64,000 nucleotides of DNA from Pneumocystis sp. 'macacae' (lineage: Eukaryota > Ascomycota > Pneumocystomycetes > Pneumocystales > Pneumocystaceae): assembly GCA_018127085.1 (NCBI GenBank), contig CM030723.1:191685-255684 (forward strand), read 5' to 3'. The position numbers were made by a program, and so were the translations under genes. The notes under the pieces were generated by a model. The model saw only the letters and a list, made by a program, of their open reading frames with translations, was not told the origin of the DNA and did not search any database. Below, piece after piece: positions 1 to 64,000 of the stretch. Each line of letters starts with the position of its first letter. The stretch's first letter is position 1.

Positions 1-271
1 TAGTCGAAGTAACTCCTCAAGACCATAAAAATTTTACATCATTAATTACAATTGCTCAAGTAGAAAATTCTATCTTTTTACCTTAGAATTAACAAAAAAA
101 CAGACAGAGCTTGAAGCTTATAAGAATTTTGGGAAAAACAAAAATTCCGAAAAAAACAATATAACGGAACAAAAAATTTCTGATGAAGAACATGCACAAG
201 TTCTTACAATAAAGAAATTAATAAAAATCAAAGGATATTCAGCACTCGTAAAATTTTTAACTACATATTAA
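1..271 (+). CDS. 3' end of an unidentified gene (partial)
   Basis: The last two exons of a gene that begins before the window. Reading frame 3 is open from base 3 and encodes VEVTPQDHKNFTSLITIAQ. It then meets a likely 44-nt intron (60-103) with donor GTAGAA, a TTAAC branch-like site and acceptor CAG. The final exon (104-271) continues in phase with TELEAYKNFG, a Lys/Glu-rich stretch and the ending VKFLTTY, then TAA at 269-271. Without the intron, frame 3 stops at once, so the splice is well motivated. The C-terminus is charged and probably helical. I do not recognise the family. It is tail-to-tail with the AsnRS gene, with about 100 bases between stop codons. Confidence 0.55.
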
Positions 272-369
272 ATATTTAGACAATTTTATCAATCGAAAAA
301 TTTTAAATATTTTTCTATTTAAATTAGATGAATATTTATAATAAAAAAATATAAACAATAGTTAAATCT

Positions 370-2311
370 TTATGGTTTACATCTTCCAGTGAACCTTGGA
401 TACAGGCTACATTCCTTTACAGTATTTCTATTTGTTATCCATGCCACCATCCTTTCTAAACCAACTCCATAACCACCATGAGGACATGTACCATATTTTC
501 TTAAATCGAGATACCTATATTATTATAATTGTGAATAATAAAGTTTAATAAGACAAACCAGTAATATGGCGAAGGATCAATATTTCTTATCTCAAACGCT
601 TCTACTAACTCATCAAAGTCAAAAATTCTCATACTACCACCAACCACCTCTCCAACACCAGGCTAAACTATTAGTATAAAATATAAAAATGAAACAACAT
701 ACAAGCAACAAATCAACGCTTTCTGTAAAATCAGTATTCTCGGAAATACGCTTTATATAAAATGATTTCAAGTCAGCAGGAAATTCTATTAAAAAAATAG
801 GTTGTTGAATTTGATCAACGATTTTCCTTTCTGCAAATTCAGTAATATCCTCACCAAGCATATAATTTTCGCCATTGGAATTCAAAATACCATGTTCATT
901 ACAATATTTAATAGCATCTATATATTTCATTCGCAAAAAAGGCCTTTGTGGCTTTTTAAAATTAGGATTTAAACTTTCTATCAAAGAAAATGCAATGGGA
1001 TCTTCAAAAAGTAAATCCAAAGAAAGACATATCTACAATATATTACTTAAAATCAAAAAATTTAGAACTAGCTTACAAATTCTTCTAAATGATTCAAAAA
1101 TTCATCAAATGATAAAAATGCTAATTCAGCCTCCATATGTGAAAACTCAGAAAGATGGCGTCTAGTATGAGACAATTCTGCTCTAAAGCTCTCTTGAATG
1201 CAATAAACATTACCCAGTGCTGGCAAGCATGTTTCTAAATATAATTGACTCGATTGCGTCAAATAAGCCTTTCATATCTCAAAAAAAAAGAAAAAAAACT
1301 CTGAAAAATTCACCTTTTCACCATAATAGTTCAAATCAAAAAGCGTAGCACCACCTTCTACTTGTGTCTGTACTAAACATGGAGGTGTTACCTCCATAAT
1401 TCCCATTTTTTCATAAACAGCTCTAAACGCAGCCAGAAGACGCGCTCGAACCTTCAAAACTGAACTAGATATTTCCCCACGAATTACAAAATGACGCTGA
1501 TCATACAAAACTTGTGATTCTGCTTCAACATTAAGTTTATTAGTAAAACAAAGATCTCCTCCAGGAGCTTTTTGAATAATTTCAAAATAACTAACATGTA
1601 ACTCATGATTATCTGGAGCAGTCTTCCCATCAGGCAATGCAGTAATTGTCCCATAAAATGTAAGAGTTGTTTCAACTGTTAGAGTTAGAACATCAGGAAT
1701 TCGTGCCTAAAACAATATCAAAATTGACCATAAATAAACATAAATATTCAAACAATGGTCCCGCTTATTATACATTGAAGGTAGCCAGTTCCATCGCGAA
1801 GTATAACAAATATCAAGTCCTTCTGATGTCGTAGACGATGAATCCACCCTGAAACCTTGACAAGTATTGCCCGAAAGTCCTTCGCCTGACGAATCTTAAT
1901 ATTTACAGCCTTATCGAAATTTTCGTCTTTATTAAAAAAACCAGTTCCAAGACAATCCTGTTGCTCAGATTCTTTTTTACGACCAAATTCTTGAATTTTC
2001 ATATGACACAAAGACTCTTCTAACTTTTGCTGTTTCTTCAAAAAGATAGAATATGACTTTTTAGCCTTCTTAAGACCAGTAGCTGTAATTTCTTTATATT
2101 CATTCTCAGATATTTTTCGAATATATATCTTCGCAGAATCATTACCAATTTCAAGAGCTTTTAATACTGTACGAAGCGGATTTTCGATAGAGCCACCCGT
2201 ATTATCGTCTACACCAGCAGCTTCATCAACATAAAGATGTAATGGAGAGTCTAACTCTTAGTATTTTTTCCTAATATTGTTTAACTGACCAGAAATTTGT
2301 TTTTCACACAT
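370..2311 (-). CDS. DED81: cytosolic asparaginyl-tRNA synthetase
   Basis: Class II aminoacyl-tRNA synthetase that charges tRNA-Asn in the cytosol. The N-terminal eukaryotic extension ([13 protein letters not shown], then a Lys-rich helix with KKAKKS and KKQQK) matches fungal AsnRS. It is followed by the OB-fold anticodon-binding domain ([14 protein letters not shown]). The catalytic core shows the stretch before motif 2 ([19 protein letters not shown]), motif 2 ([21 protein letters not shown]) and motif 3 ([15 protein letters not shown]). The C-terminus is [11 protein letters not shown]. At least five introns are visible. The first exon (ATG at 2309-2311) encodes only MCEKQIS and is joined over a 33-nt intron (2257-2289). 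A stop lies directly upstream of the second exon and no ATG follows, so this splice is needed. The 5' end is divergent from the MRN1-like gene. Confidence 0.93.
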
Positions 2312-2907
2312 TTAAAACCACTTTTTTGATTTTAGAAAAAAACAAATAGAATCAAAAAAGATAAAACTATATTAAATTTTGAATTAAATCTCAAGAAAAT
2401 ATAGAAACTTTTTAGCCTTTTAATTTAATCCGACTTAATTCAATCGCAGACATTCGGAACCGGTTCAACATCAGTAAAATATAAAAATACAAAATTGCTA
2501 TCAAAAATAGAAAAAATAGAGGTATAAATGAAAATATGCGAGTTAATTAGAAATTATGAACCAATATACATTAGATTCAATAAGAATTTCTTTTTTTCAT
2601 TTGCTAAACGACCGTATAACGAGTATTAAAAATTAAAAAATATTTACTTGAGCTTTGGATAGAACGATTAAAATTTCCAACACTATTATTAAAAAGAAAC
2701 AAACATTTCATATGTAAATACAAAATTGCTTGTTTCTTTTTAAAATTATCCATACAGAATTTCAAAGAAAAAACAAAACAAAAGATACAATCTTTTTTCA
2801 AAGTCTTAAATCTTTTTATCTTAAAACGAAAAATTTTCACACAAAACAATTTTTTTTTTATATTGAACTGTATTTATTATCATTTTTCTTAAAAGAAGCA
2901 ACTTAAC
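2312..2907. other. divergent intergenic region, AsnRS / MRN1-like
   Basis: About 600 bases, very AT-rich, between two divergent starts. A 10-base palindrome GAACCGGTTC near 2457-2466 stands out in the AT background. A minus-strand open frame at 2604-2849 is Lys/Phe low-complexity and is probably not a gene. I see no RNA gene. Confidence 0.5.
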
Positions 2908-4932
2908 ATGCACAATGAACATAAAAACACTAGGTCACCGCATCACGATACAATTCAGTACAAAGAAGACACATCTACTAAAATGAATAATCAGAAAGGG
3001 GATACTTCAGTTAAAAACGTTTCTCAAAATTCTACTCAAAATACTGACTGCATACTTAACCAGCAGAGCTTCCCAGTAATTCTTCCTTCTCAACATCCAA
3101 TAACCTCCCCTTTCACATCACACACTACTTCTTTTCCATCACATAATATTAGAATCAATACATATCCAACTAATTCATCTACAAGTCCAGGGTACGCTGA
3201 AATTACTGCACCTGGATTTATAGACTCGCAATTTTCTATTTTTCCTCAGTTTTACGGTAATATTTCTCTTCCATCTAACATTCCTAAATTAGGGAGAACC
3301 GTATGCTTTTATATAAAAAATATATTTCATTTGCTTAGCTTTAATAGGTATACATCGGAAATATTCCTAGTGAAACAACGGTCAATGAGATTCTATCACA
3401 AGTTAAAACTGGACCAATTGAATCAGTCCGCCTTCTTCCGGACAAAAATTGTGCATTTATATCATTTCTAGATACATCACCAGCTGCTTTATTTTATGAA
3501 GAAGCAATCATAAAAAAATTGAACTTTCATGGCAAAGAAGCAAAAATTGGATGGGGAAAACCAAGCTCTATATCTTCAACAGTAATGCTAGCTGTTCAAC
3601 AATCAGGCGCAACAAGAAATGTTTATCTAGGAAATCTTCCAGAAAATATTACAGAAGAAGAAATAAGAGAAGATTTAAGCAAATTCGGAACAATCGATCA
3701 AATTAAAATCATTAAAAATAAAGGCATTGGATTTGTGCATTTTCTTAGCATATCTAATGCAATGAAAGCTGTCCAACAGCTCCCTATGGAACATAAATGG
3801 TCAAATCGTAAAATATCTTACGGAAAAGATCGGTGGTACGTATATGTTTATATACTTATTTTTTAACTATTTATAGTGCACAGCCTTTTAAGCAACAATC
3901 CACAGTTTCCCAAGACTCCGTTTTATTAAGTAATTTTAACAAAAGCCAATTAACATCCCAAATGGCTGCTATGAATTTGATTATTCCCAATTATCCAAAT
4001 TATCAGGATTTAGGACATTCTAATGCTAATTCACACTCTATAATTGGTAATAGAACAGTTTATCTAGGAAATATTCATCCAGAAACAACCATAGAAGAAA
4101 TTTGTAATATTGTCAGAGGAGGAATCTTGCATCAAATTAAATATTTTCGCGAAAAACATATTTGTTTTGTCACATTTATTAGTCCTGCCTCATCAATACT
4201 GTTTTACAATGTATCTATTATTCATGGTCTAATCATTCATAATCGGAAAATAAAAGTAGGGTTTGGAAAACATTCTGGCCTTTTACCATCGTCCATTGCA
4301 ATTGCTGTTGCTTCAGGTGCAACTAGAAATATTTATATTGGAAATATTAATGAAAATATAACTATAATCAAACTTAAAAAAGATTTTTCTCAGTGGGGAG
4401 AAACCGAATTAATTAATATACTAAAAGAAAAAAATTGTGCTTTTGTAAATTTCACAAACATAGAAGATGCAATAAAAGCCATCGAAGGAATAAAATCCAA
4501 AGAAGATTATAAAAAGTTTAGGATTAGCTTTGGCAAAGACAGGTATTTAAAATTCAAGAGAAAACATAATTTTTAAATATCTTTAGATGTGGAAATCTTC
4601 CAAAACAAATCATTAGCCATAGTGACAAATTATCATTATCTCAACCTAAAACTCCACATACAAGCTATAATATATTTCATCCTATAGAAAACCCATATAC
4701 TACGAATATCGTAGAAACAACACATCCTGAGCAAAAATTTCAAAATGAAATTCCGTATTATACCAACTTCCCTCCAAATAAAAACAATGACAATATTAAT
4801 GCAGATGAAAGACCTCTCTCACCTTTATTATACAACTCAATACCTTATAACGATGCTTCAACTAATAACAATAACCAACTAACATATGGAATAATATTCA
4901 ACTACAAACAAGATGAAACCAAACAAAGCTAA
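2908..4932 (+). CDS. MRN1: four-RRM RNA-binding protein, Mrn1 type
   Basis: Probable cytoplasmic mRNA-binding protein. After a Ser/Thr/Pro/Asn-rich N-terminus of about 130 residues come four RRMs. RRM1 begins [17 protein letters not shown]2 begins [19 protein letters not shown]3 begins [13 protein letters not shown] and RRM4 begins [19 protein letters not shown]1 and RRM3 each end in a KIGWGK or KVGFGK strand, and RRM2 and RRM4 in the GKDRC motif typical of Mrn1. The exon joins restore these motifs: the intron after RT (3301-3347), the GTACGT intron after 3836 that gives KDRC-AQPF, and the intron before 4586 that gives KDRC-GNLPK. The Asn/Pro/Tyr-rich tail stops at 4930-4932. The assignment rests on domain order and the GATRN and GKDRC signatures. 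Confidence 0.85.
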
Positions 4933-5284
4933 TTCCCATATTACTAAATAAATTATAAGTAGTATTTTAAGGATATATTAGCTTTCTATAAGTAATATCT
5001 TTTATAAAAAATCAAATATACATTAAATCCCGAAATTACATCAAACATGAAAACAGGCAATCATGGCAAGTATTCTATATCGTTGTATTTATGCAAAGTC
5101 ATGCAACAAGAGCGATTAAATTTGACATATTTCCCTAATATTATATAAAAACAGTCTCTACAAATTACCGTTATTTTTAAAACCTTGAAATAGGAATCCC
5201 AACGCTAATTCCTTAACATATTGTAACACAATTATATAATCTTTAAACCATAATATTTTGAAAGAGATGATGTTTAATAATACT
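4933..5284. other. convergent intergenic region
   Basis: About 350 AT-rich bases between two convergent 3' ends (MRN1-like and AKR1). I see no gene, RNA or repeat. Confidence 0.5.
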
Positions 5285-7776
5285 CTAAATCTCGTCTAGC
5301 AAAACGTCTTGATAATCTTTATTTAAATCCTCATGAAACAAAGAAAAATCGTATAGATAATAATAATTAACCAAATGGCCTTTAATGTAGCCAAAACCTT
5401 CGTTATAAGATTGTTTTGTATTAATAATACCTAGTCCGTTTTTTTTTCCTATCCCAATAGACCAGAAATCTCTACAATTTGACAAAACACCATTATTAAA
5501 AGGATTCTTTATTCTATTTGATCCTAGTGTAAACCTCATTATAAAAATATTTACTATTTTTAAAAAATGATAAACACCCAAAAATCTTAATAGTTTCCAA
5601 AATATTTGCTTTTTTCTAGGAGAATAATGATAATTCAAAGATTGATTATTCAACAAAGTAACCCGTAACCGACTTGCTAGACTTTCGTTATAAAATTTGT
5701 GTTCAATTCCATCTATAAAACCATATTTATAAAAATTCCTTGCATCATTTGTAGTTATAGATAATGAAATTTGAAAAACTTGAACAACCAGAAGTAACAT
5801 AACCCAAACAAAGTGTAAACTAATCCATAATGCCAACACAGTTGTAAAAGAATCTAACAAAAAAGGTTTACAAAGCAATTCTGATGAAACAAAACATTCT
5901 TTAGGGGATTCAGAAACACTTGAGACATCATAATCTAAAAATTGATCAATAAAAACATAGAATAAAGGAAAAGATACAAATGAATAATAAACGAATAAAA
6001 AGAACGATTCCCATTTGAAACATCACAATATAAATAATAAATGACTTATGATTCCCTAAACCTATGCAATTTCCAATCCAAGGACAATGACTAAAAAATC
6101 AGCCTTCACAATAAATCATCATTACATACTGATCAAAACGTGCCACACATCTTGAACATAATTTACAATGTTTACTCCTTAGTGGTTTCCTTAAATAACA
6201 AAAAATACAATAGTTCTCTATCATAAATAATTTTTCTTTAATCAAATGCTCTATTATTGCTTTTTGCTCTTCAACCCCTTGTGGTTTAGGTATATATCCT
6301 GGATTTGAAAACATAGTGTGAAAAAAACAAACAATAGTAAGAAAAGAAACAATAAAAAGTAAAATATTAAAAAAAAAAGCAAACTCCCAAGTAGCTACAG
6401 TTGTTAAAATAAATTTCCCAGAAAATGCATACTTGGAAGTAAAACAAATATCCATCGAAAAATAACCCAAGCTAGTGTTCCAAAAAATATACCGCTAAGA
6501 TATTTCTATTCAATTAAAAAACAAAATTTAAAATAATATTAACTCACTGTTTTATGAGTAATAAGAAAAGGATCCAACTCTATTGAAATAATTTTGATAA
6601 AAAACTGATGAAAACCTATCGAAAGTAATAATACCAGAAATATAGATATATATATATAAACCACAGTCAAAATCCATATCAAAAAACCAATAACAAAGAA
6701 TGGTCCAAAAAACAAAATCATATTAGAATTTTTCTAGAATATTTAATGAGAATTTAATAAAATTAAACCTTACAGAAGTTAATAGGCGTTTTTTTAATTT
6801 TCCAGAAGCATCCCTTCCAGCTTCATACAACGCCTTCTTCCAAAGCCCATAGCGATTCATTTCTTTTGCTATTATTTCAGGAGTTTTACCATTATATTCT
6901 TTTACGAACACATCTGAACCGGCCTCAACCAATCTTTTAATACATACTTTATTGCCTAAAATAAAATAAGACTTTCCAAAAAACACAATTATTCTTTACC
7001 ATTTACAATTGCCCAATGAAGAGCAGTCATTCCCTGTTTATCCTGCAGTTTAACATTTGCACCCCAACGAAGAAGCATATCAAGAATTAATTCATCTCCA
7101 TTATATGCAGCCCACATAAGCGGTGTACGATCATTATCGTCTAAACAATCAACCTGGATATTTTGATAAAGAAGATAGAGAACAAGCATCACACTTGAGC
7201 GATGAGTTGCCAAATGAAGCACTGTAAATCCTTGTACATCTGTAAGATGTAAACATGCCCCATAATGAAGTAGCATATGAACAGTATACAAATTCCCATT
7301 CCTAATCCAATTTAACAACATCCAAACCCAAAACATACAAAATTCACTTTGCAGCCCAATGTAAAGGAGTTGCATGAAATTCATTATCTTGTGCATTTAT
7401 ATCCGCGCCATTCAACACAAGATATCGCACAACGTCTACATGATCATTGATTGAAGCCCAATGAAGTGCTGTTACACCCTGAATATCTATCACATTAGGC
7501 ATAATTTCCCCAGATCTACACATCTGTTCAACCAAGTCCAAGTTACCCTGTTTGGAAGCCATAAAAAAAATATCAAGAAGAGAAGTTTCTTCTGCCCAGT
7601 GAACAATCAATCATATTTTTTTCATAAAACTACTAACCTTGTTGATTTTCATATTTTCCTCCAATACCTAAGACTATTTCATTACTTAACTTTGCAGAAG
7701 AAAATATAGGCCCAGGTAATACGATTCCATGCTGTTGAATACCCCTACAATGGGAAATACCAACTGTCTTCACCAT
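5285..7776 (-). CDS. AKR1: ankyrin-repeat DHHC palmitoyltransferase Akr1
   Basis: Golgi/endosomal membrane protein S-acyltransferase. The start (ATG 7774-7776) gives MVKTVGISHCRG. A GTTAGT intron then leads into five or six ankyrin repeats (GVTALHWASINDHVDVVRYL, TPLHWAA, GFTVLHLATHRS, RTPLMWAAYNGDELILDML, GMTALHWAIVNG). The membrane half has hydrophobic segments near 6540-6720 and 6340-6470, and the Cys-rich domain [23 protein letters not shown]. The DHHC tetrapeptide is split by a GTATGT intron between its two His codons. Unspliced, the frame reads FDQYVMM and ends. At least two more hydrophobic segments follow, and the protein ends QDVLLDEI. Most introns are 40-50 nt. The catalytic motif here is canonical DHHC, whereas budding-yeast Akr1 has DHYC. 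Confidence 0.92.
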
Positions 7777-8119
7777 AAAAATAATTTATAAAATATTTAT
7801 AATCGATAATCCCGAAAATCTGGATACAAGATTAATAAAATAATTTTAAAAAATACAAAAAAGACTAACCAAAAAACAACTATGCACGCCATTTGAGTCA
7901 AAATATTACATAAGAGTATATTTTCTGTATAAATATAAAAGACATTGTCCTTAATAAAGATAAATCATACTATGTATATCTTTAAGAAAAAGAATGCAGA
8001 AAACATGTATTAAGGAAATATTAAGACCATCCTGAATATTTTGATTCCAATACTGCTTTTTTTTACTAGAAAAAAACAAGATTGACAAAATGTCTAGAAA
8101 ACAAAATGTTGTATCCAAA
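7777..8119. other. intergenic region upstream of AKR1
   Basis: About 340 AT-rich bases between SRP102 (upstream, same strand) and AKR1. It should hold the AKR1 promoter. No other gene is seen. Confidence 0.5.
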
Positions 8120-8854
8120 TCAGAATAAAGAACGAAACATCCATTCAGTCCAGCTAGAAAAACGATCATTTTCAACACTTCCATTCAAAACAACAACATC
8201 AAGCCCCCGTATATCATCCAATTGAACCTTTCCTTCTGCATTAATTAACCAATCATCATCATCATCTTTCTCATCTATTTCAGCAATGCCTTTTGAACGG
8301 GAAAATGAAATCTCCTCAAGATTCTCCTCAAGAATAGATGATATTTTTGATGCAGACAAAGATGTAAATAAATCATCTTTATTTGCAGCAATTAGAAGTG
8401 ATTTAATTTTCTTGACACGTAGATCTTTTAAGAGTAAATAAAGCAGTTGAGAAACATGATGCACATTTTTTATAATTATTGAAGAATCAAGCATGAAAAT
8501 AACAGATTGGATATGATCGGTTTCACGGAACATATGATAAAATTTAGAATGACCAGGGAAATCAACTAAAACAACTTTTTTTCCAGGAAAAAAGCAAGAT
8601 ATAGATTCATTAGGCAAAATTGACGTGTAAGACTTTCGTTTATAACCATAACATAACTATATAAATTGTTCTAGTACAAAAAAATAAGTCAAAAATATAC
8701 ATACTTTCATAAAAAAAGAAGTTTTTCCAGAACCTTGAACACCTAAAATCGCAATCTTTTTCAAAAACCTCTGTTTCCAATAAAATGAAACAAGAAAAAT
8801 AGAAAAAATCAGACAAAATCCTGTTGAAAATAGCGTTAACCAAAATATTTGCAT
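8120..8854 (-). CDS. SRP102: signal recognition particle receptor subunit beta
   Basis: ER-membrane small GTPase that anchors the SRP receptor alpha subunit. The start at ATG 8852-8854 gives MQIFWLTLFSTGF, an N-terminal transmembrane segment. The P-loop GVQGSGKTS follows. An intron comes after FFMKV, then the G3 motif DFPGH and the G4 motif NKDD. The tail is a short helix ending WMFRSLF. This is the usual SRPR-beta layout. An in-frame GTG slightly upstream could lengthen the frame, but ATG is the natural start. It lies head-to-tail between SNF5 (upstream) and AKR1 (downstream), with about 130 bases from the SNF5 stop. Confidence 0.9.
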
Positions 8855-8981
8855 TGCTTGTATAAACGCAAGTATCACGTGAACCGAAGCAAAAGTAGAA
8901 AAGGAAAAAAGATAATAAAATACAAAACATGGGCTTTTATTATATTAAGATTAATGTTACACTTGAACAACATAATGGGTA

Positions 8982-10822
8982 TCACGAAGAACTCATCCGT
9001 AGTCTTTCCTCTACTCGAGTACGATGACTACGATTCTTCAAATGAATTTCAAAGTTTTCAACAGTCAAAGCAGGTCCAGGAATGTATAACTTTCCAGGGC
9101 AATCATTGCAACGGATACGTACAGTCGCTTCAGCAGTACTATTTCCTTGTCGAACAAAACCTTCAAAACGATCATGAGGATAACGTTGACGAAGTGAATC
9201 TAATGCAACAACAAGCCATGAAGGAAGCTAAAAATGTTAAAAAACAACAAAACAAAAGAAAATTACAGGAAGAGACGGAGAAACTAAACCACTAGATGGA
9301 GATGAATAAGATTTTATGTCCGAGATACTTGTTAAAAACTCCTTTAAACGAGGTATTTTGAATTTTAAAATATAACGAGAGGATAAAGAAGGACTCATTG
9401 ATGGTGAAAACACATGTTGAACTGGAGTTTTCATTCGTATATCACGTGACGGAGGAGGTGTTCGTTGTCTTTCATTTAACAACCTTTCCAAGTCATCGTC
9501 ATCATTCAAACCAGGAATTGGTACTTTATTAATCCCATATTGATCAACATAAAAATTTTCTGGAACCAAAACACTATGTATAATTGGTGTACGCTGAGTC
9601 TTAAGCCTCTCATTAAATTCTGGAAGCTGTATGCCTCGACGTGCACGAATCTGACGTCTCTTGCGACGTGCATCCCTCTCATTTTCTTTATTTTGCTTCT
9701 CTACCTCGGACTCTGAAAGCTCATATAAAATAGGCGAGTATTCATTCAATGTCTCCACAGACCGGAATATAGATGAAACAGTAGGAAGTATTGCCGTCTT
9801 AATATCTTCATCTTCAACAGGTCTACCATCAAAAGGATATCCAACAAGAAATAAAGATTTTGTATACATTTGCGCCTGTTCTCGGATCGAATGAGCAATT
9901 GCTGTTCTAAAAACATTCAATATATAATCTAACTTATAGTTTCAATGCTATACTTAAATTCGCCAATTAAAGCAAGTTCATGACACATTCTCTCGGCAAA
10001 AACCTCAGGATCGTTGTAAGGATTATTAATATCCCATTCAAAAGTATCTACTAAATTGTACTGGGCAATAATGATGTCTAACTTTACAACTATTCATCTC
10101 TATAACGACATAAAAGAAAAAGAAGCACACCTTGACTTGAATCCTCATATCATCATCTTTATACGCAGTATAAGGCTGTTCCGATACCAAAAATGTATTC
10201 GAAAGCTCCGAATTATGCACAGAATCATTTAAAATATGATGGTGATACTCACTTAGCTGATCTGTAATACATTTCGCAATAGATGTAGCAAAATATGGTT
10301 GAGGCGGTAAACTAAAATCCTCACACAAGACCTCAGCAAACTGTTCTGGAGAGATAGAAACCTCATGAAGATTCCATGTAAATGTATCTCGTAAACGGTA
10401 CCGATCAGAATCAACCTCAATACGTACAGGAACCAATAACTCTGGACGCTGAGACTGAATCAACATAATTTCCTTCGAACTAGAGACTTAATCAAAAAAA
10501 AAGAGATAGAAGCTTACATCCTAAACCTATTTGCCCTACTTTTCATATTTCTATGTTCATGTGGATATAACATGCGAGGTTTCACTCCTGTCCATCCATT
10601 TCCATATCCTGCATATCCTGTGCCAAAAACTTGTATTGAACCTTCAATACCTGATGATCGAAGCTTCATAATCCTACTAAGACGAAGCAATTCCCTTTTT
10701 TTCTGACGAACCAGCTTCAACTGATGCTCTTGCTGCTCCAACAATATTTGCTGATAAACTTCATCTCTTCGTTCAATCTCACTTAAGACTTGACCTTCAG
10801 TCTGAGAAGAATCTTCTGTCAT
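8982..10822 (-). CDS. SNF5: SWI/SNF chromatin-remodelling subunit Snf5
   Basis: Core subunit of the SWI/SNF nucleosome remodeller. The N-terminal exon (start 10820-10822) is Gln/Glu/Lys-rich and coiled-coil-like (EQQEHQLKLVRQKKREL). The second exon carries the first SNF5 repeat (PELLVPVRIEVDSDRYRLRD, TFTWNLHE, PEQFAEVLCEDFSLPP). After an intron comes the second repeat (LDIIIAQYNLVDTFEWDI, PEVFAERMCHELAL), then a basic stretch (KRRQIRARRG). The last exon, reached by an intron after LVSPSLP, encodes LPSWLVVALDSL and a putative CCHH zinc-binding motif, RIRCNDCPGKLY followed by EIHLKNRSH. It ends at a TGA (8982-8984). The C-terminal module resembles fission-yeast Snf5 rather than Sfh1. A plus-strand open frame over the last exon is an antisense shadow. 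Confidence 0.9.
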
Positions 10823-11066
10823 TTAAAACCATTTATATTAAAATTTTCTGCTTATTTCATGCATATTAAAATAATTCAATTGCTTATAATATTTTTATGC
10901 CGTCAATGGACAAAATCTAAAATTTTCGAAACATCGATGAGATCTTAAAAACTTGTCTAAAAAGAATCAAAAAACAGGCTTTTAATAAAAATATAAACAA
11001 TATAGAGTGAAATAATAACTAGTGTTTCTTTCCTAACAAAAAGAGCTCTATTCTAAGTTATCTGCA

Positions 11067-11313
11067 ATGTATTTAATGTATCATCTAAATGAAAATGGTG
11101 AACGTCTTTATACACTTCAAAAAGTCACCAAATCAGGAAAAAAAACACTATCTGCGCATCCCGCAAGGTAAAAAGACCTATTTTCAACTTTTTCTAGATT
11201 AGAAAAATAGATTTTCACCAGATGATAAATATTCACGACATCGAATTACTCTAAAAAAAAGGATTGGCATATGTCTAACGCAACTTCGTAAATATATATC
11301 TATTAACATTTAG
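11067..11313 (+). CDS. NOP10: H/ACA snoRNP protein Nop10
   Basis: A 67-residue nucleolar protein of the H/ACA pseudouridylation RNP, also needed for rRNA processing. Exon 1 (11067-11167) reads [19 protein letters not shown] and ends SAHPAR. A 43-nt intron (11168-11210, donor GTAAAA, acceptor ATAG) splits the Arg codon. Exon 2 (11211-11313) reads [17 protein letters not shown] and ends at TAG. The order MYLMY, YTL, AHPARFSPDD and RITLKKR is the Nop10 signature, and the usual family length is about 60-65 residues. Each exon is about 100 bases, so an ORF scan misses it. It is divergent from SNF5 and convergent with MDN1. Confidence 0.92.
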
Positions 11314-11473
11314 CTGTTTCTCATGATTAGTAGCACAAAGGCCTTTCTAATAAAATAAAAACATGCTCAAATGGGGAATTAAGGTATAAGAATCCACAGA
11401 AATCCATAAAGATTAAAATAGAGCTATAATCATATACAAAAGCAACAGTTTCCCCTTAGTCTACACGTTAAAA

Positions 11474-14400
11474 TTATGATATTTCCATAAACCACTGTCG
11501 AAGTGCATTTGACAATATATGAGCCAATTCTTTTACATCTCTCACAATCACAAAATGATCAAATGCAAATTCATCCATGTAGTTAATAATCTCCAGTGAT
11601 GTAGATCCGTCAGATTCTGTTTTGTAACGAGCTTGCTTCATATCAAGCAATGAGGTCGTCTTTCTTCCATGAATCATATCGATAATAACAAAAATAACCA
11701 TAATTTTTAATTCATGAGCCTTTCGTAAAAGACGTCTTAAAGAATCATGATCTTCGTATATACCATCCGATACAATAATCTCTAACTGCCATAGCTCCAT
11801 ATAAGACTTGATATGAAGCGTATTTCTTGCAGTTTCAAATATATTTATAGAAGTTTCTGCCAATGCCTTAATATCCGTTTTAGACTGATTGAATTTAAAC
11901 CTTTTAATTAATTTAGCACCAGACTCAGATGTAAAAGGCTCTTTAAAAGAATGTATCAACAAGGGTTTATCTCCAAAACTCATAATACAAATTTCCCCCA
12001 CTTCTAGAAGAGCAAGTGCCTTAGATATGACAGCAAGCGTCTTAAATGTTAAATTTATCGATCCAGATTCAGCCATTGATTTTGAATCATCTATACAAAT
12101 CATAACTTGATATTGTCTCTTACCGGGTTTTGTACGTCTCATCCAAATTTTATCTTTTCTATATTGACTAGCTATGTAAGGAATAATACGTCTCATATTT
12201 AATCTTTTGCCAGTACGATAGTCCCCTTGCATTTTCGTGGCCAAAGTAGGTTCAAGAATTAGTTTTAATTGCTCGCAAAGATAAATAGATAAATCATGAA
12301 CGGATTCCTCATGACTTTTCCATAAATGTATTGCATCATCATTAGACATAAAATCAGAAGAATCAGATTCAAAATCAGGTAAACCAAAAGAATTATTATC
12401 CAATATTTTTTCATGTAAATTAGCCATATTTTGCAGAAATACATCATTCATGTCTTGTCTTATATTAATCTTTTGGGCACCCATTTCAGCACAAGAAATC
12501 TCTAAATCAGAATTGTCAATATTTTTTCTCATATCAGCGGAAAAATTATTAAATTTTTCTATACTTGCATCATTATAATGTTTATTTATCTCATGTAGGC
12601 CATCTTCTATGTCAAATTTATTTTTTTCTTGGTTTTCAGGCAGGAATACTAAAGTATCAACATCTTCTTTCAAATCAGGATCCTTAACATACTCATATTC
12701 ATTATTATCTTCAGAAAAAATATTGTTAGATAAATTATTATAATCTTTTGAATTAAAAACATTATTAATGATCTTATTCCATTCTTCAAGCATATTTCCA
12801 AGATCCTTATACGAATCATTTAATGATTTAATAGATTCAAATTCCTTATTCATTTCTGAAATATTATCATTTTTTTGACATTCAATATTTTGACATTCAA
12901 TATCATTGTAATTATTCCCAAATTTAATATCATTATTTCCACTCAATTCATTAGATAAATTACTAATAAACGAATTACAAGTAGTTTCTAATGAAATATT
13001 CTTTTCATTATTTCTATAATCTTTATAAAAAGTTTCATTTGAAACAATAGAATTATTTTCAGTAAATAAATTTTTAGTTAAATCGATAAAAGATCGAGAA
13101 TTTCCATCTACATTGGAGCGATTTTCAGCACCAATATTCATACAATCAGTTTTATTCCCAGTACTGATATCCATGTCTTTTTTATATTTATCATCTACTA
13201 GATGTTTTTCAGAATCAAGTTCAGAATTCATAAAGTTATCTACATCATTATTTTCATATTCAAAAGAATTATTAATAGAATTCGATTTTTCATAGTCTAA
13301 TTCATCATGATCCAATTCCTTTTGTTCCAATTCATCATGATCCAATTCCTTTTGTTCCAATTCATCATGATCTAATTCTCCATGATCTAAATCCGAATCA
13401 CTAAATACATCATGACTATTATCGTTATCATCTAAATGAATATCATCAGCTAAACTCAAAGGTTCTATATTTTCTATGTTATCATTAAATTCAGTTTCCT
13501 GAACATTTTCCATAATTTCATCATTATCAAATATTCCATTACTATCATTATCATTTATATCAGGACTCTTTTTAAGTGTTGAAAAAACATTTTCTTTAGA
13601 TTCTTGAGCAACATATCTCATATCGCTTTCATTTTCATCTAATTTCCGACTATCAATATTATCTAGATCCTTTGATTCATTATTTTCCTGATCCCAAAAT
13701 TTTTGATCAATAGAATTTTGACAATCGACATAATTAATTTCGTCATCTAAAGTTTTATCATCTAAATCTTGATCTACTTGACTATCATAACAACTTCCTG
13801 ATATATTATCACTAAAATCATCAACTTTTGCATTATTATCAGAATTTTCAAAATTATTTTTCTCAGAATTTATCTCATCAGAACCTTCAAAATCTTCATT
13901 ATTAATTTTTTCTGTTACACTTCCTGTATTATCATCAGCAAAACCTGTGCTCTCAGAAACAGTAACATCCTTTTCATTGACACTACTTTGGTGAGGTATG
14001 CAAAAACCTTTTTCAATAAATGTCTTTAAAACTATTGAAAACAAAAGAGCCGATTTTACTATAGATTTATGATGACATATAAACTTCTTTAAGATGTATT
14101 TACATATTATTAAATATTGTTCCAATATCGGCATTGATAAACAATATATTGCTTTTAACTTGAGCAAGATATGAATATCTGAAAAACCAGTCATATTTAA
14201 TTTATCAATCTCAAAAATTGATTTTTCCAATAAAGAATTAATATTTTCAATTTCAAGAATATTTAAAGAACTAAGAAAAAACATATGTTTTTTCATCAAC
14301 CAAGCATCTTCTAAAATTCCATCAGAATTTTGTTCTACATCCAAAGATTTAATATCAGCTAATTTTTGTATAATCAATAATATTTTATCTGATAAATTTC

Positions 14401-17400
14401 TCATAAACATGTCCAGTTGTATAACAACTTCACCATAGTCATTTTCAAGAACTTCAGAATAATTTAATTTTAAAGAATTAATAGTATTCTTAATCCAAAC
14501 ACAAATAGGATTAACCAAATATGCACAAGGTGTAGGTTGAGCAGAATATGAAAACATCTTTTCTAATATTTTTTCCATCCACTTCATAAAATCAGAAACA
14601 AAAATATCTGTTGTTTTATCCATAATAATTCTATCTAAACCACCTAAACAACCAAATTCAGTTCTAAATTTCCTAATCCCTTCATTAATTATATCAAAAT
14701 CTTTTCCTAATTCATCTATTAATGGAAAAGAAATAGCACTTGAATGCGTATCTCGAATATTCTCCAAAATAGTAACAATGTTTTGTATATGGTTCAAAAA
14801 TGATTCAGACCTATCATATATATATTTATTTTTTCTATAATTTTTCAAAAATGAAGAATTTTTTTCAAACACCATGGTTTGTAATAAAGATAACACTGAC
14901 AATTTTTTTTCAAAATGAGGTATCTCAAATAAAATCTTTATCAAAGATGATCTCTCAAGTAGAATCATATAAAATAAAGAATTCAAAAGTCCTAATGAAC
15001 GTGAAATTTCATTTATACTTATATCATTAGAATGATCATTTTGAGATTGACGAATTTTTGTTATAAAAGTAATAAATTGAAAAAAATATTCATCAATAAT
15101 TTTTACAGAAGAAAACTCACTTCCATCTTTTAAGACCTGAATACCATAATATGGAATAGTTGTTAATAAATTATTAATATTAGACACTTTTTTAATGACA
15201 GATAGATTTGGATTTGTTTTAAGGCCTATTCTTTTTAATTCAGCAAGCATATCAGAAAAAAGCTTCTTCTTCCTTATTTTCAAATAACTCATTTCTATTT
15301 TTTTACTACTAGTCATAGAAGTGGATATAAAATCTTGTAATTCTTTCATATTTTCGACAATATCTATTATAAATAATTCAAATGGATTCTCATTAAATGA
15401 CAAATCCTGCTCATACTTTTGAACAATAAGGAACCACATATTTCGAACAGTATTTAAAATATTCCTATGTCTATAAGGAGCATCTAAACGATGTACAAAA
15501 TTAACTAAGTTAAAATAATTTAAAGACCATTTTAACAACTCTTCATTAACAATTGTTAATTTTAATTCCAAAGAAACATAAGGAGTAATAGTATTTCGAG
15601 AAACTAACAATGATAACTCAGTAGATGGTTCAATTAAAATAGATAATGATGGAATAGAAAGAAGCTCTCGATATTTTTTAACAACTTTATATAAAGACCG
15701 ATGAGATTTTCTTACACTTTCCTTCAAAGCAAAAACATTAGTATCCTTCCAGTTCATTAATTGTATTGTATTTTTTATACTTTCTTCTAAAGGAATTTTT
15801 CCTTCAGAAATTGCATTTCGAATTTTTGGTATATATAATGAATATAATGCAACAAGATTTTTAAGAGTCAATAAAATCCTTTTTTCTATAAATTCAGTTT
15901 CTCCAATAATAAACAAATGATTCGAAAAAGTATCAATAAGTTTCAAACGTTCTTCAAATTGTCCAAAAGAAGAACTAGTTATAAATTGATCTAATAAAGA
16001 AATTAACTCATTCATATAATTCTCTAAATCATTAGTTGAAAGAAGAGAACACGATTTTTTATATATTAAATTCTCATAAAGATAGAACCACCAAACTGTT
16101 ATTTCATTGTGTTTTTCTTTATCTTCTAATTTAAATAGATCATTCCAACAACTTAATTCAAGTTTTCTCCATTTTATAATCATTTTTTTTAAATCCTCTA
16201 TATTAGCATCAAGAGAATATGAAGAACTTGCTACAGATTTCCATTGATCAACAATACCATATAGTTGTTCTAGTGCTATAAGACTTTGAGCAAGAGGCAT
16301 TTCTATCCCTGCTTTTAGAATAATATCTGAACGAGTTATTATCTCATGAAGAATAGAATTCTCTGGCCACTCTTCGAGAAATCGTTGCGCCTTAGAGTTT
16401 AAATCTTTAAGTATTAAACCAAGTTTAACAGATTCTTTAATATTCGAATCTTTATAAAAATTATACAACCAATCATTAAAATCCTGAAATATTGGCAATA
16501 CAAAGCTAGAATCACCAAGAATACCTTTCATATAATATATTAAAGATGGAAGTACAATCTCATCTACTTTAGAATTAATGTTAAAATTATCCAAAGTTAA
16601 TAATTTTATTCCGAGATTTAATGCAGAATTAACCAATTCAAAACAAGAAATAGCAGTTTCAGAATCATTAAAAAGTTTTTTATGAATATTGACAAGCTCT
16701 ATATAACAAAGACTTCTACCTTTTGTTTTCAAAGATTTATATTCTTTTAATTCCTTATCAAACTCCTCAAAGTCTGGAAACAAAGTTTTATAATCATCAG
16801 CCTCAAGAGGGGTTATTTTATAAACAGACTCTTTTTCTAGCGCCAATTTAACTTCTTCATCTCTTTCAATAACCCATTTTGAATAAAAATATCGAAAAAT
16901 ATAATCAACAATTTCTATATAATTAAAAGAATTAGATAAAAATGAATGTTTTTTAAAAAAAGATAACTTTTTAAGACAGAAAATCATAAAATGATCCACA
17001 AATACAGAATCCAATTTATAATAGAAAGGCTGATTTAAAAATAATTTTATGAAAGTAATATCAAACGATTTAGTCAATATTGTATTAATATCAAAAAGAT
17101 TTAAAAATATATTCATGGTTAAATCTTCACATGTAGAATTAGAAAATTGCTCCGTCTGTTTTATAAGAGCTAACGCAAAATTTATAACCTTTAATGATCC
17201 AGATATAGGTTTTAAAATATCATTATAATACAAATATGATTCAAGTCGATCTATTAACTGATACGTCGTTTTTTGTAAAGTATTTAAATGAGAAATAGCA
17301 TTAATTTCTTTATTTTCGAAACTTTCAATAATGTTTTCCAATGAATGATTAAAAATAAAAATTTGCAATACCTTTTCAAATTCCCTATGTATACTGATAA

Positions 17401-20400
17401 TTTCTGAAACAGAAGGACGATAAACATATGGAAAAATAACTTTCTTTGATTCTAAATTCTGATAACGTACCTGCAAATTCTTTATAGAAATATTATCATT
17501 ACAACCAGTAAATTCATCTTCATATAATTTTCTTAAATCAATCTCAGTAGAAATACAATCTAATCGTTTTTTATGAAGTTCAATTTGAACTATAGGAAAA
17601 ATTGCTGGATCATAAGGTATATTTGGAACATATAAATAAAGAAATCCCAATTCAAAAAGAATAAAAGCCTTTCCAAGTTTTAATAAAAATTCAGATTCAG
17701 TAATTTCTAAATTTTGAATAAGTGAAAAAAAAAATAACAAAGAGGGTATAAAATATATATTAACAGTTTTTTTTAATTTCAAATGATCAATTTTCTGAAG
17801 CTTTTCTTTTAATTCTTCTAAAATTTCAATACTTTCTTTTTGATTATTATAAGATCTAAACTTTAATTTTCTTAAATTAGTCAAAATAATATGATGATCT
17901 GAAGAACAATAGAAAGATTTATGAATATCAAAAATCTTTATTAAATCAATAACATTTTATAGGAAATCCAAAAAACGCACCTGAATAAACTTTTCAATAA
18001 ATACTTCAAGAATAAATAAAATTTTATCATTCTTTATATACCACGTGTGGCGAAATACATGTAGAGTCAAATCTGATAAACTAGATTTCATTTGTTCAAA
18101 ATTTTCAAACAAAGCATTTTTTATATCATAACTATATAATAATTATTAAATAGAACTAAAATTTATGTTAACTAACATAGCTGTTGCAATCGTTTTTATT
18201 GGCTTTCCAAAAAAAAGGAATGCAGGAAATGATTCAATTAACAATCCCTAAAAAATCAATATGTTTAGATTTTAAGTAGTTTGCCATACAAGAGATTCAG
18301 AAGATAAAAAGCATCGATTTGTAGTATCAAAATAAGAGTCAAAAATTCGAGATACTAAAGATCCATTCTCAACTTTTACTATTAAAAATATTCTTTAATA
18401 TTCTAAAAACTTACAAACTCCTTTATACGCAATAATATATGGAATCAAGGAAATAGACGACCTATTTGTCCATATATGCGAAGAAAGTACCATATCATAT
18501 ATATCCTAAACTATTAAAATGCCTAATAAAAATATCCAACTACCTTAGAAATAAAACCATATTTCAAAATATAATTTATTACAAACATTTCCAAACAAGA
18601 AAATATAACATTAAAGGAATCAATAACTAGAGAAGAATGCTTAAATCCAATACAAGCGTTTTTATGAAAATCAATTTTGTTCATATTATTTTCCAAATCT
18701 TTTAAAAAATTATCAATTTTAAAACTAATTTGAAAAGAATCTATTTCTGAAGAAATTTCCCCAATATTAGTAGATACAGTAAAAATAGAGTAACAATTTT
18801 CTAGAAACAAAGATCTAACATTCAACACTATACTTGAAATATATTCTGTAGATTTTAGTCAACAAAAAATATTTATAAAATAATTACCATTATGCTGAAG
18901 ATTATAATCAAACCTACTCATACATGATAACAATTCTTTATATATCGACCATGTATATTCAAATTTTGGAAGCTCAGGTTTTATTTTTTTCCAAATAATT
19001 TCCATAGAAAATCCAGTTTTGAGCTCAAAATTCAAATCAAACAATCTAATTATTTGATCAATACGTTTTCTAGAATCATCTGGTAACAAATTTCCATATC
19101 TCTGATTCCATACTTGTAAATCAGTATTATAAACATGATATTTACTATAATCAACAAATTGAACATTTGTAAATTCATAAATATAGTGCCAAATATCGAT
19201 CAAATAAATAATACCATCAGTAAATTCCTATAATACATATACCTAAAAATTATTATAAGTATCTAACGACTTACCTGATCAATATAATCAAAAATTTCTT
19301 GAGTTAAAAGTAATTCTATCTCATTTAAAAGAGATGATAGAAATTCAAAAACGTTAATATGCAATAGTGCACCAACTTCATCAGAGTATAAATTCAAACA
19401 TGATTTTTCCAATATTGTCATATTCACATTAGATATATCCTGAGATTTTTCTTCTATAGTTTTACGAATAACCTTCAAATCTATATATTTTGAAAAAAGA
19501 TTATACATATAACATAATTTTATATGCATAGAAAAATTTCTAGTAGAATTTAAATTAGATAAATTACTTGAAATTATGTTCTTAATATATGGATTAATTA
19601 AAGGATATAAAGGCTGTATAATTGTTAGTATTAACTAATAATTATCTCATATAAAAACCTGAGAATTTACAAAATCTTCAAAAAAATCAGAGCTACCAAT
19701 AAGATCTTTATAAAAATCACAAATTTTTTGATATAAAAAGGATTTCTGAAACTCAGTAGATTTATATATCAAATTTAAAATAATATCTCTTCTTATTTGC
19801 AAAAACATACCACTATCAATTATATAAGATGAATACCACCTTTTCAAAAGATCTATTTGTTTTATCGGAATATGTTCTAAAAATAAATCTCCTAATATAG
19901 GCATATTTTTTTCTGAATAATATTTTTTTAGGACTTTTCCATACAAATGAAAGTGATTAAACATAAAGGAAGGCAGTGAACTAAAAAGAATAGAATCGTT
20001 AGAATCAGAAGCAGAAAACATAACTACAGGTTCTATTTGATTATCTGAATGCAATTTATCGCAAAAAATTTCAACACATCTATTTCTCATCGCTCTAGAA
20101 AGTTCACCATTGGCTGGATCCATTGTTAGGATAATTCGAAAATTTGGATGAGAGTTTATTAAAAAAGGCTTTCCATCTAAAGAATTCCTTTCATTCAAAA
20201 CAAGTTTTCCTTTAGGTTCCATAAGAGAATTAATTCGATCTAATACAGAAGAATTACATAAATTAGCATTATCTAAAAGAAGCCATTCCCCATTTTTTAC
20301 AGCTTGCACCAAAATACTATCGACCCATTCAAATTGAGTTGGTTTATATGTATCATCAGCCAATACATATTTTTTTAACTTTTGAAAAATCTGCTGGAAT

Positions 20401-23400
20401 AAAGAATCATGAGCTATAGATAGATTAGATAATTCTGTAAACAATGAGACGATATCCGATAAAAGTTTACGATAATCAGATACTGTTTGTCGTCCTTGAA
20501 CTTCAATTAATTGCAATATACGATTGTATATAATTACATGTTCTAGATTTTTTTCTTGAAATGAAAGTAATAGAAAATGCAATTTGCTCTTACAAAATTC
20601 TTGAACATTAGTAATAAATTTATTCAGCTTTAAAATCAAGTCGATTTGTTCAAACCCTCCTATGATATCCGTTGTATCTATATCATTATTAACAGGAAAT
20701 TCGACAAGTTTTGCCCCTAAAATAAAAGAAATAAACTTAATCAAAGATGTCTTTCCAGAAGCTGATGGTCCTACCAAAATACATGGCCAATTAAATTTAA
20801 TACAGAAAATCAAACTCTCGATAATTTTTAACTGATTTTTAAAAATATTAAAGAAAGAATTCTTATTATAATTTAAAATAGAATTTCGAGGTAACAATGC
20901 ATGACCGACTTGAAAAAAGTTCGTACTAAGTCTATAATATAAGTTATAATTAGCAGGAGGATTTCCAAAAACTTCTTGATAAATTCTATCAACAATTTTC
21001 TGATCTTTTACTGTTCTAAACCTTTGTTTTATAATTATATCTAAAAACTCAGAAAGACATCCTCCATGTAAATTTAACTTTTCATATTCGAAAATCTCAA
21101 GCCATCTCAAAATATCTCTCAAATTAAACTCCCAAGGACCACCACAGATTCCAAAATCATAATTCAGAGACAATTCAGTATTTAATCTTTCAATAAACAA
21201 TATAATTTTCTTTTTTATTAATAGATCCACATGAGGAAAAATATAATCACATATACACAATAAATCCTGAAAAGACATCTTTTCAATATGAACAACTACA
21301 AACCTGTTTATAAACGACTTCGGTAATCCTTTACGACCACCTCCTTGAGAATGTGGATTTTGTGCAGCAAAGACTCTAAATGAAGGATGACAAACAAATG
21401 TTTGATTTAATTCTGGTATAAAAGCTTGAGCTCTATGATCAAGACATGCATTAAGACCTTCTAGTATAGACTGTGGAGCTAAATTCATTTCATCAAGAAG
21501 TACCCAATGACCATTTTTCATAGCATATAAAAAAGGCCCATCATGCCAAGCAAATTCAGTAGTCTCACCATCTACAGGGAGATCAGAGCCAAATAAATCC
21601 ATTAAGTCGGTTTGTTCAGATAAATTTATTCTTATTAACTGAAAACCAGCAATAGATGCAATAGTTGATATAAGAGATGTTTTCCCTACGCCTGGACTTC
21701 CTTCAAGTAAGATAGGTTTAGATACTTGCATTGCCCGTAAAATCCGCATTGCATTAAAGGATGTAATAGATGCACATAAACTATAAGATGAACTGTCTGA
21801 AATATAAGGTCCACGTCGAAAAGAGAAAGATCCAATTTTCAATATTTCTTTTTCAATGATTATCTGAGGTATTCTTAAAAACTCTGACTGCAAATTTTCA
21901 CCTACCAAACTGGAAAGATAATCAACTGACTCAAGTTTCTTATTTTGAATTTGTTCTGTAGTTAACTTAGAAAAAAAACCTGAATTTACACCTATTTTAT
22001 CAATATAAACCAAAGAAGCACCATGTAAAATATAATGTGTTATTGAAGTATGAATACCAGGTAAATTCATATAATCAACCCATAATAATATGTCTCTTAT
22101 AGATAATGATCCTGATGAACCAAATGAAAACTTTTGTTGAAACCAAAAAGAAAACGAAACAAGTATTTTTGAGTATTGGTAAAACTCATCTTTAAGTCTT
22201 GAACAAACAATTTTCAAAATATCATCTTCATCAAATGTTGAGGGAATCCAAATTTCAGTAAACCTATTTCGTAAAGCAGGAGAGAGCTCTTTTTTACCAT
22301 AATCACCACCAGGATTCATTGTAGCCATAAATTTAAAACCATCTTTAGCCTTTATTAGATTTTCATCCACTGATTTTTCAGCTAAAGTAATTGTACGAGA
22401 TGGTTCTAAAACACTATTGAGTCTTTCCAAAACAGAATCATCAGCAAGAGATATCTCATCAAGCAAAAAATATTCTCCAGATTTCATTGCTTTCACTAAA
22501 GCACCATCGCACCAATCAAACATTTTTCTATATTGTACAAGATCTTTTTCAATAGAATCAATAATATTATGATAAATAGTACCCTTAGAATTTTCTTTAA
22601 TATTATTAATTTCCAAACTTAAAAACGCAGTTATTAAATCTAACAAAGCAGTAGATTTATTATTATCAAAATACATAGAATCAATATATACCAATAATTT
22701 AGAAATATTATCAGATAACCTTCTACAAAGCATATCTTTATTTCTTAGAGGTCTCTGAGTCCCAATAATATCACTTGATTCCATATTTTGATGTACATTT
22801 ACAATATGCAAGAATGAAGAATGACTTTTAGAAATAGCTTGACAAATGCTCGTTTTTCCAGTACCAGTATCGCCTACAAGAAGCACAGGTTCATTATTCT
22901 CTAATGCAAGAGAAACCAATCGAAACAATCTTTTCATAGAATTAGTCCAAACAATTCCATCTAAATTAGGAAAACAATTAGAAGATGAACATTCTTCTGT
23001 ATCATTGATATAATATAACTCGTTTTCAGATATTTTCACTTTCATAGTAGCCTCAATAATCTCTTTAACAATTGTTTTCTCATCATTTCTTCGTACACGT
23101 TCACCTAACAACATATATCCATTGTTTGCAAACTCTTGATAAGTAGAAAATTCCCTACTAGCCCAACGAAATAGATCACGCAAAGTCATAAAACTACTTT
23201 TTTGTTGAAAAATCATAGATGATTCGCGTTGCAAAGACAATTTCTTAGAAAAATTAATATTATTAAATAATTAACTAAAAGCAAATCATCATTACCTTAT
23301 AAACTTGAACCATTTTCATAGCATAAGAAGGTGGTACACGACATCGATTACATAAAATGATTTCAAGTTCATTTTCAGGTATACTGTCATAATGCAATTC

Positions 23401-26400
23401 CAAAAATCTATTGCGAAATGCACGAGACAAATATTTCCGCCCACCATAAATTCCAGGAGGATTTTGGGTAGCAAAAAGCATAAAATGAGGATGAGGCTTC
23501 ACAATTTCTTGAGTTTCAGATATTAACAATTCTCTATTATCATCTAACAATCTGTTAAGTGCTTCAAGAACATCTGAAGGTGCTAAATTTAATTCATCTA
23601 ACACAATCCAATATCCATTGCGTAATGCTTCTACCATAACTCCTTCTTTAAATTTGAGATTTCCAGAATCGTCAGAAATATAGGCACCAATATACTCTTG
23701 GAGATCAATATGCTCATGATTATTAATTCTAACAAATTTATGACCAGTTAACTTAGCAATATATTCAATCATACTTGTTTTTCCACTCGAAGTAGGCCCT
23801 TGAAGTAGAATTGGAAATTTTCCAGTAGTTGTAGCTCTTATTAAATTTAACATATTTTTTTCAACTGATTGTGTTATAATATAATCATTATCATTTTCTA
23901 TTTCATAATTCCCTTTAGGCATCCAATAATGCTTAAACTGTATATAATTGCCATTTAAAGGTCTTTTGGGAATTTGTGCAAATGAAGATTTCAAATTCTT
24001 CAAATGATCAATGGTATATTGTTTAATAACTGGATGAAGAATTTCTTCACTATTCCTTTCCAATAAAGTTAGATATAGCATACAAAATCCTTCATATAAA
24101 GATCTCCGCAATTCATATAATTGAGAAATTTCATTCACATATATTAATGTCCGAGTTAATGTTCTAATACTATAATGAGGTTTTTGACCAGAAGAATCAA
24201 CCAAAATATTCTCATTCTCTAAGTGTTTTGCTTTCAAATGAAAATGAGCAATATCATACAAAATCTTCTCATCAGAAAAAGTAAGATGTCCTATATATTT
24301 GTGAATTATAGAAAATAAATCATCAAAACTCTGATCAGGAGAATGAACAAAAAATTCAGTAAACCTTGATCTTAAAGATAACGATAAATCACGCTTTCCA
24401 ATATCTGTAGAAGGATTCATGCATGCAAATAAACGAAAATTAGGATGAAAATGAACGGGATCAATATCGCCTTTCTCTGACAAAAAAATAGAGCCCTTTT
24501 CTTGTAAGATTCCACTAATATTCTCAAGAATACCGAATTCTGCTAAATTAATTTCATCCAATAAAATCCAACTACCATTTCGAATCGCTTTTATTAAAGG
24601 CCCTTCTACAAAACCAAAAACAAAAGATTCAGAATTCCCTAAAACGTAACTTTCAAACTTGGACACATCCTTAGAAAAAGCTTCCAACTTTTGCTTTAAT
24701 CCTGGTCCAAATCGGAGTCTTTTTTTTAAAATATCGGACATTTCATTATTCTTTTTATCGTCATAAACAGATGAAATTCGTTTTTGAGCAGTATCAATTA
24801 CAACCTTAAATAACCTAATCATATATTTCCATTTTTTAGAAGAATATGCCTTTCTAATTGCTTCAAGAAAAGTATAATTTTTTTGTTTTGAAAATATCAT
24901 ACTAAAAAGATTATCAAATTGATCTTTTAAAGAAATAGAAATAGTTTTTAAATCAACTGGTCTAAATCCACCAATAAGATCAGTATTTTCTGTTTGTTGA
25001 GACATATTAATAACTATTAATTCATGACCAAGAATATTTGCAAGATATTGAACAGTTGTAGTCTTCCCTGTCCCTGTTTCTCCAACTAACAATACGTGTT
25101 CTCCAGATTCTACAGAAATCCCTAATTGCTCTAACAACTTTAATACAGAAGACGTAAAAGCAAAAGGATATTTAAAACGCGAAACTATAAATTCAGAACA
25201 TTTTTGAAAACATGCTCTTCCAATTCTTATATGATTCTCAAAATCTTCATATCTAGGAATATAAGATTTAATGTACAACTCAGCCCAATTAGACAAATAG
25301 CCAAGAGTTTGAGCTATTTTTTGAACAATTAAAAATTTTCCAACACTTGTCTGAATCATCCCTGAAAAACAATCTACAGCATTATAAAACATATTATCAA
25401 TAATATCTTGAGAAATATAATTATCTTGTAAAGAAATCCTATCATTACTAAGAAAAATAGCTATACGTTTACACCATTTCATTAAATCCTTCATCGAAAC
25501 AATCCTTCCAAAAGCTATTTTGCTTACAGAATGAAATATAGGATCATTATAAGTAGAAAGAACAACTCCATAAACCTCAATAATTTTTTGAGATAATTTT
25601 TTTAAAATTTGAAATTTCGAACAAACCAATGCAGATAATTCAATTATTGGAATATCATCAATCTCAACAGTTTGCCATAACCTACTCCCCAAAAGTTTTA
25701 TATTACTATTCTTATGAATATTTGTTGAAATAGTTGCTATTATTTGAAAACCATAAGCAGCAATTACTTTTTCTCCTCTACTAGAGATTTTAAGTTCATT
25801 ATTTTCTAATAATGGCAAAAGAACACCCATAACCTCACTTGGTGCCTTATCAATATCCTCAATTAGAACATATCTTCCTTCTTGAACAGCTCTAGTAAGA
25901 ATTCCCGGTTTCCAATCAAAAATACCAGGTTTTGAGCCCATTACATAAGTTCCAATCAAACTTTTTAAATCTATTTGATCACCTAGATATATACGAACTA
26001 AGTTGTCATAATTTCCTAACATCTTTGTAACGCTTTCAACAATGAACGTTTTACCAGAACCAAGTGGTCCTAAAAGAAGAACAGGTTTCTGATTTAATAA
26101 CATTTTGCTAAAATTTTTCAAGTTTTTTTGAGACGTAGGAGTCATAACAAAATCAGTATTAGTAGAATGTAAAAAATTCAATTTTGGAAGATTAATACCA
26201 CATATAGGAACCATTAGATGAGATTGATCCAAATCATGAATAGTACGAATTCTATTCGTTGAAAAATAATTACGAGCAGAAACTCTATCTAAAAAATTCA
26301 CCTTTGACTCATTTTCAAGCAAACTACACACATTAGAAAATATTATCATAGAAAAAAAATAGTTACAGAAAAAAAGAAAAATCTATAATTTTTCCAAAAT

Positions 26401-27135
26401 ATAAATAATCAACAGGTCCCAGACCAACATAAAAAGATACCAGCCTTTCTCTTTTTTCATCTGATAAAGAAAGTAGTATACACAAAATCTCAATAGCAAG
26501 AAACCGTACAATAGGAGCTTGATAATATAAAAAAGACCAAATATACGAAATAGAAATAAAAGGTGAAAAAAAGGCAGGATCAAAAATAATTAAACGATAT
26601 ACAGCTAGTAAAAGCTCTGAAGTAAAAGATTCTACTTCCTAAAAAATCTTATATCAGTAATTATTGGGCAAAGCATTTAATACATACAATTCCTTCATAT
26701 TGTTTTTTTGTATTACAAATAGAACTAAATGTACTAGAAAATGACAAAAACGGACAAAGAATCCTCAGTGAATATCTAAATCAAAAAAGTAAGATAAATT
26801 CTCTTATAAAAAACATACGGTTTTAAAGATGGAGCTAAAGGTAGCAATTTTGCAAATGCACATATAATTTCTTGCGCTTTTTCATTCTTTATAAGATCCC
26901 ATCTCGAAACAAGAGATGATAACACAGGATAATACAGCTCTGCAACTATTAATGTAAAGTTCGGATTTAGTAACAAAAATGCAACAGTGTCAAGATAAAT
27001 TGCATTAGATGAAGTTTCAGAAATCAATTTTTTTCTAATTTCCTCAGGTATTTCGCAAAGAGAAAGAAGTTCTGACGTAGCTGATTCATAATTCATAATT
27101 TCTTCATTGAACTGACTTATATTTTCTCCCATCAT
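11474..27135 (-). CDS. MDN1: midasin, dynein-like AAA ATPase of 60S biogenesis
   Basis: Giant ATPase (about 5000 residues) that strips assembly factors such as Ytm1 and Rsa4 from pre-60S particles. It reads right to left. The N-terminal helical domain starts MMGENISQFNEE at 27135. Six AAA modules follow, with P-loops GPLGSGKT (about 26,060), GETGTGKT (25,075), GPTSSGKT (23,790), GDTGTGKT (22,865), GSPGVGKT (21,695) and GPSASGKT (20,760). Walker B motifs such as LLDEMNLAP and VLDELNLAP are present. A long helical linker is partly cut into small exons (17.9-19.6 kb). An Asp/Glu/Asn-rich segment lies at about 12.5-14.0 kb. The C-terminal VWA/MIDAS domain shows ICIDDSKSMAES near 12,080. The last exon (to about 17.88 kb) is more than 6 kb without an intron. 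The apparent start of that frame is a TTG, which shows the frame continues from an upstream exon. Length and order match the family. Confidence 0.95.
13301..13372 (-). repeat. 30-bp tandem repeat in the MDN1 acidic segment
   Basis: Two identical 30-bp units (13301-13330 and 13331-13360) and a partial third (to 13372). On the MDN1 coding strand each encodes a ten-residue acidic unit, LEQKELDHDE. Perfect identity suggests recent slippage inside an already low-complexity Asp/Glu region. Confidence 0.85.
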
Positions 27136-27541
27136 ATTTGTACTAGTCGAAATACGTTATTCGTTACCGCAGCAACAAAAGGACTGGAGTAGAAGACATG
27201 CTAATAATTCTTCAAACCAAAAAATACAACATAATGCTTGATGATGTCTCAATTCATTAAAAATTATATAAAATACATTAAAGTGATTTATCCATATTTT
27301 TTTATTCAAAAAAATCAAACACCCAACAATACACTTTTATACTGATTAAACGGTGTGAAAAAACTAGATCTTACCACATTACAAATAAATTCAAAGTAAT
27401 ATAAAAAGACTTAAGTGGAGAGAATTCAAGCCATTAAACATATTTTATAAGTTTTCCTGCCTTTGAAAAGGAGATAAAAGAGCTCAATACAATAAAAAAA
27501 CAGAAAAAGCGTAAATTTAAACGATACGCAATAATTTTACA
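27136..27541. other. divergent promoter region, MDN1 / ITC1
   Basis: About 400 AT-rich bases between two divergent starts. I see no gene or clear motif. Confidence 0.5.
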
Positions 27542-30500
27542 ATGGTAGAGTGATGTGCACATTTATAAGACATAGTTCAGACATAAGAAGCAATTTCTGA
27601 TAATTGGAATGTAGGTCCTTCAGAAACGCAAGATTATCAAATATGTTTCGATTCCTGAGGGAATTCAAGAGGATCAGCAGGTTGTATAGCAGCGATTATT
27701 TTTTATCCATCTTAACCAGAAAAAGGTATGGTATATTCCAATTACCCAGGAGGTTTTTACAGAATATGACGACTATCTTTCAAGGTATTGTTAAATTGCA
27801 GTTTTTATTTAAATACCTTATTTTCAATAGAATGGATTTTTACAATGAAGTAATATTTATATATTTGTATATGAAAAAACTTATATATTATATAAGAAAA
27901 TATTTATGTGTGAAATAACGGGACATACAAATATGACATATTTTCAAGCGTACCAATCCGAAGTTTGATAAAATTCTATTATTTTCTATCGATTCATATA
28001 TTTAGCTTGTACATTCGCAAGATGTTGAAAAAACCTTTCCGGAATCACTCAAAGAACCAGTATTGAGAAAGATACAGCTTTCATTAACTACAAGAATAGA
28101 TTATTTGGGTAGAATTTATATATTAATTATCGTTACTAACGTTTAATAGTGGATGAGATATATGATGTCAGTAATTACACATTTAATTCATATCTAATGT
28201 AAAAAGCAATTCAAAAAAGACTATTATCCTGGTGAATCCTTAATATGTACTATTGCTGGTGAAAAGTAAAACAATAGAAAGTATTAAACATTTATTCTAA
28301 TATTTAAGGTGGGAAGTACAAGTTAGGGAAAAAACGAAATTCAATGAAATCATATCTCCAAATGGAGTATTTCGTAAAAAATTAAAATACCATTATTTAT
28401 ATATTTGATGATTGTTTTAGGTCCAGCACATACCAAATATCTTATAGAAATGCCAGAAAAATACAAAAAAGATGATTCAAGAGAAGAAGTTGTCGATGAA
28501 AAGATTCTAAGCAGGGAACGAGGGTCTTTTACAAAAGCAATTCTGCGTGCTTTTATAAAGAACGTTGTTAAAAAAGAACCATGGACAGGTGCGCCATGGA
28601 TTATTAAAGTAGCTTGAATATTTAACAATATTTCTATTTAAACTAAAAAAGTATTTAGGAGAAATATGCAAAAAAGTTTAAAATTGAAGCGATATCTCCA
28701 AAACTTAGAAAAGAAGAAATCGAAAGACAATTACATAAAAAAAAAATGGAAATAGAAGGGATGTCGGGAAAACACAGTAAAAACTATCCATTAAAATATC
28801 CAATTGAAGATTTAGATCTTGCTCCTACATTGAATGTTCCTCACAGGCCAGGATTCATATTTGAAACATTAGTTAATAAAAATTCAATATCAGCATTATT
28901 AGAAACATGGACATTTTTAAATGTTTTTTGGTAATACTAGTATTTTTTTTAAGTTTATTTAATAATAACTAGCGAACCTCTAATTTTAGACTCTTTTACC
29001 TTGGATGATTATATTGATTCCCTGCATTATACCCTACTTAACCCTCCTTGCGAACTGATAAATGAAACACACTGTTCTTTATTAAAATCTCTAGTAAGTG
29101 AACGTTCTTCTACGTGTCTTTCGTCTTGCATGTCTCCTTCAAAAAAGGATATTTTTAATAGAATAAATGTTATAAACAATACTTATATAGGTAGTTTTGG
29201 AGATAATTGGAGAGAATTGCTTCAAAAAAGAATAATGCAAAACGGAAAATGGGTCATAATAGTAATTGGCATTATAAATGAGGTTTTTCTCTTTTTCATA
29301 AATAAACATCAAAGATCTAATAATAATAAGCTATTAAAAAATAGTTTATATCCAGAAAAATACGACATGGTTCTTAAAGAATTTAATGTTCCTGATATAA
29401 AAGAATCATATTACACGATATATTATAATTTAAACTGTGACAATAAACTTAGGATTTTAGAAATTTTAATTGAACTATGTTATAATACACCAATGACACG
29501 AAATTATATTGAAGAATGTTCTGAATCCATAATACAAGCAAAAAAAGATAAACAGGAATTAGTTAAAACAAGAAAACAATAGTAAGACATTTTAACTTGA
29601 TTCAACCTAAAGCTTATTTATATAGTTTAGAAAAAATACGAGAAATTAGAGAAGAAATGCGAAAACTTTTCCCGAGTGGTATTCCACGTTCAGAACAATC
29701 ATCACCATTAGAAGAACAAATAGATGACGAAATTGATGAGGAAAACGAAGAAATAAATGATAATTACCAAGGAGATGATCAATCTATTACATATATAGAA
29801 GATAGTATAGCAACAACAATTAAAACAAGATCAAGATCAGGAGCAAACAAACGTCGAAAAACTTTTGAAGAAGAACCCAAAATAAAGTCCCAGCCACTTG
29901 ATCCTAAGTCTTTAAAACAACATGAAAAATTATCTCAAGAAATAAAAAAAATAAAAAAACAAATCCAAAAAGTGGAAGAAGATATGCTTATTAGTGATAT
30001 AAATATTCGTGAAGCAGATGCTCAACGTGTTAGAGTACTTGGATATGATAGATTTTGGAATAAATATTGGTGGTTAGAAAATAATGGAATGCCTTATTAC
30101 GGCATGCCTGATTCAAGTACTAGCTATGCAGGATATGCTACTGGTAGAATCTGGATTCAAGGTCCTAGTCCTGATATAATTGAAAAATTCAGACAAGATA
30201 AAATCTTAGAACGAAAGCAAATTGAGGAAGGTGAAACACCTTTAGCATCATTTAACGATTGGGGCTATATAGATACACCAGAAAAAGTATGCAGTTTCTT
30301 TAATTTATTTTATTAGTCTTAGTATATTTTATAGATAGAAGAATTATTAAATTGGCTTAATCCAAAAGGAATTAGAGAATTCAAACTTAAAAATGTCATT
30401 CGAGCACGTATTAATTTTATCTATCAGGCAATGGACGCACGTCAAAAAGTACAAGCATCATATTTTTTATATATAATGCTTATAACATTAGTATCTTTCT

Positions 30501-30665
30501 GGTGAACTTGTTGAAGCAAAACGATCAACCAGAGCTACATTAGGTATAGATTTTGAACGAGAAAGATTTTTAAATTGGATTAATTCAAAAGCAATTGAAC
30601 AATTTGGGTATGGTCATTCACATTTCCACGCAAAAAAAGAACGCATTCCTTCTAAAAGAAAATAA
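27542..30665 (+). CDS. ITC1: Itc1/Acf1-type WAC-DDT-WHIM subunit of an ISWI-like remodeller
   Basis: Non-catalytic subunit of an ISWI-class chromatin remodeller. Exon 1 appears to be just ATG (27542-27544), followed by a 70-nt intron. Exon 2 starts at 27615 (VLQKRKIIKYVSIPEGI), giving the family-typical MVL-KRK start. The WAC domain is rebuilt over several 40-50 nt introns: VWYIPITQEVFTEYDDYLSR, MDFYNE, KIFMCEITGHTNMTYFQAY, FPESLKEPVLRKIQLS. Then come WEVQVREKTKFNEIISPNG, VFR-PAHTKYLIEMPEKYKK and WTGAPWIIK-EKYAKKFKI. The DDT region reads ALLETWTFLNVFCEPLILDSFTLDD, split for length at an intron after NVF. The WHIM region has RVRVLGYDRFWNKYWWLENN. The last exon ends IPSKRK at 30663-30665. The exon near 29.2-29.3 kb is poorly resolved. 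In S. cerevisiae Itc1 pairs with Isw2. Confidence 0.85.
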
Positions 30666-30929
30666 AACTCCTAAAGCATAATACACAAAAATATCGCAAC
30701 TTCAAAAATATATTGCCATTAACATCTTTATTAGTACATATATCCTAAAATATTATTTTAAAAATAATTTCAACATAAAACTAAATACAACATTTTTTTT
30801 AAATTTCTAACTGAAAAACATTTGAGACTTTAGCCTATCATAATTAAAAGTAATAAACATTAGAAAACATATAGACCGAATAATTTGAATTTATTATTAA
30901 ATAAACCATACAAAAATATAGGTTCTAAA

Positions 30930-31563
30930 CTATATAATTAAAAAACTAAAAAAAAAATCAACATAAAAACTATGTGAACAAGGTGAATTTGCAAAATAAA
31001 ACAGCTTCCGGATACCCGTCCCAGACCCATCCATATTATAGATTGATTCAGCCAATTTTGTTGGATACATCAACTCAGTTCGATGTGCAATTGATTTGCT
31101 TTCCGTATCTTCCGCTTTTATTGTTGAAATAATAGGTGTAACTAGTTCAACATATTGTATAGATAAAAACGGAAACGAACTCGTATGATAAACAGGAGAA
31201 AAAAATCTATTGCTACTGCATTTACGATTTGTCAATGAAACAGGAATAGTCAATGAAGTAAATTTATATAGAAGTTCAGATTCACTGGTATCCTCAGATT
31301 CATGAGCAAAAAAAATACGCTTTATAGAAGAGCTACTCGGGGAAAATATGTATCTGTAAATTAAATTAAGTAAATAAAAATATGTAAGTCACATACGATG
31401 GAGTTCTATAAACAGTAGATAGAAATGAAAAATTTTTAGATGAAATAAAAAAATCACAACAATCAATTAGAGAATCCTTGATCCTACACTCACTTGAGCA
31501 ATAAAGCAAAAAACTATACGGATTTTTAATTTGCCAATCACAAACCGTACTATTAGTATTTTC
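30930..31563 (-). CDS. small Ser-rich protein, possibly Ecl1-like zinc-binding
   Basis: Two exons joined at a GTATGT intron (donor after YRTPS, acceptor TTTACAG). The start at 31561-31563 gives MENTNSTVCDWQ, then LLYCSSECRIKDSLI. The YCSxxCRxKD pattern resembles the zinc-binding N-terminus of Ecl1-family lifespan regulators, although only one Cys (VCDW) precedes it. The rest is Ser/Thr-rich (SPSSSSIKRIFF, ESEDTSESELL) and ends YVDFFFSFLII. A GTATGT...TTTTAG segment just upstream of the ATG may be a 5'-UTR intron. It is convergent with ITC1. The family call is tentative. The frame and splice are fairly convincing. Confidence 0.45.
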
Positions 31564-32474
31564 CATTAGACATAATCTAAAATAGACTGTTCTTTAATAA
31601 AAAAATAACATACCAATACTGTAAAAAAAGAATCCATATATGACTCCATATAACTACATAAACTAGTATCTTATCGGATTTTTTTGAATGATTTTTAAGA
31701 AATATTCAATTCTATTTTTAAACCGTTTTTAATCAAAAAAAAATAATTCAAAAACACTTTTTAAGATCTTAACAATCCTAAGCCTCTCCATCCTTCAAAA
31801 AGAATATTAAGATGACTTCTTTATAAAAATAGTGCCATTTTTGAGTTTTTAAATTTTTATCAGATTTTGCCCATTAAGCAGCATCGGATAAATAATTACT
31901 GAAGTCTTAAAATTTTAACATAAAGTCATAAACTGATATAAATAAATTCATAACAAAAAAATAACATTAAGAAAATTTAGTAAATATATTAAAATAAATA
32001 AAATATCTATTAAAAATTTAAACAAAAATCCTAATTTAACATAAAACAAAAATTCTTTTATAAAAAATCAATATTTAAAAATAAACTAATCTAAATCTTA
32101 TTTATTTTTAAAAAATATTACATCCAAATTCCATTTAAATAACTATTCTTAAATACTTTTTTTAAAACATGCATTTATTCTTAAAAGATCCTTTTTTTAT
32201 AATAAATACCAAAATCAACTGTAAATAAAGATTTACATATTCACCTAAAAGGCTTTTTTAGCTTTTAGAAAAAAAAACTAGTAATTACAAGATTATTAGT
32301 AAAAATTATAAAAACAATTCATAAGATCTTCAAAAATTACAAAATGTCATATTCAAGTTCTTTTCAAATATTATAACATATAATATATACCATTATCATT
32401 ACTATTATTACACTTATATCACCTTAATGTTATAGTTAACATATATTATCAAACAGTAAAAACTTTAAAAACAA
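31564..32474. other. AT-rich intergenic region
   Basis: About 900 bases of extreme AT content with many homopolymer runs, between the Ecl1-like gene and the 3' end of the PUF gene. It must hold the Ecl1-like promoter and could hide a last small exon of the PUF gene. I see no coding frame or RNA gene. Confidence 0.45.
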
Positions 32475-35400
32475 TCAACATACCTGATTCCTATGAGGAC
32501 TAACATTAAGAGAATATAATGGCAATGAACATGGATATCCGTTTGGTATATATTGTTGACCAAAGAGAGAATTAATATAAGGGAAAGAATGATGAGGAAT
32601 CTCAGACTGTTGCTGAATAAAAGGAACATCATAATGTTGTAAACCTATCTTCTGCTGAGAAATAGGATAATATTGTAATGGATACAGATTGTTATTAACT
32701 ATACTTAAATTTTTATAGTAATCTATTTTTTTAGAAAAATCATTAAATAAGAAAACATCATACCTGTAGGAAAAAGATGTGAAAGCAATGGAATCGGTTC
32801 TTGAATTTCGGTATTCTTAGATTCTAAATATGATAATGGATAATCCTGACTTTTATCTGTTTTTATTTGACATGGTTTTAACAATTCCACATTTGATATC
32901 AAGCCTAAATGACTATGGTTTAATCCGATTTCATCCATGAGGGATCTATACTGCTGTCCTGGAACAACTTTTAACTGTAAAAAAGCCTGTTTCAAAGCAA
33001 TTAAAATTTTTTGTCGGAGTTCATCTTCCAAATACGCCATAGTAAAGATTTTAAAAATAGTATTTACGCCATAATTTTCTTCAGACAAAACATCAATCAA
33101 TATTTGTCCATTATAAGAGAAAAAAAGAGCATTTAAAAGAATTTTCCGAGCATCAGAATCTATTTTTTGACTAACAATTCTCAAAATTATAGAAGATGCT
33201 AATTTATGTGTGCATAAGTAAACAATATAATGAACAAATTGCAATGCAAGCATTCTATATTTATTGGGAAAACCAGGAGAATCTAATAGCCATGTAAGTA
33301 AAATTATACCATTAGGATTTGTTGCTAAACGATGTCCCTCTAATGTTATAACAACAGCAAGATAACGCTAACAAATTAAACATTCAGTAGTTAAATCCAC
33401 AAAACCATACCTGTTGTTCTTTTGTAACATAATTACTTTCCAAACATGCCCTCATTGCTCTTGCTCCAAAACGACCTTGAGAGATCTCCCAGCATCGATC
33501 AGCCATGATCTCAATAATGAAATTGTTCATAGGTGCCTCAAATTTTAAACAACATTGTACCACATAATTCCCAAACTGATCTAAGAATAACAGAGGTATA
33601 TAAGGAGAGAGATTTTCAATAATATCATTAATCTACCATTATTAATCCATCTACCTATAAATCAAATGACATATACCTGAGTTTCTGTTTTTGCCAAATC
33701 AATTATTTTTTGTGCAGCCCATGTTCCATTTTTATCTTTAAATAAATAAGCAAGTTGACAGCGAAAAACCAAACTTACGAATGCCTATTCCTGACAAATA
33801 CGGAGCAATTTCTTTTAAAAGCTTTTCTTTCATTTTTTCAGAACAATGTTCAAATAATTTCTGAACTATGGTATTGCCAATATAATCTATAAAAATAAAA
33901 CAAATAAAAAAAACAATAAACTACCTACCACTTGAAAGTTCGGAAACTTCCTCAACCATACCATCTGCTATTTCATCAATTTCTTTTTGCGTATATCCAC
34001 CAGTTTCAAACTTTTTTTTAATCTCCTTTAACTTCGCAATATAAAACTGTCTATTAAGTGATAACTCAGGAACAGGCGGGATCTCATGAGCATAATTTCT
34101 AGCTTTTCCTGTATCTAATTCTACATTAATACTAATCAAACGAATATATGAACAAATACTTTGAATATTCCTCCATATCTTATCTGCTTCTTCTTGAGTA
34201 GCAGAATAATTTAAAGCTATTTCTATTACTACGGATTTTAAATCCCCAAAATTTGTTGTAGACAAAAATGAATGATTTGATTTAGATTCAATTGGTTTAG
34301 CCACAAAAGGAAAATTGTTAAATATATACATATTCATTGGATTTTTTTGAGTCTAAATATAAATATATTATATATACTTGTATAACATTACATACCTTTA
34401 TATATTCTACTCTTATAGGATCATTTCCAGGAAACAATTCTTTACCATCAAGCGATGCTTTCGCTTGTATAGCGCTTTCTAATCTAGTATAATTCACGAA
34501 ACCATATTTCTTATCGGCTAGTATCCATATACTTTCAGCTACACCAAACTGAGAAAAAAGAGTTGTTAAAGATGAATTAGAAGCAGTTAAAGGCAAATTA
34601 ATAATCCAAAGCGACCGTGTTGGCCGAGACATAACATCACCATATTCCAATTTATCTAAATTAGGAGTATCTTGAGAAGTCAATGTAACATTACTTAAAG
34701 AATTATTATCTAAAGCACGTGATTCAGCAGTATATGAATGAGAAGATATAATCTTATTATTAACGGAATTTAAAGAAAAATCAATAACGCCTGTCGTTCT
34801 TGCCCTTGGACGCAATGATAAATTAGAAGAACTTTGGTATAACATATCAAAAGAGTCAGAATAGTCCATATCTTTAGTATCCACATCTCTCCTATTTGTA
34901 TTTGCAGAAGAATTATAACTTTTTTCATATTCATCCTTAGCAGAGACAGAATAAGATCGAATCCTATTCAAATCCTTCTTAAAAGAATCAATACCAGATA
35001 TATATATCTTCTGCTCATCAGAAGCAGAGTTACAAGAAGCAGGAGACTCTGACAATCTTGAAGATGCAGAAGCATCCATTAAGCCCAAATAATCAAGGGT
35101 TTTAATTGAAGACTGTGCCTCGTCTTTAGAAGAAATAGAAAGCACAGGAGGTAAGATATTTTGAGAATTCAAATATTGTGTCCAATGTGATGAAAATATA
35201 GATGGACCAAATGCAGATACATACATATTTCGATCATAAAGAGTTAGAGATCCGGATCTAAGACGCGACGTAGCTATAGACGACATTCCAGATATTGTGG
35301 ATGGATTAACATTCGTTTTTAAGCTATGTTGTTCTAAAGAATTGTCTGTCTCTGCAAAAGAACCTGGATAAGACAATTCATTGCAGATCGACAATCCAGA

Positions 35401-35792
35401 AGGCATTGTTCCTGCTCTTTCTCTTTTGTATCCAGATGATTGATTAGAAGAGCCTGCAATCTGAGAGATATCCTTTTCTTCAGGTTTTAATCCAACAGAA
35501 GACTTTTGGATAGAGGATATTTCATCTTTATTTTCACTAGTATAAAAATCTCTCGAAAGTTTATCCGAAATATTAGAAAGCGACATTGACCACATAGGCA
35601 CTAAACTTTTTTCTTGTGTTCCAAAAGTCTTACTAACATCATTAATAGAGCCACAAAAACATATAAAAATAAACTAAAAAACCTTTTATTATAAAAAGAT
35701 GAATCAAAAGATATTGGATATATTCTCCCACAGTAATTCGACTTTTGAACGTTAATATCAACAGACGATGCTTTTGTTGAATTTGTTTCCAT
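32475..35792 (-). CDS. RRM plus Pumilio-repeat RNA-binding protein, Jsn1/Puf2 type
   Basis: Probable post-transcriptional regulator of membrane or mitochondrial mRNAs. The start at 35790-35792 reads METNSTKASSVDIN. After an intron comes a long Ser-rich region of about 300 residues. The RRM follows (RSLWIINLPLTASNSSLTTLF, GVAESIWILADKKYGFVNY, VEYIK). After TQKNPMNMYIF comes the helical linker typical of Jsn1 (PPVPELSLNRQFYIAKLKEI). Pumilio repeats span about 33.9-32.7 kb (DYIGNTIVQKLFEHCSEK, GTWAAQKIIDLAK, FGNYVVQCCLKFEAP, GRFGARAMRACLES, NPNGIILLTWLLDS). The tail is Gln/Pro/Tyr-rich. The frame stops at NQVC* (32475), but a perfect GTATGT donor overlaps that stop, so the true 3' end is uncertain. 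RRM-PUF order is diagnostic of the Jsn1/Puf2 class. Confidence 0.85.
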
Positions 35793-36144
35793 TTAAAATA
35801 AAAAAATTAACTAGAACTAAATAACAAAATATATTTTTTTCCGTAGAATACTTTTCTAAAAGCAAAAAAATCTAGAAGATCTTCGCAAATAAAACTAAAA
35901 TAGTAGATTAACTTATCATTCTAAATAAGATGAGCATTATCAAAAGCCCATTTTACTAAAACTTACATCTTTCAATTATACCTGAAAAACTAAATTTTCT
36001 AATATAAAAATTAAGCGAAGAAATAGATTTTCAATACTTAAATTCTCTTATTTTCAATATTTGCAAATTTTCAATTTTTCAACGTACAGAAAAAACAGCA
36101 AATTAATATATTAGAAAAGAAATTAAAAAAATTAAGAAAAAGAA
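35793..36144. other. divergent promoter region, PUF gene / SWC2
   Basis: About 350 AT-rich bases between divergent starts. Nothing else is recognised. Confidence 0.5.
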
Positions 36145-37746
36145 ATGGAATCTAATGAAGAAACAGATGATTCAGTGATATCAATAGAAGGACTTGTTAA
36201 AGGTATTTTTTTCTTTATTTTTATTTAACAAAAATAATTGTTTCAGGAAGAGAAAAGAGAATAACGGCAGGAAACCGACTTCAGGCACTTTTAGATCAAG
36301 AATTTAAAGCAGAAGGAATATTTGACGTAGGTGATGATCAGGATGATGACTTTGATAGCGACCAGCGTAAAATTTTCCTTGTTTTCCGAATTTTTTAGTT
36401 GATTTAAACACCAGATCCACTGCAAGATATTGAAATATCAGAATCAGGACAGGAAGAAGATAACGTTTCTTCAGAAGGACATGAGGATAGTGAAATCGAA
36501 AGAGACGAAAAAAAGGCATGTTTGTGTAAATTTCATCAAAATCCTCCATAACTTTTTAAATAAAGATAAAAAAAAAAAAACCACAAGAAGTCTTTTATAG
36601 ACATCGTGTGCCGAAGGGACCGCGTATAAAAAAACTGAAGCCTAAAACATTCACTGTTGTTCATCCGGATTCTGTTCGTCATAGTTCTCGTGCACATGCT
36701 ATTGAAAATAAAAATATTATTAATCGCAGGTTAAAAGAAGCACAAAAAAGAAAAGTACACCTTAATATTGAATGATATATTCATATACTAAGAATAACTA
36801 GGAAAGACATAGCCCTTTTGTTAGAATTAAAGAAAGGCCAATGACTCAAGAAGAACGTATTGCAGAAGCAAAGATTACAGAAGAAAAGAATAAAACATTG
36901 CTTCAGCGATTAATTAAGATAGAAGAAGAGAAAAAAGAAAACATAAGGAATTTATTAAAGACAAAGAGAACAATAACAGGGCCGTTTATTCGATTTTGGT
37001 CAAAAGGTATCGAACAACGTTTAGACGGGAAATGGATTTTCTTTGACCTAAAAGATGTAAACATAGAAGAAAAGCACATGTGCAGGAACAGAGCATATGA
37101 GAATGATACTAAAGATACATTAGAAAACATAATTTGCTCAAAAAATTCTTTATGGAATACTCCAAAAAAGTCTATAGAAGTTTTACAGAACATAACAGAA
37201 AATCTAATGCATGATTTTCAAGAAAAGCAAGAAGTCCTTAACGAGAAAAATAGAGCAACCGAAATTGTGCTTCAGGAACCAATCAGTGGCATGATTTCAT
37301 GTTTTCATACTAATGATAAACAATCAGATGCATCTATAGATAGAAAGCTCAAAATATCAAAAGAAGGACCATTTCAAGGGCCGTCTATGTTTTCAGCACG
37401 AAATTATATTATACTTGAAGGTTTTTCAGAATCTTTAGACACGAACAAACAAAAAGACATTCTTTTTTCATATATTAATCCTCCAATAGGTATATATGAA
37501 TATATTTTTATCTACCTAACATTCTAAGAGCAAAAACAACACTTTTGTTTCATAACAGGAAATATTGCAAAATATAAAGACCCTGTTTCTGGACTCTATT
37601 ATAGTGATCTTTCAGCATATAAGATAATTCACCAGATTATTCGTGGAGAAATTCCATGGAGTCGTCTTTCGGGCACATTTGTTGACGTATTAAAACCTGC
37701 ACAGGGTGTACCATTAGATTTTTATAATACAACTGTCTCTAAGTAA
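36145..37746 (+). CDS. SWC2: YL1/Swc2 subunit of the SWR1 (H2A.Z-depositing) complex
   Basis: Histone H2A.Z-binding subunit of SWR1. The start ATG 36145-36147 reads MESNEETDDSVISIEGLVK. After an intron comes the family's REKRITAGNRLQALLDQEF, then an acidic stretch (DVGDDQDDDFDSD). The YL1 core reads FYRHRVPKGPRIKKLKPKTF, SVRHSSRAHAI, RHSPFVRIKERPMTQEERI. A central region ends FIRFWSKGIE. The final exon has the YL1 C-terminal domain (KYKDPVSGLYYSDLSAYKI, IPWSSRLSGTFV). Introns of 40-50 nt are placed at conserved joins. One (36516-36565) has a GC donor (GCATGT), because no GT donor keeps frame with the obligatory phase-0 exon that follows. TAA lies at 37744-37746. Confidence 0.93.
36516..36565 (+). 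other. GC-AG intron in SWC2
   Basis: 50-nt intron with donor AAG|GCATGTTT and acceptor TAAAG. It joins DEKK to IKKKKPQEV in phase 0. The GTTTGT and GTGTAA alternatives nearby are in the wrong phase. Confidence 0.7.
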
Positions 37747-38454
37747 ATATCAAAAGAGAAATATCTTTTTTTTGAAATATTTACAAGATACTGGAAATTC
37801 ATGCAAAAGCATATCTATACATAGAATATTTCAATAATATCTAGTTTTATTATACTTTTATATTTTTTTGTGATATCTTTCAATTGCAAGTTAGTAAATT
37901 AAAGTATCACTTTATATATTATGAATGTAAAAAAACAAGTGAATACCCAATTTTTTATGAGACTACATTGTTTTTTCTATATATTACTTTTTTTCTTTTA
38001 TATCATACATAATACTTTTTTTATTGGGTCCGTCGCCGACGGCAAAAACGTTCTTTTTTTTGACCGACATTCAAAAAAAAACCATATTATGGGCACAAAT
38101 TTTTAGTGTCTAGACAAGAAAAATTACAGAGAGAAGATAAAGCAGAGATAAAAAAAGAGTTTTCTTAAAGCTTTAAAGCTTTTCATGGTTTTCTTTTCTT
38201 AAAAAACTTGAAGAATCATTTTTTTTTTTAAAATTTTATTTTATAATTTGATTGGAAATTTTAACCTTCTTCTGAACGTATGAATAATATTTTTACGTTC
38301 TTTATATAAAAGAGCGTTGATTTATGTGTGATAATTATTTTTGAGAAGCTTTTTTTTATTCAAAGATGACAGTAAGTTCGACACAAAATATATCTATGTT
38401 GATTTATTTCTAGACCATCAGTATATTTGTATTAAGGCCTGCTCTAATACTCAC
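37747..38454. other. promoter / 5' leader of eIF5
   Basis: About 700 bases, AT-rich with long T runs. It contains an isolated GC-rich dyad CCGTCG-C-CGACGG at 38030-38042. A GACAGTAAGTTC donor-like site at 38368-38378 and a later TTCTAG could mark a 5'-UTR intron, but no upstream ATG splices in frame to eIF5. No RNA gene is recognised. Confidence 0.5.
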
Positions 38455-39761
38455 ATGTATTTAGATATACGCAGAGATATAAACGATTCCTTTTACCGCT
38501 ACAAAATGCCACGTCTTCAGTCCAAAGCATGTTTATTTGATTTTATTTATTCGCATTTAACTTTCTATAGATCGAGGGTAGAGGAAATGGTATTAAAACA
38601 GTAATCCCAAATATGTCGGAGATTGCACGGGCTCTTAGTCGCTCGCCACTATGTATTTTTCTTTATAAATTTTATATAAGACTAATACACATTATATAGA
38701 CGTAACGAAATTTTTTGGTTTTGAATTAGGAGCACAAACTACAACAAACACAGATGCAGATAGATATATAGTAAACGGTGCTCATGATGCGGAAAAGTTA
38801 CAGGATTTACTTGATATTTTTATTCAAAGATATGTACTTTGTAAGTCTTGTAAAAATCCAGAAACAGATATCGTATGTTATATATATCAATACTCTTGAC
38901 TAATTAATACAGATTATTCTAAAAAATGACAAGATTGTCAGAGATTGCAAAGCATGTGGGCAGCGAAGTGATGTTCCACACAATGCTAAACTTGCTGGTG
39001 TTATTTTAAAAAACCCTCCAAAAAATAATAAAACAAAAAAAAGTAAAGTTAAAGTTGCAGCATCACCTGAACAAATAAGCATAGAAAAAGAAGCAGAATC
39101 AAACGATGAATTTATGCCTGCTATAACTATTCCAGAGCAATCTCTTTATGAAGGATATAAAATCGATGATGATGATAATGACTGGACCGTGGACACTAGT
39201 GAGGCCGCAGTGAAAGCACGTATCAATGAACTGGAAGGAAACATCAGAGCGAATCTTACTCTTTATGATGAGGAAGATGAAGATGAGCAGGATGAAAATA
39301 ATCCATATAACCAGTTCGGAACATGGATCTTGGAGAACTTATCTGCATCAAATATAGAAATATATAAAAAAGCACAAGGATTGAAGATCGAAAATAAACA
39401 TAAGGCAGTAGCAGTTCTTGCTCAAACTATATTTGATGAAAATATTATTTCTCAGATTGAAAATAGAGCATCACTCTTTCGGAAGATGATCAGAAATAAT
39501 GAGAAACATGAAAAGTCACTTCTTGGAGGGACAGAACGGCTAATTGACACAAATCAGACGAAGCTTATTCCGCTTGTTCCCAAAATCCTTATGCAGTATT
39601 ACCAAAATGATCTTCTTTCTGAAGAAGTGATTATAAAATGGGCCAATAAAATCAGCAAACGTTACGTTGATAAAGAAGTAGATAAAAAAATTAAAAAAGC
39701 GGCCGAGCCTTTTCTTAAATGGTTAGAAGAGGCAGACGATAACGATTCGGAATCGGAATAG
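38455..39761 (+). CDS. TIF5: translation initiation factor eIF5
   Basis: GTPase-activating protein for eIF2 in the 43S/48S pre-initiation complex. The start [21 protein letters not shown] (split in two here: [21 protein letters not shown]) aligns with fungal eIF5. An intron with a GC donor joins LQSK to [20 protein letters not shown] second intron gives [17 protein letters not shown]. The N-terminal domain has the Cys-rich zinc site [10 protein letters not shown] ... CKACGQ. An acidic linker ([25 protein letters not shown]) leads to the C-terminal W2 HEAT domain with an acidic tail ([16 protein letters not shown]). The last exon is long and uninterrupted. It is tail-to-tail with TTI1, with about 150 bases between stops. 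Confidence 0.95.
38527..38570 (+). other. GC-AG intron in eIF5
   Basis: 44-nt intron, donor AAA|GCATGTTT and acceptor CTATAG, joining LQSK and IEGRGN exactly as conserved in eIF5. It shares its first eight donor bases with the GC-AG intron of the neighbouring SWC2 gene. Confidence 0.85.
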
Positions 39762-39908
39762 CGTATTTGTATTGTATTATTTAGTGCTTTGGTTTCTATT
39801 TTTGTTATTAAAAAATCTTAATTACTTCTAAATCGCTTTTTCAATAAATCCTTTATTTCATTTATTGCCAAGTATTTAATCATCCTAAACTATAAAGCAT
39901 CCAATAGC

Positions 39909-42900
39909 TCATAAAATAACGTCTGGGAATATAAGACCATCTTCTGATAAAGGTTTAGCATCTTTAAAGCTTGAATAAGGAAGCATTGATAGCCAAAGTT
40001 TGTCTGAATACATTCTTTCAAGTGTTTTCATTAATGTTTCTACCTCTAATGTCTTATCTGGTTTTCTAAAAAAAAGTACAACTAATTCAATCATTTTATC
40101 AATAGTTTTATCCGGTAATTTAACATTTTCAACAGCAATACTAAGCGTCATAAATATTTTATTTTGAACTTTTATTGATTTCGAAAATCTATCCATAAGT
40201 GCATAATTACTTCGTTGAAAACTTGCATTTAAAAGATCACACAAATTCTTAATTCCATGTTTAGAAAGTCTCGAAGTCATAAAATCTTTAGCATAGATAC
40301 AAAGCAATGCAACAACATCCAAAGCAGACAGAATAACAGATGTTATTTCATTTAAATTTAACTGACTAATAACAAGAGGCCAAATATCATTAACAAACGG
40401 CAAAAAGCTTTTCTCATCTAATGATAAGAAAGGTATTGAAGTAGAAAGCATTTTTAACAATCCATTCCGAATATTTGATGAGTGATGATTAAGAAACATT
40501 TGTGATTTATCAGAGATTTTTTGGATAATTTTGAGTGTAACTTTATTAATATTATTTGATAATTTTTCCAGAGAGTTAGAATTAGAATGATTAGATGATT
40601 CAGATAGAATTTCAGTTGTTTCCACTATATTTTTATGATACAGAGAATCTATTTTATCAACAATGCGAACAACTTCTAAACATGGACCCGTGCTATGAAC
40701 ATCATCCTCGTTTACGGTACAAGAAATGCTGGGCCTTATGGGATTGCCGTTGATTTGAATCACTTCATTCAAAAATGAAAAAAACACCGCAACAAGTGTA
40801 GAATAACCATGATAATTATCCAATATAACGAACACAGAATCCACAACATCTTCCAAATAAGGAACAATACTAGAACCTATTAAACGCAAAAGAATAACCA
40901 GTATAGAAGGCCCAGTGGGCATCACATCAAACGTATTTAACCTCAAGTTAACTGCATTGATCAAATAATCAACATTCCCTATCAACAACCCCTGAACCGA
41001 GTCATATTCACAATACATAGCCAAGTTATTCAAACATATACGTGCATGCCTAGTTATATTTTCATAAGGACTCCCAAGCAAATAAACTATCGGATACAAA
41101 CAATCAACAAGCTCTGCCCTGAATTCCTTCCCAAGCCTTTTTGCAACCAGACATATGACTTCCAGATCCAAACACACCCGAACCGCTTTACTTTGAGATG
41201 TATTACTGTCCGAAAAATCATCCTCTGAAAAAGACAAAAAATCCACTATATAGTTCAACGAGTCAACATATATATCCATACATATGCTCTCGATATTCAC
41301 TTTTAGGTCCTGATTGTCCACACACTCTACATAGCAATCATAATGCTCTACCACATCCCGCAAACTACACAGAAAAATCCACTTGAACACATTTGCACGC
41401 GACTCATGTGGCGATATCTTGATCTTGTAGAGAAGATAGTTCAAAAACTCAACCAACGAACATTTCCCAAAATACACAAATATCCTTTCCAATGCCAAAA
41501 ACGTCTTTCTGCTTTCTATGCCCACAAAGCACTGTGCCGGAAACACCTGTCCCGGCTCCCCATCAAGCGGATCCTCCACACAAAGGCGCATCACCGGCTG
41601 CACAAGACCCCCCACTCCGGACACCCGGCTGTCCCCCCCAAGACACAGTGTCCCCGCTATCCCCTCCACAAGAAAGTCACACACAAACTTCGCCTCCTGC
41701 CGCCCCCTTTGCAGCAGAGACACTGAATACATCACTGCCACCACGTGCCGCCGCTTTGCATCCTCGTCCGCCCCCCCACTCTCTCTCTGCCACCCCTCTA
41801 AGTGCTCCCTCAAAAGCACCTCAACCACCCCCCAAAACCCCTCCCCCCCCTGCCCCCCCGCAAGCTCAAACAGACGGCCCTCCGCCGCCGCCTGCACACC
41901 GCCCTCCTCGTCCCCCGCAAGAAACAGCAGCGTCGAGACCAGCAGCTTCATGCAGTTCTCCAGTGTCCTCTGGCATCTCCCCACAATCCTAAAGCACATC
42001 TCCACCACCTCCTCCCGCACCCGCTCTCTGTAGTGCGTCTTCAGCCCCGCAAGGATCCTGCACGCCCCATACATGTGCTCGCGCGCACCCTCCACCCACT
42101 CCTCCCCCGCCTGCCCTAACCCTACCCCGGCCCCGCACCCGCCAGACCCCAGCCCTAACTCTCCACGACCTGCCCTCTCTTCGCGCCCTAACCCTAGCCC
42201 TGCACTCTTGTGCCCTAACCCCGACCCTAGCCCTGGCCCCTCGCCGGCCTGCGCCTCGTCCGAGAAACACGCAACCACCAGCCGCCCACACAGCTCCACA
42301 GACGCCCCCACCACCCTGCTGCTCCTCAGCCCCCCCGCCACCCGCCTGCACACCCCAGACACAATCCCCGGCACAAACCGCCTCAGAACCCCCCTCTCCC
42401 CCACCACCCCAAACAGCACCACACACAGCACCTCCACACACCTCCTCTGCAGCCCTATGCTCCCCGTGCTCCCATAGATCTCAACCAGCACCCACACCCC
42501 ATACCCCACCACCCTCTCCCCCCCCGCCCCCTCCACCCCTCCCCCCCCCGCCGCCTCCCGCTCAAACAGCTTCCCAAGAGCCTCAACACCCTTCATCCGT
42601 ATGTCCTCCGGCATCTCCCGCCCCCCCACCCGCACAAACCCCGCCAGAAGCACACACAGCTCCCTCCCCAGCTCCCCCACAACCCCTGTCCCCCACCCCG
42701 TCTCAATCAGCAGCCCTGTACACTCTACCATCCTCGCCCTAACCCTGTCGCTCTGTCTCCGCTCCTCCCGCCACAGATGCCCCAGCGGCATAAACACATA
42801 GTCCGCAATCCCTGTCCCAAGCATGTTTCCCGCCCTTGCATGCCGCTCCAGGACTGTCTGCAGCTCGTCCAGTGCCTCCTCGACGCCCTCTCCCCCCGTC

Positions 42901-43008
42901 CAGACAGTGCTCAGCCGCTGACACACCGGCCTCAACTGCCCTGTCAGCCCCGCCCTGTCTGCTGCCACACACCTCTGCAAAAGCTGCCGCCCGCTGCGCC
43001 CTGTCCAT
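39909..43008 (-). CDS. TTI1: Tti1, subunit of the Tel2-Tti1-Tti2 chaperone for PIKK kinases
   Basis: HEAT-repeat protein (about 1020 residues) that helps fold ATM/ATR/TOR-type kinases. The long frame seems to start at a GTG, but a better start is ATG at 43006-43008: MDRAQRAAAFAE, then a 37-nt intron (42936-42972, donor GTGTGT, branch-like GCTGAC, acceptor GCAG), then LRPVCQRLSTVW. This restores the family's N-terminal AF..LRPVC pattern. Further on come IADYVFMPLGHLWR and, in the C-terminal half, ARICLNNLAMYC, VDYLINAVNLRLNTFD and ILDNYHGYSTLVAVF. Composition changes sharply inside the gene: AT-rich (Ile/Asn/Ser/Lys) from 39.9 to about 41.5 kb, very GC-rich (Gly/Arg/Val) from there to the start. 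Residues of about 245-285 form a Gly/Leu insert encoded by telomere-like repeats. Confidence 0.88.
42114..42742 (-). repeat. degenerate interstitial telomere repeats in TTI1
   Basis: CCCTAA occurs four times with CCCTAG/CCCTAC/CCCCGA variants between 42114 and 42236, and once more at 42737-42742 (TTAGGG on the coding strand). Within TTI1 these encode GLGLG-type peptide. The number and spacing exceed what a random GC-rich sequence should give. Confidence 0.7.
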
Positions 43009-43138
43009 GCTGTGCTGTCCCCGGCACACCCCTTGGCTAGCGTGCACGTCCCGCCAGCAACACGCGCCGACAACCGCCCGGACGCTGTCGCTGTCGCTGT
43101 TCCAGCAACCCCTGCACTGTCGTCTTGCACTCGGGTTG

Positions 43139-43149
43139 TATGCGTATAT
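43139..43149. promoter_or_regulatory. TATGCGTATAT motif in the TTI1/ASH1-like promoter
   Basis: An AT-containing 11-mer in an otherwise GC-rich 200-bp divergent spacer (43009-43208). The identical 11-mer is at 58370-58380 in the ARO2/CSL promoter. A regulatory role is inferred only. Confidence 0.35.
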
Positions 43150-43208
43150 GTAGTAGCGGCAGGCCGCTCAGCGCATACAGTGCAGAGGCGGCAGCAAGAC
43201 CCAGTGGG

Positions 43209-44132
43209 ATGGCATTGTCGCCTGAGTCGCCAAGTGCGGCGCGGCGGGGGACACGCAAACAGGTCCAGACAGAGGACGGGTCGGAGCCAGGCGTTGTCCT
43301 GAGCTTCCGGTTTGTGTGGACACGGCGGGGGAGCGGCGGGCTGTCGCCGGCAAGCTCAGAAAGGAGCTCGGAGAGCCAGGAGGGCGGGGTCACGTGCAGG
43401 GTGAGCTCGTTCCCGGTGCTGCTGGGGCAGATCATCGAGGACGAGCGGGAGCGGCGGGCAGCGGGGGGGATTATTGTAGCGAGTAAGCGACTGCAGTGTG
43501 CAATCAAGGACAATGAGGGCAAGAAACGAAGTATGCGGGCGCCATGAAGTCTTTGATTTGGTTGAGAGGCATGCAGTGGCTGACGGGGGTCTAGTGGGGG
43601 GGGACGAGGCGGAGGGGGGACAGAGGAGGCTGGGGGCGCCGCTTGTGTGTGGGGAGGGCCAGGGGGTGTCGTCGGCATATCCAGACACGGATCTGGAGTT
43701 TTGGAGGAGCAGTCTGGAGAGGCAGCTGCGGGAGCGGGAGAGCGAGGGGCGGCGGGTGCAGGGGGTGGGGGGTGTGCGGGGGAGGCGGTGTGTGGAGAGT
43801 GCAGAGCGGGGGGAGAGGGAGCGGGGGGACAGACGGGTGTCCGCAGCAGAGAGACGGTGTGTGTCGTGTGGGTGCTCGAGCACGCCGTGCTGGCGGCCGA
43901 GTTGGTATGGAAACAGCGGGTTGCTGTGCAACAGCTGTGGGCTGAGGTAGGGGAGGGGGTGTGGCGTGGTAGTGACGGAGACAGATACAAGAAGACTGGG
44001 GTGCGGTGTCTGAACAAGAACTGCCGGCATATTCCTCTGCGCTCGGAGTTCAGGGAGATGAAGAACAGGGTGACGGGGAATGCAGCGCTTGACTGCATCA
44101 AGTGTGGGGGGGAGGTCAAGATCCGGGGGTAG
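43209..44132 (+). CDS. ASH1-like GATA-type zinc-finger protein
   Basis: Probable nuclear repressor of the Rpd3L-associated Ash1 type. Three exons are inferred: 43209-43530 ([13 protein letters not shown] ... IKDNEGKKR), 43577-43946 and 43985-44132, totalling 279 residues in continuous frame. The GATA finger is [16 protein letters not shown] ... LLCNSCGLR, and the last intron joins it to [19 protein letters not shown] final CIKCGG is close to the end. The order C-x2-[18 protein letters not shown] and a following Cys pair is what I associate with fungal Ash1. The N-terminal region is unconserved, charged and Gly/Arg-rich because of local GC content, so the start codon is less certain than the finger. 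Confidence 0.65.
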
Positions 44133-44820
44133 CGTGGGCGGGGCTGGGGTTGAGAGGGCCAGGGTTGAGGGTAGGGCTAGGTGTGGAGAGGGTTAGGGTT
44201 TTGTATGGAGAGGGTTAGGGTTAGGTGTGGGGGTGTGGAGGGGGGTGCGGCATTGGTGCCGCGATTTTGTTTCTTTTTGTGGTGTACATAGCGGCCATCA
44301 GTGTGGGCTGTCAGAGCATGTTTTGTACATTATATTGTGTAAATAGCGGGTTCTGTAGTGAGCAAGAGTCTGTATTTCGTTGCACTGCACGCCCGGAGAC
44401 TCGGACGGGTGTCCGGGAGTGTGTCCGGTAGAACAAAGGGGTTCCGTTGCTAAGCGACAGGAGTAAGCGGGAAGATAAGCGGATGAGGTTTGAGATGCAA
44501 GTGGAGAGTATTGGTTTTTTGCACAGGAAAAGCATTTTCAGGAGCCTTTTGGGCATTGATTGTGGACACAAATAGTTTGGGAAACGAGTATCATAAATAT
44601 CAGAAGAATATTGTGTATTTGGACTAATTTGCTGGAAACATGGGTGGGCTTGCTAGGTAGATTGGGTGTTTTGTGTCTATAAATATTCGGGAGTTAGAAC
44701 AAAAGAATACTGAATAACGATAGAGCAGGAAGTAGAAGGGGAGAGATACATCTTGGTGTGGAGGAATGGAGGCCTAGACAGTGGCAGCAGGAGGGGTTCT
44801 GTGCGTCTTGGATGCATTGA
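44133..44820. other. G-rich spacer with telomere-like repeats
   Basis: The first 130 bases are strongly G-rich with TTAGGG-type units. The rest declines in GC. A small inverted repeat CCCGGA ... TCCGGG lies at about 44391-44416. No convincing coding frame or RNA gene is seen. It probably holds the ASH1-like terminator and the SOK1 promoter. Confidence 0.5.
44188..44230 (+). repeat. degenerate telomere repeat downstream of the ASH1-like gene
   Basis: Two short blocks of GGGTTAGGGTT separated by a GTATGGAGA-type spacer, with further TAGGG and TTGAGGG variants just upstream. The G-rich strand is the ASH1-like coding strand. Confidence 0.7.
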
Positions 44821-46944
44821 ATGGTATTGTCAGTCTTGCTGTGTAGAATGGATGCAGCGCGTTCTCAGGCTTCTGGTCAGCATCGGAGGTGTTCAGAGAC
44901 AGAGTATGGTAAGGATATGGCGGCGGTGTTTATGGTGGAGCACTGTCCGTGTGGGATTGCCGGGTCTCTAGACGGATGTTCGATAGGGAGCAGGGTCTAT
45001 GGACAGGCAGTGGCCGTTCTGTCGCGGTTTCCTGTGTGTGTCTCGAGAGATGACGATAGTGTATTTGGCTGCAGTGAAATCAGTGCATTGTCTTCTGTTT
45101 TGCTGGACAGACGGGGCGGCAACTATGCATGCGAGATTTCATGTTGTGTCTTTTGCCAGGAGCATAAAAAATTTTGCAGGAACTTCACTGTTTTTTCATT
45201 CAAGATATCGAAGGCTATTACAGATCTACTGGTTCAACCTCATTTAAATTCTCAGATTCCTAAGCAATGCAGCCGCCCGCCATCTCAGCCTATACAGTTT
45301 CTGTCAAAATCGACTCTGTATAAACTGAGTTATTGTGATTTTATTCTGGATTCCGGTTTCTTTCCATTAAGGCTGAATAGTTTGTCCAGTGTTTGTTCTC
45401 ATGATTTTGTTTCTTCGAAGATGCCAGTGTCTTTTTGGATGGATTCTCCTTTACTTAATACATATTTTGCTCCGCCTATTACTCAAGCTATTTTGCAGGA
45501 ACTCGAGCTTCAAGAAATTCTTAAGAATGTTCAGCTTCGCCATGATATTGTACATGATACAAATTTGCAATTTCGCCCCAATCTGGACGGAGAGCGCGGC
45601 GAAAGAAAGCAACATCTCGCAGATAGATATTGGAAAAATCTGAAGAAGGAAATCGAACAAATACGTATATTTCAATCGAGAAAAAACAATATAAATCCTA
45701 TTCATGGATTCCCTCATACTATTAGAATTTTTGTTTTGTTTATTGAATTAAGAAATATTTTACTTAACCTTTTACCATCTTCTAATAAAACTTACATTAT
45801 TGAGATTTTAGATCCGAATCTTATAGTTCAAGAAATTATTCATAACTTATTTGATATTGAAAAATTCGTTGAGCATCTTGTTAAGATCTTGAAGCAGCAT
45901 TGTGCGCCTATGAGAGATATATTATTGGATAAAATGGCTAAAAAAGTTAAGATGGGGCTTAAAGTTAATAATGTTTCAAAATTTGTTGCTGGTCTTCGGA
46001 TGATATTTGATATACTTGAAATAATGAAACTGGTGTGTATTATTACTAAAAATTAAGTCATATCTCAAATTGTATAGGATATTGCTAATCATCAGCTTCG
46101 AACACTAAAAACATATTTTTTGGAAACAGCAGTAGAATTTGAGCAAAAATGGTTTATTGATAGAATCAATTGGGGTGATATTGATATCAGCGATGCTTTA
46201 TCTTGGTATTGCCATTTTTATCATTTTCATATTAAATCAGATTTAAGAAATTTTGATTATCAAAAAGCATTTGTTGATGGTATATATTTTATTATTTCTG
46301 AAATATATTAATTTCGTTATTCAGGTGTTATAGCATCTATTACATATATTTCATTGTTTGATTTTCCGTCAACATTTACATTCGATATACACCGTCTTAT
46401 CTTACTTCGTTCTAATATTCGTGATATTGTTTCTTTTCAATTAATTCTTCTCCTTTTTTGGCAATTACTTCGAACCCGTGCGTTAAGACTTTCAAGAAAT
46501 GATATAATAGAGTTTAAACGAGAATTATGGTTTATTGTAAATAAAGAACTTGATGATAATAAATGGCTTAATAATATTCCATCTATTAGTACTCAGATTT
46601 TTAAGTATATCAATTTAAAAGAATCATGTTTTCCAAATATGTTGGATTCAACAAAAGTTACTATTATAGAAAACTGGCTATCTAAACATCTTTTTCCATT
46701 TTCTTCATTATATCGTTTAGTTGAAAATCGTATTCTTAAATCAATTGGTGATGAAATATTTAAAACATTATGTATTTCAAATGAAGGAGCTTCGCTATTT
46801 TTTTACGATCGTGTTCTGCAAGAATCATACTATTTGTTCATTGATACAATTCTTGGAAAATTGTCAAAAATTGTCATATTTCACTGGAAAGTATTTGGAA
46901 GATGGTATATTGACTCTATAAGGAATAAATCTACATCTACATAA
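44821..46944 (+). CDS. SOK1: Sok1/TCP11-family protein
   Basis: Fungal TCP11-domain protein. S. cerevisiae Sok1 is a high-copy suppressor of cAMP-kinase defects. The family hallmark LELQEILKNVQLRHDIVHD, then NLQFRPNLDGERG and RYWKNLKKEIEQ, is unmistakable. After an intron at GTGTGT following MKL comes DIANHQLRTLKTYFLETAVEFE. After a second (GTATAT ... TTCAG), VDG-VIASITYISLFDFPSTF and a helical C-terminus ending SIRNKSTST. The start is uncertain: the first in-frame ATG (44821) would add about 190 poorly conserved residues encoded in the fading edge of the GC island. A later Met such as MPVSFWMDSPLL would keep the conserved domain. Confidence 0.85.
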
Positions 46945-47690
46945 TTTTGTTAGCTTTTATCTTGCTTGATTTTTAAAGTATTAATTAATATTCAAAATTT
47001 CTACTGCATCTATAAATACAATATATTTTGTATTTTTCATAAAATATAAATCTATATTCAACTTTGCATTAATATATATTTCAATATCGTTAGTAGATGC
47101 TATATTAACATTTACATATCTATTCAGTCTTAGTTTTATGATATATTAATAAAAATTGATGATTAAATTGTTTTTATTGTTTTAACTAGCATGATTATAT
47201 ATCATTTTTATATTTATAAATAATATGTATTTATCTACATAATAATTATTTTCTAATAAATTTTAAATAACTTAAATATTTCTAAATAGCAAGTTATTCT
47301 TAAAATTTAATTTTATTCCATTAATATATATGATGCAAATTATCTAATATTATCTGACTCCGTATACTATATATAATCAGAAATTATAAATTATATTTAA
47401 ATATAATTTATATATATTTTTTTATTAAAAACAAAAGATCTACTTTTATTTACATAAATTTAACTCATATTATCTAAAAGTTTATATTTTCACCATAAAT
47501 ATATCTTTATAAGTTATTTTTAAAAATGAATCATTATAACCAATATTATTGTCAAAGATTCGCTTATGCAATTATATAAAAATCAAAGAATCTAAAATCA
47601 AAAAACTCTTAATTTTTTCAAAAAAATTCAATTAAAACCTAATTATATAACAATAATTAGATCATTACGAGAAATATCTTATAAATAAAA
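46945..47690. other. convergent intergenic region, very AT-rich
   Basis: About 750 bases between the convergent SOK1 and ECM33-like genes. A/T exceeds the background, with TATATA runs near 47370-47420. No gene is seen. Confidence 0.5.
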
Positions 47691-49260
47691 TTAAATCATT
47701 AAATGCAAAATTCCAAGAATGGAAATAACTTCGATCATAGTAAACAAATTTAAATCTTTAGATTTTAGAAATAACCAAATTATTAGATGAAATTAAATTA
47801 CCTCCAATAAATTTACTAGAATCACTCTTTCTACCACTAGTGCTTCCCTTTCTAGAAGCACTACCTTTTTCTGAGCCAGAACTTCTGCATATTGGATTGG
47901 CACCTTGAATGATAGCTAAAAAGCACATATGTTAATATATATTAAAATAAATTTATAAAGATATACCTCGTGACTTAGTAAATGCTGGACATGTCAACGA
48001 ACTTGATGAAATGATTTTTAAAGTGCCTTTAATATCATTAATACTCGGCAAAGAAACTGTGTTAAGAGGCCCTGTCCAGGAAACCGAACCACCGATACTC
48101 GTAACTTGAGGAAATCCAGTAACGGAGCTTAATTTGTAATTATCATTAAGTAAAAAAGAACCACCAATCTAAATATATTTTAGATTGACTTAATAACGTA
48201 AAATGTTGTGTACAAAAACTAAACTTGGGAAATCAAGAGTATTTAATTCGCTATTATTGTATATAGATAATGATCCCGAAATAAATGATAAACTATCTAA
48301 ACTAACTCGTTGTAGATTGGTTAGAGTTATGATTAAATCTCCAGTAATATTTTTCAAATTTTTCATATCAATTGAAGAAACACCCTGAATACTTAAATCA
48401 CCTACAGTTTCTAAAGAAGGAAGACTAAGAGGGAAGCCATTCCGATTCTGAATCTGACCATTTTGCATAAAGTTCATAGACCCTCTAATTTTAACAAGAT
48501 CAGACATATTAAAATGGATTAAGTAGTTATTATTATCTATAATTATTAATCGAATTAAAGAAAAATGATTTTATAATCTACTAATATCTAAAAAAGAAAG
48601 CACTGCCATATTAAATCCTTCTAATCCACGCAACAATGTATCAGAAACAGTAATTTTGGAAGCAGTAGTAATTCCAGTTTTTAAATAAAGATTTTCAAGT
48701 CGAGCACAGTGGAATAGGATTAAAGAGGTTACTGTTATAAGACTTGGAAAACTTATTTTTTCAAGTGCTGTCAAGGTATTGAATTCTGCTTTTCCATTTA
48801 TTGTTCTAAGCAATGGTGCCTAATAAAAATACATTATCTCTATTTTTTTAAAATACTTACACTAAACGTAACGATATCACTATTTCCTGTAACGATCAAA
48901 TCACCATCAATTTCTTCAAGATTTTCAAGAGAAATTAAAGAAATAGAAGAATTTATATAAATATCTCCAATAAGTATTGTACACTCTAGAAGAGAATCAA
49001 GATCTTTTTGTGTTTTAACATATATATTTTCACTACAAGTTCGTGCTATCAATAATTAGATTTTCATAAAGTTTCAACTAAAATTTATTACAACAGGTAT
49101 ATATAGATTTATTATAGATCCTTATATAGCATATATACCTCTAAATATCTATACATATGTTCTAAAATTGCATATATTTCATAATAAACTACAAGTAATT
49201 AAACTTACCTAAAATAAAAGGAATTATATGAACCCATAAAACAATTAATTTTGAAAACAT
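47691..49260 (-). CDS. ECM33: Ecm33/Sps2-type GPI-anchored cell-wall protein
   Basis: Cell-surface glycoprotein with receptor-L-like leucine-rich repeats, needed for wall organisation in yeasts. Exon 1 (start 49258-49260) is a signal peptide, MFSKLIVLWVHIIPFILA, completed across an intron. The next exon begins RTCSENIYVKTQKDLDSLLEC and GDIYINSSISL. L-domain repeats follow (NLEEIDGDLIVTGNSD, FPSLITVTSLILFHCARLENL, GLEGFNMAVLSFLDIS, LPSLETVGDLSIQGVSSID). Then come CRSSGSEKGSASRKGSTSG, a Ser-rich stalk, and the hydrophobic C-terminus NLFTMIEVISILGILHLMI, which acts as the GPI signal. That tail lies in a separate last exon (47691-47755) behind a 46-nt intron (47756-47801). Reading through the intron gives a 14-residue hydrophilic end instead. 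Symbol by family resemblance. Confidence 0.8.
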
Positions 49261-50340
49261 ACTAATTGTATGCTATCAAAAATAACTCAAAATAATTTTT
49301 CAAGGGATATGTTCTACTTATATTTAATAATAATCTTATATTCTGATATTTTCAAAAGATATTAATCTTTTTCGTCTTTTTTGCCTTTATCACCAGATTG
49401 TATTTTCAAAAAGAAGTCAAAAAATCTGGTAATTATATAAAATATCGAAACCTCAAATGCATATAATACGAAAATCATAAATCGTAATTCACCAATCAGA
49501 GTTCAGTATTTTTTATATGAAAATACAGATATCGATAAAACAAAAGCTGATGAAGAAGTAAAATAATACTCAATATAATAGAATTTAAGACTCTTTATAA
49601 AGAAATTAATCAAAAAAAAGACTAATATAAAATAGAAAAACGTTTTATTAAAAAAATAATTAAATTTATATATTTTTTTTTCATATATTATAGTAAATAA
49701 AACATATATAATAAACAATTTTAAATTATTTATTTTCGCATATAGTATTATTTCTTTATATATTGTATTTTATATATATTTTTCATATTGTTTTAAACTT
49801 ATTGATAAGGCACAAATCGCTTATCGTAACTATCAATTTTTATAAAATTTATAAATTGAGTGCTTAATATAAAAGAATATTTATAAAAAAATATTTATAC
49901 ATATTTTTAGTAGAAATTAAAAAAATGAAGGTTTTATCTTAGAAGTCTGTTTAAGACTATTTGTTAATAAATTCATAAATAAAAAATTGATGAAAAATAC
50001 AAAAAAAGATGAAAAGAAAAAAAAGAAAAGAATTATAGAATAAAATAAAAAGTACATATCATCAAATATATATTCATTTAAAATATGAAATATATAAAAA
50101 CACGTGACTAAATACATAAAAAGCGTAGTGAATAAAGATTTATTTTATAAATTTTTTGAAACACAAAATACTCATTCATAAAAAGCAAAATGATGATTCA
50201 TAAAAAGTAATTGTTTATACGAATTTTTTAGTACTCAAAAGACTGTATTCTGATAATCATATAGACCTTTAATATCAAAAAAAAGATCAAGCGAAATATT
50301 ATCAAAAAATGATGAAAAAAGACATAAAAAGTCAATTATA
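49261..50340. other. divergent intergenic region, ECM33-like / DNA glycosylase
   Basis: About 1.1 kb, extremely AT-rich, long for this compact window. It has a short direct repeat ATTCATAAAAAG (about 50,174-50,206). Two long low-complexity frames here are Phe/Ile/Tyr-only and not credible genes. It could hold a non-coding RNA I cannot recognise. Confidence 0.45.
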
Positions 50341-51114
50341 ATGCAATGGAACATATCAGATTCAAATTTCTTCTTAAAACCAATATTTTCAAAAGAATAT
50401 TTGACATTATTATCTAAAGCACTTGAACATCTTAAAAAAGCAGATTCCCGATTCCATATCTTATCAGAACGTTTTCCATGTAGACCGTTCTCGCCAGAAG
50501 GTCTTATGGAACCTATTAATCCATTTCAATCTTTATGTCGTGCTATTCTAAGTCAACAATTAAGCAATTCAGCATCAGAATCAGTATATCGAAAATTTAT
50601 AAAATTATTTTTTCCAGATAACATAGAACAACTTGAAGAAAAGGAAAGTAAATCATCTACTCCTAGAATTTCAGAATATGGAATCTTTCCTATGCCACAA
50701 GAAGTACGTGATATGTCATCAGAGAATTTACGTTTAGCTGGATGTTCTTTTAAAAAAGTAGAATATATAAAATCACTTGCAGACAGTTTTCTTTCTGGAG
50801 ATCTTTCAGCCGTTTTTTTTTCAAATACATCAGATGAAGAGATTATACAACGTCTTACTAGTATCAAAGGAATTGGTCTATGGTCTGCTGAGATGTTCCT
50901 TCTATTTTCATTAAAAAGAACAGATATTCTAAGTACTGGAGACTTAGGAATTCAAAAGGGTATGGCATTGATGAAAGGGAAAAATATATCAAAACCAAAT
51001 AAAGGAAAATGGAAATACATGAACTACGAAGAAATGATAGAAATGGCAGAGCCTTGGAGACCATATCGATCCATAGCATCGTGGTTTATGTGGGTAAGAA
51101 CAATAAATATTTAA
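50341..51114 (+). CDS. MAG1: DNA-3-methyladenine glycosylase, HhH-GPD type
   Basis: Base-excision repair enzyme that removes alkylated purines. It is 257 residues with no intron. The N-terminus has the AlkA/Mag1 pattern PINPFQSLCRAILSQQLSNSAS. The helix-hairpin-helix reads LTSIKGIGLWSAEMFLLFSL, and the catalytic Asp lies in the following STGDLGIQKGM. The C-terminal WRPYRSIASWFMW is the usual AlkA-superfamily ending. One of few intronless genes here. It is followed by a 190-base convergent spacer to QCR7. Confidence 0.9.
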   Translation: MQWNISDSNFFLKPIFSKEYLTLLSKALEHLKKADSRFHILSERFPCRPFSPEGLMEPINPFQSLCRAILSQQLSNSASESVYRKFIKLFFPDNIEQLEEKESKSSTPRISEYGIFPMPQEVRDMSSENLRLAGCSFKKVEYIKSLADSFLSGDLSAVFFSNTSDEEIIQRLTSIKGIGLWSAEMFLLFSLKRTDILSTGDLGIQKGMALMKGKNISKPNKGKWKYMNYEEMIEMAEPWRPYRSIASWFMWVRTINI

Positions 51115-51306
51115 ATACAAAAACTAACCCTCTAGCGCATAAAAAATACTACATTTACATAAAGAAACAAACAAATGCTAATTAGTTTTTTTTTTTCAAA
51201 ATGCACCATTATTCATTATATTCTCCAAATATCTCCAAATAAAAAATATTTAACCCTAATAAATTATTATACCAATCCATGTTATCTAAGATATCTCCTT
51301 TTTCAA

Positions 51307-51779
51307 TTAATGTTTTGGGTTTTTCTCTAGAACTAATGTATCTAAATCGTGTCTTTCATTTATTTCATTAACCACTTCTTGAAGAATAGGACTAATGTAT
51401 CGCGTATCCTAAAACATACTCAGTATAGAAGCACTTTTCGAAGGCATATGTTACTTCTTCTGCTTTCACCCACTGTTTTTCTGGTAAAAGTGTATGAGCT
51501 AATGAACATTGCGAAGCGACACGTAATCGATATGCGCGATCGTAACCTTCTAACTTTGGTAATCGTTTTAAAGCTATCTGCATTGCATCATTTTCTTCTG
51601 GAATAAGGTCATCATATCTAATATTGTATCAAAATAATTCAAAAAACTAAGAAAAAAACATACTTCAGCCCAATTTTTCTATATCCTGCAAGATTTACAT
51701 AGCCTTCTGCAATCGGGCGCAAAAAAGTTGCAAAAATCTTATATTTAAGTACAGTTTGGATAAGTGTTGGCGGTTGCAT
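51307..51779 (-). CDS. QCR7: cytochrome bc1 complex subunit 7
   Basis: Small matrix-side subunit of respiratory complex III (about 125 residues). Exon 1 (start 51777-51779) reads MQPPTLIQTVLKYKIF and LAGYRKIGLK. A GTATGT intron joins to YDDLIPEENDAMQIALKRLP. Then comes GYDRAYRLRVASQCSLAHTLLP (split here as GYDRAYRLRVAS, QCSLAHTLLP) and EKQWVKAEE. A second intron (donor GTAACA) joins to DTRYISPILQEVVNEI and ends NPKH at 51307. The order ALKRLP, YDR..R, S..HTLLP, QW and YL/YISP is diagnostic of QCR7/UQCRB. Three short exons make it easy to miss. Confidence 0.93.
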
Positions 51780-52020
51780 AACTTTTATTATTTTTTGAAG
51801 GATTTTTTTAGATTCTTTTTAGTTGAAGTTAATATCAAAAATGTTACTCGATAACCTTAACCTCATAAAACAAAAAAATAATATTTTTCTTTTTTTTAAA
51901 AAGCAATAAATCATTTCATATATAAAAAATCAAGATTTTCCATAAATAAAAGAATGAATTTATGGAAAAAAAGCGATAAAAACGAGCCATTTATTGAAGA
52001 GAAACGGCTTTAATATAAAA

Positions 52021-53223
52021 ATGGATTATCATTGGATAGGAAAAGAAGAATTTAACAAACGTATTAAAAAAATACCAGATGAAACACTAAATGCAGTTTC
52101 CGGTGCATTGTCAGGCGTTTTTTCAAGTATCGTAGTCTGCCCATTAGGTAAAGAAACATTTTATTTTCTGAAGAAACAGTGATACATTTTTAAATTAGAC
52201 GTAATCAAAACAAGGCTTCAATTAAGATTAAACACTTTAACAGTGGATAGAAATATACATGAATATCGAGGATTCTTTGGTATATATATATATATATTAT
52301 CATTATCAACAATAAATATTCAGATACACTTTCAAAAATTTGGAATGAAAATGGTATTCGAGGATTCTATAGAGGCCTTGGACCACTTATGATAGGATAT
52401 TTGCCGACATGGGCTATTTATTTTACTATATATGAGCGCTGTAAAATTGTTTATAGTCATTCTTATAACTCACAACGTTACCATTTCAGTTTCTTCTTAC
52501 TTTAATTAATATATAATTAGCTGGTAATCGAATTTTATGGATAGTAAATATGAAGTCAGCCATTACTGCGGGTGCTGCTTCAGCCATTTTGACAAACCCT
52601 ATTTGGATTATTAAAACTAGATTAATGAGTCAAAATTCTTATTCACACATATATTATCGAAATACTTTTGATGCGTTTCAAAAAATGTATAGATCTGAAG
52701 GAATTTTCTCATTTTATAAAGGACTAACACTATCCTTAATTGGCGTAACACATGTAGCTATTCAATTTCCTTTATACGAGCTTTTTAAAGATATTTTTTT
52801 TGTTGTTTCAAATTCAAATCAGTCACTATGTATTAAAGTTATCTTTTCTTCTCTCTTATCTAAAATGATTGCTAGTTCTATTACTTATCCTCATGAAGTA
52901 AAGTAATCAAGTATTTTGTATTTTTTTGATTTAATTAAGGTTATTCGCACGCGTATTCAAACCCAAAAACATCATAATGATTCTTCAAAAATTCAATATC
53001 GAGGAATATTCCATGCTTTTTGTCGAATATATAATGAGGAAGGATGGAAAAGTGTATTTATCTGAATATTTTGACGAATAGAATTTGAATATACTAGTTT
53101 TATTCAGGAATGGGCACAAATCTTTTTCGAGCTGTTCCTGCTTCTATAATTACTTTTTTAACATTCGAGTTAGTAAGTAGATGGCTATTTCAAATTAAAC
53201 ATTATAACAAGCATATTGATTAA
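52021..53223 (+). CDS. YIA6: mitochondrial carrier, NAD-transporter (Yia6) type
   Basis: Inner-membrane carrier (about 320 residues) that probably imports NAD+. All three Solcar repeats are rebuilt across introns. Repeat 1: AVSGALSGVFSSIVVCPLDVIKTRLQ (split here: AVSGALSGVF, SSIVVCPLDVIKTRLQ) and YRGFFDTLSKIWNENGIRGFYRGLGP. Repeat 2: ITAGAASAILTNPIWIIKTRLM with YRNTFDAFQKMYRSEG. Repeat 3: SSITYPHEVIRTRIQTQ and EEGWKS-FYSGMGTNLFRAVPAS. The PTWAIYF and NPIWIIKTRLM signatures fit the pyrimidine-nucleotide/NAD branch. The last intron must use acceptor ACTAG (not the nearer TTCAG) to give FYSGMGTN in frame. Start ATG at 52021; an earlier in-frame TTG is ignored. Substrate is inferred from family. 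Confidence 0.85.
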
Positions 53224-53585
53224 TATTTGATCTGTATTAAAATTTTAACATATTTTCAATTAAGTAAAACCTAATTATTTAATATTTATATAATTCTAGA
53301 ATATTATAATTTGATTTATATTCAGTAACACCAAAATTTGCAAGTTTTACAAATCATTATATATACCAAGAATAGAATAACTTTTATGGAGGCACAAATG
53401 ATGGTAGTTACAAAATATTAGAGTGCATTTTAAATGAATATTCTAAGATACGAGAAATTCTTAATTTTATTTTAAAATATAATCTATAAATTTTTAATAT
53501 TTCATTATTATATGACATCATAAATCCAAGACAGTATTTTTGATACCAGAAAACAGATTTAAAAATATTCATATTAATATCTTCA
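53224..53585. other. convergent intergenic region
   Basis: About 360 AT-rich bases between the carrier and kinase 3' ends. No feature is recognised. Confidence 0.5.
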
Positions 53586-55435
<1,850 letters not shown>

Positions 55436-56439
55436 TTAGACACCAGAAAAAAATCAATAGATAAAACTATTTCCTAATACTTTATATTAGTTGTACATAC
55501 ACTTTAAAAATTCTACATGCTTATATTCGTTTTTAATAGATAAAATGGATGATCTTGAATTTTCATCGTAGGCTCTTTTATGGGAAAACCTCAAAAGACA
55601 AGCAAAAATTTGAATTTTTTTTTTCAAACAAAAGTTATAAATTCAATATTCAACTTTATTTTATGATCAAAATACACATATTCTATAGATTTTAAATACT
55701 CATTAATAAATATATCCAAAATAAAAACTTCGATTCAATAACGTGCCTTCCATGTATTATTTGAAGCATTAAAAAAAAACTCTTACAGTTGCAATTATAA
55801 GAATTCAAAGCAGAAATCTTAATAATTTTCCCCCAAAATATACAATTATAATCATCAATTAATTTTTTTTCATAAATTAGTATATATTACATATATTATA
55901 AAAAATCATAATATCCAAAACCTCCAAATCAATTATTATTATTAAAAGTAGCCAAAGATATGATATTCAACAAAATGTTGTATTAAAACCACTATGTAAA
56001 ATATTATAGTATTATAGTATATATATAATATGTATAATATATATAATATTTACAAGATATATTGAAACCTTGAATGTGAAAAAACTATTTTACCATAACA
56101 CAACTTTATACAACAAACGTAAACGTTAAACAGTCCCTCTTAAACCATAATGGACAAACTAAATCAAAAATATTAGATTAGCCTCAATTCCCCTTTCAAC
56201 GTATATTATAAAATAATATAATCAAAATATTTAATAATATATGAATAAAACAAAATTTCTAAAACCAGTATTGCAGATGGAAATTAAAAAGTCCAAAGTG
56301 TTCAGAAGAGTCAACTTTCAATCCAGTATATACATTCAGCTTAATAAAGACCAGAACATATTCTTGGACCATATATACCGATATAATAGAAATGCAACAC
56401 TTAAAAAGGACAGACACAACATATAAGGACAACTACATA
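55436..56439. other. intergenic region upstream of the kinase
   Basis: About 1 kb between the kinase start and the ARO2 stop. AT-rich, with an imperfect TATTATAG / TATATAAT microsatellite at about 56,001-56,050. A 61-codon plus-strand frame (56241-56426) is Lys/Asn-rich and has no recognisable family. Confidence 0.45.
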
Positions 56440-58238
56440 TTAAAGTATCCTTGCATCTATTAAAGGCAAAAAGCCCCGAGCAGTCTGTCGAGACAACTGA
56501 ATCATAAGCGCACTTTAATAAAACGTTAGCACCTAAAAATCAAAATATACAAAAACTTACTCCATAATAACCAATGCAGTCATTGATTCGACAATAGGCA
56601 CTGCACGAGGCACAACATTTGGATCGTGTCGCCCTATAAGAATTCTTTAAATATATTAACCATTTCATAAACGAAATCCATACCCTGAATTTCAAGAACG
56701 CCCTCAACACCATCATACATTGCGGTTACCTGTGGCTTTCTAATACTTGCCGGCGGCTTAAATGCAACCTTAAAAAAAAGATGTTCTCCATTTGAAATAC
56801 CACCCAAAATTCCCCCTGAATTATTCGTAACCGTCCGTAATGCCGTCCGTGGAGGCACTACTGTTGCCCCTTGCTGCTGAACCCGCTGCCCCAGAACATA
56901 CATATCATTATGTTTTGACCCCGATACTTCTGCTCCCTTAAATCCAGAGCCAATTTCAAAACCTCTAGTCGATGGAATTGAAAGCATTGCATGTGCAAGC
57001 TTGGCTTCAAGCTTATCAAAGCATGGTTCGCCCAAGCCTACTGGAAGATTCCTGACAACACATGTAATTGTCCCTCCAACAGAATCCCCACTCTGTCGAG
57101 CCCGTTCCACACGCTTCACCATCTTCGCACTTGCAACTGCATCCGGACACCGTACCAGTGATCCATCTACTTGCTCCCGTGTCACCCCCGCCAAAAACGA
57201 TAGAAATTCTGCCCTTACAACTTCATCCTCTTCTGATTCATCTTCATCCGACAGATCTTTCTCCTTCTCTAAATTATCTTGGACATTTTTCAGTACATCT
57301 TTATAAACGTTTTTATCCTCAGCACTCTCCCCTAAATGCATTATCCGTTCTGTCTTAAGCTGCACATCCAGCTGCCCCTGGCGCTCTAATCTCTGTTGCT
57401 CCCGCCAGACCTGTCGCTGCACAGCCCTTGGCTCCATATGGACCCGTCCAATAGACGAGACAAACGCTACAATTTCAATCCCACAAACTTCCCGAAGATA
57501 TTTGTCTGCAATTGCCCCAGCTGCCACACGTGCTGCAGTCTCCCGTGCACTGCTACGTCCTCCCCCACTACTTGCATGACATCCATATTTGCACAAATAT
57601 ACCAAATCAGCATGTCCTGGCCGAGGATATCTGCATGCTGCCATATACTCATATTTTCTTACATCCTCATTACGTATCCTTAGTGCTATTGGTGTCCCCA
57701 GTGTTATACCCCCTTCTACACCAGATTCAATCTCTACAAGGTCCTGTTCTGAGCGCTACATGCCTGTCAGCACTCGGTATTGCATCACACCTCATCCAAA
57801 CGTCATCACAATCATCACAAGCCTACTAACAAATAAAACCAGGCAAATCAGGCGAAACCAGGCAAAAACCAAGCAAAAATAAACAAAACCAAAGACTCAA
57901 ACAAGACCATGCAGAGCCACAAAACTATCCAATGCCCAAAAACTAAGCAAATTCGTGCAAAACTGCACAAACTCAAGCAAACTCGCCAGCACCAGCCCAC
58001 TATAGATCCTAGTGCCCGCTGCCTGTGGCTATTTCCAGCCACCCATACCCAGTCCGTGTCCGAGTCTTACCTGAGTTGCAAGCCGGGACTGTCCCGGACG
58101 TCGTCGTCTAAGCTGTTCCTGGATATCCCCCACCGAGAGCGCTAATCCTGGCGGTACACCGTCAACAATACAGCCCACTGAGCATCCGTGGGATTCTCCA
58201 TATGTGCTTACACGGAAAAGCACCCCAAATGTCGACAT
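56440..58238 (-). CDS. ARO2: chorismate synthase
   Basis: Last enzyme of the shikimate pathway: EPSP to chorismate, using reduced FMN (fungal forms also reduce flavin). The start is [20 protein letters not shown] (58236-58238). A slightly upstream in-frame Met is less like the family. Signature 1 is [19 protein letters not shown], signature 2 [20 protein letters not shown], signature 3 [16 protein letters not shown]. Also [20 protein letters not shown]. An acidic insert ([10 protein letters not shown]) precedes [15 protein letters not shown], as in other fungi. The first intron is unusually long, 315 nt (57756-58070), and is placed between LATQ and [12 protein letters not shown]. The last intron (GTAAGT donor, GCTAAC branch-like site, TAAAG acceptor) gives [17 protein letters not shown]. 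The 5' half lies in GC-rich island 2. Confidence 0.94.
57756..58070 (-). other. 315-nt intron of ARO2
   Basis: Phase-0 intron between conserved LATQ and RSEQD blocks, donor GTAAGA and acceptor ATGTAG. It holds CAAA-rich quasi-repeats (AAACCAGGCAAA, AACCAAGCAAA and similar near 57,836-57,980) unlike the AT-rich introns elsewhere. It is about seven times the usual intron length in this window. Confidence 0.75.
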
Positions 58239-58261
58239 CCCATCCACTGTCCCAATCACTC

Positions 58262-59024
58262 AGACCATATATGCGTCCAAAGGCCTCCAAAAACCCTATA
58301 TGCGTCTAATACTACACCTCCTCATGCATATACCCCCATATATGTCCCACCAATATACGCTGTGCACTATATGCGTATATATACGTAAAACCAGCGTATG
58401 TATGCACCCTATACACGTATATATGCATACATATGTGTCCAATCAGCATGTGTATATGTTAAATCAGTGCATATAGGGACAGACATGGCCAGCAACCCTG
58501 CGTACCAATGCTCTGCAACACCCTATCACACCAATCAGTGGTCTATGCGTCTAAACACATGGTATATGCCCGAAGCACCACTTATATGCCCCGAAATACC
58601 GTCTATATGCGCCCCAATTCCACCAGTTGCCCCTCTCCCCCAAGACGGCATGGATGCACTCCCCCAGCCTTTGCCTTCGTCTAAGCAGTGCGGAGTGCGC
58701 ACGGGACGGCACTCGCCAGCGTGCGTGGCGTTTTGGCGCTTCACTGGAAAACGCTTAGCCGCGGACACTCGATAGACGGAAACGGAGAATACACGGCACG
58801 GAAAAGGTTGTCACGGCTCCCGCTGAGCCAAGCACGGTTGGATTGCGAAGGAACGGCACCGTCCTACAGACGAGTGGCGAAGATTAGTGTAAATTTGGGG
58901 GAGACAAGGCGAAGCAAAAACAGGAATCGAGTGCAAATAAAGAGTGCATACAAAGCGCATATACTACGCATATAGCACGCATACACAGAAGATACAGGCA
59001 ATATACCAAGTGTCTGGTGCATAT
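58262..59024. promoter_or_regulatory. ATATGC motif cluster in the ARO2/CSL divergent promoter
   Basis: The 1.05-kb spacer between ARO2 (58238) and CSL (59284) has no convincing gene. About a dozen ATATGC/GCATAT hexamers fall here on both strands by eye, including TATATGCG four times (near 58266, 58297, 58369 and 58611) and TATGCGTATAT at 58370-58380. ACGGCAC-type repeats follow at 58,700-58,865. Many short open frames on both strands are non-conserved. Confidence 0.5.
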
Positions 59025-59283
59025 AACGGCAGAACAGGCATTTTCTGCACACCTCTAGTGGCTTGGCGCACAAAGACTCGTAAAGACTCGTATGAGATAC
59101 AGGTGCCCAATATAGACGAGCACTGCAATAGACACTGTACGAGCCATTACAAGACATTTAGAGGCACAATACAAGAGAGAGTAGGGGTAAAGCGCTTGAT
59201 ATTGTTTTGGAACAGATAATTTGGAGCTTGGTGACTCTAAACAAAACGGCAAAAGAAGCCAGACAGGCACACAAGCCGGGAAA

Positions 59284-62200
59284 ATGCGTACACCTCAGAT
59301 TGAAGCACCAGTAACAGGGACAACATGTGGGTTTTGTGAGGGATACAACCGGACGGAGTGTGAGCCAGTACCTCGGAATGCATGTACGCTGCAGCCACTG
59401 CCGTCGCCACCACGGGACGATGCAGCAGCAGCAAACTTCAAGATGCAAACATGCCGACAGAGTTCTCATGCAGTACCCGGGCAGGAACATTCCGGGGATA
59501 GATGTGACAGGCATGTGCACGGGGTACACGGGGTGCCTCTAATGCATGAGACACAGGAACTGGATTTTCGAAAAACACCGGTCCTGTACTCAGGAACAGG
59601 ACAGGAGATGTATCCAGGAGGAGATGCGGGATTGATAGGAGTTTCTGATACATTTGAATATTTGCATTGTTTGCCGACACCCACAACACTAGGGTCGACC
59701 CACTGGACATACCCAGAATACGGGTATGACAAAATTGCAGGGTATTCGGGAGTACCTTTGCAGCAGATGATGTTTCCAGAGTATCCAGGACTTGTTCATG
59801 CATATAGAGAAGGTATGGGGATGGAGGGCCTGGGGATGGGAAATAAGGAATATGGATATATGGCATATAAGATGCCGGCGGGCATGTTTACTCCAGGACT
59901 GGTTCCTATGTATGATGGAACAATGGGGGGATCAGCAGGGATTCATGGGATGGGGGGAGTTTGTGGGTCGCCGTTTCGTATGGGAACGACTCTCTATGGA
60001 GAGCCGGCACCATACAGTCCAGTACTAAACAGTCCGCTAGAAATGCCGGGGATGGGTGATTTGCCGTATGATCATTCACTGCATCATCAATTTAAGGAGC
60101 ATGGAGGAGAGATGTGTTTTAATGGGGTGGTGAATGAGGAAAGTTACAGTCCGGGACTGCATCCGGCAACAGGAGGGCAGCGGAAGTGTTATAAAATGCG
60201 TACGGGGAGCCCAATAGGTCATTCTGTGAAGAAAACAGGGGATTCATTGGCAGTGAGACGGGGAAAACCGATAAGTTCACTGGTAAAGTCATATGCTCCA
60301 TTGCCTGAATCTGCATTAAGGTACAATATATGTTTACATCACTACTGAGTCTCAACATGGATATAGATGCATTGTGGATGATTATCTTTCACTAAGTCCA
60401 TCAGAACTGCAGAAACAAAAATATTCGGTAATGATTTACACGAGCAAAGTAGCACAAAAGAGTTATGGGGCGGAGAAAAGGTATGTGTATTCAGGAATGG
60501 GGAGTCTGCTTATATCATATGACAGGTATCTTTGTCCTCCTCCGTATCTTCGACTTCTTGGATCGAAATGGTTCGAAAACTATTCACAAGACGTTCATTC
60601 CATGGATTCGGTCTTTTCACGGACTGGTCAAAATGAGCACCCGTATTCTCTTGACATAGGTACTCGTGGACTCGAATCATTTATGGATATTCATGTCACG
60701 TCATTGCTCCTGGACGTAGAGGAAAGTTTTAGTGTTTCGTCAATGGATTGTTATTGCTGCGATGGGAATATCTTTAGACCTGGTATCGGGAAAACACAAC
60801 CCATCTGGGGAAAAACACATCTTAGGACAATGTATATTTCTGATCGTAAAGAGAAAATACGTTCTACGTGTTTGAAAGTGCAGTTACATAGGAAAAACAA
60901 AGAATCGTTTAATTTCGCTCAATTCCAGTCTTCTCCTATATGTATCATATCAAAAGCGCCTCAGAAAAAAACAAGCAGTAAAAATAATGACAGTACGGAT
61001 CTTTTTTCTTTTCCATTGAAGCTTACGATTTTTGCAGTGTTGATTTACCATGGAAGTATGATTGCTTTATTTAATCGTTCTAAAGCCCAAACCAATCGTA
61101 TTCGGTTTCTCGGGTCGTCATCTGCGAATTCTGTTATAACAAACAATGTTTTATCAGGAATGAGAGGTCGTTATGATACAGACTTGAATTCCCAACATAC
61201 CTATTTAACAGCAAATTCACAATCATGGGAGCCATTTCAAATATGGTCACTGGATTTGTTTGTTAACCCGACATTTTCTAGCAGCTCTGCTCAAAACACA
61301 AGCTTGATTCGCTTTAATCAAGTGGTCGTTTTACAGTGTTCCACAACAGGATTGTTGACCACACCATTGATTATTCGTCGAGTTGATGGCCGAAATACCG
61401 TTATTAAAACACAAGAGATCATAAAAAACACTGACTATAAAGCTGGAGCGGAAAATAATGAGCCTGTTAATTCATTACAAAAAGTAGCGTTTCAAATTTA
61501 TAACGAGGATTCTAACTTGTCGTCTGACATATACCTTACACACCAAGACGAAAGTATTGTTATGCAGCCTGCACGGGTTTCAGAAGATGGGACAGGTTTG
61601 GCATTTTCCGATTTCGATCCATCTTCCAGAATGTCTATTCAGAATTCTTTATGGGAGATGTCTAATACTAATTCGCATCTTGATACCTTTTTCCCTCAAA
61701 AAGATTTATTGGATAATGCCTATAATAGACTATTTTCTTATCATGATTTTATGCAAAAATTTGGCCGACACAAAACTGATACTTTAAACAGTACTATAGT
61801 TCAGGACATTCAACACAAACATAGTCCTTTATACATAAATCCTATGTCTTGCCAAAGCTCTCCGGGCGATAAGAATAGCTCAAATTCCGCAGAAGATATA
61901 ATTGAAAGTACTAAGAATGTATTAGAAAATGCAGTATGGAATATTATAGGAATATGTAAGATATTTAACGTTTATTCAATACAAATTTGCTAACAACTTG
62001 AATAGCATTATCTGAATCATCTTTTTATATTTCTCCTAAATCTAAAATTAATGCAGTTGGTCTTGTTCCAATCATTAAAGAAGTCAAATATCTTTCCGTA
62101 AATATTATCCAAATCATTGGTCAACACATCACTCAATCATATTCCGTGTGGATTAGTGGCAAGCCATGTAGGATATTCCGGTTTTCAGTATTTTTTGCAG

Positions 62201-62325
62201 ATGATAATTCAAAATTCGTTGATTTGCAATGTATTTTGCATCCTCAAATTTTACCACAGGGTCCGAATTATATACTTTTGGTTCGAAATGATGGTGTTAT
62301 TTTTGATTCAGGAAAACATTTATAA
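59284..62325 (+). CDS. CSL (CBF1/Su(H)/Lag-1) family transcription factor
   Basis: Fungal CSL DNA-binding regulator (Cbf11/Cbf12 relative). The first ATG in frame is 59284 (MRTPQIEAP). A Gly/Met/Pro/Tyr-rich N-terminal region of about 340 residues follows, encoded in the GC island. After an intron at LR-CIVDDYLSLS comes the LAG1/RHR-N region VMIYTSKVAQKSYGAEKR, with a 45-nt intron before YLCPPPYLRLLGSKW. The beta-trefoil domain has IISKAPQKKTSSK, IALFNRSKAQTNRIRFL, WEPFQIW and VVVLQCSTTGLLTTPLIIRR. Then LQKVAFQIYNED. The last exon (after a GTAAGA intron) is the C-terminal Ig-like/TIG domain ending FDSGKHL at 62323-62325. Two frame breaks at introns near 60.48 and 61.96 kb are resolved cleanly. 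Which fungal CSL class it belongs to is unclear; the long N-terminus suggests the Cbf12 side. Confidence 0.9.
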
Positions 62326-62676
62326 TCGATATGATTTTTGGAATATCTCATTGATTTTTTGTTTAATGATTCCTAATAATCGCCACATTTACACTAGTCA
62401 TTAATACTTTATTTTTAATAGGTTTGTATATTATTACGACTTTTAGTTATATGTAATGAAATTTATTATTTATAAAATTGATAATATTCGGGTATTTTAC
62501 TAGTTTTTTACAAATTGTTGAACATATGCTCTATTAATTATAATTTAAAAGATTTCTTTAATAAAATAATTCAATCTTTTTTTGCTTTAGTCTTTAAGTC
62601 GTTCAATATTAAATATTTCGGAATTTTTGTAGCTTTTGACATGTACTAATAAAGAAATCACTCAATTAAAGGTTAA
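62326..62676. other. intergenic region, CSL / SPF45-like
   Basis: About 350 AT-rich bases between two genes on the same strand, carrying the CSL 3' end and SPF45-like promoter. No other feature is seen. Confidence 0.5.
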
Positions 62677-64000
62677 ATGTCGCTTTATGGGAAGATAAAC
62701 TTCGATAATGATTTTAAAAACAATGATATCAATAAAGGTTTCTTTAGATTTATCTAGAATTCCTTTTTTCTTATTTTATAAGGGTCTATTGAGCGAGAAC
62801 CCATTACTTATACTGAGCAACAAATTGAAGTGAAAAAGAGCACAATTACGCAAGAAATTGATGAGCATAGAAGAATGACGTCTGCAGGTATTGTTTTATG
62901 TTTTTTATCAGATTTGATCAATTAGTAATTGAGAGAATAGCATTGCAATTCCAACCTATTCGTAGGCCTCCACAAACAAAAAAAAATACAAAAAAGACTA
63001 TTTCTTCAATATCCTCATCTTCCTTTGCACCTATAAAACCGCATATTGTCCTTCAAAATGTTAGTAGTTTAGATTATTGGAGTCATAAAGATGAAGATAT
63101 AAATGAAAATTATGATGGAACAGAAAGTCGAAAAGCAGCAAGAAACCGTAAAAAAAAGAAAAAAACAAAAGATAATGAGGTAGAAACAATATTATGGGAT
63201 GATCCATATGATCCCTTCAAACCAAATGATTATGAAAAATACAAAATGAGTGACGAAGCAATTCAAGAAATAATTGATTGGAAAAATAAACAAGGGGGAA
63301 ACATTAATCTAGACGATTCTGGAAAATACAGAAATTCAGGTATGTTTTTACTTATTTTCAAGATTTTTTTTCTAATTTAATAGAACAATTTGCGCCTCCT
63401 GCAAATTATTCTCCACAGTTTTCAAGTACACTTCCGGAGAATCTAACTCCATTTAACACTATACCTTCTATATCATTAGATGAGACAGCAGAAGAGGCAT
63501 ATGCTCGACGCGTTGCAATGTCACAAAACAAGGATATAATAACAAATCAACCGAGTTATTCTATTCAATCTTTATATGAAAAAAATACATCTGTTCTATC
63601 ATTACCATCTCCTGTCAAAGATACAAGTGATAAAAATGTTGAAGACATAGTCTCTGAAGAAATAAATCAGCCTATAGATACCGTCCATGATAAAGAGCAT
63701 TCACAAACTTCAATTAATAATATTACTATTATTCGAGAGCCTCAAATTTATAATATAAATATGGCTGATACACAAGAATCTAGTTTTACAGAAAACAACT
63801 ATCAAAATTTAAAAATTCCTGAATCTTCAGAAATTCAAAATAATTCTAATATGCCAGGTCAAAAAAAATTTGCCGAAAGATTAATGAAGAAATATGGATG
63901 GGAAAAAGGCAAAGGTTTAGGTGCTTCTAATGATGGAATTGTTAACCCTTTGGTTGTAAAACATTCAAAAGATCGCAAAGGCACAGGTTCAATAATAAAT
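62677..64000 (+). CDS. SPF45/RBM17-type G-patch splicing factor (5' part)
   Basis: Probable spliceosome-associated protein; the 3' part runs past the window. Start ATG 62677-62679: MSLYGKINFDNDF. After a short intron, SIEREPITYTEQQIEV and ITQEIDEHRRMTSA, then a second intron to VIERIALQFQPIRRPPQTKK. Next SLDYWSH, a basic patch KAARNRKKKKKTK and DPYDPFKPNDYEKYK. After a third intron, EQFAPPANYSPQFS and TAEEAYARRVAMSQ. A Ser/Ile/Asn-rich linker leads to the G-patch FAERLMKKYGWEKGKGLG with SNDGIVNPLVVKHSKD. The DPYDP-Y-K block plus late G-patch fits SPF45, which would also carry a C-terminal RRM not in view. Confidence 0.8.

Follow-up and report, generated by a model that had tools for sequence, protein, structure and literature searches.

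GC-rich islands with mirror-image strand asymmetry in Pneumocystis macacae: candidate footprints of recurrent double-strand break repair

GC skew and R-loops at CpG-island promoters follow transcription. Skew at replication origins extends for tens of kilobases or more, and an origin with a G-rich leading strand is expected to flip from C on its left to G on its right. GC-biased gene conversion is usually treated as strand-blind. For human meiotic hotspots, the excerpted text of one study reports strand-asymmetric mutation across the flanking 2 kb, with C>N and A>N mutations on the forward strand, and describes none in the central 100 bp (PMC7615360).

The window analysed here, a 64,000-nucleotide stretch of Pneumocystis sp. 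'macacae' DNA, carries two GC-rich islands whose skew changes sign internally. Their main features, in window positions, are as follows.

41520..45135, no strand: GC island 1 (whole), from the maximal GC segment and the GC profile
41520..43131, minus (outward G-rich strand): left arm of island 1, GC 0.66, plus-strand skew -0.52
43131..43132, no strand: centre of island 1, putatively break-prone, from the cumulative-skew minimum (precision no better than some tens of bases)
43132..45135, plus (outward G-rich strand): right arm of island 1, GC 0.57, skew +0.43
39909..43008, minus: TTI1 gene, from Pfam PF24173, PF21547 and PF24181 and alignment
42084..42250, minus: degenerate telomere-like tract in the TTI1 reading frame, TTAGGG on the outward (minus) strand
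43513..44132, plus: GATA-finger (ASH1-like) gene with two exons, from ORFs and start and stop letters, intron by eye
44153..44247, plus: degenerate telomere-like tract that follows the GATA stop codon, with TTAGGG on the outward (plus) strand
56831..60263, no strand: GC island 2, arms with GC 0.48/0.50 and skew -0.34/+0.19, centre about 58,677

Island 1 was bounded by its maximal-scoring GC segment and centred on the minimum of cumulative GC skew. A preliminary description had pointed to about 3.7 kb of strongly GC-rich DNA in an otherwise AT-rich window, and this holds: GC is 0.57-0.66 across 41,520-45,135, far above the roughly 0.19-0.37 of almost every 1-kb window that lies outside both islands. 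When GC and skew are plotted in 200-bp windows, as that description had proposed, GC is 0.57-0.73 between 41.5 and 44.3 kb, then 0.38-0.53 up to 45.1 kb. The skew extremes are -0.74 (left) and +0.67 (right), and the sign changes only once within the island, near 43.1 kb. The flip between the arm means (at about 43,131) falls between the divergent TTI1 and GATA genes, and the G-rich strand is indeed the coding strand of both. This flip is more than chance: the right-minus-left skew difference is 0.90, and a difference of at least 0.36 occurs in only 3 of 394 background 4-kb segments (overlapping segments, contig C4).

Some gene assignments at this locus involved judgement. The TTI1 start codon (43006-43008) was placed by eye according to where the P. 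jirovecii protein begins, and a short first intron is proposed. The GATA-finger match to PF00320 scores 24.2 bits, under the curated cut-off of 26.8. TTI1 orthologues are present in five other Pneumocystis species, and two proteins encoded on contigs C14 and C10 of the assembly are 100% identical to NCBI P. macacae proteins over 100% and 90% of the query. The earlier claim that the island DNA is native is thus borne out, with splice sites judged only by eye. Orthologous proteins further suggest that a weaker form of the islands may exist in P. jirovecii. Island 2 lies between genes for chorismate synthase (minus strand) and a LAG1/CSL-type protein (plus strand). Neither tRNA genes nor Rfam families at gathering score were found in the 64-kb window.

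We then assembled a set of 14 islands on eight contigs, which is an examined set, chosen as listed here, and not a genome-wide count. Four islands (L029-L032) were picked first since their S-runs appeared C-rich on the left and G-rich on the right. The other ten were chosen without regard to skew: scanning C4:1-255,684 gave three, and S-run places gave seven. Among the 100 of 108 S-run matches that were listed we counted 33 clusters, of which 11 were examined; the others were 14 ordinary clusters, 3 runs of poly-G/C, and 5 that repeat a common subtelomeric-looking word. The S-run search overlooks islands, including island 1.

All 14 islands pass from C-rich on the left to G-rich on the right, including those with tandem or convergent gene layouts, and the switch lies no further than 17% of island length from the GC midpoint. 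The ten islands chosen without skew all flip the same way (10/10) when split at the GC midpoint, a criterion that is independent of skew. Averaged over up to 28 arms, G is elevated to about 2.5 kb from the centre and C near the centre only, so the gain in G+C is not strand-symmetric: away from the centre, G is gained by the outward strand only. The outward strand loses both A and T, and therefore A-to-G change alone is insufficient as an explanation. The GC peak is found in silent, non-coding, and coding island DNA alike; at fourfold sites, GC is about 0.74-0.78 pooled in islands versus 0.20 in four AT-rich gene stretches, and the standing skew at silent sites reaches about 0.7-0.9. We found no description of mirror-skewed GC islands in the literature searched.

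The islands also carry telomere-like repeats with a common direction. With the skew minimum as centre, 63 of the 68 TTAGGG hexamers in the 14 islands point outward and 5 inward, three of which cluster in L029. For GGGTTAGGG the counts are 43 outward and 2 inward, and the outward count compares with a mean of 1.3 and a maximum of 7 in 100 dinucleotide shuffles per arm. The ten islands chosen without skew give 48 outward and 5 inward hexamers (32 and 2 for GGGTTAGGG) when centred on the GC midpoint, and 52 and 1 (34 and 0) when centred on the skew minimum. Furthermore, when 6-mers are ranked by excess over an order-3 Markov model, the first seven include all six TTAGGG rotations. Internal TTAGGG repeats therefore exceed chance in both the shuffle and the order-3 tests, which argue against G-richness alone as their source.

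A subtler alternative is that slippage plus base bias on the G-rich strand, rather than capture of telomeric DNA, built these tracts. Their short, degenerate form, interspersed with CTAGGG, CAGGG, and TTGGGG units, fits slippage. The shuffle result and the top ranking of the TTAGGG rotations do not, nor does the description of TTAGGG, in excerpts of one report, as the telomere repeat of the genus Pneumocystis (PMC7940399). We regard slippage as a serious but less probable source.

Other motif searches were less informative. No common centre motif emerged, as the 6- to 8-mers near centres are only generic GC-rich words. CACGTG occurs 36 times in 57,714 b of islands and 18 times in 206,600 b of background, an enrichment to which three islands contribute 24 of the 36 copies. 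ATGACGT, which we take to be the fission-yeast M26-type hotspot core, is not enriched (2 in islands versus 14 in background).

Each island probably marks a site of repeated double-strand breakage, most likely a meiotic recombination hotspot. Breaks would recur no more than a few hundred bases from the centre. Resection would remove 1-2 kb from the 5' ends, and the lost strand would be resynthesised from the homologue. On each side of the break, the geometry has the new strand extending outward in the 5' to 3' direction. If repair over time favours G on that newly made outward strand, whether because heteroduplex mismatches are corrected with a bias (gene conversion) or because a repair polymerase preferentially inserts G opposite T, the outcome would be high GC with G outward on either side. 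Individual breaks would scatter to both sides near the centre, and G and C would both rise there. The outward-growing 3' end might occasionally acquire telomeric repeats, by telomerase or by copying, which would leave outward TTAGGG tracts. The islands, their mirror symmetry and short range, the independence from transcription, the outward telomere-like tracts, and the matching amino-acid shifts are observed; that the centres are breaks, that these are meiotic, and which enzyme or bias is at work are inferred.

The G-elevated range of about 2.5 kb fits the scale of resection or conversion tracts, about 1-2 kb per side according to general knowledge and the excerpted human hotspot study (PMC7615360). 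According to excerpts of another report, three Pneumocystis species have meiosis genes and transcribe them (PMC4764891). The preliminary description had offered GC-biased conversion at a recombination hotspot as half of its explanation; our results are consistent with that half, and we favour it. It had also placed the hotspot at a promoter. The flip does lie between divergent genes in island 1 and at the H3/H4 pair of L037, where it is intergenic, but it falls within coding sequence in L029 and L034.

The asymmetry extends to protein sequence. In the outward-coded TTI1, the gain is limited to G-type residues, and in the inward-coded SAD1 to C-type residues, so the amino-acid shifts in both carry the base predicted by the break-repair reading. 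This would cleanly illustrate a DNA-level process, as opposed to functional selection, steering a protein's amino acids according to the side of a point on which the gene lies. The left part of CLASP, which is inward-coded, departs from this, as G-type and C-type residues are both up rather than C alone. Further observations contrary to the break model are the 5 of 68 inward hexamers, the right-side skew of the C4 47-kb island (to about 9 kb), and the missing common centre motif. In addition, the left forward strand retains or gains C, a sign opposite to that in the excerpted human data (PMC7615360).

Replication origins offer a different account, in which the skew is a leading/lagging-strand effect. 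The C-left/G-right flip has the expected sign, and one of the three islands with long flanks, the C4 47-kb island, keeps a mild positive skew (.07-.28) to about 9 kb on its right. However, mean outward skew past the island edge is +.15, +.02, and -.02 in successive 0.5-kb steps. Skew is thus near zero 0.5-1 kb beyond the edge, too short a range for an ordinary origin, whose forks go much further. The GC rise also coincides with the skew, and outward telomeric tracts are not predicted by this model. We therefore consider origins unlikely, with that one island a partial exception.

Transcription was examined through fourfold sites in genes of known direction. Choosing frames by a codon-likeness score performed poorly in GC-rich DNA and was replaced by 40 ORFs chosen by eye and submitted to Pfam; 35 matched at E 0.001, two of them (GATA and the L038 zinc finger) with best scores below the curated cut-off. 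Names finer than the Pfam family (PRP28, Wee1, IleRS, SmD1, RIM2, etc.) were assigned by eye, as were GET3 and UTP15 at the C4 47-kb island, which supplied no stretch to the counts. Across 36 gene-by-arm stretches, fourfold sites are G.625 and C.113 when coded outward (n=1809), and G.121 and C.662 when coded inward (n=869). After three stretches with fewer than 25 sites were dropped, all with the expected sign, the outward-strand medians were.70 for outward-coded and.67 for inward-coded stretches, with no difference between the two classes (p 0.62). These equal and opposite biases indicate that skew tracks side of the centre, not transcription.

One way to retain transcription is to propose unannotated bidirectional non-coding RNAs that start at each centre. 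A mirror pattern without dependence on annotated genes would follow. One study reportedly places fission-yeast hotspots at loci that express non-coding RNA (PMC2483352), and so the two ideas could combine. Strong antisense transcription would nevertheless be needed through PRP28, SAD1, IleRS, and others, with an effect at least equal to that of sense transcription because the sense direction has no measurable effect. We find this proposal improbable, more so than origins.

Transcription of the flanking genes themselves, by R-loop-like exposure of the coding strand, was the other half of the preliminary explanation. Island 1 and several other divergent-gene islands do have G on coding strands. 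Against this, 10 of 11 inward-coded, Pfam-confirmed stretches (at least 25 fourfold sites, seven islands) are C-rich on the coding strand. Moreover, the C-left/G-right flip persists in L030 (PRP28 plus on the left, SAD1 minus on the right), L032 (three plus genes), L034 (SmD1 and CLASP both plus), and L039 (acyltransferase plus, GDP-mannose pyrophosphorylase minus). Gene transcription is thus contradicted as the source and has almost no probability.

Foreign DNA or an assembly artefact is just as improbable: the composition is extreme for the P. macacae genome, but the islands carry ordinary housekeeping genes whose closest relatives are Pneumocystis orthologues, and the TTI1 and CLASP frames span island edges into AT-rich DNA. 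We therefore rejected it. Centromeres, expected once per chromosome, were also rejected, since five of the 14 islands are on contig C4 alone.

We see an even chance that the reference holds a signed record of recombination, in which polarised repair at tens of fixed hotspots drives the outward strand to G, captures telomeric repeats, and rewrites essential proteins. If so, hotspot centres could be read from one genome of an unculturable organism. A G asymmetry that persists in the sequence, is mirrored about a centre, and is indifferent to gene direction would offer direct evidence of polarised break repair or conversion. It would also let hotspot centres be tested from sequence alone where an organism resists crossing or culture. 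Direct measurement of recombination is difficult in Pneumocystis, and the islands indicate where to look.

Among known systems, CpG-island promoters resemble island 1 in having a flip at a divergent promoter, but their skew follows transcription and that of the P. macacae islands does not. Skew jumps at replication origins share the sign of the flip, yet extend over tens of kilobases or more rather than about 2.5 kb per side. In excerpted reports, mammalian interstitial telomeric sequences at double-strand breaks are likewise internal TTAGGG tracts attributed to repair (PMC7215372, PMC2246262, PMC8537989). Unlike these, the P. macacae tracts are degenerate, clustered in islands, and share a direction relative to the centre; one sits in a coding frame, whereas the excerpted mammalian survey describes none in human coding exons (PMC7215372). 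The runaway GC clusters of gerbils, as presented in excerpts, show the same local, strong AT-to-GC change that alters conserved proteins and is attributed to recombination, but there "GC skew" denotes enrichment in GC rather than a difference between strands (PMC7403616, PMC6573468). In the P. macacae islands, one strand gains G, the sides mirror each other, and the scale is about 4 kb. Human meiotic hotspots, according to the excerpted study, are like the islands in showing a flank asymmetry (2 kb) that is absent from the very centre, and it is ascribed there to resection and repair synthesis; the human asymmetry is in the rate of new mutations and has the other sign, whereas that of the P. 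macacae islands is a standing composition (PMC7615360).

In 200-bp windows, the GC content of island 1 is 0.57 to 0.73 over 41.5 to 44.3 kb and then 0.38 to 0.53 to 45.1 kb; outside the window's two islands, it is 0.19 to 0.37 in nearly all 1-kb windows. A maximal-segment rule places island 1 at 41,520-45,135, with its cumulative GC-skew minimum, hereafter the centre, at ~43,131. GC skew runs from -0.74 to +0.67 and changes sign only once inside the island, near 43.1 kb, as the preliminary description had proposed for the divergent promoter between these genes:

TTI1, left of the island 1 centre, minus strand (Pfam)
GATA-finger gene, right of the island 1 centre, plus strand (Pfam, below the curated cut-off)

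Elsewhere, each 1-kb segment of window 1-26,000 (26 in total), which holds no island, has negative GC skew on the plus strand (-0.06 to -0.37); gene direction likely lies behind this bias.

The window spans C4:191,685-255,684. A sliding scan of C4:1-255,684 yielded three islands longer than 3.4 kb (the window's two and one outside), a series of shorter, GC-richer pieces near the contig start, and three pieces of 0.5-0.9 kb with GC of ~0.44. Across the genome assembly (8,274,841 b in 19 contigs, a contig count that differs from the 16 scaffolds of the published 8.2-Mb assembly, PMC7940399), runs of G/C letters occur in at least 111 places per strand (18-letter form) or at least 54 (start-anchored 17-letter form). 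Eleven such places were fetched and combined with the three scan islands, giving 14 islands spread over eight contigs (C2, C4, C5, C8, C10, C11, C14, and C15). The 561-kb contig C4 bears at least five islands, three of them in the ~250 kb scanned, and extrapolation from 3 per ~250 kb or at least 5 per 561 kb gives a guess, rather than a count, of ~70-100 islands genome-wide. Separately, an identical GC-rich word of the 24-letter class recurs in either orientation at C3:307, C4:553170, C8:480288, C10:472864, and C13:6509, always within ~13 kb of a contig end, as a shared subtelomeric-looking element.

In all 14 islands, the left arm has negative GC skew (-0.17 to -0.52) and the right arm positive skew (+0.19 to +0.43), and the switch is offset from the GC midpoint by no more than 17% of island length. 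AT skew shows no consistent flip across the same islands. When islands were split at the GC midpoint, which is independent of skew, the right-minus-left difference was positive in every case (0.36-0.90); background 4-kb segments average 0.00 (s.d. 0.15), with a value of 0.36 or more in 3 of 394 overlapping segments. Four islands (L029-L032) had been picked because they looked C-rich on the left and G-rich on the right, and the remaining ten were picked without regard to skew; the flip is present in all ten. One island (L036) has two negative-to-positive crossings (~2.75-3.0 kb and 4.25 kb), a pattern that two adjacent centres would give.

The preliminary description had suggested a transcription-linked asymmetry behind the skew, and this explanation fails once genes of both directions are compared. 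Among coding stretches confirmed by Pfam, PRP28 (plus) fills the left arm of L030 and SAD1 (minus) the right, the reverse of a divergent arrangement, and the island still flips. So does L032, where all three genes (ABC ATPase, ribosomal S12, ClC channel) lie on the plus strand. The flip falls within CLASP in L034, where a Sm-type gene and CLASP are both on the plus strand, and within a minus-strand ubiquitin hydrolase gene in L029. L037 is centred at a divergent H3/H4 pair, and its right arm holds an additional minus-strand gene. On the coding strand, fourfold-degenerate sites are G.625, C.113, A.169, and T.093 (n=1809) in genes directed away from the centre (outward-coded) and G.121, C.662, A.091, and T.127 (n=869) in those directed toward it (inward-coded). 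Of 36 stretches, the 33 with at least 25 fourfold sites were kept; coding-strand skew is positive in 19 of 22 outward-coded and negative in 10 of 11 inward-coded stretches, and the four exceptions (MRPS12 twice, RIM2, and the L039 acyltransferase) all lie within ~260 bp of their own centres. When skew is expressed on the outward strand, which reads 5' to 3' away from the centre, the two classes show no difference (medians.70 outward-coded versus.67 inward-coded, p 0.62). Because the two classes are alike on this strand, the skew does not take its sign from the divergent promoter of island 1, which is incidental.

As a mean of up to 28 arms, G on the outward strand is.39 in the first 250 b,.42 at 1 kb,.345 at 1.75 kb, and.17 at 3 kb; C at these four distances is.26,.20,.17, and.165. 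G is raised to ~2.5 kb, C is raised near the centre only, and A and T both drop. Past the island edge, mean outward skew in 0.5-kb steps is +.149, +.022, -.024, -.002, and +.014. Among the three islands with long flanks, the window's two lose skew within 2-4 kb of the centre, and the C4 47-kb island, which lies outside the window, keeps mild positive skew (.07-.28) on its right out to ~9 kb. The usual reach matches resection or conversion tracts rather than replication forks. In the C4 47-kb island, ARAGORN places a tRNA-like gene with an ambiguous anticodon at the centre (C4:49,098-49,191). A second call near the L029 centre (L029:4,151-4,229), possibly spurious, overlaps with the reading frame of the ubiquitin hydrolase.

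Many arms contain degenerate TTAGGG, CTAGGG, and CAGGG units in tracts of tens to ~300 bp, including two in island 1:

42,084-42,250, minus strand, telomere-like tract within the TTI1 frame
44,153-44,247, plus strand, telomere-like tract

TTAGGG hexamers number 63 outward and 5 inward, against dinucleotide shuffles of the arms with means of 19.2 and 1.1 and maxima of 27 and 4; three of the five inward copies form one cluster in L029. The word GGGTTAGGG occurs 43 times outward (shuffle mean 1.3, maximum 7), in 12 of the 14 islands, and twice inward. Measured against an order-3 model, the seven 6-mers in greatest excess include every one of the six TTAGGG rotations, and the hexamer is found 68 times in 57.7 kb of islands versus 46 times in 206.6 kb of C4 background. 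Genome-wide, GGGTTAGGGTTAG has 57 copies, of which 32 lie in two arrays at contig ends and 25 are internal. Other repeats were also seen. Minisatellites of 11-bp period with a CGCATACA-type core occur in five islands (L036, L037, L038, L039, and window ~58,955-58,983, where the core is CGCATATA) and are possibly a hotspot-linked repeat family. CGCATA occurs 84 times in 57.7 kb of islands versus 27 in 206.6 kb of background, and CACGTG arrays of ~10-bp spacing in L029, L033, and L035 account for 24 of 36 island copies.

Related species were compared through proteins, using amino acids as proxies for G and for C in the first two codon positions. For TTI1 residues 140-405, the G/C proxies are.442/.172 in P. 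macacae,.365/.172 in P. jirovecii,.302/.184 in P. oryctolagi,.259/.209 in P. wakefieldiae,.251/.158 in P. murina, and.170/.203 in P. canis. In the AT-rich C-terminal part, both proxies are.17-.20 in all six species (84 residues only for P. canis). Inward-coded SAD1 gives.208/.304 in P. macacae,.204/.198 in P. oryctolagi, and.194/.193 in P. carinii. For CLASP, compared over residues that map at 95% identity, P. macacae has a G proxy of.442 in the stretch 0.4-1.2 kb to the right of the centre, and the five other species have.207-.241. The N-terminal part of the protein is GARP-rich in three species: P. macacae (.395, with both G and C proxies up, not C alone), P. jirovecii (.382), and P. oryctolagi (.486, on 70 residues). 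It is not so in P. carinii (.188) and P. wakefieldiae (.218). At the protein level, the proxies suggest that islands are partly common to P. macacae, P. jirovecii, and P. oryctolagi; they look stronger in P. macacae, and their centres may shift. By eye, the TTI1 protein annotated in P. jirovecii (P0001) resembles in part a frame of the GC-rich stretch at window 41,989-42,480 (minus strand) other than the TTI1 frame of the remaining species; perhaps the gene model is wrong or the frame differs.

Text searches of the P. macacae genome paper for 'GC content', 'GC-rich', and 'skew' (PMC7940399) and of the centromere preprint for 'GC-rich' and 'skew' (PMC10327204) returned no matches. A library of mainly open-access papers, screened by title and start of abstract, yielded no such Pneumocystis islands and no standing mirror skew at hotspots. 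The islands are not centromeres, since C4 alone bears five of them and published work reports one centromere on each chromosome, its GC being lower in P. murina and P. carinii (PMC10327204).

A point source with ~2 kb reach, an asymmetry that reverses and fades at that source, and co-directional telomeric repeats fit repeated double-strand-break repair. After resection, the rebuilt strand would by geometry run outward on both sides, and the outward strand is the one that is G-rich and bears TTAGGG. The bias here could be conversion in which the new strand is favoured to carry G, or DNA synthesis placing G opposite T, and telomerase acting on the extended 3' end might give the tracts their common direction. 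Meiosis genes are reported as present and transcribed in three Pneumocystis species (PMC4764891). At human hotspots, new mutations are strand-asymmetric across the flanking 2 kb, with no asymmetry in the central 100 bp (PMC7615360). However, the sign of that asymmetry differs from that in the P. macacae islands, and therefore the bias in the latter must be another.
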